Below are positions 1 to 64,000 of a DNA stretch of 64,000 nt, in pieces. Both the position numbers and the translations under genes were made by a program. Numbering within the stretch: the stretch's first letter is position 1; the number at the start of each line of letters is the position of its first letter. The stretch covers positions 620,001 to 684,000 of the forward strand of contig NZ_CP107811.1 of the NCBI RefSeq assembly GCF_036346105.1. The letters run 5' to 3'. The notes under the pieces are model-generated. The model was given only the letters and a program-made list of their open reading frames with translations. It was not told where the DNA came from and searched no databases. Source of the stretch: Streptomyces sp. NBC_00539 (lineage in GTDB: Bacteria > Actinomycetota > Actinomycetes > Streptomycetales > Streptomycetaceae).

Positions 1-1
1 C

Positions 2-346
2 GGCGGGAGCATCATCAACACCACCTCGGTGCAGGCCTACAAGCCGAGCCCGCCGCTGCTGGACTACGCGATGACCAAGGGCGCCATCGTCACCTTCACC
101 CAGGGGCTGGCGCAGATGACGGCGTCCGACGGGATCCGGGTCAACGCCGTGGCGCCCGGGCCCGTGTGGACCCCGCTGATCCCGGCCACCATGCCCGACA
201 CCGCCGAGTTCGGCGCGCAGTCACCGCTGGGCCGTCCGGCCCAGCCCGCGGAACTGGCGCCCGCCTACGTCTTCCTCGCCTCGACGCAGGCGAGCTACCT
301 CACCGCGGAGATCCTCAACGCCACCGGCGGAACGCCGCTCCCCTGA
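2..346 (+). CDS. SDR family oxidoreductase, C-terminal part (5' end outside window)
   Basis: This is the end of a short-chain dehydrogenase; the reading frame is open to the left edge, so about half of the protein is missing. The visible part includes the catalytic Tyr-x3-Lys (YAMTK) after a Ser-rich strand (NTTS), then the VNAVAPGPVWTPL strand and the ...YVFLAS...TAEILNATGG ending typical of classical SDRs of about 250-300 residues. Members use NAD(P)H on alcohols or ketones; the substrate cannot be told. The next gene starts 13 bp downstream, so the two are probably co-transcribed. Confidence 0.9.
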   Translation, partial: GGSIINTTSVQAYKPSPPLLDYAMTKGAIVTFTQGLAQMTASDGIRVNAVAPGPVWTPLIPATMPDTAEFGAQSPLGRPAQPAELAPAYVFLASTQASYLTAEILNATGGTPLP

Positions 347-359
347 CATCGGAGGACAT

Positions 360-1553
360 GTGTCACACGACCACGAGGCCCTGTACGACCGGATCGAGGA
401 GGAGGTGGCCCGGCGCGCCGACCGGCTCTGGGACATCAGCTGCGCCCTGCACCGGGATCCCGAGACCGCCTACGCGGAGCACCGCTCGTCCGCGCTGCTA
501 AGCGCGGAGTTCGAGCGGGAGGGGTTCACCGTCGAACGGGGCACGGCCGGGCTGCCGACCGCGTTCGTCGCCCGCTCCGGAGGCGGGGAAGGGCCTCGGG
601 TGGCCCTGCTGATGGAGTACGACGCGCTGCCCGGCCTGGGGCACGCGTGCGGCCACAACCTGATCGCGGCCGCCGGGCTGGGCGCGGCGGCCGCGGTACG
701 GGCGGCCCTCGGCGACGGCGGGGGCACGGTCCTGGCCGTGGGGACGCCGGCCGAGGAGCGCGGCGGCGGCAAGGTGGAGCTGGTGTCGGCGGGGGTGTTC
801 GACGGCGTCGACGCCGCGCTGATGTTCCATCCGGGGGTGCACAGCTGGGCGTGGGCGCCGCTGACGGCGCAGCGTCAGCTCCGGGTCGGGTTCCACGGCC
901 GCGCCGCCCACCCGACCGGCAACCCGACGGAGGGCATCGACGCGCTCGCCGCCCTGGTGCAGCTGTTCAATACCACCGCCGTCCTCAGCCGGCGGCTTCC
1001 CGCCGGGTCGCACGTCCAGGGCATCGTGACGGACGGGGGCGAGTCCACCAACGTCGTACCCGCCTACGCGGAGGGTCTGTTCGGGCTGCGCGGGGCGACG
1101 ACGGGCGCGCTGGAGGAACTGGCGGCGGAACTCGAATCCTGCGCCCAGGGTGTGGCCGGGGCGACGGGCACCAAGGCCGAGGTCACCCCGGTCGGTACGG
1201 GCTACCGGCACTTCCGCAACAACCGGGCGCTGTCCGACCGGTTCACCCACCACATCGGGCGGGCCGGCATCGCGGTCGGGGATCCGGCGCCGGGGGTGTA
1301 CCTGGGCTCGTCGGACATCGGTGACGTCAGCCACCGGGTTCCGGCCATCCACCCGTTCGTGGCCATCATGGACGAGCCGGGCTCCGACCACACCCCGGGC
1401 TTCGCGCTCGCCGCGGCCGCTCCCCGGGGACGACGGGCGATGCTCGCCTCGGCGCGGGCGCTGGCCTGTACGGCGGCGGACGTGCTGCTGGATCCCGCGT
1501 TGAAGGAGACGGCCTGGGCGCAGCTGCGCTCGCAGGCCGCGTCGGGCGGATGA
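360..1553 (+). CDS. M20 family amidohydrolase (PM20D2/ACY1L2-like)
   Basis: This 397-residue protein belongs to the M20D metallopeptidase/aminoacylase family, which hydrolyses amide bonds of small N-acyl amino acids or dipeptides with two metal ions. The sequence shows the metal motif CGHN at about 97-100, preceded by YDALPGLGHA, the general-base pair EE in TPAEERGGGK (about 132-133), a ligand His in MFHPGVH (about 157) and a late His in GSDHTPGFA (about 356). The YDALPG/ACGHN style matches the PM20D2 (beta-alanyl-lysine dipeptidase-like) or AbgB branch. A GGAGG lies 4 nt before the GTG at 360; the ATG two bases earlier is out of frame. It follows an SDR by 13 bp. The true substrate is unknown. 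Confidence 0.88.
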   Translation: MSHDHEALYDRIEEEVARRADRLWDISCALHRDPETAYAEHRSSALLSAEFEREGFTVERGTAGLPTAFVARSGGGEGPRVALLMEYDALPGLGHACGHNLIAAAGLGAAAAVRAALGDGGGTVLAVGTPAEERGGGKVELVSAGVFDGVDAALMFHPGVHSWAWAPLTAQRQLRVGFHGRAAHPTGNPTEGIDALAALVQLFNTTAVLSRRLPAGSHVQGIVTDGGESTNVVPAYAEGLFGLRGATTGALEELAAELESCAQGVAGATGTKAEVTPVGTGYRHFRNNRALSDRFTHHIGRAGIAVGDPAPGVYLGSSDIGDVSHRVPAIHPFVAIMDEPGSDHTPGFALAAAAPRGRRAMLASARALACTAADVLLDPALKETAWAQLRSQAASGG

Positions 1554-1568
1554 CCGTACCGTGGCGGC

Positions 1569-2072
1569 ATGCGCCTGTTGCTGATCTCCGACACCCACCT
1601 GCCGGCGCGCGCCAAGGTGCTCCCGTCCGCCCTGGTCGAGGAGTGCGGGCGGGCGGACGTCGTGATCCATGCGGGTGACTGGGTCGACGAGGACGCCTAC
1701 GCGCTGGTCGCCGGCCATGCCCGCGAGCTGATCGGGGTGCACGGCAACAACGACAGCCCGGCGCTGTGCGCGCGGCTGCCCGAGGTGGCGAGAGCCGTAC
1801 TGGAGGGCGTGCGCGTCGGTGTGGTGCACGAGACGGGGGCCGCCGCCGGGCGGGAGGCGCGGTGCGAGCGGCGGTTCCCCGATCTGGACGTCCTGGTGTT
1901 CGGCCACAGCCACATCCCCTGGGACACCACCACGCCCGGGGGTCTGCGGCTGCTGAACCCCGGCTCTCCCACCGACCGGCGCCGCCAGCCCTTCCCCACG
2001 TACATGACGGCCGTGGCCGCCGGCGGCCGGCTGTCAGGGGTCCGGCTGCACCGGCTGCCGCCCCGGGGCTGA
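1569..2072 (+). CDS. YfcE-like metallophosphoesterase
   Basis: This 167-residue protein is a calcineurin-like phosphodiesterase of the YfcE/MJ0936 type. All metal-binding blocks are visible: D8-x-H10 (ISDTH), HAGDW (about 34-38), GNNDS (about 58-62) and GHSHIP (about 117-122), followed by LNPGSPTDRR near the end. Family members hydrolyse phosphodiesters in vitro with Mn2+; the physiological substrate is usually unknown. It starts 15 bp after the M20 gene. A TACCGT sits 6 nt before the ATG and no good Shine-Dalgarno is seen, so a leaderless transcript is possible. The gene converges on the STAS gene with 4 bp between them. Confidence 0.9.
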   Translation: MRLLLISDTHLPARAKVLPSALVEECGRADVVIHAGDWVDEDAYALVAGHARELIGVHGNNDSPALCARLPEVARAVLEGVRVGVVHETGAAAGREARCERRFPDLDVLVFGHSHIPWDTTTPGGLRLLNPGSPTDRRRQPFPTYMTAVAAGGRLSGVRLHRLPPRG

Positions 2073-2076
2073 CGGC

Positions 2077-2439
2077 TCACCGGGAGCCGTGGGGGCCGTC
2101 CTGCTCCGGGGGGTGCCCGGCGCCGTCGCCGAGGAAGACCGGGCCCAGCCCGCTGATCTCCAGCAGCCGCAGGAGGTGTCCGGGCACGCGCGTGAGGACC
2201 ACCGATCCGCCCGCGCCCACGGCTCGGCGGCGCAGCTGTACGAGGACGCTGAGCCCGGAGGAGTCGCAGAAGGTGACGGCGGAGACGTCCAGGACGAGGT
2301 GCGGGCTGTCGGCGAGCAGCCGCACGCCCTCCTCGCGCAGCTGGGTGGCGGTGTGCCAGTCCATGGCGCCGGTGAGCGCGACGACCCGCCGGGGGCCGTC
2401 CGCCTCCCGGACGTTCAGGCTCAAGGCGCTCTTGTTCAC
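2077..2439 (-). CDS. STAS-domain anti-sigma factor antagonist
   Basis: This 120-residue protein is a single STAS domain of the SpoIIAA/RsbV type. The phosphorylatable serine motif FCDSSGLS lies at about 57-64, after the LVLDVSAV strand. In partner switching, the unphosphorylated antagonist binds an RsbW-like kinase and frees a sigma factor, and a PP2C phosphatase reactivates it. The start is a GTG with AGGAG 7 nt upstream. The SpoIIE phosphatase gene ends 61 bp upstream on the same strand, so the two probably form a phosphatase-antagonist pair. No RsbW-type kinase lies beside it. Confidence 0.9.
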   Translation of the reverse strand: MNKSALSLNVREADGPRRVVALTGAMDWHTATQLREEGVRLLADSPHLVLDVSAVTFCDSSGLSVLVQLRRRAVGAGGSVVLTRVPGHLLRLLEISGLGPVFLGDGAGHPPEQDGPHGSR

Positions 2440-2500
2440 GTGCCGACTCCTGACGGGCTCCCGGAACGGGTGTGCCGGGATCGGGTGCGCGGGTGTCGCT

Positions 2501-3766
2501 TCACTCCTCCTGGTCGGTCAGGCCGGTGAGCGCCGCGGCCTCCCGCGCGGGCACGGCGGTCGGCCCGAGCCATTCGCACAGCAGGATGGTCGCGTCGTCG
2601 CCCAGGTACCCCTCGTGGTGGTCCATGACCGCCTGGATGAGGCGCCGCAGGGTTTCCGGCACGGGCAGTCTGTCGGCGTGCCGGCGGATGAGGAAGTCGG
2701 TGAACCGTTCCAGGCCGAACTCGTTCGAGCCGGGGCGGCGGGCCTCGGTGATGCCGTCGGTGTACAGCACGAGGCGGTCACCGGGCTCCAGCTGCTCGCG
2801 ACAGGGCGTGACCGGCAGTCCGAGGTCGGTGCCCATGGGGTGGGCCGGCGGACAGGCCAGCTGGGTGGTCCACCGGCCGCCCCGGATGACGAGGGGCGGG
2901 TGGTGGCCCCGGTTGACCCACGTCAGCTCGCCGGTGGCGGTGTCGAGGTCGGCGAGGATGCCGGTCACGTACGAGCGGTGGCTGAACTGCTCGATCAGCA
3001 GTTCCTCCACCCGTTCGCTCATGCCGACCAGGTCCGACCCTTGCCTGCGTGAGTTGCGGCAGGCGCCGACCGCGAGGTTGGCCGCGAGCCCGGCGGCGGT
3101 GTCGTGGCCCATGGCGTCGAAGATCGACAGGTGGACGACGGGGCCGGCCATGGCGTAGTCGAAGGCGTCGCCGCTGACCTGGTACGCGGGCTCCATCGCG
3201 GCCGCGATCACCACCCGGCCGTCCGCGTAGGTGCGCGGGGGCATCAGGTGCCACTGCATCTCTGCGGCGACGTTCATGGGCGCGGAGCGCACGAGGCGGG
3301 CGTAGGAGTCGCTGTGGTCCCGTTTGGTGACGATCAGCAGGGCGAGCAGCGAGGCTAGGGACTCGGCGTCCTGCCGGGCCATCTCGTCGTCGTAGGGGGT
3401 GGTCAGCCTGAGCAGGCCCAGGCGTTCGGTGCCGTCCAGCATGGGCACCCACCACTGGAGGCCGCCCGGCCCCGTCACGGGGACGATCTCCCCGTGCTGG
3501 TAGGAGCGGCCCGCGAGGGTGCCTTCGACCGGGACCTCGGTGTCCGCGGCGCGGGCGGGCGGCGGGGGCCCGGCGACTCCCTCTCCGGTGAGCAGCCGCA
3601 GCACACGCCCCTGTACGTCGGCCACGTAGACGTACAAGTCGCTGAATCCGGCGTGTTCCGCGTGGGCGCGGGCCTTCACCGGTACGAGTTCCATCGGCAG
3701 GAGGTGACTGGCCGCGAGCAGGCCCATCAGCATGCGTCGGCTGCCTCGCTCGCGCTCGATCGTCAC
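2501..3766 (-). CDS. GAF-like sensor SpoIIE/PP2C phosphatase
   Basis: This protein has 421 residues with a GTG start at 3766, preceded by GAGAGGA 5 nt upstream. The open frame continues for another 1.2 kb upstream, but that stretch is an out-of-frame shadow of the FAD oxidoreductase gene. Residues about 20-150 look like a GAF-type sensory domain. Residues about 165-400 are a SpoIIE-type PP2C domain with metal-binding acids in VSGDAFDY (D200) and IFDAMGHD (217-222), then VLYTDGITEARR and GDDATILL. The predicted role is dephosphorylation of a STAS antagonist, most simply the one encoded just downstream. No transmembrane segment is evident, so it should be cytosolic. Confidence 0.9.
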   Translation of the reverse strand: MTIERERGSRRMLMGLLAASHLLPMELVPVKARAHAEHAGFSDLYVYVADVQGRVLRLLTGEGVAGPPPPARAADTEVPVEGTLAGRSYQHGEIVPVTGPGGLQWWVPMLDGTERLGLLRLTTPYDDEMARQDAESLASLLALLIVTKRDHSDSYARLVRSAPMNVAAEMQWHLMPPRTYADGRVVIAAAMEPAYQVSGDAFDYAMAGPVVHLSIFDAMGHDTAAGLAANLAVGACRNSRRQGSDLVGMSERVEELLIEQFSHRSYVTGILADLDTATGELTWVNRGHHPPLVIRGGRWTTQLACPPAHPMGTDLGLPVTPCREQLEPGDRLVLYTDGITEARRPGSNEFGLERFTDFLIRRHADRLPVPETLRRLIQAVMDHHEGYLGDDATILLCEWLGPTAVPAREAAALTGLTDQEE

Positions 3767-3831
3767 GGAGTCCTCTCTCGCAAGCCGCACGTCCACAGCC
3801 CAGTGCAGCACAGGGGGCCGGGCGTCGCCTC

Positions 3832-5424
3832 TCAGGACCCGGGGGCGCCCCGCAGGCGCCGCGAGCGCAGGGCCGTACGGGCGGCGTTGGCGCCGGGGGC
3901 CCCGTGCACGCCGCCGCCGGGGTGGGCGGTGGCCGAGGCGAGGTAGAGGCCGCGGACGGGGGTGCGGGGGCGGCCGGTGCCCGGGACGGGGCGCAGGAGC
4001 AGCTGCTGGTGCAGGTTGGTGGTGCCCTGGTTGACGGCGCCGCCGATCAGGGCCGGGTTGAGGCGCTCCAGGTCGGGGGGTGCGAGCACGCGGCGGGCGC
4101 GGACGGTGGCGCCGAAGCCCGGGGCGTAGCGCTCGACCTGCGCTTCGACGCGGGCGGCGATCTCCTGCTTCTCCCGTTCGTCCCACTTGCCGGTGATGGC
4201 GGCCGCGCCGTCCTGCCCGGCGTCCCCGGTGATGGCCTGCGGGACGTGGGTGTAGGCCCACGCGGACTCGGTGCCCCGCGGGGAGCGGCTGGGGTCCGCG
4301 GTGGTCATCTGACCCAGGATCACGAACGGCACGAGGGGGACCTGGCTCATGGCGATCTGCGCGGAGAAGAGGGTCAGTTCGTCCAGGCCTTCGGCGAGGT
4401 GGACGGTCCCGGCGCGCCGGGCGCCCTCCGAGGCCCAGGGGATCGGCCCGGACAGGGCCCAGTCCACCTTGACGGTGGCGAAGTCCCACTGGAAGCGCCG
4501 CAGATCGGAGCGCAGCCGCGCGGGCAGGTGCTCCTCCCCCACCAGCCGCTCGTACAGGAGCGGGGCGGGGACGTCGGCGAGGACGGCCCGGCGGGCGGGG
4601 ATCTCGACGCCGTCCTCGGTGCGCACCGCGACGGCGCGGCCGCCGCGGACCACGACGCGGGTGGCGGCCCGCGAGCAGTACAGGGTCCCGCCGCGCGCCT
4701 CCAGCCGGCGCACCAGGGCATCGGTGAGGGCCCGGGCGCCGCCGACGGGCACGGGGAAGCCGTACGTCTGGCCCAGCATGCACATCAGCCAGCCGAAGCC
4801 GCCGCCGAGGGCGGACTCGGGTCCGAGGTCGGCGTGCAGCGCGTTGCCGGCGATCAGCAGCCGGGCGCCTTCTCCGGCGAACTCCTCCTCGCCGAGCCTC
4901 CGCGCGGGAAGCAGCATGGTGCGCGCCACCCGCAGCCCCTCGGCCGCGCGCAGCCGCGCCGCGAGCCTGAGTCCCGCCCGGACGGGCGGGAAAGGGGTGA
5001 ACAGGCATCCCAGCACGTCGTCGCCGATGCGCTGCCAGAGGGCGTAGAGCCGCTCCCAGGCGGCCCCGTCCCCCGGCGCGAAGGCTTCGACCGAGGCCGC
5101 GGTGTCGTGGACGTCGCTGCCGAGGACGGCGCAGCGGCCGTCTTCGAGGGGGTGGGCGACCACGGCCGGGGCGCGGCTCCAGCGCAGCCCGTGCCGTTCC
5201 AGGTGGAGGGCCCGGATCACCGGGGAGGCTGCCGCGAGCGGGTAGAACGCGCTGAACAGGTCGTGCACGTAGTCCGGGTCGAGGCCGCGGTCGCTGCGGA
5301 CCGCCCCGCCGGGTTCGGGGGCCGCCTCCAGGACGACGACCCGCCAGCCCGCGTCGGCCAGTACGTTGGCCGCGACCAGGCCGTTGGGGCCGGCGCCGAT
5401 GACCACCGCGTCAGGAGTCGCCAT
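3832..5424 (-). CDS. NAD(P)/FAD-dependent oxidoreductase (phytoene desaturase/PYROXD2-like)
   Basis: This 530-residue flavoprotein has an N-terminal Rossmann motif GAGPNGLVAA (about 9-18), an acidic strand end (VVLEAAPEPGG) and a C-terminal FAD-contact segment, LYLASATAHPGGGVHGAPG (about 490-508). This is the carotenoid desaturase/PYROXD2 group, which oxidises or desaturates hydrophobic substrates. No phytoene synthase or other carotenoid gene is nearby, so a carotenoid role is not supported. Its start overlaps the 3' end of the SRPBCC gene by 14 bp, which suggests translational coupling. Confidence 0.88.
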   Translation of the reverse strand: MATPDAVVIGAGPNGLVAANVLADAGWRVVVLEAAPEPGGAVRSDRGLDPDYVHDLFSAFYPLAAASPVIRALHLERHGLRWSRAPAVVAHPLEDGRCAVLGSDVHDTAASVEAFAPGDGAAWERLYALWQRIGDDVLGCLFTPFPPVRAGLRLAARLRAAEGLRVARTMLLPARRLGEEEFAGEGARLLIAGNALHADLGPESALGGGFGWLMCMLGQTYGFPVPVGGARALTDALVRRLEARGGTLYCSRAATRVVVRGGRAVAVRTEDGVEIPARRAVLADVPAPLLYERLVGEEHLPARLRSDLRRFQWDFATVKVDWALSGPIPWASEGARRAGTVHLAEGLDELTLFSAQIAMSQVPLVPFVILGQMTTADPSRSPRGTESAWAYTHVPQAITGDAGQDGAAAITGKWDEREKQEIAARVEAQVERYAPGFGATVRARRVLAPPDLERLNPALIGGAVNQGTTNLHQQLLLRPVPGTGRPRTPVRGLYLASATAHPGGGVHGAPGANAARTALRSRRLRGAPGS

Positions 5425-5866
5425 CGGGCCGGGCCCCCTTGGACTCGACGGCCCGGGCCAGGCGCCCGAGCATGCTGCGGTGGCGGAGCTGGACGAGGAG
5501 GTCGATGGCGGCGTTGTGGAAGGAGCCGTTGCGGCCGCGCAGGGGGTGTTCGTCGATGATGACGAGCGTGTCCTTGCCCCAGGGTTTGATCTCCAGGGCG
5601 ATGCGGGCGCTGCCGCCCTTTCCCGCCATCGCCTCCAGTTCGAGCCGGTCCGGCGGCTCGCAGGCGCGTACGACGGTCCTTCCCTCGTAGGTGAACGGGC
5701 CGACCTTGACCTTGTAGCCGATGGTGGCGCCCTCCATCGGCCAGTGTCCGCCGGCCTCCCAGGACTCCTCGGTGCCGACCACCCAGTCGGCGTACCGGCT
5801 GCCGTCCCGCAGGACGTCCCACAGCCAGGCGGGTGGACGGCGTATGAGCCGGTGCTGCACTGCCAT
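5411..5866 (-). CDS. SRPBCC (START-like) family protein
   Basis: This 151-residue protein has the SRPBCC/polyketide-cyclase-like helix-grip fold: an N-terminal segment with PAWLWDVLRDGSRYADW, a central G-rich strand (GATIGYKVKVGPFTYEGRTVV), then ALEIKPWG and a C-terminal helix with LLVQLRHRSMLGRLA. Such proteins bind hydrophobic ligands in a cavity. The ATG at 5866 is chosen because GGAGGA precedes it by 5 nt; upstream in-frame codons have no ribosome site. It overlaps the FAD oxidoreductase by 14 bp, so the pair may act on the same hydrophobic compound. Confidence 0.85.
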   Translation of the reverse strand: MAVQHRLIRRPPAWLWDVLRDGSRYADWVVGTEESWEAGGHWPMEGATIGYKVKVGPFTYEGRTVVRACEPPDRLELEAMAGKGGSARIALEIKPWGKDTLVIIDEHPLRGRNGSFHNAAIDLLVQLRHRSMLGRLARAVESKGARPDGDS

Positions 5867-5941
5867 GGCTCCTCCAGGGCTCGGGGGCACGGGTGCCCGG
5901 CGCCTACCCCGGGCGGCGGGGTTCATACGGTGCCGGATCGA

Positions 5942-6928
5942 TCAGGTGGGCCGCCGGCGGGTGGCGGCCCGGGCGCCGAGCAGTGCCGTACAGCCCAGGG
6001 CCGTGGCGGCCGCCGTCCTGCGCACCGCCGTGCGCCAGCCGCTGCCGCGTCCGCCGCGTACCGCCGCGCTCCGCCCGGACGGCTCGCGCAGGTTGCCCGG
6101 GGAGTCGGGAGTGTCCGCGGCGGGGTCCAGGTACCGGTGCTCGGTGCGCCGGGCGAGGGTGGCGCGGGTCAGGTTCGGTGCGAGGGCGTGGGCGGCCGCC
6201 AGGGACCGGGCGTAGGGGCCCACCAGCACGCGGGGGCGGGGGTGGCGCATCGCGGCGGTGAGGGTGCGGGCGACCCGCTCGGGTGTCGCCACGGGCGGCA
6301 GGGAGCGCAGCTCGCGGCCGGTGTGGTTGGCGGCGTGCCGGAAGAAGGGCGTGTCGACACCGGCGGGGAGCACCGTGCACACCCTGATGCCGCTCGCCCC
6401 CATGAGGCCGAGTTCCGTGCGCAGCCCTTCGCCGAAGGTGACGAGGGCTGCTTTGGACATCGCGTAACCCGACATGTACGGGGCCTGTACCACCGCGCCG
6501 AGCAGGGAGGCGACGTCGATGAGGACGCCTTCGCCCTGCCCGCGCATGACGGGCACGGCGGCCCGGGCCCCGTTGACGGCGCCGATGACGTTGACGTCGA
6601 GGAGCCGGCGCAGTTCGCCGGGGGGCGTCTGGTCGAACCGGCCCAGGATTCCCACGCCGGCCACGTTGGCCCAGACGTCGATCCGGCCGAAACGGGCGGT
6701 GGCGGCCGCGGCGAGGGCGGTCACGGCCTCGGGGTCGGTCACGTCGGTGGGTACGGCCAGCGCCTGACCGCCGCGGCGCGCGCACTGCTGCGCCACCCGG
6801 TCGAGTTCCCGGGCGCTGCGGGCGGCGAGCACGACGTGGGCGCCGCGCCGTGCGCAGGCCAGGGCGGTGGCGCGGCCGATGCCGCTGGAGGCCCCGGTGA
6901 TGACGACGACCCGGTTCTTGAGCTTCAC
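5942..6928 (-). CDS. SDR family oxidoreductase with C-terminal extension
   Basis: This 328-residue SDR has the cofactor motif TGASSGIG (11-18), a NAG-equivalent NVAG (about 88-91), catalytic S141, and YAMSK with Y155 and K159. The last 80 residues form a basic, alanine-rich extension with a short hydrophobic stretch (ALGCTALLGA) that may contact the membrane. The start is taken at the GTG at 6928 (VKLKNRVVVITG) because the SDR fold begins there. No strong ribosome site is seen, so the start is uncertain; a frame extends to 7036. Substrate unknown. Confidence 0.82.
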   Translation of the reverse strand: MKLKNRVVVITGASSGIGRATALACARRGAHVVLAARSARELDRVAQQCARRGGQALAVPTDVTDPEAVTALAAAATARFGRIDVWANVAGVGILGRFDQTPPGELRRLLDVNVIGAVNGARAAVPVMRGQGEGVLIDVASLLGAVVQAPYMSGYAMSKAALVTFGEGLRTELGLMGASGIRVCTVLPAGVDTPFFRHAANHTGRELRSLPPVATPERVARTLTAAMRHPRPRVLVGPYARSLAAAHALAPNLTRATLARRTEHRYLDPAADTPDSPGNLREPSGRSAAVRGGRGSGWRTAVRRTAAATALGCTALLGARAATRRRPT

Positions 6929-7252
6929 ACCGGGCGTCTGACCGGTACGGCGTGATTCATGCCGCCGGGCGGTGCGCGGTGCGGGAGCCGGAGCGCCGCG
7001 CCGGAGCGCCGCGCCCCGACCGACCCGCTGCCCCACCCCCGTGCCCCACCCCCGCGCCGGACCCCCGCGTGTTCACGTTCCGTGATTCACCGGAATGCAG
7101 TGCTCCCGAGTGCCCGTTCCTCCCGGCTGGCGGAGGCTGATGTCAATTCCCGGGGCTCCAGGGGCCCGCCGCCCGCCGCGACCGCTGAGGGAGTGCCACC
7201 TGCCGGAACCGGCCGGTGGTGAGCCGGACACACCTGCCAGAGGAGACCTTCG
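6929..7252. other. Divergent intergenic region upstream of the sugar cluster
   Basis: This 324-bp gap separates the minus-strand SDR from the plus-strand glycan cluster and should hold both promoters. Two short tandem duplications are visible (CCGGAGCGCCGCG twice near 6990-7016 and CCCCACCCCCGYG twice near 7030-7058). A small inverted repeat, TTCCG-N8-CGGAA, lies near 7079-7096. No convincing gene is present. Confidence 0.5.
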
Positions 7253-8215
7253 ATGAGCACCGTCTCGACACAACGCTGGGAGCACGCCGTCGTCACCGGT
7301 GGTGCCGGTTTCGTGGGTTCGCACCTGTGCACCGCGCTGCTTGACGCGGGCACGGCGGTGACGTGCGTGGACGACTTCAGCACCGGCCGGCCGGAGAACG
7401 TCGCGGCGCTGGCGGACCGGCCGGGCTTCACCCTGTTCCGGGCCAACGTCTCGGAGCCGTTCACCGTGCCCCGCCCGCCGGACCTGGTGCTCCACCTGGC
7501 CTCCCCCGCCTCCCCGGCCGACTACCTGCGGCTGCCGCTGCACACCATGGAGGCCGGCAGCCTCGGTACCCGCAACGCCCTGGAACTCGCCCACCGCTGC
7601 GAGGCTCGCTTCGTGCTGGCCTCCACCTCCGAGGTCTACGGCGATCCGCAGGAACACCCGCAGAACGAGCGCTACTGGGGCAACGTCAACCCGGTCGGCC
7701 CGCGCAGCGTGTACGACGAGGCGAAGCGCTTCGGCGAGGCGCTGACGACCGCCGAGGCCGGTTTCCACGGGACGGACACCGCCATCGTGCGGCTGTTCAA
7801 CACCTACGGGCCGCGGATGCGCGGCTACGACGGCCGGGCCGTTCCCACCTTCATCCGCCAGGCCCTGGCGGGCGATCCGCTGACGGTCACCGGTGACGGG
7901 CTCCAGACCAGGTCGCTGTGTTACGTGGACGACACGGTGGCGGGCATCCTCGCGATGGCCGCCCACGGCATGCGGGGCCCCGTCAACATCGGCAATCCGA
8001 CCGAGATCACGATGCTGGAGCTGGCCCGGCTGGTCATCGAACTCACCGGCTCCGATTCCGAGATCCGCTTCATCGAACGGCCCACGGACGACCCGAGCGT
8101 GCGCTGCCCGGACATCACTCTGGCCCGCGACAAGCTCCAGTGGGAGCCGAAGGTGGCGGCCGAAGACGGCCTGCGGCGGACCATCGCCTGGTTCCGCGAT
8201 CAGCCGGACCACTGA
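7253..8215 (+). CDS. UDP-glucuronate decarboxylase-like NAD-dependent epimerase
   Basis: This 320-residue extended SDR has the NAD motif TGGAGFVGSH (15-24), an acidic VDDFSTG (39-45), the STSEVYGDP block (about 124-132), and Y154/K158 in YDEAK. The run HLASPASPADY and STSEVYGDPxEHPQ, followed by YWGNVNP, is the signature of UDP-xylose synthase (UDP-glucuronate decarboxylase) rather than of dTDP-glucose dehydratase. The predicted product is UDP-xylose or a related NDP-sugar for glycan assembly. AGGAG lies 7 nt before the ATG. It is the first gene of the glycan cluster; the carbamoyltransferase follows after 82 bp. Confidence 0.88.
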   Translation: MSTVSTQRWEHAVVTGGAGFVGSHLCTALLDAGTAVTCVDDFSTGRPENVAALADRPGFTLFRANVSEPFTVPRPPDLVLHLASPASPADYLRLPLHTMEAGSLGTRNALELAHRCEARFVLASTSEVYGDPQEHPQNERYWGNVNPVGPRSVYDEAKRFGEALTTAEAGFHGTDTAIVRLFNTYGPRMRGYDGRAVPTFIRQALAGDPLTVTGDGLQTRSLCYVDDTVAGILAMAAHGMRGPVNIGNPTEITMLELARLVIELTGSDSEIRFIERPTDDPSVRCPDITLARDKLQWEPKVAAEDGLRRTIAWFRDQPDH

Positions 8216-8297
8216 CGCCGAAGCAGCAGGGCGCGTCCCACCGGGGCGCGTTCCCGTCCGGTGCCCCGCGCCCCTCCGCCGAAAGGCCCGACACGTC

Positions 8298-9974
8298 ATG
8301 CGCATCCTCGGAATCAACGCCCTCTTCCACGATCCGGCCGCCGCACTCGTCATCGACGGCCACATCGTCGCCGCCGCCGAGGAGGAACGTTTCTCCCGGC
8401 GTAAGCACGGCAAGCGCCCGGTGCCCTTCTCCGCCTGGGAACTGCCCGTACAAGCCGCTTCCTGGTGCCTGCACCGGGCCGGGCTGCGCCCCCAGGACCT
8501 CGACGCCGTGGCCTACTCCTTCGATCCGGCGCTCGCCCGGCCGGCCGCGGAGATGGGCCTGGACGATCCCTGGGACCACCTGCGGCTGACCTACGCACGC
8601 GAGGCGCCGGGCTTCTTGAGCAGCGCCCTGCCCGGGCTCGACCCCGCCCTCGTCAGGTTCGTGCCGCACCACATGGCGCACGCCGCTTCCGCCGCGTTCG
8701 CCGCCTCCGGCGCCGAGACCTCCTCGGTGCTGGTCCTGGACGGGCGCGGAGAGCGGGCCTCGCACCTGGCGGCGCGCCGCATCCACGACCGGCTGGAGCC
8801 CTTGCACTCGCAGGAACTCCCGCACTCCCTGGGCCTGGTCTACGAGGAACTCACCGCCCACCTCGGGTTCCTGCGCTCGTCCGACGAGTTCAAGGTGATG
8901 GCCCTCGCCTCCCACGGCACCCCGCGGATGCTGGCGGAACTGCGCCGCCACGTCTACCCGACCGGCGACGGCGGGTTCCGCGCGAGCGGCGTCCCCTGGC
9001 ACGAACTGTGCGCCCCCCGCGGGCCGGAGGAGCCGTGGACGCGCGACCACGCCGACGTCGCCGCCAGTGCGCAGGCCGCCTTGGAGGAGACGCTGCTGGA
9101 CCTGGCGCGCTGGCTGCACGGCAAGACCCGCGACAGCGTCCTGACCCTGGCGGGCGGTGTGGCGCTGAACTGCGTCGCCAACTCCCGGATCGCCCGCGAG
9201 GGCCCCTTCGACCGGGTGTGGGTGCAGCCCGCCGCCGGTGACGCGGGGACCGCACTGGGCGGTGCGCTGCTGCTGGCCGCGGGCGCCGGGGACGAGCCGG
9301 AGCCGATGGCCGGCGCCGACCTGGGCCGCGACTGGTCCGACGCCGAGCTCGGCGCCTGGCTCAAGACGGCGGCGGTGCCCTTCGACCGGCCGCCGGACAT
9401 CGCCGAGACCGTCGCGCGGGCGCTCGCGGACAACGCCGTCGTCGCCTGGTTCCAAGGGCGTTCGGAGTACGGGCCGCGGGCCCTCGGCCACCGTTCGCTG
9501 CTCGCTCACCCCGGACACGCGGGCAACCTGGAGCGGCTCAACGACGTGAAGGGGCGCGAGCAGTTCCGGCCCGTGGCGCCGATGGTGCTCGCCGAGCGGG
9601 CCGCGGAGATCTTCACCGGGCCCGTCCCCAGCCCGTACATGCTGTTCGTGCACGACGTGGCGCCCGAATGGCGCGAGCGGATCCCCGCCGTCGTGCACGT
9701 CGACGGCACCGCCCGCATCCAAACCGTGGACGCGGCGTACGAACCGCTGGTGGCACGGATGCTCGGCCATTTCGAGCGGCTCACGGGGTTGCCCGTGGTG
9801 GTCAACACCAGTCTGAACACGGCCGGACGGCCCATGGTGGACGATCCGCGCGACGCGCTGGAGTGCTTCGGCTCCTCCCCCGTCGACCTCCTCGCGATCG
9901 GGCCCTACGCGATCCGGCGCGGCTCGTTCTTCCGCACCGATGACCGCTCCGACGACGAAGGCTGGTCCCGATGA
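8298..9974 (+). CDS. NodU/CmcH-type carbamoyltransferase
   Basis: This 558-residue enzyme belongs to the O-carbamoyltransferases (NodU, TobZ, CmcH). The N-terminal Kae1-like part opens with LGINALFHDPAAALV and AAEEERFSRRKHGKRP. It contains the HHMAHAASA and LVLDGRGE motifs, and further on LTLAGGVALNC. The C-terminal part has QGRSEYGPRALGHRS and VVNTSLNTAGRPMV, typical of the carbamoyl-transfer domain. Family members form carbamoyl adenylate from carbamoyl phosphate and ATP and move the carbamoyl group to a sugar hydroxyl. The start is the ATG at 8298; the ribosome site is weak (AAAGG 11 nt upstream). The 3' end overlaps the GT2 gene by 4 bp (ATGA). Confidence 0.9.
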   Translation: MRILGINALFHDPAAALVIDGHIVAAAEEERFSRRKHGKRPVPFSAWELPVQAASWCLHRAGLRPQDLDAVAYSFDPALARPAAEMGLDDPWDHLRLTYAREAPGFLSSALPGLDPALVRFVPHHMAHAASAAFAASGAETSSVLVLDGRGERASHLAARRIHDRLEPLHSQELPHSLGLVYEELTAHLGFLRSSDEFKVMALASHGTPRMLAELRRHVYPTGDGGFRASGVPWHELCAPRGPEEPWTRDHADVAASAQAALEETLLDLARWLHGKTRDSVLTLAGGVALNCVANSRIAREGPFDRVWVQPAAGDAGTALGGALLLAAGAGDEPEPMAGADLGRDWSDAELGAWLKTAAVPFDRPPDIAETVARALADNAVVAWFQGRSEYGPRALGHRSLLAHPGHAGNLERLNDVKGREQFRPVAPMVLAERAAEIFTGPVPSPYMLFVHDVAPEWRERIPAVVHVDGTARIQTVDAAYEPLVARMLGHFERLTGLPVVVNTSLNTAGRPMVDDPRDALECFGSSPVDLLAIGPYAIRRGSFFRTDDRSDDEGWSR

Positions 9975-11047
9975 CCGCGTACGCCCCTGCCCGGACGGCT
10001 CCGCCGTACGCCGTGGTCGTGCCCACCCTGGGCCGGCCGAGCCTGAGCCGCTGCCTGGAGGCACTGGCCGCCTCGGCCGGGCCCAAGCCGGTCCGGGTCG
10101 TCCTCGTGGACGACCGCCCCCGGCCCGGCGGCACCCCCCTGCCGGTCGAGGTCCCGGCGTCCTTGCGCGGCGTCACCGTGACCGTGCCCGGCGGCGGCCG
10201 CGGTCCGGCCGCCGCCCGCAACACGGGCCGCCGGGAGGCGGGCGATGTCGCGCACTGGATCGTCTTCCTCGACGACGACGTGCTGCCCGGGCCCGAGTGG
10301 GGCGAGGAACTGGCCCGCGACCTCGCGGCGGCCTCCGAGCGGACCGGCGGGATCTCGGCCCGGATAGCGGTGCCGCTGCCCGGCGACCGGCGCCCCACCG
10401 ACTGGGAGCGCGGCACCGCGGGGCTGGCCACCGCGCGCTGGATCACCGCCGACATGGCCTACCGGCCCGAAGTCCTGGACGCCGTCGGCGGCTTCGACGA
10501 ACGGTTCCGCCGGGCGTTCCGCGAGGACGCCGATCTGGCCCTGCGGGTCCTGGACGCCGGCTGGAGCCTGGACGAGGGCCTGCGCCGCACCACCCATCCG
10601 GTGCGCCCGGCCGACCGCTGGGTCTCCGTGCGCCAGCAGGCGGGCAACGCCGACGACGTCCTGATGAACCGGCTGCACGGCGGCGGCTGGTGGAGCCGGG
10701 CGAGCGCGCCCCGCGGGCGGCTGCCGCGCCACCTGCTGGTCACCGGCGCCGCCGCCGGGGCCGTGTCCTGCGCCGTCATCGGCAGACGCGGCGCCGCCGT
10801 CGCGTGCGCGGCCGGGTGGCTCGCGGGTACGGCCGAGTTCGCGGGGGCGCGGATCGCCCCCGGACCGCGGACCCGGCAGGAGGTGCTGTCCATGGCGGTG
10901 ACCAGCGTGCTGATCCCGCCGGTGGCGACCTGGCACTGGCTGCGCGGGCAGTTGCGCCACCGCGGGGCGCTGCCGTGGCGGCCCCGGCCCGAGGCGGCGA
11001 CCGCCAGGGCGCCGCGCACACCGCTGCGGGAACGGGTGCCGCGATGA
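9971..11047 (+). CDS. Glycosyltransferase family 2 (GT-A fold)
   Basis: This 358-residue glycosyltransferase begins with AVVVPTLGRPSLSRCLEAL, has VVLVDDRPRP near residue 45 and a DxD-type FLDDDVLPGPEW near 99-110, followed by GGFDERFRRAFREDADLALR, the standard GT2 acceptor-side block. The C-terminal quarter contains hydrophobic stretches (around 250-290 and 305-325) that may anchor it to the membrane. Start and stop overlap the neighbouring genes by 4 bp on both sides. Donor and acceptor are not known. Confidence 0.88.
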   Translation: MTAYAPARTAPPYAVVVPTLGRPSLSRCLEALAASAGPKPVRVVLVDDRPRPGGTPLPVEVPASLRGVTVTVPGGGRGPAAARNTGRREAGDVAHWIVFLDDDVLPGPEWGEELARDLAAASERTGGISARIAVPLPGDRRPTDWERGTAGLATARWITADMAYRPEVLDAVGGFDERFRRAFREDADLALRVLDAGWSLDEGLRRTTHPVRPADRWVSVRQQAGNADDVLMNRLHGGGWWSRASAPRGRLPRHLLVTGAAAGAVSCAVIGRRGAAVACAAGWLAGTAEFAGARIAPGPRTRQEVLSMAVTSVLIPPVATWHWLRGQLRHRGALPWRPRPEAATARAPRTPLRERVPR

Positions 11048-11679
11048 CCCGGCCGCTTCCGCCCGGCCCCTGGCTTTTCGAGGCGTCCCCCCGGACCGGG
11101 GCGGGCCACGAGGCCGATCCGGGCCTGCCTCAGGCCGTGCTGTTCGACCGGGACGGCACCCTGGTCGCCGACGTGCCCTACAACGGCGACCCCGGGCGGG
11201 TGGCGCCCATGCCCACCGCCCGCGAGGCCGTGGCCGCCGTGCGCGCGCTCGGCATCCCGGTGGGTGTGGTCAGCAACCAGTCGGGCGTGGCCCGCGGCCT
11301 GCTGACGCGCCGTCAGGTGCTGGCGGTGCGCGAGCGGGTCGACGGACTGTTCGGGCCGTTCGCGGTGTGGGCGGTGTGCCCGCACGGCCCGCGCGACGCC
11401 TGCGCCTGCCGCAAGCCCGCTCCGGGCCTGGTGCTCGCCGCCTGCCGGTACCTCGGTGTGCCCCCCGAGCGGACCGTCGTCATCGGTGACATCGGGGCCG
11501 ATGTGGAGGCGGCGCGCGCGGCCGGCGCCCGGGGAGTCCTCGTACCGACCGGGCGGACCCTGCCGCAGGAGGTCGCGGCGGCCGGCGAGACGGCGCCCGA
11601 TCTGCTCGCGGCGGTCCGGCTGGTGCTGGGCGACCGCACCCCGGCGGTGGCGGCGCCCGGCCCGGGGAGCGCCCCGTGA
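11044..11679 (+). CDS. gmhB: HAD-IIIA phosphatase, GmhB-like (heptose bisphosphate phosphatase)
   Basis: This 211-residue HAD hydrolase has nucleophile and acid D35/D37 in LFDRDGTLV, motif II in VSNQSGVARG (about 77-86), a zinc-loop pattern C-x-H-x6-C-x-C in CPHGPRDACACRKP (about 117-130), and motif III in VIGDIGADV. The zinc loop and the NQSG segment are characteristic of GmhB/histidinol-phosphate phosphatases. With gmhA and hldE in the same cluster, removal of the C7 phosphate from heptose-1,7-bisphosphate is the best assignment. The start overlaps the GT2 stop (ATGA), and the stop overlaps the following GTG. The N-terminal 28 residues are extra compared with E. coli GmhB. Confidence 0.85.
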   Translation: MTRPLPPGPWLFEASPRTGAGHEADPGLPQAVLFDRDGTLVADVPYNGDPGRVAPMPTAREAVAAVRALGIPVGVVSNQSGVARGLLTRRQVLAVRERVDGLFGPFAVWAVCPHGPRDACACRKPAPGLVLAACRYLGVPPERTVVIGDIGADVEAARAAGARGVLVPTGRTLPQEVAAAGETAPDLLAAVRLVLGDRTPAVAAPGPGSAP

Positions 11680-12755
11680 GCGGGCCGCGCACGCTGGTCG
11701 TGCGGCTGGACAGCGCGGGCGACGTGCTGCTGGCCGGGCCGGCCGTGCGGGCGGTCGCGGCGGGGTCCTCCTACACCGCGATGCTCTGCGGGCCGCTCGG
11801 TGAGCCGGCCGCCCGGATCCTGCCGGGCGTGGACGACGTCCTGGTCTACGACGCCCCCTGGGTCGGGCTGGAACCCGCCCCGGCCGGCCACCGAGAGTGC
11901 GCCGGGCTGCTGGAGGCGGTCGCGGCCGGCCGGTTCGACAGGGCGCTGATCCTGGTCTCCTACCACCAGAGCCCGCTGCCGGCGGCCCTGCTGCTGAAAC
12001 TGGCGGGCGTCCCCTGGGCCGCCGCCGACTGCGAGGACTACCCCGGTTCCCTGCTGGACCTGCGTCACCGGCGCCTGCCGCACCGGCACGAGGCGCTGGC
12101 CGCTCTGGACCTGGCCCGGGACTGCGGGTTCGCGCTGCCGCGGGGCGACGACGGGGCGCTGCGCGTGCGCACCCCTCCCGACACCGCGCACCTGACCGGG
12201 CCGGAGCCCTACGTGGTGCTGCACCCCGGAGCGGCCGCCCCGGCCCGGTCGTGGACCGCCCCGCGGGCGGCGCGGGCCGCCGAGGCGCTCAGCGGCGCGG
12301 GCTACCGGCTGGTGGTCACCGGCAGCCGGGCCGAGAAGGACCTGACCGCCAAGGTGGCGGGCGGCCACGCACTGGACCTCGGCGGCGTCACCGCCGATCT
12401 GGCGGAGCTGGCGGGCGTCCTCGCGGGCGCCCGGGTCGTGCTCACCGGCAACACCGGTCCCGCGCACCTCGCGGCGGCGGCGGGCACCCCCGTCGCCTGC
12501 CTGTTCGCGCCGGTGGTTCCCGCCGAGCGCTGGCGTCCGTACGGCGTGCCGCACGTACTGCTGGGCGACCAGGGGGCCCGCTGCGCGCAGACCCGGGCCC
12601 GCCGGTGTCCGGTGGAGGGCCACCCCTGCCTGGACGGTGTGAGCGACGTGGAGGTGCTGGCGGCGGTGGCGACGCTGGGCGGCGGAACGGCACAGGGGAC
12701 ACAGCCGGCCCGGCCGGGCGGCTCATCCGAAACGGAGCGAGGAGCGAGGGTATGA
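11676..12755 (+). CDS. Glycosyltransferase family 9 (heptosyltransferase-like)
   Basis: This 359-residue GT-B enzyme of family GT9 (ADP-heptose:LPS heptosyltransferases) opens with VVRLDSAGDVLLAGPAVRAV. It has YVVLHPGAAAPARSWTAPRAA at the start of the second domain and VVLTGNTGPAHLAAAAGTPVACLF in the donor-binding region. Gram-positive GT9 proteins beside gmhA/hldE are taken to transfer heptose to a non-LPS acceptor. The GTG start overlaps the HAD gene stop, and the next ATG overlaps its own stop. The last 25 residues are low-complexity. Confidence 0.87.
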   Translation: MSGPRTLVVRLDSAGDVLLAGPAVRAVAAGSSYTAMLCGPLGEPAARILPGVDDVLVYDAPWVGLEPAPAGHRECAGLLEAVAAGRFDRALILVSYHQSPLPAALLLKLAGVPWAAADCEDYPGSLLDLRHRRLPHRHEALAALDLARDCGFALPRGDDGALRVRTPPDTAHLTGPEPYVVLHPGAAAPARSWTAPRAARAAEALSGAGYRLVVTGSRAEKDLTAKVAGGHALDLGGVTADLAELAGVLAGARVVLTGNTGPAHLAAAAGTPVACLFAPVVPAERWRPYGVPHVLLGDQGARCAQTRARRCPVEGHPCLDGVSDVEVLAAVATLGGGTAQGTQPARPGGSSETERGARV

Positions 12756-13717
12756 ACATCCTGCTGTGGCACGTGCACGGGTCCTGGACCACCGCCTTCG
12801 TCCAGGGGCCGCACACGTATCTGGTGCCCGTGACCCCGGGGCGCGACCCGGACGGTCTGGGGCGGGCCCGCACCTTCTCCTGGCCGGACTCGGTCAAGGA
12901 GGTGACGCCCGGGGAACTCCGCGACAGCCCCGTGGACCTGGTCGTCCTCCAGCGGCCGCACGAGGCGGAGCTCGCCGAACGCTGGCTGGGCGGCCGCCGC
13001 CCGGGCCGGGACGTGCCGGCCGTCTACCTGGAGCACAACGCGCCCGACGGGGAGGTCCCCTGCACCCGGCACCCCTTCGCCGACCGCGACGACCTGACCC
13101 TCGTCCACGTCACGCACTTCAACCGGCTGTTCTGGGACAGCGGCTCCACCCGGACCGAGGTGGTCGAACACGGGATCGTCGACCCGGGACACCTGTACTC
13201 GGGCCACCTCCCCCGGGCCGCCGTCGTCGTCAACGACCCCGTGCGCAGAGGCCGCTACACCGGTACGGACCTGCTGGCCGCGCTCGGCGAAGCGGTGCCG
13301 CTCGACGTCTTCGGGATGCGCACGGAGGGCCTCGCCGACCACCTGGGCGTGCCGGCCGACCAGTGCCGCAGCGCCGACCTCCCCCAGCAGGCCCTGCACG
13401 AGGCGATGGCCGCGCGCCGGATGTACATCCACCCGGTGCGCTGGACCTCGCTGGGGCTCTCGCTCCTGGAGGCCATGCACCTGGGCATGCCCGTCGTCGC
13501 GCTGGCCACGACCGAGGTGGTGGAGGCCGTACCGCCCGGCACGGGAACGCTGTCGACCCGCCCCGAGGTGCTGGCGCGGGCCGCCCGGCTCTACCGGGAG
13601 GACCCGCAGGCAGCCGCCGAGGACGGCGCGCGGGCCCGCCAGGCCGTCCTGGAACGGTACGGACTCAAGCGCTTCCTGGCCGACTGGGAGCGCGTGATCA
13701 CGGAGGTCTGCTCATGA
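12752..13717 (+). CDS. Glycosyltransferase (GT4-like, GT-B fold)
   Basis: This 321-residue putative glycosyltransferase begins MNILLWHVHGSWTTAFVQG. A C-terminal block MYIHPVRWTSLGLSLLEAMHLGMPVV matches the E-x7-E donor-binding region of GT4-like enzymes, with the usual proline-glycine pattern. The N-terminal half has few family hallmarks (YLEHNAP, VVEHGIVDP). It overlaps both neighbours by 4 bp, so it is clearly part of the same operon. The ATG at 12752 is set by the overlap and by a GAGCGAGGG stretch just before it. Confidence 0.82.
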   Translation: MNILLWHVHGSWTTAFVQGPHTYLVPVTPGRDPDGLGRARTFSWPDSVKEVTPGELRDSPVDLVVLQRPHEAELAERWLGGRRPGRDVPAVYLEHNAPDGEVPCTRHPFADRDDLTLVHVTHFNRLFWDSGSTRTEVVEHGIVDPGHLYSGHLPRAAVVVNDPVRRGRYTGTDLLAALGEAVPLDVFGMRTEGLADHLGVPADQCRSADLPQQALHEAMAARRMYIHPVRWTSLGLSLLEAMHLGMPVVALATTEVVEAVPPGTGTLSTRPEVLARAARLYREDPQAAAEDGARARQAVLERYGLKRFLADWERVITEVCS

Positions 13718-14958
13718 CGCCGCGCACGCGCCCCGCCGCGGGCAGTCTGTCCATCGCCCTGGTTTCCGAGCACGCGAGTCCCCTGGCCGCCCTGGGCGGA
13801 GTCGACGCGGGCGGCCAGAACGTGCACGTGGCCCGTCTGGCGGGGGCGCTCGCCGACCGCGGCCACCGGGTGACCGTGTACACCCGGTGGGACTCCAGGG
13901 ACCTGCCGGTCACCACACCACTGCGGCCGGGCGTACTGGTCCACCACGTGCCGGCCGGACCGGCGGAGCAGCTGCCCAAGGACGAACTGCTCCCGCACAT
14001 GCTGGAGTTCGCCCGCTACCTCGCGCTGGAGTGGCAGGAGCGGGGACCCGATGTGGTGCACTCCCACTTCTGGATGTCGGGGCTGGCCTCGCTCCAGGTC
14101 GCGCGTGAGCTGCGGCTGCCGCTGCTGCACACCTACCACGCGCTCGGCACGGTGAAGCGGCGCCACCAGGGCCACGCCGACCCCAGCCCGCCGGCCCGGA
14201 TCTCCTGCGAGGTGCAGGTGGGGCTCGGCTGTGACCGGGTCGTGGCCACCTGCCGGGACGAGGTCGCGGAGCTGGCCGGCATGGGGGTGCCCACCGAGAA
14301 GGTGGACGTGGTGCCCTGCGGGGTGGATCCGCAGGAGTTCGCCCCCGAGGGCCCGGTCGCCGAGCGGGGCCCCCACCGGTACCGGCTGCTCCAGCTGGGC
14401 CGGCTGGTCCCCCGCAAGGGGGCCGCCGTCGCCATCACCGCCCTGGCCGGCCTGCCGGACGCGGAACTCGTCGTCGCGGGCGGCCCTCCGCCGGAGCGGG
14501 TCGACGCGGACCCGGAGGTCCGCAGGCTGCGGGACCTGGCGCGGACCGCCGGGGTCGGCGACCGGGTCCGCTTCACCGGCGGGGTGCCCAGCGCCGAGGT
14601 GCCGGCCCTGCTGCGCAGCGCCGACGTGGTGCTCTGCCCCGCGGACTACGAACCGTTCGGGATCGTTCCGTTGGAGGCCATGGCCTGCGGCCGGGCGGTC
14701 GTCGCCAGTGAGGTGGGCGGACAGCGCGACACCGTCGCCGACCGCGTCACCGGCCGGCTGGTGCCGCCCGGCGACGCGCGGGCCCTGACCGCGGCCGTCG
14801 CCGAGCTGCTTGCCGATCCCGCCCTGCGGGAGGCGTACGGTGCCGCGGGCCGGAGCCGGGTGATGAGCCGGTTCGGCTGGGCGAGCGTCGCCGCGGCCAC
14901 CGAGGCGGCCTACCGCTCGGTGCTCAGCGCCCGCATGGCGGTGGCCCGAGCCCTCTGA
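13714..14958 (+). CDS. Glycosyltransferase family 4
   Basis: This 414-residue GT-B glycosyltransferase has the N-terminal glycine-rich motif LGGVDAGGQNVHV (about 27-39), typical of sucrose-phosphate-synthase/MshA-like GT4 proteins. It also has VVHSHFWMSGL, LLQLGRLVPRKG at the start of the C-terminal domain, and the donor block PADYEPFGIVPLEAMACGRAVVAS with both glutamates. It starts in an ATGA overlap with the preceding gene. After it the chain of overlaps stops for 199 bp. Donor and acceptor unknown. Confidence 0.9.
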   Translation: MTPRTRPAAGSLSIALVSEHASPLAALGGVDAGGQNVHVARLAGALADRGHRVTVYTRWDSRDLPVTTPLRPGVLVHHVPAGPAEQLPKDELLPHMLEFARYLALEWQERGPDVVHSHFWMSGLASLQVARELRLPLLHTYHALGTVKRRHQGHADPSPPARISCEVQVGLGCDRVVATCRDEVAELAGMGVPTEKVDVVPCGVDPQEFAPEGPVAERGPHRYRLLQLGRLVPRKGAAVAITALAGLPDAELVVAGGPPPERVDADPEVRRLRDLARTAGVGDRVRFTGGVPSAEVPALLRSADVVLCPADYEPFGIVPLEAMACGRAVVASEVGGQRDTVADRVTGRLVPPGDARALTAAVAELLADPALREAYGAAGRSRVMSRFGWASVAAATEAAYRSVLSARMAVARAL

Positions 14959-15157
14959 CGCCTCGTTCCCCGGTCGAGCTCCGCCTCGCTACCGCTCCGG
15001 CCGCGTGCCCGCCCTCGTTCCTCGGGTGGACCCGCAACCTGCGCTCCAGCTCGGCTGCGCTTCTCCACCCCGTCCGGACCCCGACCGCGCACTACCGACT
15101 ACCGAAGGAGGGACGGGTACGGCCGCGGCCCCCGGGCCGGGCCGGCGCCCGGCCGCC

Positions 15158-15832
15158 ATGACCGATCACTTCGCACTCGACGGCGCGCACCGGCACTGCC
15201 AGTCGCTCCAGGACGCGCTGGACCGGCTGCGCAGCCACGGCCTCGGCCGGCTCGGAGACTGGGGCGCCCGGCTCGCGTCCGTACTGCCCGCGGGCGGCCG
15301 GCTGCTGGCCGCGGGCAACGGCGGCAGCGCCGCCCAGGCCCAGCACCTGACCGCCGAACTGGTGGGGCGCTACCGGCAGGAACGCCCGGCCTACTCGGCC
15401 ATCGCCCTGCACGCGGAGACCTCCAGCGTCACCGCCATCGGCAACGACTACGGGTTCGACCAGGTGTTCGCCCGCCAGGTGGCGGCGCACGGCCGTCCGG
15501 GCGACGTCCTCGTACTGCTGTCCACCTCGGGCCGCAGCCCCAACCTCATCTCGGCCGCCATCGCCGGCCGCACCGCCGGCATGGAGGTGTGGGCGATGAC
15601 CGGTCCCGGGCCCAACCCGCTGGCCGAGGCCGCGCACGAGGCGCTGCACGTCGACGCGCCCGCCACCGCCACCGTGCAGGAGACCCACCTCGTGGCGGTC
15701 CACCTGCTGTGCGAGGCCTTCGACTCCGCCGCCGCCACTCCCGGCGGTGCCCGTCCGGCGGCCCGCGGCCGCGACCGCGCCGCGGGGACGAAGCGGACCG
15801 GGGCGGTACCCGTCTTCCGGAGGCTGCCGTGA
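15158..15832 (+). CDS. gmhA: Phosphoheptose isomerase (SIS domain)
   Basis: This 224-residue SIS-domain protein has AAGNGGSAAQAQHLTAELVGR, the signature of sedoheptulose-7-phosphate isomerase, then SSVTAIGNDYGFDQVFARQV, LLSTSGRSPN and QETHLVAVHLLCEAF. It converts sedoheptulose 7-phosphate to D-glycero-D-manno-heptose 7-phosphate, the first step to ADP-heptose. The start is the ATG at 15158, which has no good ribosome site. A strong GGAGGGA at 15107-15113 has no start codon at the right distance. The C-terminus carries about 35 extra basic residues. The stop overlaps the hldE GTG. Confidence 0.92.
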   Translation: MTDHFALDGAHRHCQSLQDALDRLRSHGLGRLGDWGARLASVLPAGGRLLAAGNGGSAAQAQHLTAELVGRYRQERPAYSAIALHAETSSVTAIGNDYGFDQVFARQVAAHGRPGDVLVLLSTSGRSPNLISAAIAGRTAGMEVWAMTGPGPNPLAEAAHEALHVDAPATATVQETHLVAVHLLCEAFDSAAATPGGARPAARGRDRAAGTKRTGAVPVFRRLP

Positions 15833-17223
15833 GCGGGCACCAGCCGCTCGTGGTGGTGGGCGACGCCCTGCTGGACGAGGACATCGAGGGCGTCTCCACC
15901 CGCATGTCCCCCGACGCGCCGGCGCCCGTCGTCGACGTCACGGGCGCACGGCGGCGGCCCGGCGGCGCGGGTCTCGCGGCCGCGCTGGCGGCGCGGGGCG
16001 GGCGCGAGGTGGTCCTGGTCACCGCGCTGGGCGAGGACGAGGCCAGCGCGACCGTACGCACCGCGCTGCGCGGGCGGGTCCATCTGGTGGAGATCCCCCT
16101 CGACGGCGACCTGCCGGTCAAGACCCGCGTCCTGGCCGGCGGGCGCCCCCTGGTCCGGATCGACCGCGGGGGAGGTACGCCCGGCGCCCCGGCCGGCGCG
16201 GTGCGCGAGGCCCTGGAGCAGGCCGGGACGGTACTCGTCGCCGACTACGGGCGCCGGACCGCCCGCGCCGTACGGGAGCTGCTGGAGGCGGTGGCCCCCC
16301 GGGTCCCGCTGGTGTGGGACCCGCACCCCAAGGGGGACGACCCGGTCCCCGGGGCCCGTCTGGTCACGCCGAACGCGGGCGAGACCCGGGCGCTGAGCGA
16401 CATCGAGGGGGTCTCCCTGCGGGCGTACGCGCAGCGGGGCGAGGAGCTGGCGGGGCGGTGGCGCGCCGCGGCGGTGGCGGTGACCCTCGGCGAGCGCGGG
16501 GTGCTGCTGACGCGGCCCGGCGCGCAGACGCCGATGCTGGTCCCGGCGCCGTACCGCGCCGAGGGCGACCCGTGCGGCGCGGGCGACTGCTTCGCCGCCG
16601 CCACGGCGGCGGCGCTGGCCGACGGGGCGCTGCCGGAGGAGGCGGTGGAGCGGGGGGTGGCCGAGGCGGCCGCCTTCGTCGCGGCCGGCGGGGCGGGCAA
16701 CCCTGCCCTGTGGCAGACCGGCGCCGCCGCGCCACGGCGGGCCCGGGAGCGGGACGCTTTCGCGCTGGCCCGCGAGGTCAGGGCGCGCGGCGGCACGGTG
16801 GTGGCCACGGGCGGCTGCTTCGACCTGCTGCACGCCGGGCACGTGGGGCTGCTGGAGAGCGCCCGGCGGATCGGCGACTGCCTGATCGTGTGCGTCAACT
16901 CCGACGCCTCGCTGGGCCGCCTCAAGGGGCCCGGGCGGCCGCTGAACCCGCTCGCGGACCGGATGCGGGTACTGGGGGCGCTCGGCAGCGTGGACGCGGT
17001 GGCGCCGTTCGAGGAGGACACCCCGGAGCGGCTGCTGGACCGGCTGCGGCCCGACGTGTGGGTCAAGGGCGGCGACTACTCGGCCGGGGAGCTCCCGGAG
17101 GCCGAGGTGCTGCGGCGGTGGGGCGGGCAGGCGGTGGTCCTGCCGTACCTCGACGGCCGCTCCACCACCTCACTCGCCCACCGGGCGGCCCGGGCCGCCC
17201 GGCCCGTGGCCCCGACGCCCTGA
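15829..17223 (+). CDS. hldE: Bifunctional heptose-7-P kinase / heptose-1-P adenylyltransferase
   Basis: This 464-residue fused enzyme carries both activities. Residues about 1-310 are a PfkB-type sugar kinase (GDALLDEDIEG at 11-21, GGAGLAAALAARG, DPCGAGDCFAAA with the catalytic Asp near 245). Residues about 325-460 are a nucleotidyltransferase with GGCFDLLHAGHVGLLE (HxGH-type), KGPGRPLN and VKGGDYS. Together they phosphorylate heptose-7-phosphate at C1 and, after GmhB, adenylate heptose-1-phosphate to ADP-heptose. The order and fusion match E. coli HldE. The GTG start lies in a 4-bp overlap with gmhA. No HldD epimerase is seen in the window, so the product may remain ADP-D,D-heptose unless HldD is encoded elsewhere. 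Confidence 0.92.
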   Translation: MSGHQPLVVVGDALLDEDIEGVSTRMSPDAPAPVVDVTGARRRPGGAGLAAALAARGGREVVLVTALGEDEASATVRTALRGRVHLVEIPLDGDLPVKTRVLAGGRPLVRIDRGGGTPGAPAGAVREALEQAGTVLVADYGRRTARAVRELLEAVAPRVPLVWDPHPKGDDPVPGARLVTPNAGETRALSDIEGVSLRAYAQRGEELAGRWRAAAVAVTLGERGVLLTRPGAQTPMLVPAPYRAEGDPCGAGDCFAAATAAALADGALPEEAVERGVAEAAAFVAAGGAGNPALWQTGAAAPRRARERDAFALAREVRARGGTVVATGGCFDLLHAGHVGLLESARRIGDCLIVCVNSDASLGRLKGPGRPLNPLADRMRVLGALGSVDAVAPFEEDTPERLLDRLRPDVWVKGGDYSAGELPEAEVLRRWGGQAVVLPYLDGRSTTSLAHRAARAARPVAPTP

Positions 17224-17250
17224 CGTGTGCCCGCTTCCCCGGGAGGTCCC

Positions 17251-18270
17251 ATGAGCCACCACCTGCGCAACTCCCCCCACGGGAACCCGCCCCGGCCCGC
17301 GGTGCTCGTGCTGCGGGCGCTCGGGCTGGGCGACCTGCTGACCGCCGTGCCCTCGCTGCGGGCGCTGCGCGGCGCCCTGCCCGGCCGGGACATCGTGCTG
17401 GCGGCGCCCGCCCGGCTGGCGCAGGCCGCCGCGGCCACCGGACTGGTGGACCGGCTGCTGCCCGCCTCCGCGCCGGGCCGGGCGGTGCCCGACGCCCTGC
17501 CGTGGGAGGGGCCGCCGCCGGAGCTCGCCGTGGACCTGCACGGCAACGGCCCGCCGAGCCACCTGTTGCTCCAGGGCCTGGGGCCGCGGCGGCTGTTCGC
17601 CTACCGGCATCCCGAGACGCCGGACATCGAGGGCCCCGAGTGGCTGGCGGACGAGCACGAGCGGGAGCGCTGGTGCCGGCTCCTGGGCTGGTACGGGGTC
17701 CGGGCCGATCCCGAGGACCTGCGGATCCCCGCGCCGGACGGCCCGTCGCCGGCGGAGGGGGCCGTCGTCATCCATCCCGGTGCGGACGCCGGGGCCCGGC
17801 GGTGGCCCCTGGAGCGGTTCGCGTCCGTGGCGCGCACGCTGCGGGCATCAGGTGAGGAGGTCGTGGTGACGGCGGGCGCGGGCGAGGCGCGGCTGGCCGG
17901 GCGGGTGGCGCAGGAAGCGGGGCTGCCGCCCGGGGCGGTGCTGGGCGGAACGGGCGACGTGCCGTTCGCGGACCTGTGCGCGCTCGTGTCGCGGGCGCGC
18001 TGCCTGGTGGTGGGTGACACGGGTCTCGCTCATCTCGCGACGGCCCTGGGCACCCCGTCCGTGGTGCTGTTCGGGCCGGTGGCGCCCCGGCTGTGGGGGC
18101 CGCCGCCGAGCGCCCGGCACCGGATCCTGTGGCACCCGGGACCGGGTGAGGACGCCCTGCGCCCGGGCGACGCGCACGGCTCGCTGCCCGATCCCCGCCT
18201 GCTGCGCATCACCGTGGAGGAGGTCATCGAGGCGGTACGGGGCCTGCCGGCCCCCACCCCGGCGGGCTGA
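17251..18270 (+). CDS. Glycosyltransferase family 9 (second heptosyltransferase-like)
   Basis: This 339-residue GT9 protein has VLVLRALGLGDLLTAVPSLRAL near the N-terminus, VVIHPGADAGARRWPLERFA in the middle and CLVVGDTGLAHLATALGTPSVVLFGP in the donor domain. It is a second heptosyltransferase-like enzyme beside hldE. The ATG at 17251 is preceded by GGGAGG at 17241-17246; a GTG at 17227 in the same frame is less likely. It is the last plus-strand gene of the cluster and converges on the MFS gene with 5 bp between them. Confidence 0.88.
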   Translation: MSHHLRNSPHGNPPRPAVLVLRALGLGDLLTAVPSLRALRGALPGRDIVLAAPARLAQAAAATGLVDRLLPASAPGRAVPDALPWEGPPPELAVDLHGNGPPSHLLLQGLGPRRLFAYRHPETPDIEGPEWLADEHERERWCRLLGWYGVRADPEDLRIPAPDGPSPAEGAVVIHPGADAGARRWPLERFASVARTLRASGEEVVVTAGAGEARLAGRVAQEAGLPPGAVLGGTGDVPFADLCALVSRARCLVVGDTGLAHLATALGTPSVVLFGPVAPRLWGPPPSARHRILWHPGPGEDALRPGDAHGSLPDPRLLRITVEEVIEAVRGLPAPTPAG

Positions 18271-18275
18271 CCGCG

Positions 18276-19649
18276 TCAGGCCGCGGCCTCCAGGCCGGAG
18301 CGCACCGGCGTGAGCAGCGCGCCGGTCGCCGGGACCACGACCGGGCCGCTGCGCCGGCCGCGCAGCAGCAGACCCGCGGTCAGGACGGCGAAGACGACCA
18401 GGCCGCCCGCCACCAGGGCGCCCCGCACCCCGGCCAGCTCCATCAGCAGGCCGAGCGTCGGCGGCGCCGCCAGACCCCAGAGGGTCTTCACGCTGCTCCA
18501 GACGCCGAGCACGCGCCCGCGCATGTGGGCGGGCGGGTCGGTCTGCAGGACGGTGGTCCCGGCCGTCTCCGACACCGACTCGGCCACCGCCATCGGCAGG
18601 ACGAGCACCAGCAGCACGGCGAGCGAGGGCGACAGCCCGGCCAGTACCTGGAGCAGCGCCACGCCGGCGGCCAGCACGCCGACGAAGCGCACCGTGGGCT
18701 TGCGCAGCCGGGCGCCGAGCACCGCGCCCAGGATGCCGCCGACGGCCAGCACGGTGGAGACCGTGCCGAAGGCCGCGGCGTCACCCGCGAGGGGACCGGT
18801 GACGAGCACGACGAGGGTCAGGCCGTAGTTGCGCCCCAGCAGGGCGCTGAGGCCGCTGATGCCCGCGAGGGCCACCAGCCGGGGCCGGCGCAGGAAGAAC
18901 ATCAGGCCCTCGCGGGCGCTCATGCCCTCCGCGGCGTCCTGGCCCCTCGGCGCGGCGGGAGCGGCGGGCGGTTCGGCGGCGGGGCCGCTCTGCCGGGCCG
19001 CCTTGAGGAAGGGGATGACGGCGGCGACGAACAGGAAGGAGACGCCGTTCGCGGCGTAGGCGGCGCCGGTGCCGAGGACGGCGACCGTGACCCCGGCGAG
19101 GGCGGCTCCCGCCAGCCGTCCGGCGTTGTGCACGAGGGAGCCGACCCCGATGGCGGAGGGGACGTCCTCCGTACGGACGAGGTCGTTGCCGAGCAGGGCG
19201 CAGGCCGGGCCGTCGACGGTGGCGATGAGCCCGGTGGTGGCGGAGAGCACCATGAGGACGGCCAGGTTGAGCTGGTCGAACGCCACGAGGAACGCGGTCA
19301 GGAACGCGACGGCGCCCAGCAGTGCCTGGCTGACGGCCGCGGTCAGTTTGCGGGGCCAGCGGTCCACGGCGGCCCCGCCGGCGAGGCCCATCAGCAGGCC
19401 GGGGGCCGCCTGGACGGACATGGACAGTCCGGTGGCGGCCGCGGAACCCGTGATCTGGAGCACCAGCAGGTTCTGGACCGTCAGCTGCATCCACGTTCCG
19501 GCGTTGGAGACGAAGTTCGCGACGGACCACCAGCGCATGCTGCGGTAGCGCAGGGAACGCCACGGCGAGCGGGAGGCGGACGGGGAGGCGGGGGAGGCGT
19601 CGGGCGCGGGGCGGGGGCCGGGCACCTGGGGCGTCGTGGAGGAGGGCAC
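18276..19649 (-). CDS. MFS transporter (EntS/MFS_3-like exporter)
   Basis: This 457-residue membrane protein has about 12 hydrophobic segments. The first block, RSMRWWSVANFVSNAGTWMQ, followed by NLLVLQITGSAAATGL, is typical of the MFS_3/EntS drug-exporter branch. A charged cytoplasmic loop (AARQSGPAAEPPAAPAAPRG) separates the two halves. The start is taken as GTG at 19649 because upstream residues are low-complexity R/P-rich sequence; GAAGAAA lies 6 nt ahead. The substrate is unknown. It could export a product of a nearby cluster, but nothing in the sequence shows this. Confidence 0.85.
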   Translation of the reverse strand: MPSSTTPQVPGPRPAPDASPASPSASRSPWRSLRYRSMRWWSVANFVSNAGTWMQLTVQNLLVLQITGSAAATGLSMSVQAAPGLLMGLAGGAAVDRWPRKLTAAVSQALLGAVAFLTAFLVAFDQLNLAVLMVLSATTGLIATVDGPACALLGNDLVRTEDVPSAIGVGSLVHNAGRLAGAALAGVTVAVLGTGAAYAANGVSFLFVAAVIPFLKAARQSGPAAEPPAAPAAPRGQDAAEGMSAREGLMFFLRRPRLVALAGISGLSALLGRNYGLTLVVLVTGPLAGDAAAFGTVSTVLAVGGILGAVLGARLRKPTVRFVGVLAAGVALLQVLAGLSPSLAVLLVLVLPMAVAESVSETAGTTVLQTDPPAHMRGRVLGVWSSVKTLWGLAAPPTLGLLMELAGVRGALVAGGLVVFAVLTAGLLLRGRRSGPVVVPATGALLTPVRSGLEAAA

Positions 19650-20111
19650 AGTCGTTTCTTCGCGGGAGCAGCCCGGGGCTCGGCAGGCTGGGGGTGGAGT
19701 GGCCGGGTGGGACGGCCGGGGCGGCGGCCGCCGGGGGCGGCGGTTCGGGCGGGGTGCGCGCGAGCCGCGCGGCCGGCACACCGGCCCAGGCGGTGCTGCG
19801 GCGCTGGCGGTGCGGTCCCGACGGAACATCGTGGCAGACACGGGCCCCCGCCGGGGTGTCAGCCGGCTCCCCCGGCGGCCGTGCACGGCCGACTCCCCTG
19901 CCCCGTAAGGCCCGTGGACTGCTGGTGGGTTTCATCACAGGAACCGCTTCTCCCCGCGGGGTGCCCCGCGCTGTGGCAGGGGTCACCGGCGCTCCTGCCG
20001 CAGGCGGCCTAGTCCGGCGTGCCCGGCGGAAGGCTCGCGCCCACAGTGGGAGACGACAGGCGACCGGCCGCTCACTCAGCGCGACCGGTACCGGGCGAGG
20101 AAGGGCAGGAG
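19650..20111. other. Divergent intergenic region, with an inverted repeat
   Basis: This 462-bp gap lies between the MFS gene (minus) and an SDR gene (plus). Open frames here have no homology or ribosome site that I can support. A 10-bp inverted repeat with one G-T pair (CTGTGGCAGG at 19971-19980 and CCTGCCGCAG at 19994-20003) lies in the leader side of the SDR gene, next to the palindrome CCCCGCGGGG at 19952-19961. These could be regulatory, but the GC content makes chance hairpins common. Confidence 0.4.
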
Positions 20112-20858
20112 ATGGAGAGTCGGGTGCAGGTCGATCTTCACGGCAAGCGGGCGCTGGTGACGGGCGGGGCGCGCGGGCTGGGCGCCTCGATCGCCCGGCG
20201 CCTGGCGGCCGCGGGAGCGTCCGTCCTGGTGGCGGACGTGCGCAAGGACCTGGCGCAGGAGCTGTGCGCCGACCTCATGGTGACCGGCGGCGAGGCCCGC
20301 TTCGTGGAGCTGGACGTCTGTGACGCGGGGGCGGTCGCGGCGCTGTTCCGCGATCTCGACGAGGACGGGCAGGCGCTGGACGTCCTGGTGAACAACGCCG
20401 CCGTGGACGTCTCCAAGCCCATCGAGCACCTGACGGCGCCGGAGGTGACCCGGGTGGTCACCACGAACCTGCTCGGGCCGATGTACCTGTGCCTGGAGGT
20501 CTACCGGCGCATGGTGGCCCGGGGCGGCGGCCACATCGTCAACATCCTCTCCACCGCGTCCAACCGCACCTGGACGGAGGCGGGCCCGTACTCGGCGAGC
20601 AAGTCGGGGCTGCGGGCGTTCACGCACACCCTGTTCAAGGAGGCCCAGCGGGACTGTCCGGGGATCGGTGTCACCGGTGTCATCGCGGGAGGGATGGAGA
20701 CCCCGTTCATCATGGAGCGCTTCCCGGACGCCGACGTTTCGATGCTCCAGAGCCCGGACGTCGTCGCCGACACCGTGCTGTACGCGCTGTCGGCGCCCGT
20801 CGGGAGCGTGGTCGGCGAGCTGGTGGTGGTGCCGCGCCTGGAGCCCTCCTGGCCGTGA
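20112..20858 (+). CDS. SDR family oxidoreductase
   Basis: This 248-residue classical SDR has the cofactor motif TGGARGLGASIA (about 16-27), VNNAAVD, catalytic Ser in ILSTASN, and Y-x3-K in YSASKSG. NADP use is suggested by the ARG in the glycine motif. The C-terminus is short (VVGELVVVPRLEPSWP). The ATG at 20112 follows GGAAGGGCAGGAG; the frame extends upstream to 20019 without a better start. Substrate unknown. Confidence 0.87.
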   Translation: MESRVQVDLHGKRALVTGGARGLGASIARRLAAAGASVLVADVRKDLAQELCADLMVTGGEARFVELDVCDAGAVAALFRDLDEDGQALDVLVNNAAVDVSKPIEHLTAPEVTRVVTTNLLGPMYLCLEVYRRMVARGGGHIVNILSTASNRTWTEAGPYSASKSGLRAFTHTLFKEAQRDCPGIGVTGVIAGGMETPFIMERFPDADVSMLQSPDVVADTVLYALSAPVGSVVGELVVVPRLEPSWP

Positions 20859-20877
20859 GCGGCCGGTGCGGGGCGGA

Positions 20878-21552
20878 TCAGCCCTCCACGCCGGTGGCGT
20901 CGTGCGAGGCTCCCACGGGCTTGGACTCGGGGGATCCGCGCTGGCGCAGGTAGATGGAGAGGATGGCCATGGACGCCACGGCCAGGAACTCCGACTGCCA
21001 GTTCTGCAGGGTCCGCGACCAGAAGTCCGCCGAGGCCACGTACTGGTGCCAGGCGATGGGGTCCTGGAGGTCGCGCAGCTGCTGCTCGTCGTAGGCGGCG
21101 GTGCCGGCGATGGACTGGGCGAGCCAGGAGAGCAGGAAGAGCAGGGCCATGACGATGCCCAGGGACCGCGAGTACACGCCTTCGCGCCATCCCGCCACGC
21201 CGGCCCAGCGGGGCGACTGCGCGTCGGCGTGGCGGCCCGTCTTCTGTTCCGCGTCCGATTCCGTGCCGGCTTTGTGCAGTTCCTTGGACTCCGGTGAGCC
21301 GCGCTGCACCAGCCACACGGTGGCGAAGATGAAGAGGAAGAACTGCAGGTACTCGGACTGCCAGTTCTCCGTCACGTCGACCGCGAAGTCGGAGGACGCC
21401 AGGTAGGCGAGGAACCCGACCTGCTGGAGGCCGTCGGTGGCGAGCTGGTTGTCGAAGTCGGCCCAGCCCGCCAGGGCCTGGCCGACCAGGGCGAGCAGGA
21501 AGGCGGACCCGAACGCCAGAGTGAGCGAATTCTCCCGGACGAAGCGGCGCAT
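20878..21552 (-). CDS. DUF6766 family membrane protein with internal duplication
   Basis: This 224-residue protein has four predicted hydrophobic segments (around 9-27, 67-85, 135-153 and 185-205). It is built as two copies of one unit: each half ends in a helix followed by NWQSE(Y/F)L, a membrane segment and (V/R)QRGSPESK. This pattern matches DUF6766, a family of unknown function common in actinobacteria. The ATG at 21552 has GGAGGAG 10 nt upstream and is preferred to the frame start at 21585. It converges on the SDR gene. Confidence 0.8.
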   Translation of the reverse strand: MRRFVRENSLTLAFGSAFLLALVGQALAGWADFDNQLATDGLQQVGFLAYLASSDFAVDVTENWQSEYLQFFLFIFATVWLVQRGSPESKELHKAGTESDAEQKTGRHADAQSPRWAGVAGWREGVYSRSLGIVMALLFLLSWLAQSIAGTAAYDEQQLRDLQDPIAWHQYVASADFWSRTLQNWQSEFLAVASMAILSIYLRQRGSPESKPVGASHDATGVEG

Positions 21553-21597
21553 ACCCACGACTCCTCCACTATCCCGGCGGAACACGACCGAGCGAGG

Positions 21598-21690
21598 TCA
21601 CCGGTGCATCAGACCCAGGGCGCTGAAGTAGACGACCCCGCCCGCCACCACGAGCAGACACAGCACGAACAGGGTGCGCATCGCCCTCAT
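21598..21690 (-). CDS. 30-residue single-pass membrane peptide
   Basis: This small ORF encodes 30 residues: a basic start (MRAMRT), one hydrophobic helix (LFVLCLLVVAGGVVYFSAL) and a short GLMHR tail. Its ATG overlaps the stop of the upstream lipoprotein gene in an ATGA, the same coupling used throughout this genome, which is the main evidence that it is translated. A larger 145-residue frame in the same register runs through the lipoprotein gene and is an artefact. Possible roles are membrane partner of the lipoprotein or a small regulatory peptide; neither is shown. Confidence 0.55.
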   Translation of the reverse strand: MRAMRTLFVLCLLVVAGGVVYFSALGLMHR

Positions 21691-22142
21691 CCGCCCTTCA
21701 CAGTGCACTTGTACGGCTGTCCCTGCCGGGGTTCGCAGCCCGCGGCGACGACCTTCCAGCCGTGGTCGAACTGGGACAGGAACAGGGTGTCGCCCGGTCC
21801 GACGACCTGCGCCTGGCGGCCGTACACCGTGACGCGTACCGGGCTGCCGACGCCCGGCAGGGACAGGCCCGGGACGGCGTCCGCGCAGCCCTTGCCCTCG
21901 GAGTCCTCCACCTCCTCGCGGGTCTGGGGTGCGAGGCGGGAGCACACGCCCGCGAAATCCTTCGCGGCCAGGGCCTTTTCGAAGCCCGTGACGGCCGCTC
22001 GCGCGTCGTCCTGCCTGACCCCGGGCGTACCGCAACCGCTCAGCAGGCCGGTGGCGAGGAGGGCGACGCCCACCAGTGCGGCGGGGGCCGCCCCGTGGGG
22101 GCGGGCCGCCCTCTTCGCGTACGCCGTGCGTGAAGCGGCCAT
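21687..22142 (-). CDS. Putative secreted lipoprotein
   Basis: This 151-residue protein has a basic N-region, a hydrophobic core (ALVGVALLATGLL) and a lipobox LLSGC with the cysteine near residue 37, so it should be lipid-anchored outside the membrane. The mature part (about 115 residues) has four more cysteines (VCSRL, KGCAD, AAGCEP, YKCTV) that could form two disulfides. I do not recognise the family; the layout resembles small extracellular alpha/beta lipoproteins of Streptomyces. A 30-residue membrane peptide overlaps its stop. Confidence 0.75.
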   Translation of the reverse strand: MAASRTAYAKRAARPHGAAPAALVGVALLATGLLSGCGTPGVRQDDARAAVTGFEKALAAKDFAGVCSRLAPQTREEVEDSEGKGCADAVPGLSLPGVGSPVRVTVYGRQAQVVGPGDTLFLSQFDHGWKVVAAGCEPRQGQPYKCTVKGG

Positions 22143-22207
22143 GTTGCTCCGCTACCCGCTTCCCGGCCGCTTACGCTTTCCACCCGTATCAGCCTATACA
22201 TCCCTAC

Positions 22208-22232
22208 GCATGCCTTTCGTGGGAGGGGGTAA
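22208..22232 (+). promoter_or_regulatory. SigB-like promoter candidate (GCAT-N15-GGGTAA)
   Basis: GCAT at 22208-22211 and GGGTAA at 22227-22232 are separated by 15 nt. This fits the published Streptomyces SigB pattern (GNNT, 14-16 nt, GGGTAY) except for the last base. The ATG of the 109-residue gene lies 57 nt downstream. Confidence 0.4.
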
Positions 22233-22289
22233 CCGCCGATCATTGGCGGTCCCTCAGGGCCCCGGAACGCGTGCAGGAAGGGCAGCACC

Positions 22290-22619
22290 ATGGGATGGGC
22301 ATCGTGGACGACGAACTCGGTCGCCGCAGGGCCGGGCGGTGTCGAGACGCAGGAGGCGGGCGCCTTGACGGGAACCGTCGACGTCCACACGAGCTGGACC
22401 GACGGGCGCGCCCGGGTCACCGTCCGGCGCACCGGCGAGGCGCAGTGGTTCACCGTGGCCGGCAGCCCCGCCACCTGCCCGTCGGGATACCAGAGCCGCC
22501 TGCTGCACGACCGTGTCGTCGGGGCCGTCCGCGCGGGCGGCGGGGCAGGCGTCCTGGGGCGCCCGCCGGACCGTCGCGCCTGGTACGAGGCCCCCGGCCC
22601 CCGGCCCAGCGCCGCCTGA
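22290..22619 (+). CDS. Small hypothetical protein, Streptomyces type
   Basis: This 109-residue protein has no domain I recognise. The central part (GTVDVHTSWTDGRARVTVRRTGE) looks like a small beta-rich domain with alternating polar and hydrophobic residues, and the C-terminus is arginine/proline-rich. AGGAAGGG lies about 10 nt before the ATG, and a SigB-like motif lies upstream. Codon use fits its neighbours. The catalase gene begins 129 bp downstream. Confidence 0.55.
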   Translation: MGWASWTTNSVAAGPGGVETQEAGALTGTVDVHTSWTDGRARVTVRRTGEAQWFTVAGSPATCPSGYQSRLLHDRVVGAVRAGGGAGVLGRPPDRRAWYEAPGPRPSAA

Positions 22620-22670
22620 GCCGCGGGCCCGACTCCCCCTCCAAGACCCGAGCCCCCCAGACCCGCCCCG

Positions 22671-22729
22671 CGCAGGACACCCCAACGCAGTACTTCCCTA
22701 CGCAGGACCCCCCTCGCAAGACCCACCGG
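22671..22729. repeat. Four imperfect 15-bp tandem repeats upstream of the catalase
   Basis: Four consecutive units begin with CGCA: CGCAGGACACCCCAA, CGCAGTACTTCCCTA, CGCAGGACCCCCCT and CGCAAGACCCACCGG. They end 19 bp before the catalase start codon, between the ribosome site and the preceding gene. They could be binding sites of a repressor or activator of the catalase gene, or slippage repeats. Confidence 0.5.
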
Positions 22730-22748
22730 ACCGGAAGGCACATCCTCA

Positions 22749-25064
<2,316 letters not shown>

Positions 25065-25088
25065 GGGCTGCCGCAGACCGCCTGCCCG

Positions 25089-27602
25089 TCAGCCACGCCC
25101 TTGCGGGGCGCGGTCGGCGGGCAGGTGGATGTCCAGGATGCAGACGTCGTCACGCCGGCCCGGGCGCAGCGCCGCCACCAGCCGGGCCAGCGGTTCGGAC
25201 CGCTCTCCGGCCACGCAGTCGACGGCGGCCCGCGCGAGCCGGTCGAGCCCCCGGTCGATGCTCTCCCCCGGCACCTCGATGAGCCCGTCGGTGTAGAGCA
25301 GCAGGTGGTCGCCGGGCTCCAGGCGGAGCGAGACCTCCTCGTAGGCGCTTGCGAACCCGGCGCCGAGCAGGCCGCCTTCGGGCAGCGGCAGGTACTCCGC
25401 GCGGCCGTCGCGCACCAGCAGGGGCGGCAGGTGTCCGGCCCGTACCCAGGACAGCCGCTGCTCCTGCGGCCAGTACCGGGCCATGATCATGGTGGCGGTG
25501 GCCGAGGTGCCGAACCCGTCCGGAGGCGTGTGGATCAGGAGGGTGTTGAGCCGGGTCAGGGCGTCGGCGAGCGCCGAACCGGTGACGATCATGCCCTTGG
25601 CCGTGAACCTCAGCTGGGCCATCGTGCCGACCGCGTCCAGTCCGTGTCCGGCGACGTCACCGACGACGAACAGGGCGCTGAGGTCGGGGAGTTCGATGGC
25701 GCTGTACCAGTCGCCGCCGACGTTCACCCCGCTGTCGGAGGGCATGTAGGCCACGTCCACGCGCAGGCCGGCGAGGTCCATCGACCGTTCGGGCGTGGGC
25801 AGCAGGGCGTGCTGGAGGCGCGCGGCGAGGGTGCGCTCGGCTTGGAGCATGCCCCGCTGGACGAGCACGGCCCGTTCGCTCTCCCGCAGGGCCAGTTCGG
25901 CGTCGCGCTGCGCGGTGAGGTCCTGGAAGAAGCCGTGCACCTCCACCGGGGTCCCCTCGGCGTCCGTCTCGGCCTCGGCGACGATGCGCAGGTGCCGTAC
26001 GCCGTCGGGGACCACGATGCGGAACTGCCGGTCGATCGGGGCCCCGGCGCCCAGCAGTTGCTCGACGTCCGCGCCGAGGGCGGGCAGGTCGTCGGGCAGC
26101 AGGTGTGCGGGGAGCTCCTCCAGCGTCATGGGACCCAGCTCCGGGTCGCGGCGGAAGATGGCGAAGACGTGGTCGGACCAGTTGATGGTGTTCGTGACCA
26201 GGTTCCAGTCGGCCCAGCCGAGGTTGCCCAGACGCTCCATGGAGGCCAGCCGTCGCGCCTCGCGCTGCGTGACGTCGTGGCGGATCCAGGTGACGACGAG
26301 CCGCCCGCCCAGCCGCGTCGCCCGTACGGAGTACGTGGACTGCTCGGGAACGCCCGCGACCACCTCCTGGTAGGAGAACGGCTCGCCGACGTAGGTCGTC
26401 CCTGTGGTGAGGACGTCGAGGTAGCCCTGCCACAGGGCGGTGCCGGCCACGGTGGGGTACGTCTCCAGGACGCGCCGGCCGATGAGTTCCTTGCCCCGGC
26501 GGCCCGCGACGTCCACGGAGTCGGGGGCGGCCGCCTCGATCCGGTAGTCCTCCACCTCGCCCGTCGGGGTGCGCAGGGGCGTCAGCAGGATCGCGGTGCC
26601 GGGCAGCGCGTCGAAAACGGCCTGGATGGCGGACACCTCTTGGTCCAGGGGGACGGAGAGGGGGCTGCGGACGGCGTGCAGGGGTCCGGCGCACAGCGCC
26701 GCGGCCTCGCGGAGCACGGCGCGCGCGTGGGTGTCGAAGGGCCCGGGCCGGCCCCGGAAGAAGCCCACGGCGAGGTCGGCCGGGCCGCCTGCGGCCGCTA
26801 CCGGGATCCAGGCGCGCGCCGGCCATCTGCCTGAGCTGCCGCCGATGAGCTGGTAGCGCTCGGCATCCGCGGCCGCGTCCTCCAGCCAGACCGGCTCCTG
26901 GCGGGTCATGGCGTCCAGTGCGGCGATGTTCGCCAGGGGCGGGATGTCGCGCCACTGGCGCACGACGTCCTGGTCCACGCCCGCGTGGCCGGTCAGCTCC
27001 AACCGGCCGGCTCCGGCCAACGAGTAGATCATCACGCCGTCGACGCCGAGGGGGCCGGCCAGGCTCTCGCGCAGGAACTCCGCGACGTGGTCGGCGGTCC
27101 GCGCGTCCGCCAGCCGGCCGGCCAGCGCGGCCAGCAGCCGGCGTGTACCGTCCGCGCCGCCCGCGGCGGCGCGGACGTCGCCGGCCCGGTTGCCGCGGGC
27201 GAGGTAGCGGCCGGAGCTGAACACCGATCCGGACTCCTGCGACCCCGTCGAGGCGAGCAGGACACGGGCCGGGGCGGCCTCCGCGGCACGCGGGGAGCGG
27301 CTGGGGCCCAGGGTGATCCAGCACTCCTCCATGAGGGTGCGGCCGTGCCTCGCGGCGGCCTCCACCAGCGCTTCGTACGCCTGGTCGGCCGAGAGCTCCC
27401 GGCGCGCCATCAGCACGCCCTTGGCCCGCTCCAGCACGGCCGAGGTGGACGCCAGCGCCTCCAGGCTCGCGATCTCCGTGCGGAGCCGGGCCACGACCTT
27501 GGCCAACGCCAGTACCTCGGGCGCCGCGCCGTCGTCGGAAACCGAGGACGCGAGCAATTCGGGTACCGCGTCGTCATCGGGAACCGCGGATTCGGCCTGC
27601 AC
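25089..27602 (-). CDS. ANTAR-GAF-PAS-PAS-PP2C (SpoIIE) phosphatase
   Basis: This 837-residue multidomain regulator has an ANTAR-like helical domain at about 30-97 (LERAKGVLMARRELSADQAY...EECWITL), a GAF domain at about 120-300, two PAS-like domains at about 310-430 and 440-570, a coiled-coil linker, and a SpoIIE-type PP2C domain at about 600-830 (NVGGDWYSAI, VVGDVAGHGLDA, LYTDGLIE, RRDDVCIL). The PP2C part should dephosphorylate a STAS antagonist. ANTAR domains usually bind RNA hairpins to prevent termination, so the combination is unusual. The start is a GTG with AAAGG almost touching it, so it is uncertain. It converges on the catalase gene. Confidence 0.88.
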   Translation of the reverse strand: MQAESAVPDDDAVPELLASSVSDDGAAPEVLALAKVVARLRTEIASLEALASTSAVLERAKGVLMARRELSADQAYEALVEAAARHGRTLMEECWITLGPSRSPRAAEAAPARVLLASTGSQESGSVFSSGRYLARGNRAGDVRAAAGGADGTRRLLAALAGRLADARTADHVAEFLRESLAGPLGVDGVMIYSLAGAGRLELTGHAGVDQDVVRQWRDIPPLANIAALDAMTRQEPVWLEDAAADAERYQLIGGSSGRWPARAWIPVAAAGGPADLAVGFFRGRPGPFDTHARAVLREAAALCAGPLHAVRSPLSVPLDQEVSAIQAVFDALPGTAILLTPLRTPTGEVEDYRIEAAAPDSVDVAGRRGKELIGRRVLETYPTVAGTALWQGYLDVLTTGTTYVGEPFSYQEVVAGVPEQSTYSVRATRLGGRLVVTWIRHDVTQREARRLASMERLGNLGWADWNLVTNTINWSDHVFAIFRRDPELGPMTLEELPAHLLPDDLPALGADVEQLLGAGAPIDRQFRIVVPDGVRHLRIVAEAETDAEGTPVEVHGFFQDLTAQRDAELALRESERAVLVQRGMLQAERTLAARLQHALLPTPERSMDLAGLRVDVAYMPSDSGVNVGGDWYSAIELPDLSALFVVGDVAGHGLDAVGTMAQLRFTAKGMIVTGSALADALTRLNTLLIHTPPDGFGTSATATMIMARYWPQEQRLSWVRAGHLPPLLVRDGRAEYLPLPEGGLLGAGFASAYEEVSLRLEPGDHLLLYTDGLIEVPGESIDRGLDRLARAAVDCVAGERSEPLARLVAALRPGRRDDVCILDIHLPADRAPQGRG

Positions 27603-27643
27603 CCTTTGAGCATGGCACGGCGGCGGCCTCGGAGTGGACCTGC

Positions 27644-27659
27644 CCCCCTGATCAGGGGG
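27644..27659. promoter_or_regulatory. Perfect 16-bp palindrome (operator-like)
   Basis: CCCCCTGATCAGGGGG is a perfect palindrome lying 42-57 nt upstream of the ANTAR-PP2C gene start and downstream of the DUF6480 gene. With no loop it is a poor terminator and more like a dimeric repressor site, but no footprint evidence exists here. Confidence 0.4.
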
Positions 27660-27716
27660 CCCGGCCTCGTAGAAACCTCCATCCGGGCCGGTGGCCCGGC
27701 GGTGGGGGCGGGCCGC

Positions 27717-27950
27717 TCACCGGGTGGCCAGGATGATCGCGTAGGCGAGGAAGAAGGCCGCGAAGAGGATGGCGACGACGCAGATGGCCACCAGCGGGCC
27801 GTTGCCCCAGCCCGGCTTCAGCGGGCGGTAGGGCCCCGCTCCGGAGCTGGTGCTGGCCTCTGCCGGCGGGGTCTCGCCGGGCGGTACTCCGCCGCCCGGT
27901 TCGAGTCCGGGGGTGTTCTTCGGGTCGGGGTCGGGGTTGTGTGCGTCCAT
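27717..27950 (-). CDS. DUF6480 family small membrane protein
   Basis: This 77-residue protein has a conserved N-terminal motif NPDPDPKNTPGLEPGGGVPPGETPPAE, recognisable as DUF6480. A proline-rich linker follows, then one C-terminal transmembrane helix (about 52-74, LVAICVVAILFAAFFLAYAII). It is probably membrane-bound with the N-terminus in the cytosol. The frame extends far upstream, but the motif fixes the ATG at 27950. There is no clear Shine-Dalgarno, and a GTTT-N14-GGGCAG motif ends 9 nt before the ATG, so it may be leaderless. Function unknown. Confidence 0.82.
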   Translation of the reverse strand: MDAHNPDPDPKNTPGLEPGGGVPPGETPPAEASTSSGAGPYRPLKPGWGNGPLVAICVVAILFAAFFLAYAIILATR

Positions 27951-27959
27951 GCCCGGCGT

Positions 27960-27983
27960 CTGCCCATCGGGGGACGGTGAAAC
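27960..27983 (-). promoter_or_regulatory. SigB-like promoter candidate (GTTT-N14-GGGCAG) for DUF6480
   Basis: On the minus strand GTTT (27983-27980) and GGGCAG (27965-27960) are 14 nt apart. The second element ends 9 nt before the ATG. The -10 differs from GGGTAY at two bases. Confidence 0.35.
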
Positions 27984-28036
27984 CTCGCCGCCCCGGCCCG
28001 GGGAGCCGGAGCGGCGCTGGGTGCCGGGGCGGCCCG

Positions 28037-28855
28037 TCAGGGGGTGCGCCAGCGGTCGCTCTCCAGGTGGGAGCCGGCCATCGGGCCCATGCGGAGCATG
28101 CCACCGTCCACGGCCCACGAGGCGCCGGTGACGTAGGAGGCGTCCTCGCCCGCGAGGAAGGCGATGACCGCGGCGACCTCCCGGGCGTCCCCGGGCCGGC
28201 CCAGCGGTACGCCCGGCCGGTGCACGCGGCGCACGTCCTCGTCCTCCTGGCCGGTCATCGGCGTGGCGATCTCCCCCGGCGCGACCGAGTTGACGGTGAT
28301 CCCGTGCTCGGCGAGCTCCAGCGCCATCACCTGGGTGAGCAGCCCGAGGCCGCCCTTGGCGGCGCAGTAGGGGCCGGCGCCGACGCGCGGCTGGTGTTCG
28401 TGCACCGAGGTGACGTTGACGATCCGGCCGCCGTCGCCCTGGCCGATCATGCGGCGCGCCGCGCGCTGGGAGCACAGGAACGGGCCGGCGAGGTCCACGT
28501 CCAGTACCTGGCGGAGCCGGTCGAGGCCGATGTCGAGGAACGGCTCGGCGGTGCCGGTTCCGGCGTTGTTGACCAGTACGTCGATCCGGCCGAGGTCGTC
28601 GGCGAGGGCGTCGATCACATCGGCCGCGCCGGGCAGTTCGGTGAGGTCGAGCCGGGCGAGCGCCGCTTTGCGGCCGTGGCCGCGCACTTCGGCCGCCGTC
28701 GCCCGGGCACCTGCTTCGTCGGTGTGCCAGGTGATGCCGACGTCCAGCCCGGCGGCCGCGAGCCGCACGGCGGTCGCCCGGCCGATCCCGGAATCGGCTC
28801 CGGTGACCACGGCCGCGGTGGGCCGTCGCGCGGCGCTCTTGGGGGGAGCGGTCAT
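28037..28855 (-). CDS. SDR family oxidoreductase (glucose dehydrogenase-like)
   Basis: This 272-residue classical SDR has TGADSGIGRATA (about 18-29), a basic residue pattern after the second strand (WHTDEAGA), VNNAGTG, Ser in VTSVHEH and Y-x3-K in YCAAKGG. The C-terminal VTGASWAVDGGM is standard. It resembles glucose 1-dehydrogenase or 3-oxoacyl reductase-like SDRs; the substrate cannot be set. AAAGGGC lies 7 nt before the ATG. It is transcribed away from the CBS gene. Confidence 0.88.
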   Translation of the reverse strand: MTAPPKSAARRPTAAVVTGADSGIGRATAVRLAAAGLDVGITWHTDEAGARATAAEVRGHGRKAALARLDLTELPGAADVIDALADDLGRIDVLVNNAGTGTAEPFLDIGLDRLRQVLDVDLAGPFLCSQRAARRMIGQGDGGRIVNVTSVHEHQPRVGAGPYCAAKGGLGLLTQVMALELAEHGITVNSVAPGEIATPMTGQEDEDVRRVHRPGVPLGRPGDAREVAAVIAFLAGEDASYVTGASWAVDGGMLRMGPMAGSHLESDRWRTP

Positions 28856-29019
28856 GGGTATGCCCTTTCTCGTTCTGTCGCGGGGGGTCGGTCCCGGTAC
28901 GGCCTGCCCCCGGGCGGAGCCCGAATGCGCCGAAGGATCTCGGACCGGGCGTTATCGGGTGGCGGAGGTGGGAAGGCGCGGGATCGACAAGCAGGCACTC
29001 CAGCGGAGAGGACACGTCC

Positions 29020-29436
29020 ATGACCACTGCACGCGAGATCATGACCGAAGGCGCCGACTGCATCGGAGAGGACGAGAGCGTCCTCGAAGCGGCACGGAAG
29101 ATGACCGACCTCGGGGTGGGCGCCCTGCCGATCTGCGGCAACGACGACCGGTTGAAAGGAGTCCTCACCGACCGCGACATCGTGGTGAAGGTGCTGGGCC
29201 GGGGCAAGGACCCCGCCACGTGCAAGGCCGGTGAACTCGCCCAGGGCGAGGCGGTGACGATCGGCGCGGACGACGACGCGCAAGAGATCCTGCGCACGAT
29301 GCGGGAGCACAAGGTCCGCCGGCTGCCCGTGATCGACGGCCACCGGCTCGTCGGGATGGTCGCCCAGGCCGATGTGGCCCGCGCCCTGCCGGACCCGGCC
29401 GTCGGTGACCTGCTCCAGGCGCTGTCCTCCGACTGA
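29020..29436 (+). CDS. Two-CBS-domain protein
   Basis: This 138-residue protein consists of a Bateman pair of CBS domains (about 7-62 and 75-130). It begins with TTAREIMTEGADCIGEDESV and has LGVGALPICG, VLTDRDIVVKVL, KVRRLPVIDGHRLVGMVAQAD. Such stand-alone CBS proteins bind adenine nucleotides and act as energy or redox sensors; actinobacterial relatives include hypoxic-response protein 1. GGAGAGGA lies upstream of the ATG. A strong bidirectional terminator follows 21 bp after the stop. Confidence 0.9.
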   Translation: MTTAREIMTEGADCIGEDESVLEAARKMTDLGVGALPICGNDDRLKGVLTDRDIVVKVLGRGKDPATCKAGELAQGEAVTIGADDDAQEILRTMREHKVRRLPVIDGHRLVGMVAQADVARALPDPAVGDLLQALSSD

Positions 29437-29457
29437 CGCCGACGGGCGGCCGCCGCT

Positions 29458-29496
29458 CCCCGGCCGTGGCGGGCCCCCGGCCCGCCACGGCCGGGG
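29458..29496. terminator. Bidirectional terminator hairpin, 18-bp perfect stem
   Basis: CCCCGGCCGTGGCGGGCC (29458-29475) and its exact reverse complement (29479-29496) flank a 3-nt loop. It sits between the convergent CBS gene and the molybdenum hydroxylase operon and can serve both. There is no U-tract, as is common in Streptomyces. Confidence 0.85.
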
Positions 29497-29508
29497 CATG
29501 TGCGGCTG

Positions 29509-31665
29509 TCATCCGGCGTGGCCGGCCGTGGCCGTCGGCTCTCCTTCGAGGGCGGCCAGGACCAGGTCCGGGGTGAGCGGCACCTCGCGGATGCGCCGGC
29601 CGACGGCGTGGCACACCGCGTTGCCGATCGCCGCGGCGGCGCCCACGATGCCGATCTCCCCGATGCCCTTGCTGCCCATCGGGTTGAGGTGCTTGTCGTG
29701 CTCCTCGATCCAGTGGGCCTCGATGGCGGGAACGTCGGCGTTCGACGGCACGTGGTAGGCGGCCAGGTCCCGTTCGGCGAAGTCGCCGAACGCCGGGTCG
29801 AGGCCGCTGTGCTCGGTCAGCGCCATGCCCAGGCCCATCACCATCCCGCCGATGAGCTGGGAGCGGGCGGTGCGCGGGTTGAGGATGCGGCCGGCGGCGA
29901 AGACGCCGAGCAGCCTGCGGACGCGTACCTCGCCGGTGACGGTGTCCGCCTGGATCTCGGCGAAGTGCGCCCCGAACGCGTGGCGCGCGTACGGGGACTT
30001 CTGCTTCGCCGACTGCGTGGTGTCGGCGGACGCGGAGAGGCCGGCGGCGGGAAGCGGACCGTGGTGGCGTGACAGCCGGTCGGTCAGGGCGGTGCAGGCG
30101 TCGTGCACCGCCCAGCCCCAGGACGCGGTTCCGGTGGAGCCGCCGGCAACGGGGCCGGCCGGCAGGGAGCTGTTGCCGATGGCCAGCGAGACGGCGTCGA
30201 GCGGAACGCGCAGGGCGTCGGCGGCGATCTGGGAGAGGACCGTGCGGGCGCCGGTGCCGATGTCGGTGGCGTTGACCTCGACGAGGTAGCTCCCGTCGGG
30301 GCGGGCGTGGGCCCGGGCACCCGCCGGGGCGATGTACACGGGGTAGGTGGCGGCGGCCACGCCGGTCCCGATGAGGAACGGGCCCTCGCGCAGGGGCGGA
30401 CGGCGGCCGGACCAGCCGAACCGGCGTGCGCCGTCGCGCAGGCACTCCACGAGGTGGCGGCTGCTGAACGGGTGGCCGCTGTCGGGCTCGGTGGCCGGGT
30501 CGTTGCGTACGCGCAGCTCGACGGGGTCCATCCCGAGGGCGTCGGCCAGCTCGTCCATGGCCGACTCCAGGGCGTACATGCCGGGGGTTTCGCCGGGGGC
30601 CCGCATCCACGAGGGCGTGGGCACGTCGAGCGCGGTGACGCGGTGGGTGGTGCGGCTGTCCGGGGCGGCGTACATGACCCGGGAGGGTACGGCCGCCTGT
30701 TCGACGAATTCGCGGACCTGCGAGGTGTGGGTGGTGACCTCGTGGGAGAGGGCGGTGAGCGTGCCGTCGGAGCGGGCACCCAGCCGGATGTGGTGCAGGG
30801 TGGGCGCGCGGTGGCCGACGGTGGCGGCCATGTGCTGCCGGGGCAGGGCCAGGGTGACGGGGCGTCCGCAGTGCCGGGTGGCCATGACGGCGAGGACGAC
30901 GTGGGGCCGCGGGGTGCCCTTGGAGCCGAAGCCGCCGCCCACGTGCTCGGACAGGACGGTGATCCGGTCCTCGGGCAGCCGGAACAGCGCGGCCAGGACG
31001 CTGCGCACCACGGTGGTGCCCTGGCAGGAGTCGTACACGGTGAGGTGGCCGCGCCCGGCGTCCCAGTCGGCGGTGGCCGCGTGCGGTTCCATGGGGTGGT
31101 TGTGCAGCGGCGGCACGGAGTAGACGGCGTCGACGCGTACGGGTGCGGCGGCGAGCGCCCCGTCGGGGTCGCCCTGTTCGCGGTGGGCGGGGTAGCCGCC
31201 GTTGGCCTGCTCGGGGGTGTACAGGCCGGGATGGTCCTCGCGCAGGAGCACGTCGTGCGGCTCGGTGTCGTAGGTGACGCCTACGGCGTCGGCGGCGGCC
31301 CGGGCCCCCTCCAGGGTGTCGGCGATGGCCAGCGCGACGTACCAGCCGCGGTGCGGCACCCGCAGGTCCTGGAGCAGCTGGAGGGTGGGGTCGTCGGAGG
31401 GGCCCAGGCGCGGGGCGTCGTAGGGGGTGAGGACGCCCAGCACGCCGGGCAGGGCCAGTGCGGCGGCTGTGTCGACGGCGGTGATCCGGCCGCGGGCGAC
31501 CGTCGCCGGGACGGGCCAGGCGTAGGCCCGCCGCGGCAGGTGCTGTTCGGCGGCGTACCGGGCGGCGCCGGTCACCTTCTCCCGGCCTTCGCGCCGCGCG
31601 ACGGGGGCGCCGAGGACGGGGGTGGTGGTGGCGGTGGTGTCGAGGGTGGCGGAGGTCGGGCTCAT
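29509..31665 (-). CDS. Xanthine dehydrogenase-family molybdopterin-binding subunit
   Basis: This 718-residue large subunit of a molybdenum hydroxylase contains EHVGGGFGSKG (substrate and cofactor channel), PSWMRAPGETPGMYALESAMDELA, VEVNATDIGTG, AGGSTGTASW and the C-terminal MGSKGIGEIGIVGAAAAIGNAV with the catalytic glutamate. It oxidises aldehydes or N-heterocycles with water as oxygen source. The ATG at 31665 (MSPTSATLDTT) is chosen over an upstream frame start at 31815, which overlaps the FAD subunit gene. Together with the two genes upstream it forms a complete (iron-sulfur, FAD, Mo) trimer. Substrate unknown. Confidence 0.92.
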   Translation of the reverse strand: MSPTSATLDTTATTTPVLGAPVARREGREKVTGAARYAAEQHLPRRAYAWPVPATVARGRITAVDTAAALALPGVLGVLTPYDAPRLGPSDDPTLQLLQDLRVPHRGWYVALAIADTLEGARAAADAVGVTYDTEPHDVLLREDHPGLYTPEQANGGYPAHREQGDPDGALAAAPVRVDAVYSVPPLHNHPMEPHAATADWDAGRGHLTVYDSCQGTTVVRSVLAALFRLPEDRITVLSEHVGGGFGSKGTPRPHVVLAVMATRHCGRPVTLALPRQHMAATVGHRAPTLHHIRLGARSDGTLTALSHEVTTHTSQVREFVEQAAVPSRVMYAAPDSRTTHRVTALDVPTPSWMRAPGETPGMYALESAMDELADALGMDPVELRVRNDPATEPDSGHPFSSRHLVECLRDGARRFGWSGRRPPLREGPFLIGTGVAAATYPVYIAPAGARAHARPDGSYLVEVNATDIGTGARTVLSQIAADALRVPLDAVSLAIGNSSLPAGPVAGGSTGTASWGWAVHDACTALTDRLSRHHGPLPAAGLSASADTTQSAKQKSPYARHAFGAHFAEIQADTVTGEVRVRRLLGVFAAGRILNPRTARSQLIGGMVMGLGMALTEHSGLDPAFGDFAERDLAAYHVPSNADVPAIEAHWIEEHDKHLNPMGSKGIGEIGIVGAAAAIGNAVCHAVGRRIREVPLTPDLVLAALEGEPTATAGHAG

Positions 31666-31696
31666 CGTGGTCCTGTTCCTGGTCAGGTGGAACCGG

Positions 31697-32686
31697 TTAC
31701 GGCGCGCCGGCCAGCGTGGCGATGGCGTCGCAGGCGAGGTTGCGGGCGAGCGGGATCTTGTACGCGTTGTCGCGCAGGGGCCTCGCCCCCGCGAGTTCCG
31801 CGTCGACGGCCGCACGGACGGCGTCGGAGTGCGGTGCGGAGCCGGTCAGCCGGGCCTCGGCGGTGGTCGCGCGCCAGGGCCGGTGGGCGAGGCCGCCGAA
31901 GGCGAGGGAGATGCGGCGCACGCGGCCGTCGTCGAGGTCGAGGACGACGGCGACCGAGGCGAGGGCGAAGGCGTACGAGGCGCGTTCGCGGGCCTTGCGG
32001 TAGAGCGAGACGGCGCCCGGGGCCGGGGCGGGCAGGAGCACCGCCGTGATGATTTCCCCCGGGCGGATGACGGTGTCCTGCTCGGGGCGGTCGCCGGGCA
32101 GCCGGTGGAACTCGGCGGCCGCGACCGTACGGGTGGTGTCCGGGCCGCCGTACAGCTCGACTTCGGCGTCCAGCGCGGCCAGGGCCACGGCCATGTCCGA
32201 GGGCTGGGTGGCGATGCAGTGCTCGGAGTGCCCGAGTACCGCGTGGTCGCGGTGGATTCCCTCGCGGGCCCCGCAGCCGCTGCCGGGTTCGCGCTTGTTG
32301 CACGGCTTGGAGAGGTCCTGGAAGTAGGCGCAGCGGGTGCGCTGGAGCAGGTTGCCGCCGGTGGTGGCGACGTTGCGCAGTTGTCCGGAGGCGCCGGCGA
32401 GCAGCGCCTGGCTGAGGAGCGGGTAGCGGGTGCGCACGAGCGGGTCGGCGGCCAGGTCGGTGCCCCGGACCATGGCCCCGACGCGCAGGCCGCCGTCGGG
32501 CAGTTCGGTGATCTCCTCCAGAGGCAGCCGGGAGATGTCGATGAGGGCGGTGGGGGTCTCGACGCCCACTTTCATCAGGTCCACGAGGTTGGTGCCGCCG
32601 CCGAGGTAACGGGAGCCGGGGTGGGCGGCGTAGGCGTCGGCCGCTTCCCGGAGGGTGGTGGCGCGTACGTAGGCGAAGGGCTTCAC
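31697..32686 (-). CDS. Xanthine dehydrogenase-family FAD-binding subunit
   Basis: This 329-residue FAD subunit has the PCMH-type motif YLGGGTNLVDLMK (about 27-39), VATTGGNLLQRTRC (about 110-123), and several cysteines (RCAYFQ, KPCNKREPGSGCG) matching the 4-hydroxybenzoyl-CoA reductase/YagS-like group that binds an extra Fe-S cluster. A GTG start at 32686 overlaps the stop of the Fe-S subunit (GTGA). It passes electrons from the Fe-S subunit to the final acceptor. Confidence 0.92.
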   Translation of the reverse strand: MKPFAYVRATTLREAADAYAAHPGSRYLGGGTNLVDLMKVGVETPTALIDISRLPLEEITELPDGGLRVGAMVRGTDLAADPLVRTRYPLLSQALLAGASGQLRNVATTGGNLLQRTRCAYFQDLSKPCNKREPGSGCGAREGIHRDHAVLGHSEHCIATQPSDMAVALAALDAEVELYGGPDTTRTVAAAEFHRLPGDRPEQDTVIRPGEIITAVLLPAPAPGAVSLYRKARERASYAFALASVAVVLDLDDGRVRRISLAFGGLAHRPWRATTAEARLTGSAPHSDAVRAAVDAELAGARPLRDNAYKIPLARNLACDAIATLAGAP

Positions 32687-33354
32687 GCGGTCACCTCCGC
32701 TCCGGTCGCGGTGGCCGCGGCGTCCGCGCCCGCTTCGGCGACGGCCCGGACGATGGCGGGGTAGGCGCCGCAGCGGCAGAGGTTTCCGCTGAGCCGTTCC
32801 CTGATCTCCTCGGCGCTCAGCACGGCGGGCCCGGCAGCAGCCAAGGCCGTGGCGGCGGTGACGTGCGAGGGGTGCCCGGCGGCCGCCTCGCGGAGCGCGC
32901 CGACGGCGGAGCAGAGCTGACCGGGGGTGCAGTAGCCGCACTGGAAGGCGTCGTGTTCGATGAAGGCGCGCTGGAGCGGGTGAAGGGCGCCCTCGGGGGC
33001 GGCGAGGCCCTCCACGGTCGTGATCTCGCAGCCGTCGAGGGCGACGGTGAGGAGCAGGCAGCTGTTGACGCGCCGGCCGTCGACGAGGACGGTGCAGGCG
33101 CCGCACTGCCCGTGGTCGCAGCCCTTCTTGGCACCGGTCAGGTCCAGCTGCTCGCGCAGGGCGTCGAGCAGCGTGACCCGGTGGTCCAGGTCGAGGTCGT
33201 GGTGGACGCCGTTGACGCGCAGGCCCACGCGGGAGCGGACGGCCCCCGCGACCGTGTCGTCCGGCGTGCGCGGCGCGGGTCCGGGGCCACCGCCGTGCGC
33301 CGGCCGGGGGTCGGGCGGATCGGTTGCGTGGGCCACGACGAACTCCCTTGTCAT
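32683..33354 (-). CDS. Xanthine dehydrogenase-family 2Fe-2S subunit
   Basis: This 223-residue small subunit has two [2Fe-2S] clusters: the plant-type CDHGQCGACTVL with a distal Cys (NSCLL), and the helical-domain pair FQCGYCTPGQ and NLCRCGAYPAI. No twin-arginine signal is visible, so the complex is probably cytosolic. The ATG at 33354 gives the longest form, but a GTG at 33336 (codon 7) has an AGGGAG 6 nt upstream and may be the real start. First gene of the three-gene operon. Confidence 0.92.
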   Translation of the reverse strand: MTREFVVAHATDPPDPRPAHGGGPGPAPRTPDDTVAGAVRSRVGLRVNGVHHDLDLDHRVTLLDALREQLDLTGAKKGCDHGQCGACTVLVDGRRVNSCLLLTVALDGCEITTVEGLAAPEGALHPLQRAFIEHDAFQCGYCTPGQLCSAVGALREAAAGHPSHVTAATALAAAGPAVLSAEEIRERLSGNLCRCGAYPAIVRAVAEAGADAAATATGAEVTA

Positions 33355-33457
33355 CTGTTTCGGCAGGGAATATCCCTTCGACTGCCCAGCCTGGCCCCTC
33401 GCACGCCCGTGCGCGCCGCACGCCCCCGCCCGCCTCCTCCATACGGCCCACGTTCAG

Positions 33458-33482
33458 GTTTCACTCCGGGGCAGACCGGTAA
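33458..33482 (+). promoter_or_regulatory. SigB-like promoter candidate (GTTT-N15-CGGTAA)
   Basis: GTTT (33458-33461) and CGGTAA (33477-33482) are 15 nt apart, and the ATG of the F420-dependent oxidoreductase lies 10 nt further on. A start of transcription at the usual distance would give a leaderless or nearly leaderless mRNA, which fits the absence of a Shine-Dalgarno. Confidence 0.4.
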
Positions 33483-33492
33483 GACGCGGCCC

Positions 33493-34479
33493 ATGGTGCG
33501 AATCGGATACACGATGATGACCGAGCAGGCCGGCCCCCGGGAGCTGGTCGAGCACGTGGTCGGCGCGGAGCGGGCGGGTTTCGACTTCTCCGTCACCTCC
33601 GACCACTACTTCCCGTGGCTGGAGGAGCAGGGGCACTCCCCTTACGCGTGGAGCGTCCTCGGCGCGGCGGCGCAGGCCACGTCTCGGATCCCGCTGATGA
33701 CGTACGTGACGTGTCCGACCATGCGGTACCACCCGGCGGTCGTCGCCCAGAAGGCCGCGACCATGCAGCTGCTGTCGGGCGGGCGGTTCCGGCTGGGCCT
33801 GGGTTCGGGCGAGAACCTCAACGAGCACGTGATCGGGCCGGGCTGGCCCGCGGCGCACGTCAGGCTGGAGATGCTGGAGGAGGCCGTCGAGATCATCCGG
33901 GGCCTCTTCGAAGGGCGCTCGGTCAACCACCACGGACAGTACTTCGACGTGGAGAACGCCCGGCTGTGGGACCTGCCCGCGGACCCGCCGCCGATCGGCA
34001 TCGCGGTCTCCGGCGACAAGTCCTGCGACCTCGCCGGGCGGCTCGCCGATCTGGTCATCGCCATCGAACCCGAACGCGAGCTGCTGGACGCCTTCGACCG
34101 GGCCGGGGGCGCCGGCAAGCCGCGCGTCGGCCAGCTGCCGGTGTGCTACGACCCGGACCGTGACGCGGCCGTCAAGCGGGCCCACGAGCAGTTCCGCTGG
34201 TCGGCGGGCGGCTGGAAGGTCAACGCGGAGCTGCCCGGACCGGCCTCCTTCGACCAGGCGGCCCAGCACGTCCGCCCCGAGGACGTCGCCGAGGCCGTGC
34301 CGTGCGGGGACGACGTGGACGCCTTCGTGGACGCCGTACGCCCCTTCGTGGAGGCCGGCTTCTCGGAGGTCGCGCTCGTCCAGATCGGCGGTCAGCACCA
34401 GGAGCCGTTCCTGGAATGGGCGCAGTCGACCCTGCTCCCCGCACTGCGGGAACTCGGCACCGACGGTCCCGCAGGATGA
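33493..34479 (+). CDS. F420-dependent LLM-class oxidoreductase (TIGR03557-like)
   Basis: This 328-residue luciferase-like TIM-barrel enzyme shows VRIGYTMMTEQAGPRELVEH at the start, DFSVTSDHYFPW, LGLGSGENLNEHVIG (F420 phosphate loop, about 112-126) and a C-terminal QIGGQHQEPFLEW. This is the subgroup that includes F420-dependent glucose-6-phosphate dehydrogenase relatives. The frame opens 630 bp upstream inside the XDH genes; the ATG at 33493 (or GTG at 33496) is the natural start. The stop overlaps the next gene's ATG, so a PP2C phosphatase is translated with it. Substrate unknown. Confidence 0.88.
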   Translation: MVRIGYTMMTEQAGPRELVEHVVGAERAGFDFSVTSDHYFPWLEEQGHSPYAWSVLGAAAQATSRIPLMTYVTCPTMRYHPAVVAQKAATMQLLSGGRFRLGLGSGENLNEHVIGPGWPAAHVRLEMLEEAVEIIRGLFEGRSVNHHGQYFDVENARLWDLPADPPPIGIAVSGDKSCDLAGRLADLVIAIEPERELLDAFDRAGGAGKPRVGQLPVCYDPDRDAAVKRAHEQFRWSAGGWKVNAELPGPASFDQAAQHVRPEDVAEAVPCGDDVDAFVDAVRPFVEAGFSEVALVQIGGQHQEPFLEWAQSTLLPALRELGTDGPAG

Positions 34480-36197
34480 GCCCGGTCGTCCCGCAGGACA
34501 CCGCTTCCCTGAAGCTGCTGATCACGCGGGAGGTGGCGGCTCTGCGCGCCGCCGCCCGCCGCGACGCGGGAGTACGCCGCGAGGACGAAACCCCGCGGGG
34601 CCGGGACCCCTCGGACAGCTGCCCGTGCGGCGGGGGCGAGGGAGCCCCGCACTCCTGCTCCGACGACGGCGACGGGCAGGGCGGCCACGACCCCTGGGGG
34701 TGCGTGTGCGCGGCCCTGCCCGCGATCCCGGTCTCTGCGGCACTGCTCGCGCCCGTACGGGACGCGGAGGGCCGGGTCGTCGACTTCACGGTCCGCGCGG
34801 GCAACCACGTCCGCTGCGCGCAGTGGCTCGACGCGCCCGACGCCCAGGTGGGCCGGCGGCTCCTGGAGGTGCAGCCCGGCGCGGCGGCGGGCGGCCTTGT
34901 GGACGCCCTGAGCGGGGTGCTGGAGACCGGGCGCGCCGTCCACTCGTACGCCGTGGACTACACCGAGCAGCACCGCGACGGGCTGCACCGCACGAAGCTG
35001 CTGTACGACGCCGCCTCCTGCGGGGACAGGGTGCTGACGACCTGGCGTCCGGCCCTGAACCGGACGGAGATGATGTCACTCGACGCCCAGTACATCGCCT
35101 CCATGGGGTGGGGCACCTGGGACCTGCTGTCGGGAGCGGTCGTCTGGTCCGAGGGCCTCGCCTCGATCTTCCGCACCGATCCGGCCCGGCCGCTGTCCCT
35201 GACGGAGTTGTGCGACGCGGTACTCCCAGAGGACGTGCCGCGCTTCGCGAAGCTGATGACGGCCATGCTCGAAGGCGAGGAGCCGCCCGGCGCCGAGGTC
35301 CGTTTCATGGTGCTCGGCGAGGTCCGCACCCTCACCCTGGTCGGGCACCCGGTCATCGCCGCGGACGGGCTGCCCTGGGTGCTGCGGCTCATCGCCCGCG
35401 ACCTCACGGCCCAGGTACGCAGCCGGCAGCGTCTGGCGACGACCCGCCGCCAGACGGAGCGGCTGCGGGAGGAGGCCGCGGCCGAGCACCGGGTGGCGTC
35501 GGCGCTGCGGGAGGCCCTGCTGCCCACGCACTCCGCCGAGCTGGAGGGGCTGGGCGTCTCGGTGGCGGCGGCGTACCTGCCGGCGGAGGAGGACGCCTCG
35601 GTCGGCGGGGACTGGTACAAGTGCCGCCTGCTGCCGGACGGCCGGATCCTGCTGGCGATCGGGGACGCGTGCGGCCACGGCCTGAACGCGGTGGCCCGGA
35701 TGGCGCAGCAGCGGCACGCGCTCGCGGGGCTGGCGCACTCCCCCGGCACCCATGCCGGTCAGCTAGCCACCTGGCTGAACGAACTGCTGTGCTCCGACCC
35801 GGCGGCCGAGACCGCCACCGGGATCATCGGCCACATCGACGCCGCGCGGAACCTGCGGTGGGCGAGCGCCGGTCACCCCGCTCCCCTGCTGCTGCGCGGG
35901 GACACGGCCACGACTCTCGACACGGAGCACCGCGGGCCGCTGTTCGGCCTGCTGCCCGGGCACGAGTACGCGACGGCGACCGTCCCGCTGCGCTCCGGGG
36001 ACCTGCTGCTGCTGTACACCGACGGGATGGTGGAGCGGCGGGGCCAGGACATCACGTACGGGATCGACACGCTGCGCAAGGCGCTGGAGTCCTGCGCCGG
36101 GCTGGGAGCGGCCGAAACCCTCGACCGGGTGATGTCCGCCGATCCGGCCGAGGACCACGAGGACGACGCCTGCCTGTTCGCGATCCGGCTCGACTGA
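34476..36197 (+). CDS. PAS-SpoIIE/PP2C phosphatase with Cys-rich N-terminus
   Basis: This 573-residue protein has a short basic helix (1-35), a Cys/His-rich stretch at about 48-80 (CPCGGG, HSC, GHDPWGCVC), PAS-like folds at about 85-200 and 205-315 (YIASMGWGTWDLLSGAVVW), a coiled-coil of about 40 residues, and a SpoIIE-type PP2C domain at about 350-570 (VGGDWYKCRL, AIGDACGHGLN, LYTDGMVERR, HEDDACLF). It should dephosphorylate a STAS antagonist. The Cys/His cluster could bind a metal or sense redox state; this is inference. Its ATG overlaps the stop of the F420-dependent gene. Confidence 0.88.
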   Translation: MSPVVPQDTASLKLLITREVAALRAAARRDAGVRREDETPRGRDPSDSCPCGGGEGAPHSCSDDGDGQGGHDPWGCVCAALPAIPVSAALLAPVRDAEGRVVDFTVRAGNHVRCAQWLDAPDAQVGRRLLEVQPGAAAGGLVDALSGVLETGRAVHSYAVDYTEQHRDGLHRTKLLYDAASCGDRVLTTWRPALNRTEMMSLDAQYIASMGWGTWDLLSGAVVWSEGLASIFRTDPARPLSLTELCDAVLPEDVPRFAKLMTAMLEGEEPPGAEVRFMVLGEVRTLTLVGHPVIAADGLPWVLRLIARDLTAQVRSRQRLATTRRQTERLREEAAAEHRVASALREALLPTHSAELEGLGVSVAAAYLPAEEDASVGGDWYKCRLLPDGRILLAIGDACGHGLNAVARMAQQRHALAGLAHSPGTHAGQLATWLNELLCSDPAAETATGIIGHIDAARNLRWASAGHPAPLLLRGDTATTLDTEHRGPLFGLLPGHEYATATVPLRSGDLLLLYTDGMVERRGQDITYGIDTLRKALESCAGLGAAETLDRVMSADPAEDHEDDACLFAIRLD

Positions 36198-36258
36198 GTC
36201 CCCCGGCCGGGCGTCTCCTGCACCCTCACCCGTGCGGGCGGTCCCGCCCCGGTCGGCT

Positions 36259-36283
36259 GTTTCGGGTGGGGCCGGCCGGGCAG
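36259..36283 (+). promoter_or_regulatory. SigB-like promoter candidate (GTTT-N15-GGGCAG)
   Basis: GTTT (36259-36262) and GGGCAG (36278-36283) are 15 nt apart and end exactly 10 nt before the decarboxylase ATG, the same geometry as upstream of the F420 gene and the SDR at 37842. Confidence 0.38.
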
Positions 36284-36293
36284 GCGCGCCCGC

Positions 36294-37760
36294 ATGGACC
36301 AGTCAGAAGCCCCCGTTCTCGACGCCCTCGCGGCCTATCACGCGAGCGGCCAGACCCCGTTCACACCCCCCGGGCACAAGCAGGCGCGCGGCGCGGATCC
36401 CCGGGTCCGCGCGGTTCTGGGCGACGCGGTGTTCGTCTCCGACGTCCTGGCGACCAGCGGGCTCGACGACCGCACCTCATCGCACGGCGTACTGGAGCGT
36501 GCGCAGCAGCTCATGGCGGACGCCGTCGGGGCGGATCACGCCTTCTTCTCCACCTGCGGCAGCTCGCTGTCGGTCAAGTCCGCCATGCTGTCGGTGGCCG
36601 GGCCGCACGAGGAGCTGCTGGTGGGCCGTGACGCCCACAAGTCCGTGGTGTCGGGGCTCATCCTCTCCGGCATCCGGCCGGTGTGGGTGGAGCCCAGCTG
36701 GGACGCCGAGCGCCACCTCGCCCACCCGCCGTCCGCCGAGGCGTTCGCCGCCGCCTTCGCCGCGCACCCGGACGCCAAGGGCGCCCTGGTCACCGGCCCC
36801 ACCCCGTACGGCACCTCCAGCGACCTGGCGGCGATCGCGCGGGTCTGCCACGAGCACGGGAAGCCGCTGATCGTGGACGAGGCGTGGGGGGCGCACCTGC
36901 CGTTCCACCCGGACCTGCCGACCTGGGCCATGGACGCCGGAGCCGACGTGTGCGTCACCTCCGTGCACAAGATGGGCTCGGGGCTGGAACAGGGATCGGT
37001 GTTCCACCTCCAGGGTGATCTCGTTCGGCCGGAGGTGCTCAAGAGCCGCGAAGACCTGCTGGGGACCACGAGCCCCTCGGTCCTGATCTACGCCGCCCTG
37101 GACGGCTGGCGCCGGCAGATGGTCGAGCACGGCAGGGCCCTGTACGACGACGCGCTGGCGCTGGCGGAGTCGGTCCGCAAGCGGATCGACGGGATCGACG
37201 GCATGCACGTGCACGGCCGCGAGGACTTCTGCGGTCCGGGCCTGGCGTTCGACCTCGACCCCCTCCAGATCATCATCGACATCACCGAGCTCGGGACGAC
37301 GGGCTACCGGGCCGCCGACTGGCTGCGCGAGCACCGGCAGATCAACCTGCACCTGTCCGACCACCGCCGGATCAGCGCCCAGCTGACGCACGCCGACGGG
37401 CAGGACACCGCGGACCGGCTCCTGGACGCGCTGCGGGACCTGGTCGCCCACGCGGACGAGCTGCGCCCGGCCCGCCGGGTGGACGTCCCGGACCCGGCCG
37501 GAATGCGCATGGAGTCCGCCGCGCTGCCCCGCGACGCCTTCTTCGGTCCGGCCGAGCAGGTACCGCTGGAACGGGCCGTGGGCCGGATCTCGGCGGAGAT
37601 GCTGACCCCGTACCCGCCCGGCATCCCCGTGGTGGTGCCCGGGGACCGCCTGACGCACGAGGTGCTGCAGTACCTCCGGACGGGCGTAGAGGCGGGCATG
37701 GTCGTGCCGGACGCCGCCGACAGCGAGGTCAAAAGCGTCCGGGTGGCCGCCGAGTCCTGA
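36294..37760 (+). CDS. Orn/Lys/Arg decarboxylase-family PLP enzyme
   Basis: This 488-residue fold-type-I PLP enzyme has the N-terminal TPFTPPGHKQ, STCGSSLSVKSAML (phosphate loop, about 86-99), DEAWGAHLPFHP with D195 for the pyridine nitrogen, and the Schiff-base lysine K226 in SVHKMGSGLEQGS. The C-terminal domain has LTPYPPGIPVVVPGD. This is the short group of arginine/lysine/ornithine decarboxylases (like Bacillus SpeA) that make polyamine precursors. The exact amino acid substrate cannot be told from sequence alone. The gene stands alone, with a possible SigB-like promoter. Confidence 0.9.
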   Translation: MDQSEAPVLDALAAYHASGQTPFTPPGHKQARGADPRVRAVLGDAVFVSDVLATSGLDDRTSSHGVLERAQQLMADAVGADHAFFSTCGSSLSVKSAMLSVAGPHEELLVGRDAHKSVVSGLILSGIRPVWVEPSWDAERHLAHPPSAEAFAAAFAAHPDAKGALVTGPTPYGTSSDLAAIARVCHEHGKPLIVDEAWGAHLPFHPDLPTWAMDAGADVCVTSVHKMGSGLEQGSVFHLQGDLVRPEVLKSREDLLGTTSPSVLIYAALDGWRRQMVEHGRALYDDALALAESVRKRIDGIDGMHVHGREDFCGPGLAFDLDPLQIIIDITELGTTGYRAADWLREHRQINLHLSDHRRISAQLTHADGQDTADRLLDALRDLVAHADELRPARRVDVPDPAGMRMESAALPRDAFFGPAEQVPLERAVGRISAEMLTPYPPGIPVVVPGDRLTHEVLQYLRTGVEAGMVVPDAADSEVKSVRVAAES

Positions 37761-37765
37761 CGGGC

Positions 37766-37822
37766 GGGGCGTATCGGCGCGGGCGGGGCGTATCGGTGGG
37801 GCTGGGGCGTATCGGCACGGGC
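37766..37822. repeat. Three tandem 19-bp repeats upstream of an SDR gene
   Basis: Three contiguous 19-bp units begin with GGGGCGTATCGG and differ only in the last seven bases (CGCGGGC, TGGGGCT, CACGGGC), at 37766-37784, 37785-37803 and 37804-37822. They fill most of the 81-bp gap before the SDR gene, and the third overlaps the -35 part of a SigB-like promoter. They look like a regulator array or a duplicated promoter element. Confidence 0.75.
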
Positions 37823-37831
37823 GACGGGTAG
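37807..37831 (+). promoter_or_regulatory. SigB-like promoter candidate (GCGT-N15-GGGTAG)
   Basis: GCGT (37807-37810, inside the third 19-bp repeat) and GGGTAG (37826-37831) are 15 nt apart, ending 10 nt before the SDR ATG. Only the last base differs from the SigB consensus GNNT-N14-16-GGGTAY. Confidence 0.45.
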
Positions 37832-37841
37832 CCGCAGCGAC

Positions 37842-38636
37842 ATGGACACCCATCGCCCTCTGGCCGTCATCACCGGCGCCTCCAGCGGCATCGGCCTCGA
37901 ACTCGCCCGCGTATGCGCCGGACACGGGTACGACCTGCTCGTCACCGCCGAGGACGGGGGCCTCGCCCTCGCCGCGGAGGAACTGCGCGAGCAGGGCACC
38001 GACGTCACCGCCGTGCGCGCCGACCTCGCCCTCTACGACGGGGTCGAAACGCTCTGCCGAGCGATCTCCGGCACCGGCCGCCCGGTGAGCGCGCTCGCCC
38101 TCAACGCGGGCGTCGGAAGCGGCGGCGCCTTCCTGGACACCGACCTCTCGGACGACGCCCGCGTCATCGACCTGAACGTCACCGCCACCGTCCACCTGGC
38201 CAAACGTCTGCTGCCGGAGATGGTCGCCCGCGGGAGCGGGCGGGTGCTGATCACCTCGTCGATCGCCTCCACGATGCCCGGCCCCTACCAGGCGGTGTAC
38301 AACGCGTCGAAGTCCTTCCTCCAGTCGTTCAGCCAGGCCCTGGCCGACGAGCTCAAGGGCACCGGCGTCACCGTCACCTCCCTGATGCCCGGCGCCACCG
38401 CCACGGACTTCTTCCGGCGGGCCCACATGCTCGACACCCGCGTCGGGCGCGCCAAGAAGGACAACCCCGCCCTGGTGGCCGAGCAGGGGTTCCGGGCGAT
38501 GACGGAGGGCCGGCAGAAGATCGTCGCCGGTTCGGTGAAGACGAAGCTCCAGGGCGCCGTGGCCAACCGCGTCCTGCCCGACCGGGTGAAGGCCCTGATG
38601 CACCACCGTATGGCAGAGCCGGGAGGCGGCCGCTGA
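37842..38636 (+). CDS. SDR family oxidoreductase
   Basis: This 264-residue SDR of the YqjQ/DltE-like type has TGASSGIGLELA (about 11-22), LNAGVGSGG in place of NNAG, Ser in ITSSIAS and Y-x3-K in YNASKSF. The C-terminal part (VKTKLQGAVANRVLPDRVKALMHHRM) is typical of membrane-proximal ketoreductases. No clear Shine-Dalgarno precedes the ATG; a SigB-like -10 lies 10 nt upstream, below three tandem repeats. Substrate unknown. Confidence 0.87.
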   Translation: MDTHRPLAVITGASSGIGLELARVCAGHGYDLLVTAEDGGLALAAEELREQGTDVTAVRADLALYDGVETLCRAISGTGRPVSALALNAGVGSGGAFLDTDLSDDARVIDLNVTATVHLAKRLLPEMVARGSGRVLITSSIASTMPGPYQAVYNASKSFLQSFSQALADELKGTGVTVTSLMPGATATDFFRRAHMLDTRVGRAKKDNPALVAEQGFRAMTEGRQKIVAGSVKTKLQGAVANRVLPDRVKALMHHRMAEPGGGR

Positions 38637-38878
38637 ACGAATGGTCCGCGACGCAGCGGGCACCCGTCCTTCACCGGTGGAACCCGGTCGGCGGACGACC
38701 AGCGAGAAACCGGTGGAGAACCGGCGAAGGACGAGCACCGGCGAACGAGAACCGGCGGGACGACGAGCCCGCGCGCCGCGTCACCAAGTGGAATATCGTG
38801 CGCGGTGAGGACTGACTGCCGGCCTCCGCGGCTGCGGACACCCCGCGGCCGCTCAGGAACGAGCCAGTGGACGAGTGA

Positions 38879-39592
38879 GTGATTGCCGTGAGCCACTCTG
38901 CGAAGAACCGTTCTGCCCGACCCGAGGGTGAGGCCACCCTCTCGGACCTGCGCGGTCCCGCCCAGAGCGACGGACCGCTGCCGCACGACCACACGCAGGC
39001 CATTCTGGAGACCACGAAACGGGTCGCGGCGCTGCTGAAGGCGTCGGGTCAGCCGTTCGCGCTGGCCGGGAGCGTGGCCGCGTTCGCGCACGGCCTGCCG
39101 CCGCGCTTCCAGCACGACACCGACTTCTGTGTCATCCGTGAGGACGCCGAGACCGTGATCAAGGCGCTGGAGGAGGGCGGGATCTCCATGCGTCGGGCTC
39201 CCGAGGACTGGCTGGTCAAGGGCCGCTCGGGCGGCGAGGAGATCGACCTCATCTTCGAGCTCGCCCGTCGTCCGGTGAGCCGGGAACTGCTGGACCGCGC
39301 GGTGGTGCTGCCCGTGGACTCGGTGTGGATGCCGGTCCTGTCCCCCACCGACCTCATGGACAGCCGGCTCGCCGCACTGTGCGAGCACTACTGCGACTTC
39401 GGCGACCTGCTGCCGATGGCCCGGATGCTGCGCGAGCAGATCGACTGGGACCGCATGTTCCGGGCCCATCAGGACGCTCCCCTGGCGGACGCGTTCTTCT
39501 ACCTGCTCGAACGGCTGCGGGTCATCGCACCGAGGAAGGACGTGGACCACATGAACGGCGCGGAACTCATGAGTCCGGCGAGGGCCCGGTAA
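38879..39592 (+). CDS. Nucleotidyltransferase-fold protein
   Basis: This 237-residue protein has a minimal nucleotidyltransferase fold: ALAGSVAAFAHGLPPRFQHDTDFCV (about 61-85) gives the GS motif followed by a DxD-like HDTDF, and EEIDLIF (about 119-125) gives the third acid. The C-terminal helices follow LSPTDLMDSRLAAL. This is the group annotated as nucleotidyltransferase-family or MNT/AbiEii-like proteins; no HEPN partner lies beside it, so a toxin-antitoxin role is not supported. The start is GTG at 38879 or 38888. A BON protein and a phosphoesterase follow within 300 bp. Confidence 0.75.
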   Translation: MIAVSHSAKNRSARPEGEATLSDLRGPAQSDGPLPHDHTQAILETTKRVAALLKASGQPFALAGSVAAFAHGLPPRFQHDTDFCVIREDAETVIKALEEGGISMRRAPEDWLVKGRSGGEEIDLIFELARRPVSRELLDRAVVLPVDSVWMPVLSPTDLMDSRLAALCEHYCDFGDLLPMARMLREQIDWDRMFRAHQDAPLADAFFYLLERLRVIAPRKDVDHMNGAELMSPARAR

Positions 39593-39629
39593 GCGAGCCG
39601 CAGCGAGTCGGAGCGAGGGGACAACCCGT

Positions 39630-39893
39630 ATGAACGGTATGAACACCGCCGAGCTGATCGAGTACCGCATCCAGCACCTGCGGGACCGGCTGGCCCGCGA
39701 GGACATCGCCGAGCTGGGCGTACGGATCGAGATGCACGGGGCCACCGCGCACCTCTCGGGCAGCGTGACCAGCGCCGACTGCCGGGCGGAGGTCCTGCGC
39801 ATCGCCGGGGAGGAACTGGCCGGCGTGGCCTGGCACCAGGACGTGACGGTGAACTGCGCGGCGCCGCCCGACCACTCGGAAGAGCTGTCATGA
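39630..39893 (+). CDS. BON-domain protein
   Basis: This 87-residue protein carries one BON domain: a leading helix (TAELIEYRIQHLRDRLAREDIAELG) followed by the strand pair VRIEMHGATAHLSGSV and the segment VLRIAGEELAGVAWHQDVTV. BON domains bind phospholipid or polysaccharide or act as small structural modules. There is no signal peptide, so it should be cytosolic. It overlaps the following phosphoesterase by 4 bp (ATGA). Confidence 0.82.
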   Translation: MNGMNTAELIEYRIQHLRDRLAREDIAELGVRIEMHGATAHLSGSVTSADCRAEVLRIAGEELAGVAWHQDVTVNCAAPPDHSEELS

Positions 39894-40630
39894 TCCGCGT
39901 CGCGGCCGTCGGGGACATCCACCTCGGACCGGGCAGCGAGGGAACGCTGAGGCCGGCCTTCGAGACCCTCGGCGCCCATGCGGACTTGTTGCTGCTCGCC
40001 GGTGACCTCACCCGGCACGGCACTGCCGAAGAGGCACGCGTCGTCGCCCACGAAGTGGCGGGGCTGCCCGTGCCGGTGGCCGCCGTGCTGGGCAACCACG
40101 ACTACCAGAGCGACCAGGAGGCCGCCGTCGCCGAGGAACTCGCCCGGGTGGGGGTGCACGTGCTGGAAGGCGACGGCGTGGTCCTCGACATCGCCGGCAC
40201 GAAAGTCGGCGTCGCCGGCACCAAGGGCTTCTGCGGCGGCTTCGCAGGCCGCTGTGCCAGCGATTTCGGCGAACCCGAGATGAAGTCCTTCGTCCAGTAC
40301 ACCCGTCGCAGCGCCAACAGCCTGCGGGAGTCCCTGCACGAACTGCGCGGCTCCGACTGCGACATCAGGATCGCGCTCACGCACTTCTCGCCCGTCGAGG
40401 ACACCCTTGCGGGGGAACCGAGGGAGATCTACCCCTTCCTCGGCAGCTACCTGCTGGCGGAGGCCGTCGACGACGCGGGCGCCGACCTCGCCATCCACGG
40501 GCACGCCCACGCCGGCAAGGAGCACGGGATGACCGCCGGGGGGATCCGGGTGCGCAACGTCGCTATGCCCGTCATCGACCGGGCCTTCGCCGTCTACCAC
40601 CTCTCCCCCAACGGGCACACCCGGTACTGA
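39890..40630 (+). CDS. Metallophosphoesterase
   Basis: This 246-residue calcineurin-like phosphoesterase has VGDIHLG (D and H at about 8 and 10), LLAGDLTRHG (about 36-45), VLGNHDYQ (about 64-71), LTHFSP (about 163) and the double-His block IHGHAHAGKEHG (about 203-214). All five metal motifs are intact. Its ATG is inside the BON gene stop, so it is translationally coupled to the BON and, probably, nucleotidyltransferase genes. Substrate unknown. Confidence 0.88.
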   Translation: MIRVAAVGDIHLGPGSEGTLRPAFETLGAHADLLLLAGDLTRHGTAEEARVVAHEVAGLPVPVAAVLGNHDYQSDQEAAVAEELARVGVHVLEGDGVVLDIAGTKVGVAGTKGFCGGFAGRCASDFGEPEMKSFVQYTRRSANSLRESLHELRGSDCDIRIALTHFSPVEDTLAGEPREIYPFLGSYLLAEAVDDAGADLAIHGHAHAGKEHGMTAGGIRVRNVAMPVIDRAFAVYHLSPNGHTRY

Positions 40631-40646
40631 GCGTGCCGCTCGCGCC

Positions 40647-40671
40647 GTTTCACCCGCCGTGCGCCGGGCAG
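40647..40671 (+). promoter_or_regulatory. SigB-like promoter candidate (GTTT-N15-GGGCAG) for DUF6479
   Basis: GTTT (40647-40650) and GGGCAG (40666-40671) are 15 nt apart, 77 nt before the DUF6479 ATG. The sequence continues GTTTCAC, as it does upstream of DUF6480 and the F420-dependent gene. Confidence 0.35.
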
Positions 40672-40748
40672 CCGCGACGGGGACAAGAGGACGTCCGCAC
40701 CGGGCCGTAGGCGGCCCGGTGCGGCGCCCCGGGAAAGGAAACGGCTCC

Positions 40749-41048
40749 ATGATGAACTCGGCCACCGCGCTCGCGATGAGCGCTTCGGGAACCGCCTTCG
40801 CCTCGACGGTAGGCGTGATCGTCGTCGTCGTGCTGATCGGCGCGGTGTGGTGGGGCATGAAACGCCGCGCCGCCGAGCCGAAGCCGCCCACCGCGGCCGA
40901 GCAGCCCCGTCGCCCGGCGGACGCCGGGCGCAGCGAGGAGCGGCGCGAGGCCCAAGCCCAGACGTTCCCCACGGACGGCAGCCGCCGCACGGCGCACGAC
41001 CTCCAGGGCTACGGCAACTTCGGCTCCCCCGAGGACGAGCGGTCCTGA
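40749..41048 (+). CDS. DUF6479 family small membrane protein
   Basis: This 99-residue protein has one N-terminal transmembrane helix (about 18-36, STVGVIVVVVLIGAVWWGM), then a basic stop-transfer KRRA, a proline-rich stretch and a conserved end, RTAHDLQGYGNFGS. The HDLxGYGNFGS ending is the hallmark of DUF6479, found in Streptomyces and of unknown function. AAAGGAAA lies upstream of the ATG. A SigB-like motif is 77 nt upstream. Confidence 0.8.
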   Translation: MMNSATALAMSASGTAFASTVGVIVVVVLIGAVWWGMKRRAAEPKPPTAAEQPRRPADAGRSEERREAQAQTFPTDGSRRTAHDLQGYGNFGSPEDERS

Positions 41049-41120
41049 CCGGGCGGCCTGGCGCGAGCTGCCTTGCGGGAGCGACCCGACACGAGCGGCC
41101 TGACACGAGGAGGCCCGGCG

Positions 41121-41960
41121 ATGGACGCGACCGGCCGCGAAGGCCGCTTCCGGCACCGCGGCGCCGAACTCGTGTACGACGACTACGGCGCGGGTCCGCT
41201 CGCCGTGTACGCGCACGGCGGCTTCGTCAGCCAGGCGGTCGAGGACCGGATGGGCCTGTTCGACTGGGCGCCACTCCTGCGGGCGGGGCGGCGCCTGGTC
41301 CGGTACGACGCCCGGGGCCACGGTCGGTCCACGGGCGGCGCCGTGGACACCGACTACACGTACGACAGCCTCGCGGAGGACCTGCTGGCCCTCCTCGGGC
41401 ACCTGGGCGCCTCCGGGCCCGCCGACGCCCTGGGCTCCTCGATGGGCTGCGCCACCGTACTGCACGCCGCCGTCCGGGCGCCGGAGCGGTTCTCCGCGCT
41501 GGTGCTGCTGATCCCGCCCACCGCGTGGACGACGCGTCAGGCGCACGCGCGGGCCGACAGGGCCGCCGCCGAGACCGTCGAGCGGCAGGGGGTGGGCGCC
41601 TGGCTCGCCGGGAGGCAGGAGCGGCCGCCCCCGCGGGTGGTGGCCGATGTCCCCGGGTTCCCGCCGACACCGCCGGAGCGGATCCTCCCGGCGGTCCTGC
41701 GGGGGCTCGCGCTCTCCGATCTGCCCGCACCCGCCTCGCTCGCCGCGCTGCGCCTGCCGGCCCTGGTCCTCGCCTGGGAGGGCGACCCCGGCCATCCGCT
41801 GTCGACGGCGCGGACCCTGGCCCGCTCACTGCCCGGAGCGGAGCTCCACGTCTCCCGTACCCGCGCCGACGTCGGCACGTGGGGTGAGCGGGCGGCCTCG
41901 TTCCTCACCGGGCCGGGGCGTCCTGCAGGAGGTGGGGGCCGTTGTTCCGGACGCTGTTGA
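41121..41960 (+). CDS. Alpha/beta hydrolase
   Basis: This 279-residue alpha/beta-hydrolase has the oxyanion segment YAHGGFVSQ, VRYDARGHGRS, the nucleophile elbow LGSSMGCATV (Ser near 104) and a late acidic residue in LVLAWEGDPGHP (about 222). A catalytic His is expected near the C-terminus, but only HVS near 240 fits. GAGGAGG lies 7 nt before the ATG. The last 56 bp overlap the 3' end of the SRAP gene on the other strand. Substrate unknown. Confidence 0.85.
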   Translation: MDATGREGRFRHRGAELVYDDYGAGPLAVYAHGGFVSQAVEDRMGLFDWAPLLRAGRRLVRYDARGHGRSTGGAVDTDYTYDSLAEDLLALLGHLGASGPADALGSSMGCATVLHAAVRAPERFSALVLLIPPTAWTTRQAHARADRAAAETVERQGVGAWLAGRQERPPPRVVADVPGFPPTPPERILPAVLRGLALSDLPAPASLAALRLPALVLAWEGDPGHPLSTARTLARSLPGAELHVSRTRADVGTWGERAASFLTGPGRPAGGGGRCSGRC

Positions 41961-42639
41961 CTTCGGTGGACACCGCCCGTACCGCGAGCCGGCCGTCGGC
42001 CGGCGTGTGCAGCAGGGCACGCAGGGCGTTGACGTCCTGGTGGGCGGGGTCGAGCCAGGCCTCGTAGTCCGCGGGGTCCAGTGCCAGGGGCATCCGGGGG
42101 TGGATGCGGCCGGCCGCGTCCGCGGCCTCGGTGGTGATGACGGTCGCCGTCGTGAGCCAGGCCGCCGGATCGTCGTCGTCGGCGACGCTGCGGTCCCGCC
42201 AGAACTCGTACAACCCGGCCATGGCCATCACCGACGCGTCCTCGGGACGGATGAAGTAGGGCTGCTTGTAGGTCTTCCCGTCGTTCCCGGTCCGCTCGGT
42301 CTGCCACTCGTAGAAGCCGTCCGCCGGCATCAGGCACCGCCGCTTGGCGAGGGCCCGGCGGAAGGCCGGCTTCTCGTGGACCGTCTCCACCCGGGCGTTG
42401 ATCATCCGGGCGCCGACGCCCGGATCCTTGGCCCAGGACGGGACCAGCCCCCAGCGCACGGCGCGCAGCCTGCGCTCCACGGCGTGCGTGGCGCGGTCCT
42501 TGCGTTCGACGACGGCCCAGACCGGGTCGGTGGGAGCGACGTTCCAGCTCGGGGCGAGCGTCTCGCGCGGGTCCCAGCGGGCTTCGAAGAGGCCGGCCAG
42601 GTCGGCGGGGGCGCGGGTGGATGCGTAACGGCCACACAT
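41905..42639 (-). CDS. SRAP (HMCES/YedK) family DNA-protein crosslink protein
   Basis: This 244-residue SRAP protein binds abasic sites in single-stranded DNA through a thiazolidine link made by Cys2. The MCGRY start, SWNVAPTD, WGLVPSWAKD, MINARVET, CLMPADGFYEWQ (with the catalytic Glu) and RIHPRMPL (His) are all present, as in E. coli YedK. The very strict MCGRY start fixes the ATG at 42639. The last residues run into the alpha/beta hydrolase gene on the opposite strand (56-bp overlap). Confidence 0.93.
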   Translation of the reverse strand: MCGRYASTRAPADLAGLFEARWDPRETLAPSWNVAPTDPVWAVVERKDRATHAVERRLRAVRWGLVPSWAKDPGVGARMINARVETVHEKPAFRRALAKRRCLMPADGFYEWQTERTGNDGKTYKQPYFIRPEDASVMAMAGLYEFWRDRSVADDDDPAAWLTTATVITTEAADAAGRIHPRMPLALDPADYEAWLDPAHQDVNALRALLHTPADGRLAVRAVSTEVNSVRNNGPHLLQDAPAR

Positions 42640-42701
42640 GCACCCACTGTGCCACCCGCGGCACCGTCGCGCGGCTTCCGCCGCGTCGCACCGCTCCTCG
42701 T

Positions 42702-43223
42702 TCAGTCGTCGCCCGGTGCCCAGAAGGCGGCCAGACGGGCCGCCCCCGGCGCCACGTCGTCCCAGCCTCCCTTCACGGCCAGTACGGCGACGGCGGAGGT
42801 CGGGAAGGCCGCCCCGAGGCGTTGCACGAGCTTCTTCGGGCCTGTGCCGCACAGGCTCCTGGCGACTTCGCGGATGGCCGGGTTGTGCCCGACCAGCACG
42901 AGGCCGTGCACCTCGGCCGCGGCCTCCGCGACGACGGCGAGCAGGTCGTGCGCCTCGGCTTCGTAGAGCCGGGCCTGGTAGAGGGTGGGGGGCGGCTCGC
43001 TCAGCAGGGGCAGCATCAGCTGCCAGGTCTGGCGGGCCCGCCGGGCCGAGGAGCACAGAGCCAGGTCCACGCCGTATCCGGACCGCTCCAGCCAGTTGCC
43101 CGCACGCGGCGCGTCGTGGCAGCCCCGGTCGGCCAGGCCGCGCTCGAAGTCCTCGGTGACGTCCTTGGGTACCGCCTTGGCATGCCGGACCAGCACGATC
43201 CGGCGTTCACCCTGTTCCGGCAC
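42702..43223 (-). CDS. SixA-like histidine phosphatase
   Basis: This 173-residue histidine-phosphatase-superfamily protein has the catalytic motif LVRHAKAV with H14, a second-arginine block SSARRARQT (about 59-67) and the second His in LVGHNPAIREVA (about 111). Its short length and the RHAKA motif place it with SixA, a phosphohistidine phosphatase of phosphorelays, though other small acid phosphatases look similar. The GTG start at 43223 has GGAGGAG about 8 nt upstream. Confidence 0.88.
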   Translation of the reverse strand: MPEQGERRIVLVRHAKAVPKDVTEDFERGLADRGCHDAPRAGNWLERSGYGVDLALCSSARRARQTWQLMLPLLSEPPPTLYQARLYEAEAHDLLAVVAEAAAEVHGLVLVGHNPAIREVARSLCGTGPKKLVQRLGAAFPTSAVAVLAVKGGWDDVAPGAARLAAFWAPGDD

Positions 43224-43618
43224 GGTCCGCTCCTCCCGCCTGCGTCGGCCACACGGAGGCCGCGTCGTGACCCGGGCGCTGAGCCGGCACGCGGGCGCGG
43301 TGGTTCGGAGAGGGGTGCGCGCCCGTGGCCGGGCCCGGCGGCCGGGAGGCCGCTCGCGCTACCAGCCGCCGTTTCCAGGATAGGCCGCACCGCCCGACCT
43401 CGCGGGGCGCGCGCCGCTGATCCCGCGGGTCGCCGTGGGCCGTGCCCGCGGCATCCTGAGGGTGCTCGTGCCGCGCGGTGCCGGTGCCGCGGGCCGTCCG
43501 CTCGCGCACGCGGCCCGGGCACCGGGGACCGGTGCGGCCGGGACCCGTCCGGGCGGCAGGACCGTTCCGCCTCCGTGCGCGGGTTTCCCGCCGGACCCGG
43601 TGGCGCCGGGAAACCGGC
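43224..43618. other. Intergenic region without a supported gene
   Basis: This 395-bp stretch lies between two minus-strand genes. It holds the ribosome site of the SixA-like gene at its left end and a terminator-like hairpin at its right end. Open frames here are arginine/glycine/proline-rich and lack start signals, so I see no gene. Confidence 0.5.
43582..43615 (-). terminator. Hairpin after the DUF72 gene
   Basis: GGTTTCCCG (43582-43590) and CGGGAAACC (43607-43615) form a 9-bp stem with a 16-nt GC-rich loop, 3 bp past the DUF72 stop codon. It is probably the terminator of that minus-strand gene. Confidence 0.5.
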
Positions 43619-44506
43619 TCAAGACGGCACCCGGTCAGCCGACCCGTCCGCCCGCTCGGGCTGGCCCAGCAGGTTCCGCATGGTCTCCGCGGCCCGTACG
43701 GCGGCGTCGCCGCAGCAGTTGTTGAACAGGACGTGCAGCTGCTCGACCCGGTCCGCGAGGCTGCGCAGGCGCGGCAGCCATTCGCGCAACTCGCCCTCCG
43801 TGTAGGTGTGGCGGAAGCGGTCCTCCTTGCTGCCGGTGCCCCAGGCGCGGCTGCGGCCGTGGAAGCGGACCACCCCGAGCTTCGAGGACGTGACCGGCGT
43901 GACCGGCGGTATGGAGGTGGGCAGCGCCCGGGCCGTGTCCACGGCCACGGCGGTGGCGTCCAGGTCCCGCAACAGGGCGGCGGTGCGCTCCCGCCCGCCC
44001 TCGCGCCACCAGTCGGGGTGGCGGAACTCCACCGCCACCGGCCACTCGGGCGCCCGCTTCCGGATGCGGTGCAAGGCGGTCTCCGCCCGCTCCCCCGGGA
44101 CGAACCAGGGCGGGAACTGGAACAGTACGGCGCCCAGCCGGCCCGTCTCCGCGAGCGGGCGCAGGGCCGCGCCGAAACGGTGCCAGACCTCGTCGAGGAG
44201 CTCCGGGTCGCCGCTGTCGTGGCCCCGCAGGTCGGCGGGCAGGGCGGCCTTGCGGGTCGGGTGGCCGGTGAGGAGGGAGAAGGCCTTGACGTCGAAGCGG
44301 AAGCCGGGCGGGGTGCGTTCGGCCCAGAGCATGCTGTTGCGCACGCTGGGGAGCGCGTAGTAGCCGGCGTCGACCTCCACGACGGGGAACCGTTCGGCGT
44401 AGTGCCGCAATCGCCCCTCCGGATCGCGCCGCCCCGGCGGGTACCACCCGCTGCCCACAAGTGCCTTGTCCGTCCAGGAACACGTACCGACCAACAACTC
44501 GCCCAT
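43619..44506 (-). CDS. DUF72 domain protein
   Basis: This 295-residue TIM-barrel-like DUF72 (YecE) protein has VGTCSWTDKALVGSGWYPP at the N-terminus, VEVDAGYYALPS, FRFDVKAFSLLTGH, VLFQFPPWF, VAVEFRHPDWW and VRFHGRSRAWGTG. C-terminal LHVLFNNCCGDAAVRAA replaces the usual FNNxxxGxAxxNA. Function in bacteria is unknown. AAAGGA lies 8 nt before the ATG. Confidence 0.92.
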   Translation of the reverse strand: MGELLVGTCSWTDKALVGSGWYPPGRRDPEGRLRHYAERFPVVEVDAGYYALPSVRNSMLWAERTPPGFRFDVKAFSLLTGHPTRKAALPADLRGHDSGDPELLDEVWHRFGAALRPLAETGRLGAVLFQFPPWFVPGERAETALHRIRKRAPEWPVAVEFRHPDWWREGGRERTAALLRDLDATAVAVDTARALPTSIPPVTPVTSSKLGVVRFHGRSRAWGTGSKEDRFRHTYTEGELREWLPRLRSLADRVEQLHVLFNNCCGDAAVRAAETMRNLLGQPERADGSADRVPS

Positions 44507-44533
44507 CCCGGCCGTCCTTTCGTCGCGGCCCGT

Positions 44534-45460
44534 CTACCCCGAAAAGCCGCCGGCCCGCCAGCTTTCCCGGACCCGGTCACGGAGCCAGCCGTGCCCGGGG
44601 TCGGCGTCGTTGCGCGGGTGCCACGCCATGCCGAGGGCGACGGGCGGCAGTTCCAGCGGCACTTCGAACGTGTGCAGGCCCAGCAGTTCGTGAGGGCGGG
44701 ACGGGGCGCAGGCCGGGGTGAGGCAGACCAGGTCGCTCTCCCGGCACAGGAAGAGCGCGGCGCTCCAGGACGGTACGACGGCGACCACCCGGCGGCTCAG
44801 CCCGAGTTCGCCCAGCCTGTCGTCCACGGGGCCGCGGACCCGGCCCTGGCGGGACACCCCGACGTGATCGGCGGCGGCGAAGGCCCGGGCGGTGACCGTC
44901 TTGCGGCGTGCCAGGGGGTGTCCGGCGCGCACGGCGGCCAGGAGGCGGGTCCGGCCCAGGGATTCGATCCGGGTCTCCGGATCGGGGTGGCCGATGACGC
45001 CGATTTCGAGATCGAGCCGGCCCTCGCGCAGGGCGGGTGTACCTTCCAGGGCCTCCGGCATGAAGCGCAGGGTGACTCCGGGGGCCTGGTCCACGACGGC
45101 GCGCACGAGCCGGGGGGCGAGTCCGGGCAGCAGCATCTCGCCTGCCTGGACGGTGAATTCGCGGGTCTGTCGCGCCGGGTCGGTGACGGGCTCGGGTACC
45201 AGGAGGGCGTGTGCCTGATGGACGAGGGCGCGGACGCGCGGTCGCAGTTCGACGGCGCGCGGGGTGGGGACGAGCTCCCGTCCGGCGCGTACGAGCACGG
45301 GATCGCGCAGGACCGTGCGGATGCGGCCGAGGGTGCGGCTCATGGCGGGCGCGGACACGTGCAGGCGCGCGGCGGCCCCGGTGACGCTCCCCTCCTCCAG
45401 CAGCGCGTCGAGGGCGACCAGCAGGTTGAGGTCCAGCTGCCGTTCGGGTCCGTCCCGCAC
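44534..45460 (-). CDS. LysR-family transcriptional regulator
   Basis: This 308-residue LysR regulator has an N-terminal winged helix (LDLNLLVALDALLEEGSVTGAAARLHVSAP, with the recognition helix in AMSRTLGRIR at about 34-43) and a C-terminal co-inducer domain. Within that domain, LDLEIGVIGHPDP and DHVGVSRQGRVRGPVDDRL suit a NodD/PnbR-type member. The GTG at 45460 is chosen because GGGAG lies 5 nt upstream; the frame runs to 45526. It is divergent from the beta-propeller gene, the usual arrangement with a LysR target. Confidence 0.9.
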   Translation of the reverse strand: MRDGPERQLDLNLLVALDALLEEGSVTGAAARLHVSAPAMSRTLGRIRTVLRDPVLVRAGRELVPTPRAVELRPRVRALVHQAHALLVPEPVTDPARQTREFTVQAGEMLLPGLAPRLVRAVVDQAPGVTLRFMPEALEGTPALREGRLDLEIGVIGHPDPETRIESLGRTRLLAAVRAGHPLARRKTVTARAFAAADHVGVSRQGRVRGPVDDRLGELGLSRRVVAVVPSWSAALFLCRESDLVCLTPACAPSRPHELLGLHTFEVPLELPPVALGMAWHPRNDADPGHGWLRDRVRESWRAGGFSG

Positions 45461-45516
45461 TGTGTCTCCCGTCACTCGAAGGGCCGTGCGGCTCGGGCAC
45501 GGCCAGCACGTTTGCG

Positions 45517-45543
45517 TTGCATGCAATCACACCTTGCCACAAG
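45517..45543. promoter_or_regulatory. Palindromic sites between LysR and beta-propeller genes
   Basis: TTGCATGCAA (45517-45526) is a perfect 10-bp palindrome, and CTTG-CCA-CAAG (45533-45543) a second dyad 6 bp away. They lie in the 124-bp divergent spacer where LysR proteins normally bind T-N11-A type sites. The AT-rich character stands out against the local GC. Confidence 0.5.
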
Positions 45544-45584
45544 TGCACTGGAGTTAATCGTCCGGCCGGTCCAGGCTCTGGTCC

Positions 45585-46616
45585 ATGACACGGACAACGA
45601 ACGACGTACTCGCCGTGGCGAGCCAGAGCGGCCCCACGGTCACCTTCTTCGACGCGGTGGACTTCCGCCGGCTCGAAGTGATCGAAGTCCCCAGCGAACC
45701 GCACGAGTTGTGCTTCGACCCGGTACGGCGGCGGCTGTACGCCACGATCACCTACCGCTCCGGCTACTACCACGCCAACACCGGGCGGGCCCATGAGCTG
45801 GTGGTCATCGATCCCGACCGGCGCCGGATCCTCGACGTCGTCGACCTGGCGCCGGAACGCGCGCCGCACGGCATCGCCCTGGACCCCTCGGGCGGCCTGC
45901 TGTGGGTGAGCGTCGAGGCGCACGGCGACGAGGAGGGCGCCCTGGTGGCGCTCGACGCGGACTCCCTGGAGCCCGTACGCCGGCTGCCCGTGGGGGCGCC
46001 CGGCCCGCACTGGTTCACGCTCACTCCGGACGGGAGCCGTGCGTACAGCGCGAACAAGGAGGCGCCGTTCCTCTCGGTCCTCGACATCGGCTCGGGTACG
46101 CCGGCCGGCCGGATCGCGGTGCCGGGGAGCGAGGGAATCGCGGCCTCGCGCGACGGACGGTACGTGTACGCGGCCGCCCCCAAGGGGGACTTGACCGTCA
46201 CGGGCCCGGTGCCCGGGGCCGGGGTCCGGGTGATCGACACGGCCACCGGCGCCGTGGTGCGGACCCACCGCACGGACGGCCCCGTCTTCCCCGTGCACGT
46301 CACCGCCACGCATCTCGTCCTGGCCGGTGAGCTGCGCATGCGGGCGGGCGGCGCGGCGCTCGGCGAGCAGGCCCCGGGGCTCTTGCACGTGTACGGCAAG
46401 GACGGCGAGGACCTCGGCAGTGTGGAGGTCGGCGCCTTTCCCCTGACGATCACCTCGTCGCCCGACGGCCGCTACGGCTACGTCGCGGCCGTCTCGTCCA
46501 GCACGGTGACGGTGGTGGACCTGCCGCGCAGGCAGACGGTGGCGACCTTGCACGTCGAGCGCGCGGGCGAACCGGGCGCCCACGGCCTGGCCTACATCCC
46601 CTCCCCCGCCGTCTGA
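45585..46616 (+). CDS. YncE-like beta-propeller protein
   Basis: This 343-residue protein has about seven blades of the YncE/cytochrome-D1-like type. Repeating strands appear as (L/V)xVIDPDRRR, GIALDPSGGLLWVS, LTPDGSRAYSAN, ASRDGRYVYAA and SSPDGRYGYVA, each followed by V-x-V(I/V)D. There is no signal peptide, so it is cytosolic, unlike E. coli YncE. It probably binds a ligand or partner; no catalytic residues are evident. It is transcribed divergently from the LysR gene and is its likely target. Confidence 0.85.
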   Translation: MTRTTNDVLAVASQSGPTVTFFDAVDFRRLEVIEVPSEPHELCFDPVRRRLYATITYRSGYYHANTGRAHELVVIDPDRRRILDVVDLAPERAPHGIALDPSGGLLWVSVEAHGDEEGALVALDADSLEPVRRLPVGAPGPHWFTLTPDGSRAYSANKEAPFLSVLDIGSGTPAGRIAVPGSEGIAASRDGRYVYAAAPKGDLTVTGPVPGAGVRVIDTATGAVVRTHRTDGPVFPVHVTATHLVLAGELRMRAGGAALGEQAPGLLHVYGKDGEDLGSVEVGAFPLTITSSPDGRYGYVAAVSSSTVTVVDLPRRQTVATLHVERAGEPGAHGLAYIPSPAV

Positions 46617-46648
46617 CGCCCTTCGCACGTCGAGGTCGACGAAGGGCG
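46617..46648. terminator. Bidirectional terminator hairpin
   Basis: CGCCCTTCG (46617-46625) pairs with CGAAGGGCG (46640-46648). An inner GTCGA-GG-TCGAC pairing competes at the tip. It sits between the convergent beta-propeller and UvrA-like genes. Confidence 0.65.
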
Positions 46649-46675
46649 CCGGTGGCCGGGCGGGTGGAAAGGCGG

Positions 46676-49072
<2,397 letters not shown>

Positions 49073-49191
49073 GCTCGTCGTTTCTCCGTCCTCGCGACCG
49101 GCCGTAGCGCAACCGGTGTCCATGCGGGCCACGCTACGGCCGACGGACGGGTTTGGCTTCTCCATTCCTGCCCGGTCACGGACACGACGAA

Positions 49192-49225
49192 AAGGCCCCG
49201 GTCTCCATGAGGAGGCCGGGGCCTT
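49192..49225 (-). terminator. Intrinsic terminator of the tRNA-like gene
   Basis: On the minus strand AAGGCCCCGG and CCGGGGCCTT form a 10-bp stem, continued by CTCC/GGAG around a TCAT loop, followed by a short T run. It begins 5 nt after the 3' end of the tRNA-like gene and is separate from the UvrA-like gene 120 bp further on. Confidence 0.75.
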
Positions 49226-49230
49226 GATCG

Positions 49231-49300
49231 AGCGCTGGGCAGGCCTTGCACCTGCATCCCCCCACGGGAAGTGGGGTGTCTTTCCTTGGACCACCAACGC
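49231..49300 (-). tRNA. tRNA-Gly(UCC)-like gene with GUGC T-loop
   Basis: The 70-nt minus-strand sequence folds into a complete cloverleaf. It has a 7-bp acceptor stem (GCGTTGG with CCAGCGC, one G-T pair), U8, a 3-bp D-stem with GG in the loop, a 5-bp anticodon stem (CCCCA/TGGGG) with loop CTTCCCG giving anticodon UCC, a 4-nt variable loop, and a 5-bp T-stem (GCAGG/CCTGC). The discriminator is U73; G1-C72, C2-G71, G3-C70, C35 and C36 are also present, the known bacterial glycyl-tRNA synthetase identity set. The T-loop is TGCAAGG, so G53-U54-G55-C56 replaces the G-T-psi-C found in nearly all translating tRNAs, and position 37 is C. CCA is not encoded. A terminator follows directly. It may be a non-proteinogenic glycine tRNA; a pseudogene is possible. 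Confidence 0.7.
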
Positions 49301-49342
49301 GTGCCCCGCGGACCGCTTTTCGCGGCCCCGAGCTCAAGGTCA

Positions 49343-49348
49343 ACTATA
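49343..49348 (-). promoter_or_regulatory. Possible -10 (TATAGT) of the tRNA-like gene
   Basis: TATAGT on the minus strand lies 43 nt before the tRNA 5' end, a rare AT-rich spot in this region. A weak -35 (CATGAC) is 17 nt upstream. A small hairpin (CCGC-GAAAA-GCGG) lies in the leader, as often seen before tRNA genes. Confidence 0.35.
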
Positions 49349-49390
49349 GCGCAGGACCGGCGGTGGTCATGTCCGGCCGCGGGTGTGTCG

Positions 49391-50635
49391 TCAGAACCAG
49401 TTGACGGTGAGGGGGAACGCGGCGGTGACGGTCACTCCCGCGGCATCGGTGGCGGTGGCGGTGATCCGGACCGTGGCGACGGACCACGGCCTGCCGCTGA
49501 TCCGGCCGGTGCCGGGGTCGGCGGTCAGGCCGAGGGGGAGGCCCGTGGCGGCGTAGCGGATCGGGGCCTTGCCGCCGGTCGCGGTGAGCTGGATGGTGCA
49601 GGACTGGTTGAACTTGCAGGTCTGCGGTCCGGGGTCGGCCAGCCTCAGGTCACCGGTGGTGGGGGTGGGAGTCGGGGTCGGCGTAGGGGTGGGGGTGGGG
49701 GTCGGGATCGGGCCGGTGGTGAACACTTCCGTGATGGGCTGGGCATTGGCCGCGTTGCCCGCGTGTGCCGGCGAGCCGAACAGGTCCTCGAGGGTCCGCA
49801 GCAGGTGGTGGTGGTTGTAGGCGGTGGTGTACGTGCCCGTCTTGACGTTCGCTCCGTAGAAGACGGTGGCGATCTGGTTGGAGCCCAGGTAGTTGTCCTC
49901 GTCCCAGGTCAGGACCAGCAGGCTGTTGTTGCTCTTGGCCCACTGCGCGTAGGCGTCGAGGTTGTCCTTCGTCCAGGTGTCACCCGTACCGACGGCACAG
50001 TCGTGCATGTCGTTGCACAGGTTGGGCACGACGAACGACAGGTTCGGCAGGGCCGCGAAGTCGTTGCGGGGGAACTGCGTCCAGGTCTTGCCGGTGTTCA
50101 GCGGCACGTTCTTGAAGGCGAACCACGGGTTGTGCTTCTGCGCGTACTTGCCGCTCGTGCAGGCCGTGGAACCCTCGCTCGGCAGGTCTTCGTTGTACGT
50201 CGCGAAGGTCTTGCCGGCCGCGATCAGCTCCTGGCCGAGGTTGGGGGCCGTCATCGACTGCGGGGTGAAGCAGCTGTCCCCCGTGATGCCCTGGGTGCCT
50301 CCGGAGAAGAGGTTGAAGTAGTTCGGCTGGCTGGGATGGGTCAGTGCCTTCATGCCGGTCAGGCTCGCTCCGCCGGTCGCGAGCTGGTTGATGTACGGGG
50401 CGCTCGCGTTGCCGATGATCTCGCCGTACTGCTTGTTCTCGAACACGGCGACCACCACGTGGTCGTACGAGGGCAGGGCCGCCGCGGCGGCCGGACCGGC
50501 GTCGGCGCCGCGCTCGGCGGCCTGGGAGCCGGCCACGGTGAAGGCGGCCAGCAGGCCGACCGCACCGAGGGCGGCCACGAGCGCGGAGCGCCGGGCCCCG
50601 CGTCTGGCGGCCGTCTTGGGCGAGGGTGTGGGCAT
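49391..50635 (-). CDS. Secreted phosphoesterase (alkaline/acid phosphatase family) with Ig-like domain
   Basis: This 414-residue exported protein has a basic N-region and hydrophobic core (ALVAALGAVGLLAAFTVAG), a cleavable signal of about 40 residues. The phosphoesterase core begins with YDHVVVAVFENKQYGEIIGN and has HPSQPNYFNLFSG, NLCNDMHDC and LLVLTWDEDNY, as in phospholipase-C/acid-phosphatase-type hydrolases. A TP-repeat linker (about 315-332) follows and then a putative Ig-like He_PIG domain (GKAPIRYAATGLPLGL...GRISG). AGGAGGA lies 7 nt before the ATG. It likely acts outside the cell on phosphate esters. The simple DNA repeat at about 49670-49715 is the TP linker, not a separate element. 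Confidence 0.87.
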   Translation of the reverse strand: MPTPSPKTAARRGARRSALVAALGAVGLLAAFTVAGSQAAERGADAGPAAAAALPSYDHVVVAVFENKQYGEIIGNASAPYINQLATGGASLTGMKALTHPSQPNYFNLFSGGTQGITGDSCFTPQSMTAPNLGQELIAAGKTFATYNEDLPSEGSTACTSGKYAQKHNPWFAFKNVPLNTGKTWTQFPRNDFAALPNLSFVVPNLCNDMHDCAVGTGDTWTKDNLDAYAQWAKSNNSLLVLTWDEDNYLGSNQIATVFYGANVKTGTYTTAYNHHHLLRTLEDLFGSPAHAGNAANAQPITEVFTTGPIPTPTPTPTPTPTPTPTTGDLRLADPGPQTCKFNQSCTIQLTATGGKAPIRYAATGLPLGLTADPGTGRISGRPWSVATVRITATATDAAGVTVTAAFPLTVNWF

Positions 50636-50673
50636 GGGTGTTCCTCCTGGTGAAGGTGGAGACGGTCGGGGTG

Positions 50674-51588
50674 TCACTCCTCGCGCCGGGCCGCGCCGGA
50701 CACGGTGATGTTCAGGAACCGCGGTACGGGCCGTCCGCGTCCGCGGAAGCCCTCGGCGACCGCGGCCCGGGCCCCCGCCACTCGTGACTCGGGCAGCAGC
50801 ACCAGTGCGCTCCGGCCGGGCCGCCGCCCGGGCTGCCAGGCGCTCAGGGCCCCGGCCCGGCGGGTGAGGTCCACGGCCCGGGCCAGCTCCGCGGGCCGGT
50901 CCGCCGGGTCCCCGCGCACGGCCAGCAGCACCAGCCGCGCGCCCGAGGCGGCCGGGTCGAAGGAGACGTAGCGCCGGCGCCGCCGGTCCGCCGGGACCGG
51001 GTCCAGCAGCGCCCGGCCGCGCCGGGCGAAGAGGACGGCCCGGCGCAGGGCGTCGTCCCCGTCGGGCAGGGCCTCGGCCAGCACCCGGGCCGTGCCGGAC
51101 CGGTCCGGGGGCCGGCCCGGGCCGGTGTGGGCGTCGGCCACCGCCAGGGCGATCGCGCACTCGGCGGGCTCGGCGGTGGCGAGTCCGGCGGCCGCGGTGA
51201 GCGAGCCCTGCACGTGCAGGTCGCTCCCGCCGCGGCCGATGCCGGCCGACGCCAGCGCCCGTAGCACCGCGTACGGGCGCACGGCCCAGTCGGGGGCGGC
51301 GGGCGGCGGCCCGGACGGGGTCAGCGGCAGGTCGCAGCTGTCGGCGGGGTGGGCGAGGGAGCTGAGCCGGACCAGCCCGTCGTCACGCGGGGCGGCGGCT
51401 GCGGCCGTGGGCCAGCCGGCCGCCGCGACGAGTCCGGGCGAGCCGAGGTGGAAGGCGTACGGGGCGCTCCACACCGCGGTCGGGGGCCGCCCGTGCGCGG
51501 CCTCCAGGGCGTAGGCGACCAGCCGGAACAGCGGGTCGGCGGTGGTCCGCCGGGCCAGGTCGAACGGCGCCGGGGCCGGGCCCCTCAC
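50674..51588 (-). CDS. Galactokinase-like GHMP-fold protein, catalytic motifs lost
   Basis: This 304-residue protein aligns in layout with galactokinase but lacks the active motifs. The usual GRVNLIGEHTDY at the N-terminus is replaced by APYAFHLGSPGLV, though AAAPRDDGLVRLSSL after it is kept. The ATP loop GAGLSSSAALE is replaced by AAGLATAEPAE within DLHVQGSLTAAAGLATAEPAECAIALAVADAH. The C-terminal block SALVLLPESRVAGARAAVAEGF is kept. So the fold seems intact while catalysis is doubtful: a pseudoenzyme, a binding protein, or a kinase with a changed site. The GTG at 51588 overlaps the methyltransferase stop, which sets the start; the frame continues upstream as a shadow. Last gene of the PKS operon. 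Confidence 0.7.
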   Translation of the reverse strand: MRGPAPAPFDLARRTTADPLFRLVAYALEAAHGRPPTAVWSAPYAFHLGSPGLVAAAGWPTAAAAAPRDDGLVRLSSLAHPADSCDLPLTPSGPPPAAPDWAVRPYAVLRALASAGIGRGGSDLHVQGSLTAAAGLATAEPAECAIALAVADAHTGPGRPPDRSGTARVLAEALPDGDDALRRAVLFARRGRALLDPVPADRRRRRYVSFDPAASGARLVLLAVRGDPADRPAELARAVDLTRRAGALSAWQPGRRPGRSALVLLPESRVAGARAAVAEGFRGRGRPVPRFLNITVSGAARREE

Positions 51589-53462
51589 GGGACGTCCTTG
51601 CGGGCGAGGAGGCGGTAGGCGTTGCCGCCGTCGGTGCGGTGGGCCGCGGCCGTGCGCACCGCGTCGACGGCCGCGGCTGCGGCGAAGAACGGGAGGGAGG
51701 CGGCCCGCACGGCCGTGGCGAGGGCCCGCGCGCGGGGCGTGGACGGCGGCGCCCAGGGCCGGTCGGGGTCCGGGGCCAGGCGGGTCACGGTGAGCGCCAC
51801 CGCGCCGAAGAAGTCGTTGCCCTGGTGGGCCGGGCCGTGTTCCTCGGCCAGGACTTCGAACCCGCGGCAGGCCAGCGCCTCGCGCAGGTTCCGGGCCGGG
51901 ATCAGGTGCTGGTGCTGCGGCTGGAACCAGGGCAGCCACATCGGGCCCAGGAGGTCCGCCATGCGGGACTGGGGGTCCGGGAGCTCGATGGTCAGGTGGC
52001 CGCCGGGGGCGAGGACGGCGGCCGCCGCGTCGAGTTCGGCGAGCGGGTCCCGGGTGTGCTCCAGGTAGTGGTACATGCTGACGACCTCGTACTGGCCCGC
52101 CAGCTTCGACGCGAACTCCGGGAACTGCCCCTGGTACCCGGTCTCCACCCAGCCCCGGCGCTCCGCCTCGCGGACGCCGTCGCCCATGTCCAGGCCGTCG
52201 AACCGGGTACGGGGCCAGACGGCCCGGGCGGCGTTGCAGAAGTGGCCGTGGCCCGTTCCCACGTCCAGCCACGACCGGGGCTCGGCGTGGGTGAGGAGCA
52301 TTTCGGCGCGCGCCCGGTAGGCCGCGCCGAGGCGTCCGAACACGGTGCCGGCGCCCTCGCCGCCGCGCCCGTCGTAGAAGTCCCGGTAGTAGAACTCCAG
52401 CCCCTCGATGGTCAGCCGGGGGTTCTGGAACACGTGCGCGCAGTCCCCGCACTGTTCCAGGGTGAACCGGCCGGGCTTCGCCTGGAGCAGGTCCGGGACC
52501 TCGACCCGGACCGAGAGCCGCCCAGATCCGCACCACGGGCAGTCCGGGCGGCGCGGTTCGAGGAACCGGTCGGTGCCGGCGGCCAGGTCGGCCCGGTAGG
52601 CGGCGGCGCGGGCGGGGTCCTGCGCCCCGCCCCGGTCGCGGGCGGCCGCAGCGGCGGTACCCAGGGCGGCGGCGAGGGAGCGGGCCGGCCGGGCGGCCGT
52701 GGAGCGGGCCAGGTCGTGGGGGCGCAGTGGGGAGCCGGGCCCGCCGAGCGCGAGGTACGGCTGCAGCCAGTACAGCCCGGCCGCGGCGGCGGCCCACGGG
52801 CCCTGGCGTACGGCGGCGCCCGCGAGCAGCGCCAGCCCGCCCAGCTGGGCGGCCGCGAGCGCCCCCGGGGGCAGGCCCTGTGCCCGCAGCTCGGCGGCGC
52901 GCGCCGCCCCGGAGCCTGCGCCCCAGGGGGCCGTTGCGGGCCGGCCGCAGCTGAGCGCCGGGGCGATGGCCAGCCCGGTTGCGCCGGCCGCGTACTCCTT
53001 CACCCGGCGGGTGAGCGCGAGGAGTTCCGCGGGGGTCGGGCGGGACGGGCCGCTTTCCACCCCGGCCCGCGCGAGCACCTCCTGCGTGACGAGCAGGGCG
53101 TGCCCGGCCCCGCGCCCCTCGCCGAGCCGGTCCTCCCGGTAGCGGGCCGGGTCCACCAGCCGCAGCAGTCCGAGCGCCCGCTCGGCGTCCAGGTCCCCCG
53201 GCAGCAGGTCCAGCACCCTCAGCCCCTCGCGCTCGGCGTACGCGCAGGCGCTCAGGAACGTGGCGGTGTCGGGCTCGACGCCCCGGGCGGTGAGCAGCCG
53301 CCACCCCGCTGGGCGCGGCATGTCACCGGCCGCCGCGGGCGGGACCAGCGGCAGTACGGGCAGGGCCCGCAGCCGTCGACGGGTGCGCACGGTGCCCGCG
53401 GCGAGCACGGTGAGCAGCGCCGCCGGAACCCACCGGACGTGCGGGAACGGGGGTGGCGTCAT
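51585..53462 (-). CDS. Class I SAM methyltransferase with unknown N-terminal region
   Basis: This 625-residue protein has two parts. Residues about 330-625 form a methyltransferase: a zinc-type pair CPWCGSG...LEQCGDCAHVFQNPRL, then motif I SWLDVGTGHGHFCNAA, FDGLDMG, MYHYLEHTRDPLAEL and GGHLTIELPDPQS. This is the Methyltransf_23-type group with an N-terminal Cys motif. Residues 1-320 have a hydrophobic start (VPAALLTVLAAGTV), leucine-rich helices and no family I recognise; one region (about 210-250) may be membrane-associated. The ATG at 53462 overlaps the glycosyltransferase stop. It may methylate the sugar or chain made by this operon. Confidence 0.8.
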   Translation of the reverse strand: MTPPPFPHVRWVPAALLTVLAAGTVRTRRRLRALPVLPLVPPAAAGDMPRPAGWRLLTARGVEPDTATFLSACAYAEREGLRVLDLLPGDLDAERALGLLRLVDPARYREDRLGEGRGAGHALLVTQEVLARAGVESGPSRPTPAELLALTRRVKEYAAGATGLAIAPALSCGRPATAPWGAGSGAARAAELRAQGLPPGALAAAQLGGLALLAGAAVRQGPWAAAAAGLYWLQPYLALGGPGSPLRPHDLARSTAARPARSLAAALGTAAAAARDRGGAQDPARAAAYRADLAAGTDRFLEPRRPDCPWCGSGRLSVRVEVPDLLQAKPGRFTLEQCGDCAHVFQNPRLTIEGLEFYYRDFYDGRGGEGAGTVFGRLGAAYRARAEMLLTHAEPRSWLDVGTGHGHFCNAARAVWPRTRFDGLDMGDGVREAERRGWVETGYQGQFPEFASKLAGQYEVVSMYHYLEHTRDPLAELDAAAAVLAPGGHLTIELPDPQSRMADLLGPMWLPWFQPQHQHLIPARNLREALACRGFEVLAEEHGPAHQGNDFFGAVALTVTRLAPDPDRPWAPPSTPRARALATAVRAASLPFFAAAAAVDAVRTAAAHRTDGGNAYRLLARKDVP

Positions 53463-54712
53463 ATCAGCTTCTCCAACCGGTCGGCCGCGGCGGCGGCGCC
53501 GCCCGCAGCGGCGAATGAGGCCTGGATCCGCCGGGCCGCCCGGCGGGGGCCGGGCTCGTCCAGCACGGCCGTGAGCGCATCGCGCAGTTCCCCGGCCCGG
53601 GTCCGGCCGAACCGCACCCGGACGCCGGCGCCGGCCTCGACGACCTGCCGGGCCACGATCGGCTGGTCGTCCCGGATCGGTGCGACCACCAGCGGCAGTC
53701 CGTGCGCGAGGGCCTCGCACACGGTGTTGTGCCCGCCGTGGCAGACCACGGCGTCCAGGTGCGGCAGCAGCTCCAGCTGGGGGACCCGCTCCTGGTGCAG
53801 CACGTGGCCGGGCCGATCCCCCAGGAGGGCGGCCGGGGCGGCCACGACGAACTGCGTGTGCGCGGCCAGTTGGCGGGCGGCTCCCAGCACTTCGCGGTAG
53901 AAGCGGGCCCCCGCCTCCTGGTTGAGGGTGCCCAGCGACACCAGGACGCGTCGCCGCGCCGGGTCCAGCCGCTGCCAGGGGAAGCCGGGAGCGGCCGGAC
54001 GGGCGCCGAGCGCCGGTCCGACGAAGGCGTAGTGCGGCGGGAAGCCGTGTGTGTCCCCGAGGAGTTCGGGTGTGGAGAAGACGAGTACGAGCCGGTCGGA
54101 GAACCGGGGGTCCCAGCCGTCTGCCTCCCCGGCGGCGTCCCCGAACTCCGCGAGCACGCCCCCGATCTGCCCGGCCACCCACTCGCCCACCTTCGGGAAG
54201 TCGGCGAAGGGCCGGGTGAGTTCCGCCGAGGTGCTGGCGGAGGTGACCCACGGGACGCCGAGCCGGCGGGCGACGAGCGGACCGGCCAGGGCCTGCTGGT
54301 CGGCGACCAGCACGTCCGGCTCGAACGCGCGCACCGCCAGGGTCACCCCGGGCACCATGGCGCGGGCGAGCGGCACCAGGGCCTCCTCCCAGAGGAAGCG
54401 CAGCGCCGCGACCCCGCGCAGGTCGCGCCAGCGCTCGTGCAGGGCGGTGTAGGCGGTGCGCGCGCCGGCCGCGGTCGCGGTACCGCCTTCCGCGGCCGTC
54501 CCGCCTGCACCTGCGCCTACGCCTACGCCCTCGCCTGTGCCTTCCCCTTCACCGGCGGGCAGGATCCGGGCCCGGGCGGGCAGCAGGGCGGCCAGGGCCG
54601 GGGCCGGTCCGGTCCAGGCGACGTCGTGGCCCCGGGCGATCAGTTCGGCGCCGACGGCCACGGTGGGATTGACGTGCCCTGCCAGTGGCGGGACCGTGAA
54701 GAGCACCCTCAT
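53459..54712 (-). CDS. Macrolide-type glycosyltransferase (GT1)
   Basis: This 417-residue GT1/MGT-type glycosyltransferase starts MRVLFTVPPLAGHVNPTVAV and has VLVSLGTLNQ at the domain junction. Its donor block is HLDAVVCHGGHNTVCEALAHGLPLVVAPIRDDQPIVARQV, the standard HGGxxT / DQ signature of UDP/TDP-sugar transferases acting on natural products. A glycine-rich insert (about 52-78) replaces part of the first domain. It overlaps both neighbours by 4 bp. It probably glycosylates the polyketide or lipid made here. Confidence 0.9.
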   Translation of the reverse strand: MRVLFTVPPLAGHVNPTVAVGAELIARGHDVAWTGPAPALAALLPARARILPAGEGEGTGEGVGVGAGAGGTAAEGGTATAAGARTAYTALHERWRDLRGVAALRFLWEEALVPLARAMVPGVTLAVRAFEPDVLVADQQALAGPLVARRLGVPWVTSASTSAELTRPFADFPKVGEWVAGQIGGVLAEFGDAAGEADGWDPRFSDRLVLVFSTPELLGDTHGFPPHYAFVGPALGARPAAPGFPWQRLDPARRRVLVSLGTLNQEAGARFYREVLGAARQLAAHTQFVVAAPAALLGDRPGHVLHQERVPQLELLPHLDAVVCHGGHNTVCEALAHGLPLVVAPIRDDQPIVARQVVEAGAGVRVRFGRTRAGELRDALTAVLDEPGPRRAARRIQASFAAAGGAAAAADRLEKLI

Positions 54713-55551
54713 CGGATCAGAGCTCCCGGCCGTCGAGTGCGCGCGGCGAGGTCGGCCGTCGCGTCGAGGTGCGCGAGTACGGCCTTGCGCAGGGTTCCGC
54801 TGCTCTCCTTCAACACGTCGTGGCCCAGGCCCGGGAGGATCTCGATGGAGGCGGCGCGCGGGACGTGGCGAAGGAGTTCCCTCGCACCGGGCACGAGCTC
54901 GGAATGTTCACCGCAGACGATCAGCACGGGGCAGCGCAGCCGGGCGTAGTCGGCCGGGGTGAAGGTGCGGCTCCCGGCGATGTCGTCGATCAGCGAGGTC
55001 CGGTTGAGGAGTTCGTCGGCGATGGCCGTGAGGTTGGCGGCCTTGCGCAGGCGCAGGGTGAGCAGTTCGGCGGGGACCGGGGTGTCCTCCAGGCTGAGTG
55101 CGGCGGCCGACAGGGTGTCCAGCATGTTCTCCACCCAGGCCCCGCTGAGCGGGGGTTCGAGGAGGGTGAGCCCTGCGACGAGGTCGGGCCGGGTCAGGGC
55201 GGCGTGCAGCGCGAGGGTGCCGCCGTAGCTGTTGCCGACCAGGTGGACGGGGCGCCTGGCGAGGCCCAGCGCGCCGAGCAGCGTGAAGAGGTCCCGTACG
55301 GCGGTGCGGGTGTCGTAGCCGGTGGCCGGGCGCTCGGTGCGGCCGTGGCCGCGCAGGTCGTAGAGGACGGTCTCGTGTCCGGCGCGGGCCGCCGGCAGGG
55401 CGAGGGGGCAGTAGAAGGAGGACAGGTTGTCGACGACCAGCCCGTGGAGGAACACGACGACCGGGGCGCCGGGACGGCCGGGGCCCGGGGTCCCGCCGGC
55501 CGGGAGCCGCTGGACGTGGAAGCGGAGCGGGCCCGCTTGGACGAAGGCCAT
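54709..55551 (-). CDS. Alpha/beta hydrolase in the PKS operon
   Basis: This 280-residue alpha/beta-hydrolase has the oxyanion strand VVVFLHGLVVDN, LYDLRGHGRTERP, nucleophile elbow LVGNSYGGTLAL (Ser near 112), acid in LIVCGEHSELVPG (Glu or Asp near 230) and catalytic His in LPGLGHDVLKE (about 252). All triad residues are present, so it could release or trim the polyketide (type II thioesterase-like) or open a lactone. It overlaps the glycosyltransferase by 4 bp and follows the ACP gene by 6 bp. Confidence 0.87.
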   Translation of the reverse strand: MAFVQAGPLRFHVQRLPAGGTPGPGRPGAPVVVFLHGLVVDNLSSFYCPLALPAARAGHETVLYDLRGHGRTERPATGYDTRTAVRDLFTLLGALGLARRPVHLVGNSYGGTLALHAALTRPDLVAGLTLLEPPLSGAWVENMLDTLSAAALSLEDTPVPAELLTLRLRKAANLTAIADELLNRTSLIDDIAGSRTFTPADYARLRCPVLIVCGEHSELVPGARELLRHVPRAASIEILPGLGHDVLKESSGTLRKAVLAHLDATADLAARTRRPGALIR

Positions 55552-55557
55552 GGCGGG

Positions 55558-56040
55558 TCAGCCGGCCGAGGTGGGGAGGGGGGACGCTCCGGGCGCGGGG
55601 ACGGCGCGCGGGGGGACGTCGCGTGGGGGGACGTCGGGCGCGCAAGCGTCGGCTGCGGGAGTGACGGGCGCCGGAGTGACGGGCGCGGGAGTGACGGCAG
55701 CGGGCGTGACGGGCGCGGTGCCGGCCGGCGTGCCGGATGTGGTGCGCGCCGGGGCCTGGGGGAGGCAGGCGTGCGTGATCCGGCCTATGTGGGTGACGAG
55801 TTCACCGACGGACATCGCGAGGATGGCGTCCATGTCCTTCTCCGCCAGGAAGCCCATCAGGTCCACCTCGGCGCCGTAGCGGTGGTGCAGCAGCTCCGCG
55901 AGCGCGACGAACTCGACGCTCTCCAGGGCCAGGTCCTCGTTGAACGTCGTCTTCATCGTGACCTCCTCGGCAAGCAGGTACTCGTCGCCGACGATCTCCA
56001 CGAGCATCGAGGTGATCTCGGCGAGGATGTCAGGTGCCAT
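55558..56040 (-). CDS. Acyl carrier protein with repetitive Pro/Ala/Thr tail
   Basis: This 160-residue protein has an ACP domain at residues 1-95 with the phosphopantetheine serine in EDLALESVEFVAL (S41), preceded by the usual acidic helix (DILAEITSMLVEIVGDE). Residues about 96-160 are an unusual tail with four VTPA-type repeats and PPR repeats, likely disordered. The ATG at 56040 fits; upstream residues are out-of-frame with the PKS. Its 5' end overlaps the KS-AT-DH-PPT gene by 11 bp. It likely carries a starter unit or the chain for the neighbouring synthases. Confidence 0.88.
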   Translation of the reverse strand: MAPDILAEITSMLVEIVGDEYLLAEEVTMKTTFNEDLALESVEFVALAELLHHRYGAEVDLMGFLAEKDMDAILAMSVGELVTHIGRITHACLPQAPARTTSGTPAGTAPVTPAAVTPAPVTPAPVTPAADACAPDVPPRDVPPRAVPAPGASPLPTSAG

Positions 56041-59000
56041 GACGGACCTCCGTGAGGGGGAAGGGGACGGGCGGTGGCGCCGCGGGGCCGACGGTCCAGG
56101 CCACGACGTAGTCGAGCGGCTCCAGGGTGAGCCGGGTGATGCGGACCGGGTACGGGCGTCCGTCGGGCGAACGCACCAGCAGGGCGCCGCCGTCCGCGAC
56201 GTCACCGTCCTCCGTCACCCGCCATGCGCGGGGCCGGCCGCCGAGCCCGCCGCCCTCCGCCTTCGCGGCGGCCTCCTTGGCGCACCACAGTGCGGTCAGT
56301 GCGGCAGCCGGGCCGGTGCCGTCCCGGGCGGCCAGCGCTTCGGCGAGGCGCAGTTCGTCCGGGCCGAAGGCGATGCGGACCAGCGCCTGCGGGTCGGTGG
56401 TCACCGGCTCCACGTCGATGCCGACCGTCCGCGAGGGGTGGGCGAGGGCGACGGCGATCCGGTCCTTGTGCGCGATCGACAGGCGCAGGCCGCCGGTCAG
56501 CGGGCCCCGGGCCAGCGGCCGGCCCGCCGGATCGTTGCCGACCGGCACCTCCACCGGGAACACCGGTCCCGCTCCGGCGTCCCACAACGCCTGGCGCAGC
56601 GCGTCCTTGGCGGCGATCCGGCCCAGCAGCCACGGATCCCGGGCGCGCGGCGACAGCCGCTCGAAGACCTCCCGTTCGGCGGCGCCGAGGTAACGGCGCA
56701 TCACCAGCTCCCGGGAGGCGGGGTCGGTCCAGCGCCGGCGGGCCAGGCACCATCCCTCGGGCCGGGGCTCGCCGATGCCGCACACCTCCGGGGTGAACTT
56801 CATCGGCCAGACCCGCTCGTCGGCGCCGAAACGGCGGTACGTCCACCCCTCGATCCGGGCCCACACCTCGCCGGAGGCGCGGCGCAGCTCGACGTCACCG
56901 CGCACGGTGACCGCGCGCACCTCGCGGATGCGGGCGGTGGCGTCGACCAGCTCCCGCGGGGCCGGCGGGGGCCCGAAGAAGCGGACCCGGCCCACGGTGG
57001 CCGGGAACACCAGCCGGTCCACCGGGAGCCGCAGCTGCATCCAGTGGCCGAACAGCTGCCCGGCGGCGTCCAGCAGCGCCCCCGGGTCGGGGAGGGCCCG
57101 CAGGACCCCTTCGATACCGTCCGCGCCCACGGACCGCACCTCGTGCACGGCGGCGAAGCGGGGGCCGTGGAACATCCACCGGTCGCGGTACAGCGCCTGC
57201 GCGCTGACGGGGGCGGGCCCCGGATCGCGCAGGGGGGTGGGGTCGGGCGCGGGCGGCGGCTCGTACCGCGGGCCGAGCAGTACGACCACGCTCGCGTACT
57301 CGCCGAGGGCGACGCGCGCCCGCCCCGGGCCGTCGCCCCGTACGGTGACCTCGACCTCCACGGCCGGTTCGACGGCGAGCCAGCGCAGGGCCCGGGCGTC
57401 CTCGTAGCCGACGACGGCGAGGCCGGGCGGGGCGTGCCGCAGGGCGGCCCCGGCGGCCAGCTCCAGCATGGTGGTCATGGGCACCACGGGGAACCGGTCG
57501 GAGTCCTCGGGCCAGCCGTCCGGCTGGAGGTACACGCAGTGGTCCCGCACGTAGGGCAGCTCGGCGAGGGACAACCGCAGGAGTTCCCTGGCCACGGCGC
57601 CGCCCGTGCCGACGGGGACCGCTCCGTCAGGGGCCGTGTCCGGGGGCCGTAGCGCCGCCCAGGCCCCGGTGACGCTCCGCGCGGCCGCGCCCGTGTCGGC
57701 GAGTACCGCGTCGAGGGCGGACAGCAGCACCGGTCGGGGGGTGGTGGGCTTGGCCGGCGGGGTCGGGGACGCGGGCGTCAGCAGGCCGGCCAGGGAGGTG
57801 CGGGCCGCCTCGCCGAGGTGGACCAGCGGGGAACCGAGGTCCAAGGGCACGGCGCGGCGCGCGACGGGGGACGGCGCCGACGCGGCGGCAGGGGCCGCCG
57901 CCGCTTCGCTCCCCGGTCCGGTGGTCCCTGCGTCGGCTCCCGCCTCGGCCAGCAGGTCCCAGCGCGGGGCGTGCCCGTCGCTCCACAGGGCGGCGCAGGC
58001 GCGGCGCAGCGCCGGGAGGCCGCCGAGCCGGGGCGAGGACGCGGCGACCGAGAGGTGCGGGTGTTCGCGCAGGGTGTCCTCGACGAAACCCGGCAGGCTG
58101 CCTGGGCCCAGCGTCACGAAGCGGCGGACTCCCTGGTCCTCGTAGAGCCGCAGGGTCAGCTCGCGGAAGCGGACGGGCTCCAGGAGGTGGCGGACCACCA
58201 GCTCCCGTACCCCGGCCGGCTCCGGGGGGAACGGCGCGCAGGTGGTCGCCGACCAGACGGGGAGGGAGGCGGCCCGCAGCGGCAGCCGCTCGAAGGCGCC
58301 CCGGACCTGGTCGAGGTAGGGCTCCCACATCGGGGTGTGGAACCCCGACCGGAAGGGCAGCTCCTGGCCGAGCACCCCATCGCCGCGCAACCGGGCCACC
58401 GCTGAGGCGACCTGTCCGGGGTCCCCGCAGATCACCGACTGGTGCGGGCAGTTGTCGTGGCTGACGACGACCCGGTCCAGGCCGTGGAGTGCCGCCTGCG
58501 CCCGCCGGGCACCGCAGCCGAGTGCCGCGTAGACCAGGTCCGGGACGAGGAGGTCGCCGGGCCGCAGGGAGGAGAGGAAGGTGTCGGCCGCCTCCTGCGG
58601 ATACATGCCGGCGGCCACCATCGCCGCCCACTCCCCCATGCTGTGGCCCGCGAGGACGTCGGCCTCGATGCCGAGCGCGGGCAGGACCCGGGCGAAGAAC
58701 CGGCCGGTCGCCATCGCGTCCAGGGCGCGTTCGACGAGGGAGGAGCCCCGGCCCAGCGGGGGCCGGGCCATACCCATCCGGTCCGCGACGTCGTCCAGTA
58801 CGGGTGCGAACTCCGGTTCCAGGCCCGGGAAGAGGAACGCCGTCCGGCCGCCGAGCGGCTCCGGTGCGAACCATACGTCGCCGCGCCCCCGCCAGGGCCG
58901 GCCGCGCGCCACGGCCTTCGCGGCCAGCGCGAGCCGCTGGGGCGTCGGGCCGACCACCGCCAGCCGGCACGGCCCGTCGCCGCGCGACGCCGGGGGCGGT

Positions 59001-60649
59001 CCCTGTGCCGGTGCCGGTGCCGGCGTCGGCGTGGCCGGTCGGCCCGGTGACGGGTCCGTCAGCCGCTCCGAGAGCAGCTGGGCCAGTTCCGCCGGGCTGT
59101 CCGCCGCCAGCAGCAGTACGTCCTCCCCCGCGCGGGCCGGCCCCACCGGCGCGGCCGCGGTTCCCAGCGGCAGGAACCGCCGCACTGGAGCCACCGGGCG
59201 GGCGGCCGCCGGGGCCTCCTCCAGCACCACGTGCGCGTTGATCCCGCCGAAGCCGAAGGCGTTGACCCCGGCCCTGCGGGGCTCCGGGCCGCGCTCCCAC
59301 GGCTCGGCCACCGCCACCGGACGCATCCGGGTCCGTACGAGGTCCGGGTGCGGCTCCTCCAGGTGCAGGGTCGGCGGCAGCACCCCCTCGTGCACCGCGA
59401 GGGCCGCCTTGATCAGCCCCGCCATGCCGGAGGCCTGCATGGTGTGCCCGACCATCGATTTCACGGACCCGAAGCCGATGCGGCGCGCGTCACCCGGATC
59501 GACCGGCCCGAAGACCCGGGCCAGGGTGTCGAGTTCGGCCGTGTCACCGACCGGGGTGCCGGTGCCGTGCGCCTCCAGCAGCCCGAGCGCGCCCCGTGCC
59601 CGCGGGTCGAGCCCCGCCTGTCGCCAGGCCCGCTCCAGTGCCTGCACCTGGCCGGCGACCAGGGGGCTCATCAGGCTTGCCGCCCGGCCGTCCCCGGCCA
59701 CTGCGGTGCCGCGGACCACCGCGTAGACGCGGTCCCCGTCGCGCTCCGCGTCCGCGAGCCGTTTCAGCAGCACGACCCCGGTGCCCTCGGACAGCAGGGT
59801 TCCGTCGGCGCGGCGGTCGAAGGGCCGGATGCGTTCGCTGGGGCTGAGCGCCCGCAGCTGCGTGAACACGCTCCAGAGGGTGGCGATGTGGCAGTGGTGC
59901 ACGGCCCCCGCGACCACCGCGTCGCAGCGTCCGGCCGCCAGGAGCCCCACCGCCTGGTCCACGGCCAGCAGGGAGGAGGCGCAGGCGGCGTCCAGGGTGT
60001 AGGCGGGGCCCCGGAAGTCCAGCCGGTTCGCGGTACGGGCCGCGGTGAAGCTCGGCACCAGCCCGATCGAGGCGTCCGGCCGCTCGGGGCCGAGAGCCTC
60101 CTGGAAGGCCGACCGCACCGCCGCGATCCGGTGCTCGCCCAGCTCCGGCGCGAGTTCCCGTAGCGTCTGCGCCAACTGGTGCGCCGTACGCACGCGTTGG
60201 TCCAGGCGGGCAGTGGCCACTCCCATGAATCCGCCGCGCCCCAGCACCACGCCGATCCGGGAGCGGTCGGCGGGCAGCCGGTCCTCGCCACCCGCGTCGG
60301 CGATGGCCTCGGCCGTGGCGTGCAGGGCCAGCATCTGGTCCGGCTCGGCGCCCTCCACCGCCGCCGGCATGATGCCGAACCGGGTCGGATCGAAGGCGGC
60401 GAGGCCGTCGACGAAGCCGCCGCGTCGGCAGTAGAAGCGGTCGCCCGTCACGGGGGCGCCGGCGCCGTCCGGGTCGTAGTACACCTGCGGATCCCAGCGG
60501 CCCGGGGGGACTTCACCGATGCAGTCCGTGCCCGCGAGGAGGTTGCGGCGGTATCCGGCCAGGTCGGCCGCCCCGGGGAAGACGGCGCCCATCCCGACGA
60601 TCGCGGCGTCCGTCGGGCGCGGGCCGGTGCGGTGGTGCCCGTCACTCAT
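56030..60649 (-). CDS. Type I polyketide synthase KS-AT-DH-PPTase (PUFA/HglE-like)
   Basis: This 1,539-residue iterative-type synthase has a KS at about 10-480 (DAACASSLL with C223; EAHGTGTPVGD with H361; VGHTMQASG with H402), an AT at about 600-930 (AGHSMGEWAA, S670), a hotdog dehydratase/product-template region at about 1,070-1,330 (LPYVRDHCVYLQP and following), and a C-terminal 4'-phosphopantetheinyl transferase at about 1,380-1,530 (TVGIDVEP, WCAKEAAAKAEGG). There is no ACP or KR inside. A proline-rich linker sits near 535-555. The domain set is closest to PUFA-synthase and heterocyst-glycolipid (HglE-type) enzymes. It overlaps the upstream synthase by 8 bp and the ACP gene by 11 bp. Confidence 0.92.
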   Translation of the reverse strand: MSDGHHRTGPRPTDAAIVGMGAVFPGAADLAGYRRNLLAGTDCIGEVPPGRWDPQVYYDPDGAGAPVTGDRFYCRRGGFVDGLAAFDPTRFGIMPAAVEGAEPDQMLALHATAEAIADAGGEDRLPADRSRIGVVLGRGGFMGVATARLDQRVRTAHQLAQTLRELAPELGEHRIAAVRSAFQEALGPERPDASIGLVPSFTAARTANRLDFRGPAYTLDAACASSLLAVDQAVGLLAAGRCDAVVAGAVHHCHIATLWSVFTQLRALSPSERIRPFDRRADGTLLSEGTGVVLLKRLADAERDGDRVYAVVRGTAVAGDGRAASLMSPLVAGQVQALERAWRQAGLDPRARGALGLLEAHGTGTPVGDTAELDTLARVFGPVDPGDARRIGFGSVKSMVGHTMQASGMAGLIKAALAVHEGVLPPTLHLEEPHPDLVRTRMRPVAVAEPWERGPEPRRAGVNAFGFGGINAHVVLEEAPAAARPVAPVRRFLPLGTAAAPVGPARAGEDVLLLAADSPAELAQLLSERLTDPSPGRPATPTPAPAPAQGPPPASRGDGPCRLAVVGPTPQRLALAAKAVARGRPWRGRGDVWFAPEPLGGRTAFLFPGLEPEFAPVLDDVADRMGMARPPLGRGSSLVERALDAMATGRFFARVLPALGIEADVLAGHSMGEWAAMVAAGMYPQEAADTFLSSLRPGDLLVPDLVYAALGCGARRAQAALHGLDRVVVSHDNCPHQSVICGDPGQVASAVARLRGDGVLGQELPFRSGFHTPMWEPYLDQVRGAFERLPLRAASLPVWSATTCAPFPPEPAGVRELVVRHLLEPVRFRELTLRLYEDQGVRRFVTLGPGSLPGFVEDTLREHPHLSVAASSPRLGGLPALRRACAALWSDGHAPRWDLLAEAGADAGTTGPGSEAAAAPAAASAPSPVARRAVPLDLGSPLVHLGEAARTSLAGLLTPASPTPPAKPTTPRPVLLSALDAVLADTGAAARSVTGAWAALRPPDTAPDGAVPVGTGGAVARELLRLSLAELPYVRDHCVYLQPDGWPEDSDRFPVVPMTTMLELAAGAALRHAPPGLAVVGYEDARALRWLAVEPAVEVEVTVRGDGPGRARVALGEYASVVVLLGPRYEPPPAPDPTPLRDPGPAPVSAQALYRDRWMFHGPRFAAVHEVRSVGADGIEGVLRALPDPGALLDAAGQLFGHWMQLRLPVDRLVFPATVGRVRFFGPPPAPRELVDATARIREVRAVTVRGDVELRRASGEVWARIEGWTYRRFGADERVWPMKFTPEVCGIGEPRPEGWCLARRRWTDPASRELVMRRYLGAAEREVFERLSPRARDPWLLGRIAAKDALRQALWDAGAGPVFPVEVPVGNDPAGRPLARGPLTGGLRLSIAHKDRIAVALAHPSRTVGIDVEPVTTDPQALVRIAFGPDELRLAEALAARDGTGPAAALTALWCAKEAAAKAEGGGLGGRPRAWRVTEDGDVADGGALLVRSPDGRPYPVRITRLTLEPLDYVVAWTVGPAAPPPVPFPLTEVRHGT

Positions 60650-63600
60650 CGCCGCGCCCCTCTCGCGCCGTGAGGGCCTCCTGCGCCATCAGGACCACCT
60701 GTACGTCGCCTCCGTGCGCGAGTTCGGCGAGGAAGGCGGCGCTGCCGGCCTCCGCAGTGATCAGCGGGACGCCGCGCCGGGCGTACGCGCGTTGCAGCTC
60801 GGGGGTGACCATGCCGCCGGCCTCCGCCGCCCAGGGTCCCCAGTCGACGGCCAGGACCCGGCCGGGGAAGGACTCCGCCCAGCTGTGCGCGAGACCGTCG
60901 AGGGCGTCGTTGGCCGCGGCGTAGTCGCTCTGGCCGCGGTTGCCGTAGACCCCGGCGACGCTGCCGAAGAGGGCCAGGAACCGTGGTGCGGGCGCCGTAC
61001 CGTGTTCGGCGGCCGCGGCGGCCAGGTGGCGGGCGCCGGCCACCTTGGTGGTGAACACCTCGGCGAAGTCGGCGGGGCGTTTGTCGCGCAGCAGCCCGTC
61101 GCGCAGGATTCCGGCGCCGTGCACGATGCCGTCGAGCCGGCCGTGCCGGGCGCGGATGTCGGCGACGACCGCCCGTACGGTCCGGGCGTCGGTGACGTCG
61201 CCCTGGTGGTAGCGGACCGAGGCCGCCGCCGTGGCGAGGGCGTCCAGGGTGGCCCGTACCTCGCGCTCGGCCAGGATCCGGGAGGCCGCCGCCTCGATCT
61301 CGGCGGGCTTGCGGAGCCCGGTGGCGATCAGTGCGGCGCGCAGCGCGACCCGGTCGTGCGCGTGGCCGAACCCGTCCCCGGTGGCCGGTGGTTCGGGGGT
61401 GCGGCCGAGGAGCTCCACGTGGCAGCCGGTGGCTCGGGCCAGCGCGAGGGAGGTGCGGGCGGTGATCCCGCGGGCGCCGCCGGTGAGCAGCACGACGGAG
61501 CGGGCGTCGAGGGGCGCGGACGCGGGGGTGGCGGGCAGGGGCGCGGGCTGCGGGAGGCGGGCGAACCGCGACCCCTGGGCGGTGTACGCGACGGACGCGG
61601 GGGCGCCGTCGGCGGCCACCGCCTCGCAGGTCAGCTCGGCCAGCAGCTGCGCCGCGATCTGCTCGGGGGCCTCCTTGGGGTGTACCTCCACGGCTCTGAT
61701 CAGCGCGCCGGGGAATTCGAGGGCGGCGCTGCGGGCGAAGCCGTGCAGGCCCGCGCCGCGGGTGCCGGGGGCGGTGACGAGGAGCAGCCGGCGCACCCCG
61801 CCGGTCAGTGCCCTGCGCAGCCCGGGGAAGGCCCCGGGCAGCACGGGCTCGGCGTCGGGCCCCTCGGGCGCCAGCGCCGACAGGTCCACGACGGCGTCCA
61901 GGGCGGCCTCCGCTTCGGCGAGCGGGCGCACGTCGGCCCCGTGGTCCCGCAGGACCCCGGCGAGCGCGGGCGCGACGCCCTGGCCGTCGCCGACGATCCC
62001 GATGCGCAGTCCGCGCAGCACGTCGGGGACGCCGGCGGCCGCGGGCAGGGGTACGGGAACGACCCGGAGGCGGCTGAGCGGTGCGGCCGCGTCCGCCGGC
62101 GGGGCCGGTCGGGCTGCCGGGGCGGGCGGTGGGGGTGGTGTGGGCGCGGGTGGTGTGGGCGCGGGTGGCAGGCCGGTGCCCGCCCCCGCGAGGGCCGGTT
62201 CCGGGGCCGGGGCCGCCGGTACCACCGCGTGGTCCGGCGGGGCCGCTCCGGGGGTGGAGGTGCGGGAGACGACCCAGTCGACGATGCCGCGCAGCGTCTT
62301 GATGCGGGACAGTTCCTCGACCGCGGACTCGGCCGTACCGTCAAGGCTTTGCGGAAGCCCGATCCGGTCGGCGAGCGCGCCGGTGATCTCTACCCGCTTG
62401 ATGGAGTCGATCGAGAGGTCCGCCTCCAGGTCCAGAGCCGGATCCAGCATGTCCCGGGGGTATCCCGTCCGGGCGTGCATGATCTCCAGCACCAGGTCCA
62501 TCACCTCCTCGGCCGACCGGTGCCCGTCGTGGGCCTGCGGCGCCCGGGTGTCGGGAACGGCCGGGCCCGTCACCCCGGCGGAGGGTGGCGGCACGGTCGC
62601 CGCCCGCGGGGCCGGCTGCCCGGCGGCGGTACCGTCTGGCCGGGCATCGGGCCGGCTCAGGGGCCGGCCGTTGTGGGCCGAGGGCGCCGGGGCCGCTTCC
62701 GGACCCGGCATCCGGGCGCCTGCGGGCGCCGCCGCGCCGAGGTAGGCCAGCAGGACGTCCCGCTGTGCGTGGACCAGTTCGCGGCTTCCGCGGAGGTACT
62801 CCAGGACCGCCTGCTCGGCGCCGGGACCCGTGGCCGCCGCCCGCGCGACCGGCTCGGAACCAGTGAGGACCGGCATTGCGCTCGCGCCGTCGCCGACCGG
62901 AGCCGGGCCCGGGACGGCCCACCCCGCCGGCTCGGGGCCCGTGATCACCGGCACTCCGTTCACGGCGTCGGCGGGACCCCGGCCGGCCTGCGCGGCGCCG
63001 CCCGCGGCCGCACCCCGCAGGGGCTCGGCCCCCGGCGGCGGGGTGACGCGGACCGCCGGGCGCAGGCCGCCCGGGAGCGGGGCGCCGTCCGAGGTGCGGA
63101 CGAGGTGGCCGTCGACCAGCCATCCCGGGCGGCGCGGGGCACGGTCCGGCAGGCGGGAGGTGCGGCCGCGGAAGAGGGCGTCCGGGGCGACCGGCACGCC
63201 CGCCGCCGCCAGCTCGGCCAGCGCCGTCACCAGCCGGACCAGCCCGTGTTCGCCCGGCACGTCCAGCGGCACCACCGTGTGCGGCCGCCCGTGCAGGATG
63301 CGGCCCAGCAGCGCGGAGAGAACCCGGCCCGGGCCCGTCTCCACGAACGTCCGGACGCCGGCCGCGTACATGGCCTCCACCTGCTCGACGAACCGGACCG
63401 GCTCCGCGAGCTGGCGCGCGGCAAGGCTTCGTACCTCATCGGCCGAGGCGGGATACGGGCCCGCCGTGGTGTTCGACCACACCTCGACGCCCGGCGCGGA
63501 CACCGCCGTCACCGCCAGTTCCGCCGCCAGGTCGCCCGCCGCTCCCGCCACCACCCCGCTGTGGAACGCGCAGGCCACGGGCAGCGGTTCGGCCGACAGG

Positions 63601-64000
63601 CCCGCCCCGCGCAGCGCCGCCACCGCCGCGGCGACGGCCCGTGTCGGGCCCGAGATCACGCACTGCCGGGGCGCGTTGTGGTTCGCCACCACGCACCCGG
63701 TGCGTGCCGCCACCTCCCGTACCTCCTCCGGCGCCGCCGACACCGCCGCCATCGACCCCGGATCCGCCCCGGCGGCCGCGACGATCGCCTCGGCCCGGCG
63801 GACGCTGAGCCTCAGCAGGTCCGGCGTGTCGTACGCCCCGGCGGCCCAGAGCGCGGTGAGCTCCCCGTACGAGTGTCCGGCCACGTAGTCCGGCCGTACG
63901 CCCAGGTCCCGCAGCAGCAGGTGCGCCGCCGCCCCGGCCAGGCCGAGCGCCGGCTGGGCGACCCGGGTGTCGGTGACGGCCGCCCGTCGTGCGGCCCGCT
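60642..64000 (-). CDS. Type I polyketide synthase AT-ACP-KR, 5' end outside window
   Basis: About 1,118 residues are visible and the frame is open to the right edge, so the start (probably a KS) lies beyond. In protein order there is an acyltransferase (YVAGHSYGEL, Ser near the right edge; VTDTRVAQPALGLAG before it), a long proline-rich linker, one ACP with LSIDSIKRVEITGAL (codons near 62,395-62,440), another proline-rich linker, and a ketoreductase starting VVLLTGGARGITART with Y-x3-N/K-type YAAANDALDGLA near the end. The LSIDSIKR ACP motif is typical of PUFA-type synthases, although these normally carry several ACPs and here only one is seen. It overlaps the next synthase gene by 8 bp. Confidence 0.92.
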   Translation of the reverse strand, partial: RAARRAAVTDTRVAQPALGLAGAAAHLLLRDLGVRPDYVAGHSYGELTALWAAGAYDTPDLLRLSVRRAEAIVAAAGADPGSMAAVSAAPEEVREVAARTGCVVANHNAPRQCVISGPTRAVAAAVAALRGAGLSAEPLPVACAFHSGVVAGAAGDLAAELAVTAVSAPGVEVWSNTTAGPYPASADEVRSLAARQLAEPVRFVEQVEAMYAAGVRTFVETGPGRVLSALLGRILHGRPHTVVPLDVPGEHGLVRLVTALAELAAAGVPVAPDALFRGRTSRLPDRAPRRPGWLVDGHLVRTSDGAPLPGGLRPAVRVTPPPGAEPLRGAAAGGAAQAGRGPADAVNGVPVITGPEPAGWAVPGPAPVGDGASAMPVLTGSEPVARAAATGPGAEQAVLEYLRGSRELVHAQRDVLLAYLGAAAPAGARMPGPEAAPAPSAHNGRPLSRPDARPDGTAAGQPAPRAATVPPPSAGVTGPAVPDTRAPQAHDGHRSAEEVMDLVLEIMHARTGYPRDMLDPALDLEADLSIDSIKRVEITGALADRIGLPQSLDGTAESAVEELSRIKTLRGIVDWVVSRTSTPGAAPPDHAVVPAAPAPEPALAGAGTGLPPAPTPPAPTPPPPPAPAARPAPPADAAAPLSRLRVVPVPLPAAAGVPDVLRGLRIGIVGDGQGVAPALAGVLRDHGADVRPLAEAEAALDAVVDLSALAPEGPDAEPVLPGAFPGLRRALTGGVRRLLLVTAPGTRGAGLHGFARSAALEFPGALIRAVEVHPKEAPEQIAAQLLAELTCEAVAADGAPASVAYTAQGSRFARLPQPAPLPATPASAPLDARSVVLLTGGARGITARTSLALARATGCHVELLGRTPEPPATGDGFGHAHDRVALRAALIATGLRKPAEIEAAASRILAEREVRATLDALATAAASVRYHQGDVTDARTVRAVVADIRARHGRLDGIVHGAGILRDGLLRDKRPADFAEVFTTKVAGARHLAAAAAEHGTAPAPRFLALFGSVAGVYGNRGQSDYAAANDALDGLAHSWAESFPGRVLAVDWGPWAAEAGGMVTPELQRAYARRGVPLITAEAGSAAFLAELAHGGDVQVVLMAQEALTAREGRGDE

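Follow-up and report, generated by a model that had tools for sequence, protein, structure and literature searches.

Staphylococcal cell walls provide the best-known case of tRNAs dedicated to work off the ribosome, and a GUGC T-loop in the staphylococcal cell-wall tRNA-Gly was the likeness drawn in a first-pass annotation of the DNA studied here. Among the traits of the weakly EF-Tu-binding tRNA-Gly of Staphylococcus aureus, the sections of PMC4052509 available to us name the replacement of G51-C63 by A51-U63 and the loss of the D-loop GG; these sections make no mention of GUGC. In Streptomyces, BD-12 Orf11 and DhpK consume Gly-tRNA outside translation, and the available part of that report names no dedicated tRNA (PMC12945691). 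Here, we analyze a glycine tRNA-like RNA gene in a window of Streptomyces sp. NBC_00539, the window being the whole stretch of 64,000 nucleotides that was analyzed. The gene belongs to a family of which a search of literature that took in few subscription journals and no bioRxiv preprints yielded no description. Judging from the features reported below, we see an even chance that these RNAs form an accessory family of glycine tRNAs that is charged but kept off the ribosome.

Results

ARAGORN calls one tRNA in the window, a tRNA-Gly(tcc) at 49230-49300 on the minus strand. The gene and its surroundings comprise the following features:

49230..49300, minus strand: tRNA-like core, tRNA-Gly(UCC)-like, covering tRNA positions 1-74 (ARAGORN, fold, copies, covariation)
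49343..49348, minus strand: -10 box TATAGT, 47-48 nt upstream of the core (promoter scan)
49365-49370, minus strand: weak -35-like ATGACC (promoter scan)
49305..49332, minus strand: leader hairpin (fold of the leader)
49190..49226, minus strand: terminator-like hairpin followed by TTTT (fold)
46676-49072: gene for a UvrA-like ATPase, located downstream of the RNA

The minus-strand tRNA-Gly(UCC)-like gene proposed by the first-pass annotation is thus borne out by the ARAGORN call and by a minimum-energy cloverleaf, with a conserved unit of 71 nt, C74 included. The glycine identity elements read there, G1-C72, C2-G71, G3-C70, C35, C36 and U73, are all present in the window sequence, as are G53-U54-G55-C56 in the T-loop, C37 and the D-loop GG. 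C32 and G38 pair in the predicted fold, leaving an anticodon loop of 5 nt. With a free energy of -33.4 kcal/mol (z -2.14; equalled by 6 of 200 shuffles), the fold by itself is only modestly unusual, and the RNA stands beyond chance because its 71 nt recur in 165 distinct copies whose stems covary. One copy lies in the same genome, on a 437-kb contig (C2 20445-20515; L064:6446-6516), identical at 71/71 nt and set in different flanks. The terminator that the annotation had assigned to the gene is seen by folding as a hairpin followed by TTTT, but it is missing from the minus-strand output of a consensus terminator scan. The Rfam tRNA model (RF00005) gave no match to the RNA at the family cut-off, nor at E ≤ 10 over 501 bases or over the whole genome. 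Rfam sRNA identities were discarded, the best being sX13 with E 0.035, far under the cut-off. Directly after the -10 box we observed an over-represented GATC(T/A)TG, at 49333-49342 in the window and in the leaders of other copies, which is perhaps a start-site or operator motif; across leaders its GATC letters occur at 67% (G), 63% (A), 60% (T) and 64% (C), figures from a box search that gave GATC a small bonus.

The 165 distinct copies extracted from the collected loci contain 51 distinct cores. The collecting and extraction patterns fixed letters of the D-loop and T-arm, so that invariance in these parts is partly by construction; the acceptor stem, the anticodon arm, U73 and C74 were left free. 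Among 40 aligned copies, conservation starts at G1 while the leader drifts, and U73 and C74 are present in 165/165. In a covariation test, 99.5% of base-pair cells were paired and both partners had changed in ten pairs, a result reached by 0 of 500 shuffles; the alignment was fitted to the structure, and its 55 rows include four that represent the divergent tRNA described below or a chimeric copy. Sliding the partner columns by 1-3 positions brought pairing below 50%. RNAalifold returned the same cloverleaf from the 40-copy alignment, made without fitting, but with a covariation term of -0.79 and only two pairs in which both partners had changed. A purine pair at positions 26 and 44 is expected in a folded tRNA; the 51 distinct cores carry G-A in 39, A-G in 6, A-A in 6 and G-G in none. 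The RNA is, in short, one with a tRNA fold whose cloverleaf is backed by covariation, and the conservation in relatives that the annotation had proposed to check is found across the 165 copies. Both the covariation and the purine swap at 26-44 speak for an accessory glycine tRNA used outside the ribosome.

Signals around the core are also maintained. In 142/165 copies a TAnnnT box is found 45-61 nt ahead of the core; its T, A and last T were fixed by the search, and a G two bases ahead of it, which was not fixed, occurs in 88%. The leaders fold better than mononucleotide shuffles (mean -15.8 versus -10.1 kcal/mol for 148 leaders), and no leader helix appears in the RNAalifold fold of the 40-copy alignment. 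The 56 nt downstream reach a mean of -35.5 kcal/mol versus -19.3 for shuffled sequences (165 copies), and 121/165 copies have a downstream T-run. The demonstrated part of our account comprises a tRNA fold maintained across the family, a promoter-like box, leader and terminator-like hairpins, exact conservation of positions 1-74 and the glycine identity bases.

To delimit the family, we used a covariance model built from 50 cores. Above 60 bits, it found 105 copies in 62 of 121 Streptomyces genomes, with 1-6 copies per genome; another 11 genomes had weaker matches only (73/121 in all). Of 198 genomes sampled from the order, 109 matched it at E ≤ 1e-10, all within a single genus out of six, and in a class sample of 296 genomes strong matches were confined to Streptomyces; all three scans ran with stricter filters, under which weak matches are lost. 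In the class sample, 16 genomes of other genera matched at 31-51 bits. Of the 14 loci examined from these matches, four were known by length alone and ten by sequence; nine of the ten were ordinary TTC-loop tRNAs and one was the divergent tRNA of a Streptomyces, and these weaker matches were set aside. Comparison of the gene region (171 bases) with 100 related genomes gave clear alignments that mostly set in at base one of the core; the tally of 66 matching relatives is inflated by numerous short matches due to chance. In named genomes, a pattern scan returned at least 120 stretches, and among the 80 matches listed 79 were from Streptomyces and one from Actinacidiphila.

The RNA is found on plasmids as well as chromosomes. 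Blast identified 68 plasmid records carrying it, 66 from Streptomyces and two from Streptantibioticus. For the 60 of the 68 rows listed, the annotation under the RNA was absent in 55 and a hypothetical protein in one, and four records were unannotated; because RNA genes are not part of the plasmid gene table, an empty annotation says little on RNA annotation. A phage origin received no support from 50,697 phage records (0 matches), and a pattern search of viral contigs likewise gave 0 matches. Among 30 chromosomal copies from 16 single-contig genomes, 15 map to the outer tenths, and these 15 come from 7 of the 16 genomes; the enrichment p of 2e-4, based on lengths rounded to 0.1 Mb, is optimistic, as some copies are probably terminal-repeat pairs. 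At several loci (L132, L079, L061 and contig 14 of G445), copies of the RNA lie a few kilobases apart with unrelated genes between them. A multi-copy, patchy element on 68 plasmid records and often near chromosome ends (15/30 in outer tenths) could also be a pseudogene descended from a tRNA, or a short selfish repeat of such descent. We nevertheless hold this to be extremely improbable, given the compensatory changes, the promoter-like box and terminator-like hairpin that are kept though flanks differ, and the one site beside tsaD that is common to 15 loci.

The pattern of constraint within the core looks suited to glycine identity rather than to decoding. G1-C72, C2-G71, G3-C70 and U73 are present in 165/165 copies, against variation in the four remaining acceptor pairs, and CC occurs in all anticodon loops while its flanking bases vary; both observations favor the non-ribosomal reading. 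Normal decoding relies on U33 and a 7-nt anticodon loop. A 7-nt loop with U33, CUUCC(U/C/G)G, is found in 148/165 copies, which counts against that reading. Another 16/165 copies have 6-nt loops, nine of them (C/A)UCCAA and seven C(A/U)NCCG, six of the latter with A at position 33; the loop of the one other copy is irregular. These six-base loops and A33 appear hard to reconcile with normal decoding and count for the non-ribosomal reading. Position 37 of the 7-nt loops is a pyrimidine or G, never A. Among the loci tried, ARAGORN detected 8/8 with seven-base loops and 0/10 with six-base loops.

The T-arm also departs from the tRNAs of the source genome. Of 59 ARAGORN tRNA sequences from its tRNA loci, 58 have the T-loop TTCRA; the sole exception is a divergent tRNA-Gly(UCC), and the window RNA has the same TGCAA. 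A51-U63 occurs in 53/53 distinct rows of the family alignment and, like the TGCAA loop, supports use outside translation; according to PMC4052509, a 51-63 change of this type weakens EF-Tu binding. The alignment with the canonical glycine tRNAs of the genome that the annotation had suggested reveals T-stem differences at 49-65 and 51-63: the window RNA has G49-C65 and A51-U63, whereas the canonical sequences (5/5) have G49-U65 and G51-C63. The D-loop GG is retained in the window copy and in the aligned copies, a point against the non-ribosomal reading.

Could these RNAs simply be additional tRNA-Gly(UCC) species reading GGA codons? Such a role would fit the 148/165 copies that combine U33 and UCC with a 7-nt loop, of a kind that ARAGORN accepts. 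Against it stand the 6-nt loops and A33 in relatives, the lack of A37 in 7-nt loops, the predicted weakness of A51-U63 as an EF-Tu-binding pair and a canonical tRNA-Gly(UCC) already present in the source genome, and we regard an ordinary role as distinctly unlikely. The first-pass proposal of a non-proteinogenic glycine tRNA is supported by sequence features that argue against translation (GUGC, A51-U63, the pyrimidine at 37 and the 6-nt loops of relatives), but a dedicated cell-wall role is not supported.

The divergent glycine tRNA of the source genome lies outside the window:

Contig C1 3400756-3400827 (L015:1349-1421): divergent tRNA-Gly(UCC)

It was matched in 60/60 Streptomyces relatives, and in the class sample its T-arm occurs in 28/28 Streptomyces and in 0/268 other genomes. 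In 30/30 loci viewed, the D-loop GG is missing and the T-arm contains GTGC(A/G)A; a tRNA-Gly(GCC) lies close by in 29/30. Searched against 63 tRNA loci of the source genome, the family model scored best on this divergent tRNA (45.2 bits) and left canonical tRNA-Gly unmatched; it also matched six other, ordinary tRNA genes at 26-35 bits. The window RNA family and the divergent tRNA may share an ancestor, although descent from the latter is not proved because the six ordinary tRNA genes score not far below. With its TGCRA T-loop and missing D-loop GG, the divergent tRNA appears to resemble the staphylococcal case more, and by inference it would be the better candidate for supplying cell-wall glycine.

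These findings bear on the original proposal that the window RNA is reserved for the glycine bridge that FemX builds in peptidoglycan. Likely charging with glycine, the presence of FemAB and an A51-U63 pair as in the staphylococcal cell-wall tRNAs (PMC4052509, in the sections available) agree with it. FemAB proteins, however, occur in 121/121 Streptomyces genomes and the RNA in 62/121, leaving 59/121 with FemAB but without the RNA, and the apparently universal divergent tRNA-Gly(UCC) fits the role better. We consider a FemX-dedicated function very doubtful. The number of FemAB matches, of which one protein may yield two, is slightly higher in genomes with the RNA (3.56 versus 3.0, p 0.045), and these genomes are larger (median 9.1 versus 7.9 Mb); with genome size removed, FemAB number and RNA were not associated among the 121 genomes (rho -0.08, p 0.39).

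The association with other aminoacyl-tRNA-dependent enzymes that the annotation had put forward for checking was not found either, in counts tallied by eye: Lant_dehydr_N (LanB/PEARL) occurs in 16/24 genomes with and 16/24 without the RNA, and cyclodipeptide synthases (CDPS) in 5/24 with and 10/24 without. FemAB, Lant_dehydr_N and CDPS were thus all set aside as partners, with no positive link after genome size, and the lack of a co-occurring acceptor enzyme among these three weighs against the non-ribosomal reading. Clustering open frames of at least 120 codons across 130 loci of at least 6 kb revealed no neighbor gene common to all; the largest group around the RNA spans 21/130 loci, and groups share a site. 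Of 22 plasmid regions viewed, 18 had genes and four had no gene table. Among the 18, three are near-copies of a single site, and the others have no gene in common. The UvrA-like gene was found in 52 of 61 genomes searched and was rejected as a partner, the RNA being absent from 29/29 loci viewed with that gene in other genomes. The shared site near tsaD, a gene for t6A modification of tRNA, includes L173. Small secreted proteins resembling lamin-tail domains are encoded near the RNA in 6/195 loci (L113, L132, L296, L306, L308 and L312), at three of the six on the strand of the RNA and some 700 bases downstream of it.

Another candidate reading is a regulatory tRNA mimic. It would titrate or report glycyl-tRNA synthetase or glycine, or its C-rich loop would pair with mRNAs. 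The standalone, multi-copy and patchy occurrence, the structured leader, the variable loop sequence and the lack of an acceptor among the enzymes tested are in line with this idea, whereas exact conservation of positions 1-74, including U73 and C74, suits a matured tRNA. We rate a mimic as rather unlikely.

Discussion

The reading that we favor is that of a charged glycine tRNA kept off the ribosome. The family RNA would be transcribed and matured like a tRNA and charged by glycyl-tRNA synthetase via G1-C72, C2-G71, G3-C70, U73, C35 and C36. EF-Tu would bind it poorly, given A51-U63 in place of G51-C63 and a missing pseudouridine-55 site, and its glycine would then pass to a non-ribosomal acceptor, which is probably something other than standard FemX. 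In its broadest form, to which we assign slightly less than an even chance, this reading envisages a genus-wide class of accessory glycine tRNAs freed from the ribosome, in which the anticodon loop serves only as a handle for the synthetase and which feeds glycine to an undescribed enzyme or signals glycine status to an undescribed circuit.

Among described systems, BD-12 Orf11 and DhpK differ in that the window RNA showed no link to the FemAB-type, Lant_dehydr_N or CDPS families. Canonical bacterial tRNA-Gly (RF00005) shares the cloverleaf, G1-C72, C2-G71, G3-C70, U73 and the CC in the loop with the family, which departs from it in T-loop, T-stem, D-arm and some anticodon loops and is invisible to Rfam's tRNA model. 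The non-proteinogenic tRNA-Gly of S. aureus, as far as described in the available sections of PMC4052509, is alike in glycine identity and in having A51-U63 for G51-C63, and unlike in carrying UU or CU where the window RNA has the D-loop GG. The Streptomyces RNA is further set apart from the S. aureus tRNA by being multi-copy, dispersed over plasmids and chromosomes and missing from about half of the genomes, by the 6-nt anticodon loops of some copies and by having no FemAB link. If our reading is true, the presence of a multi-copy family in about half of a large antibiotic-producing genus would suggest that a new pathway of glycine transfer, or a regulator built on a tRNA, operates there. The divergent tRNA-Gly(UCC) of Streptomyces has a related T-arm with the TGCAA loop; unlike the window RNA, it has a canonical acceptor stem, no D-loop GG and an extra T in the T-arm, and as a divergent, apparently universal tRNA-Gly it makes the supply of cell-wall glycine in Streptomyces directly testable.
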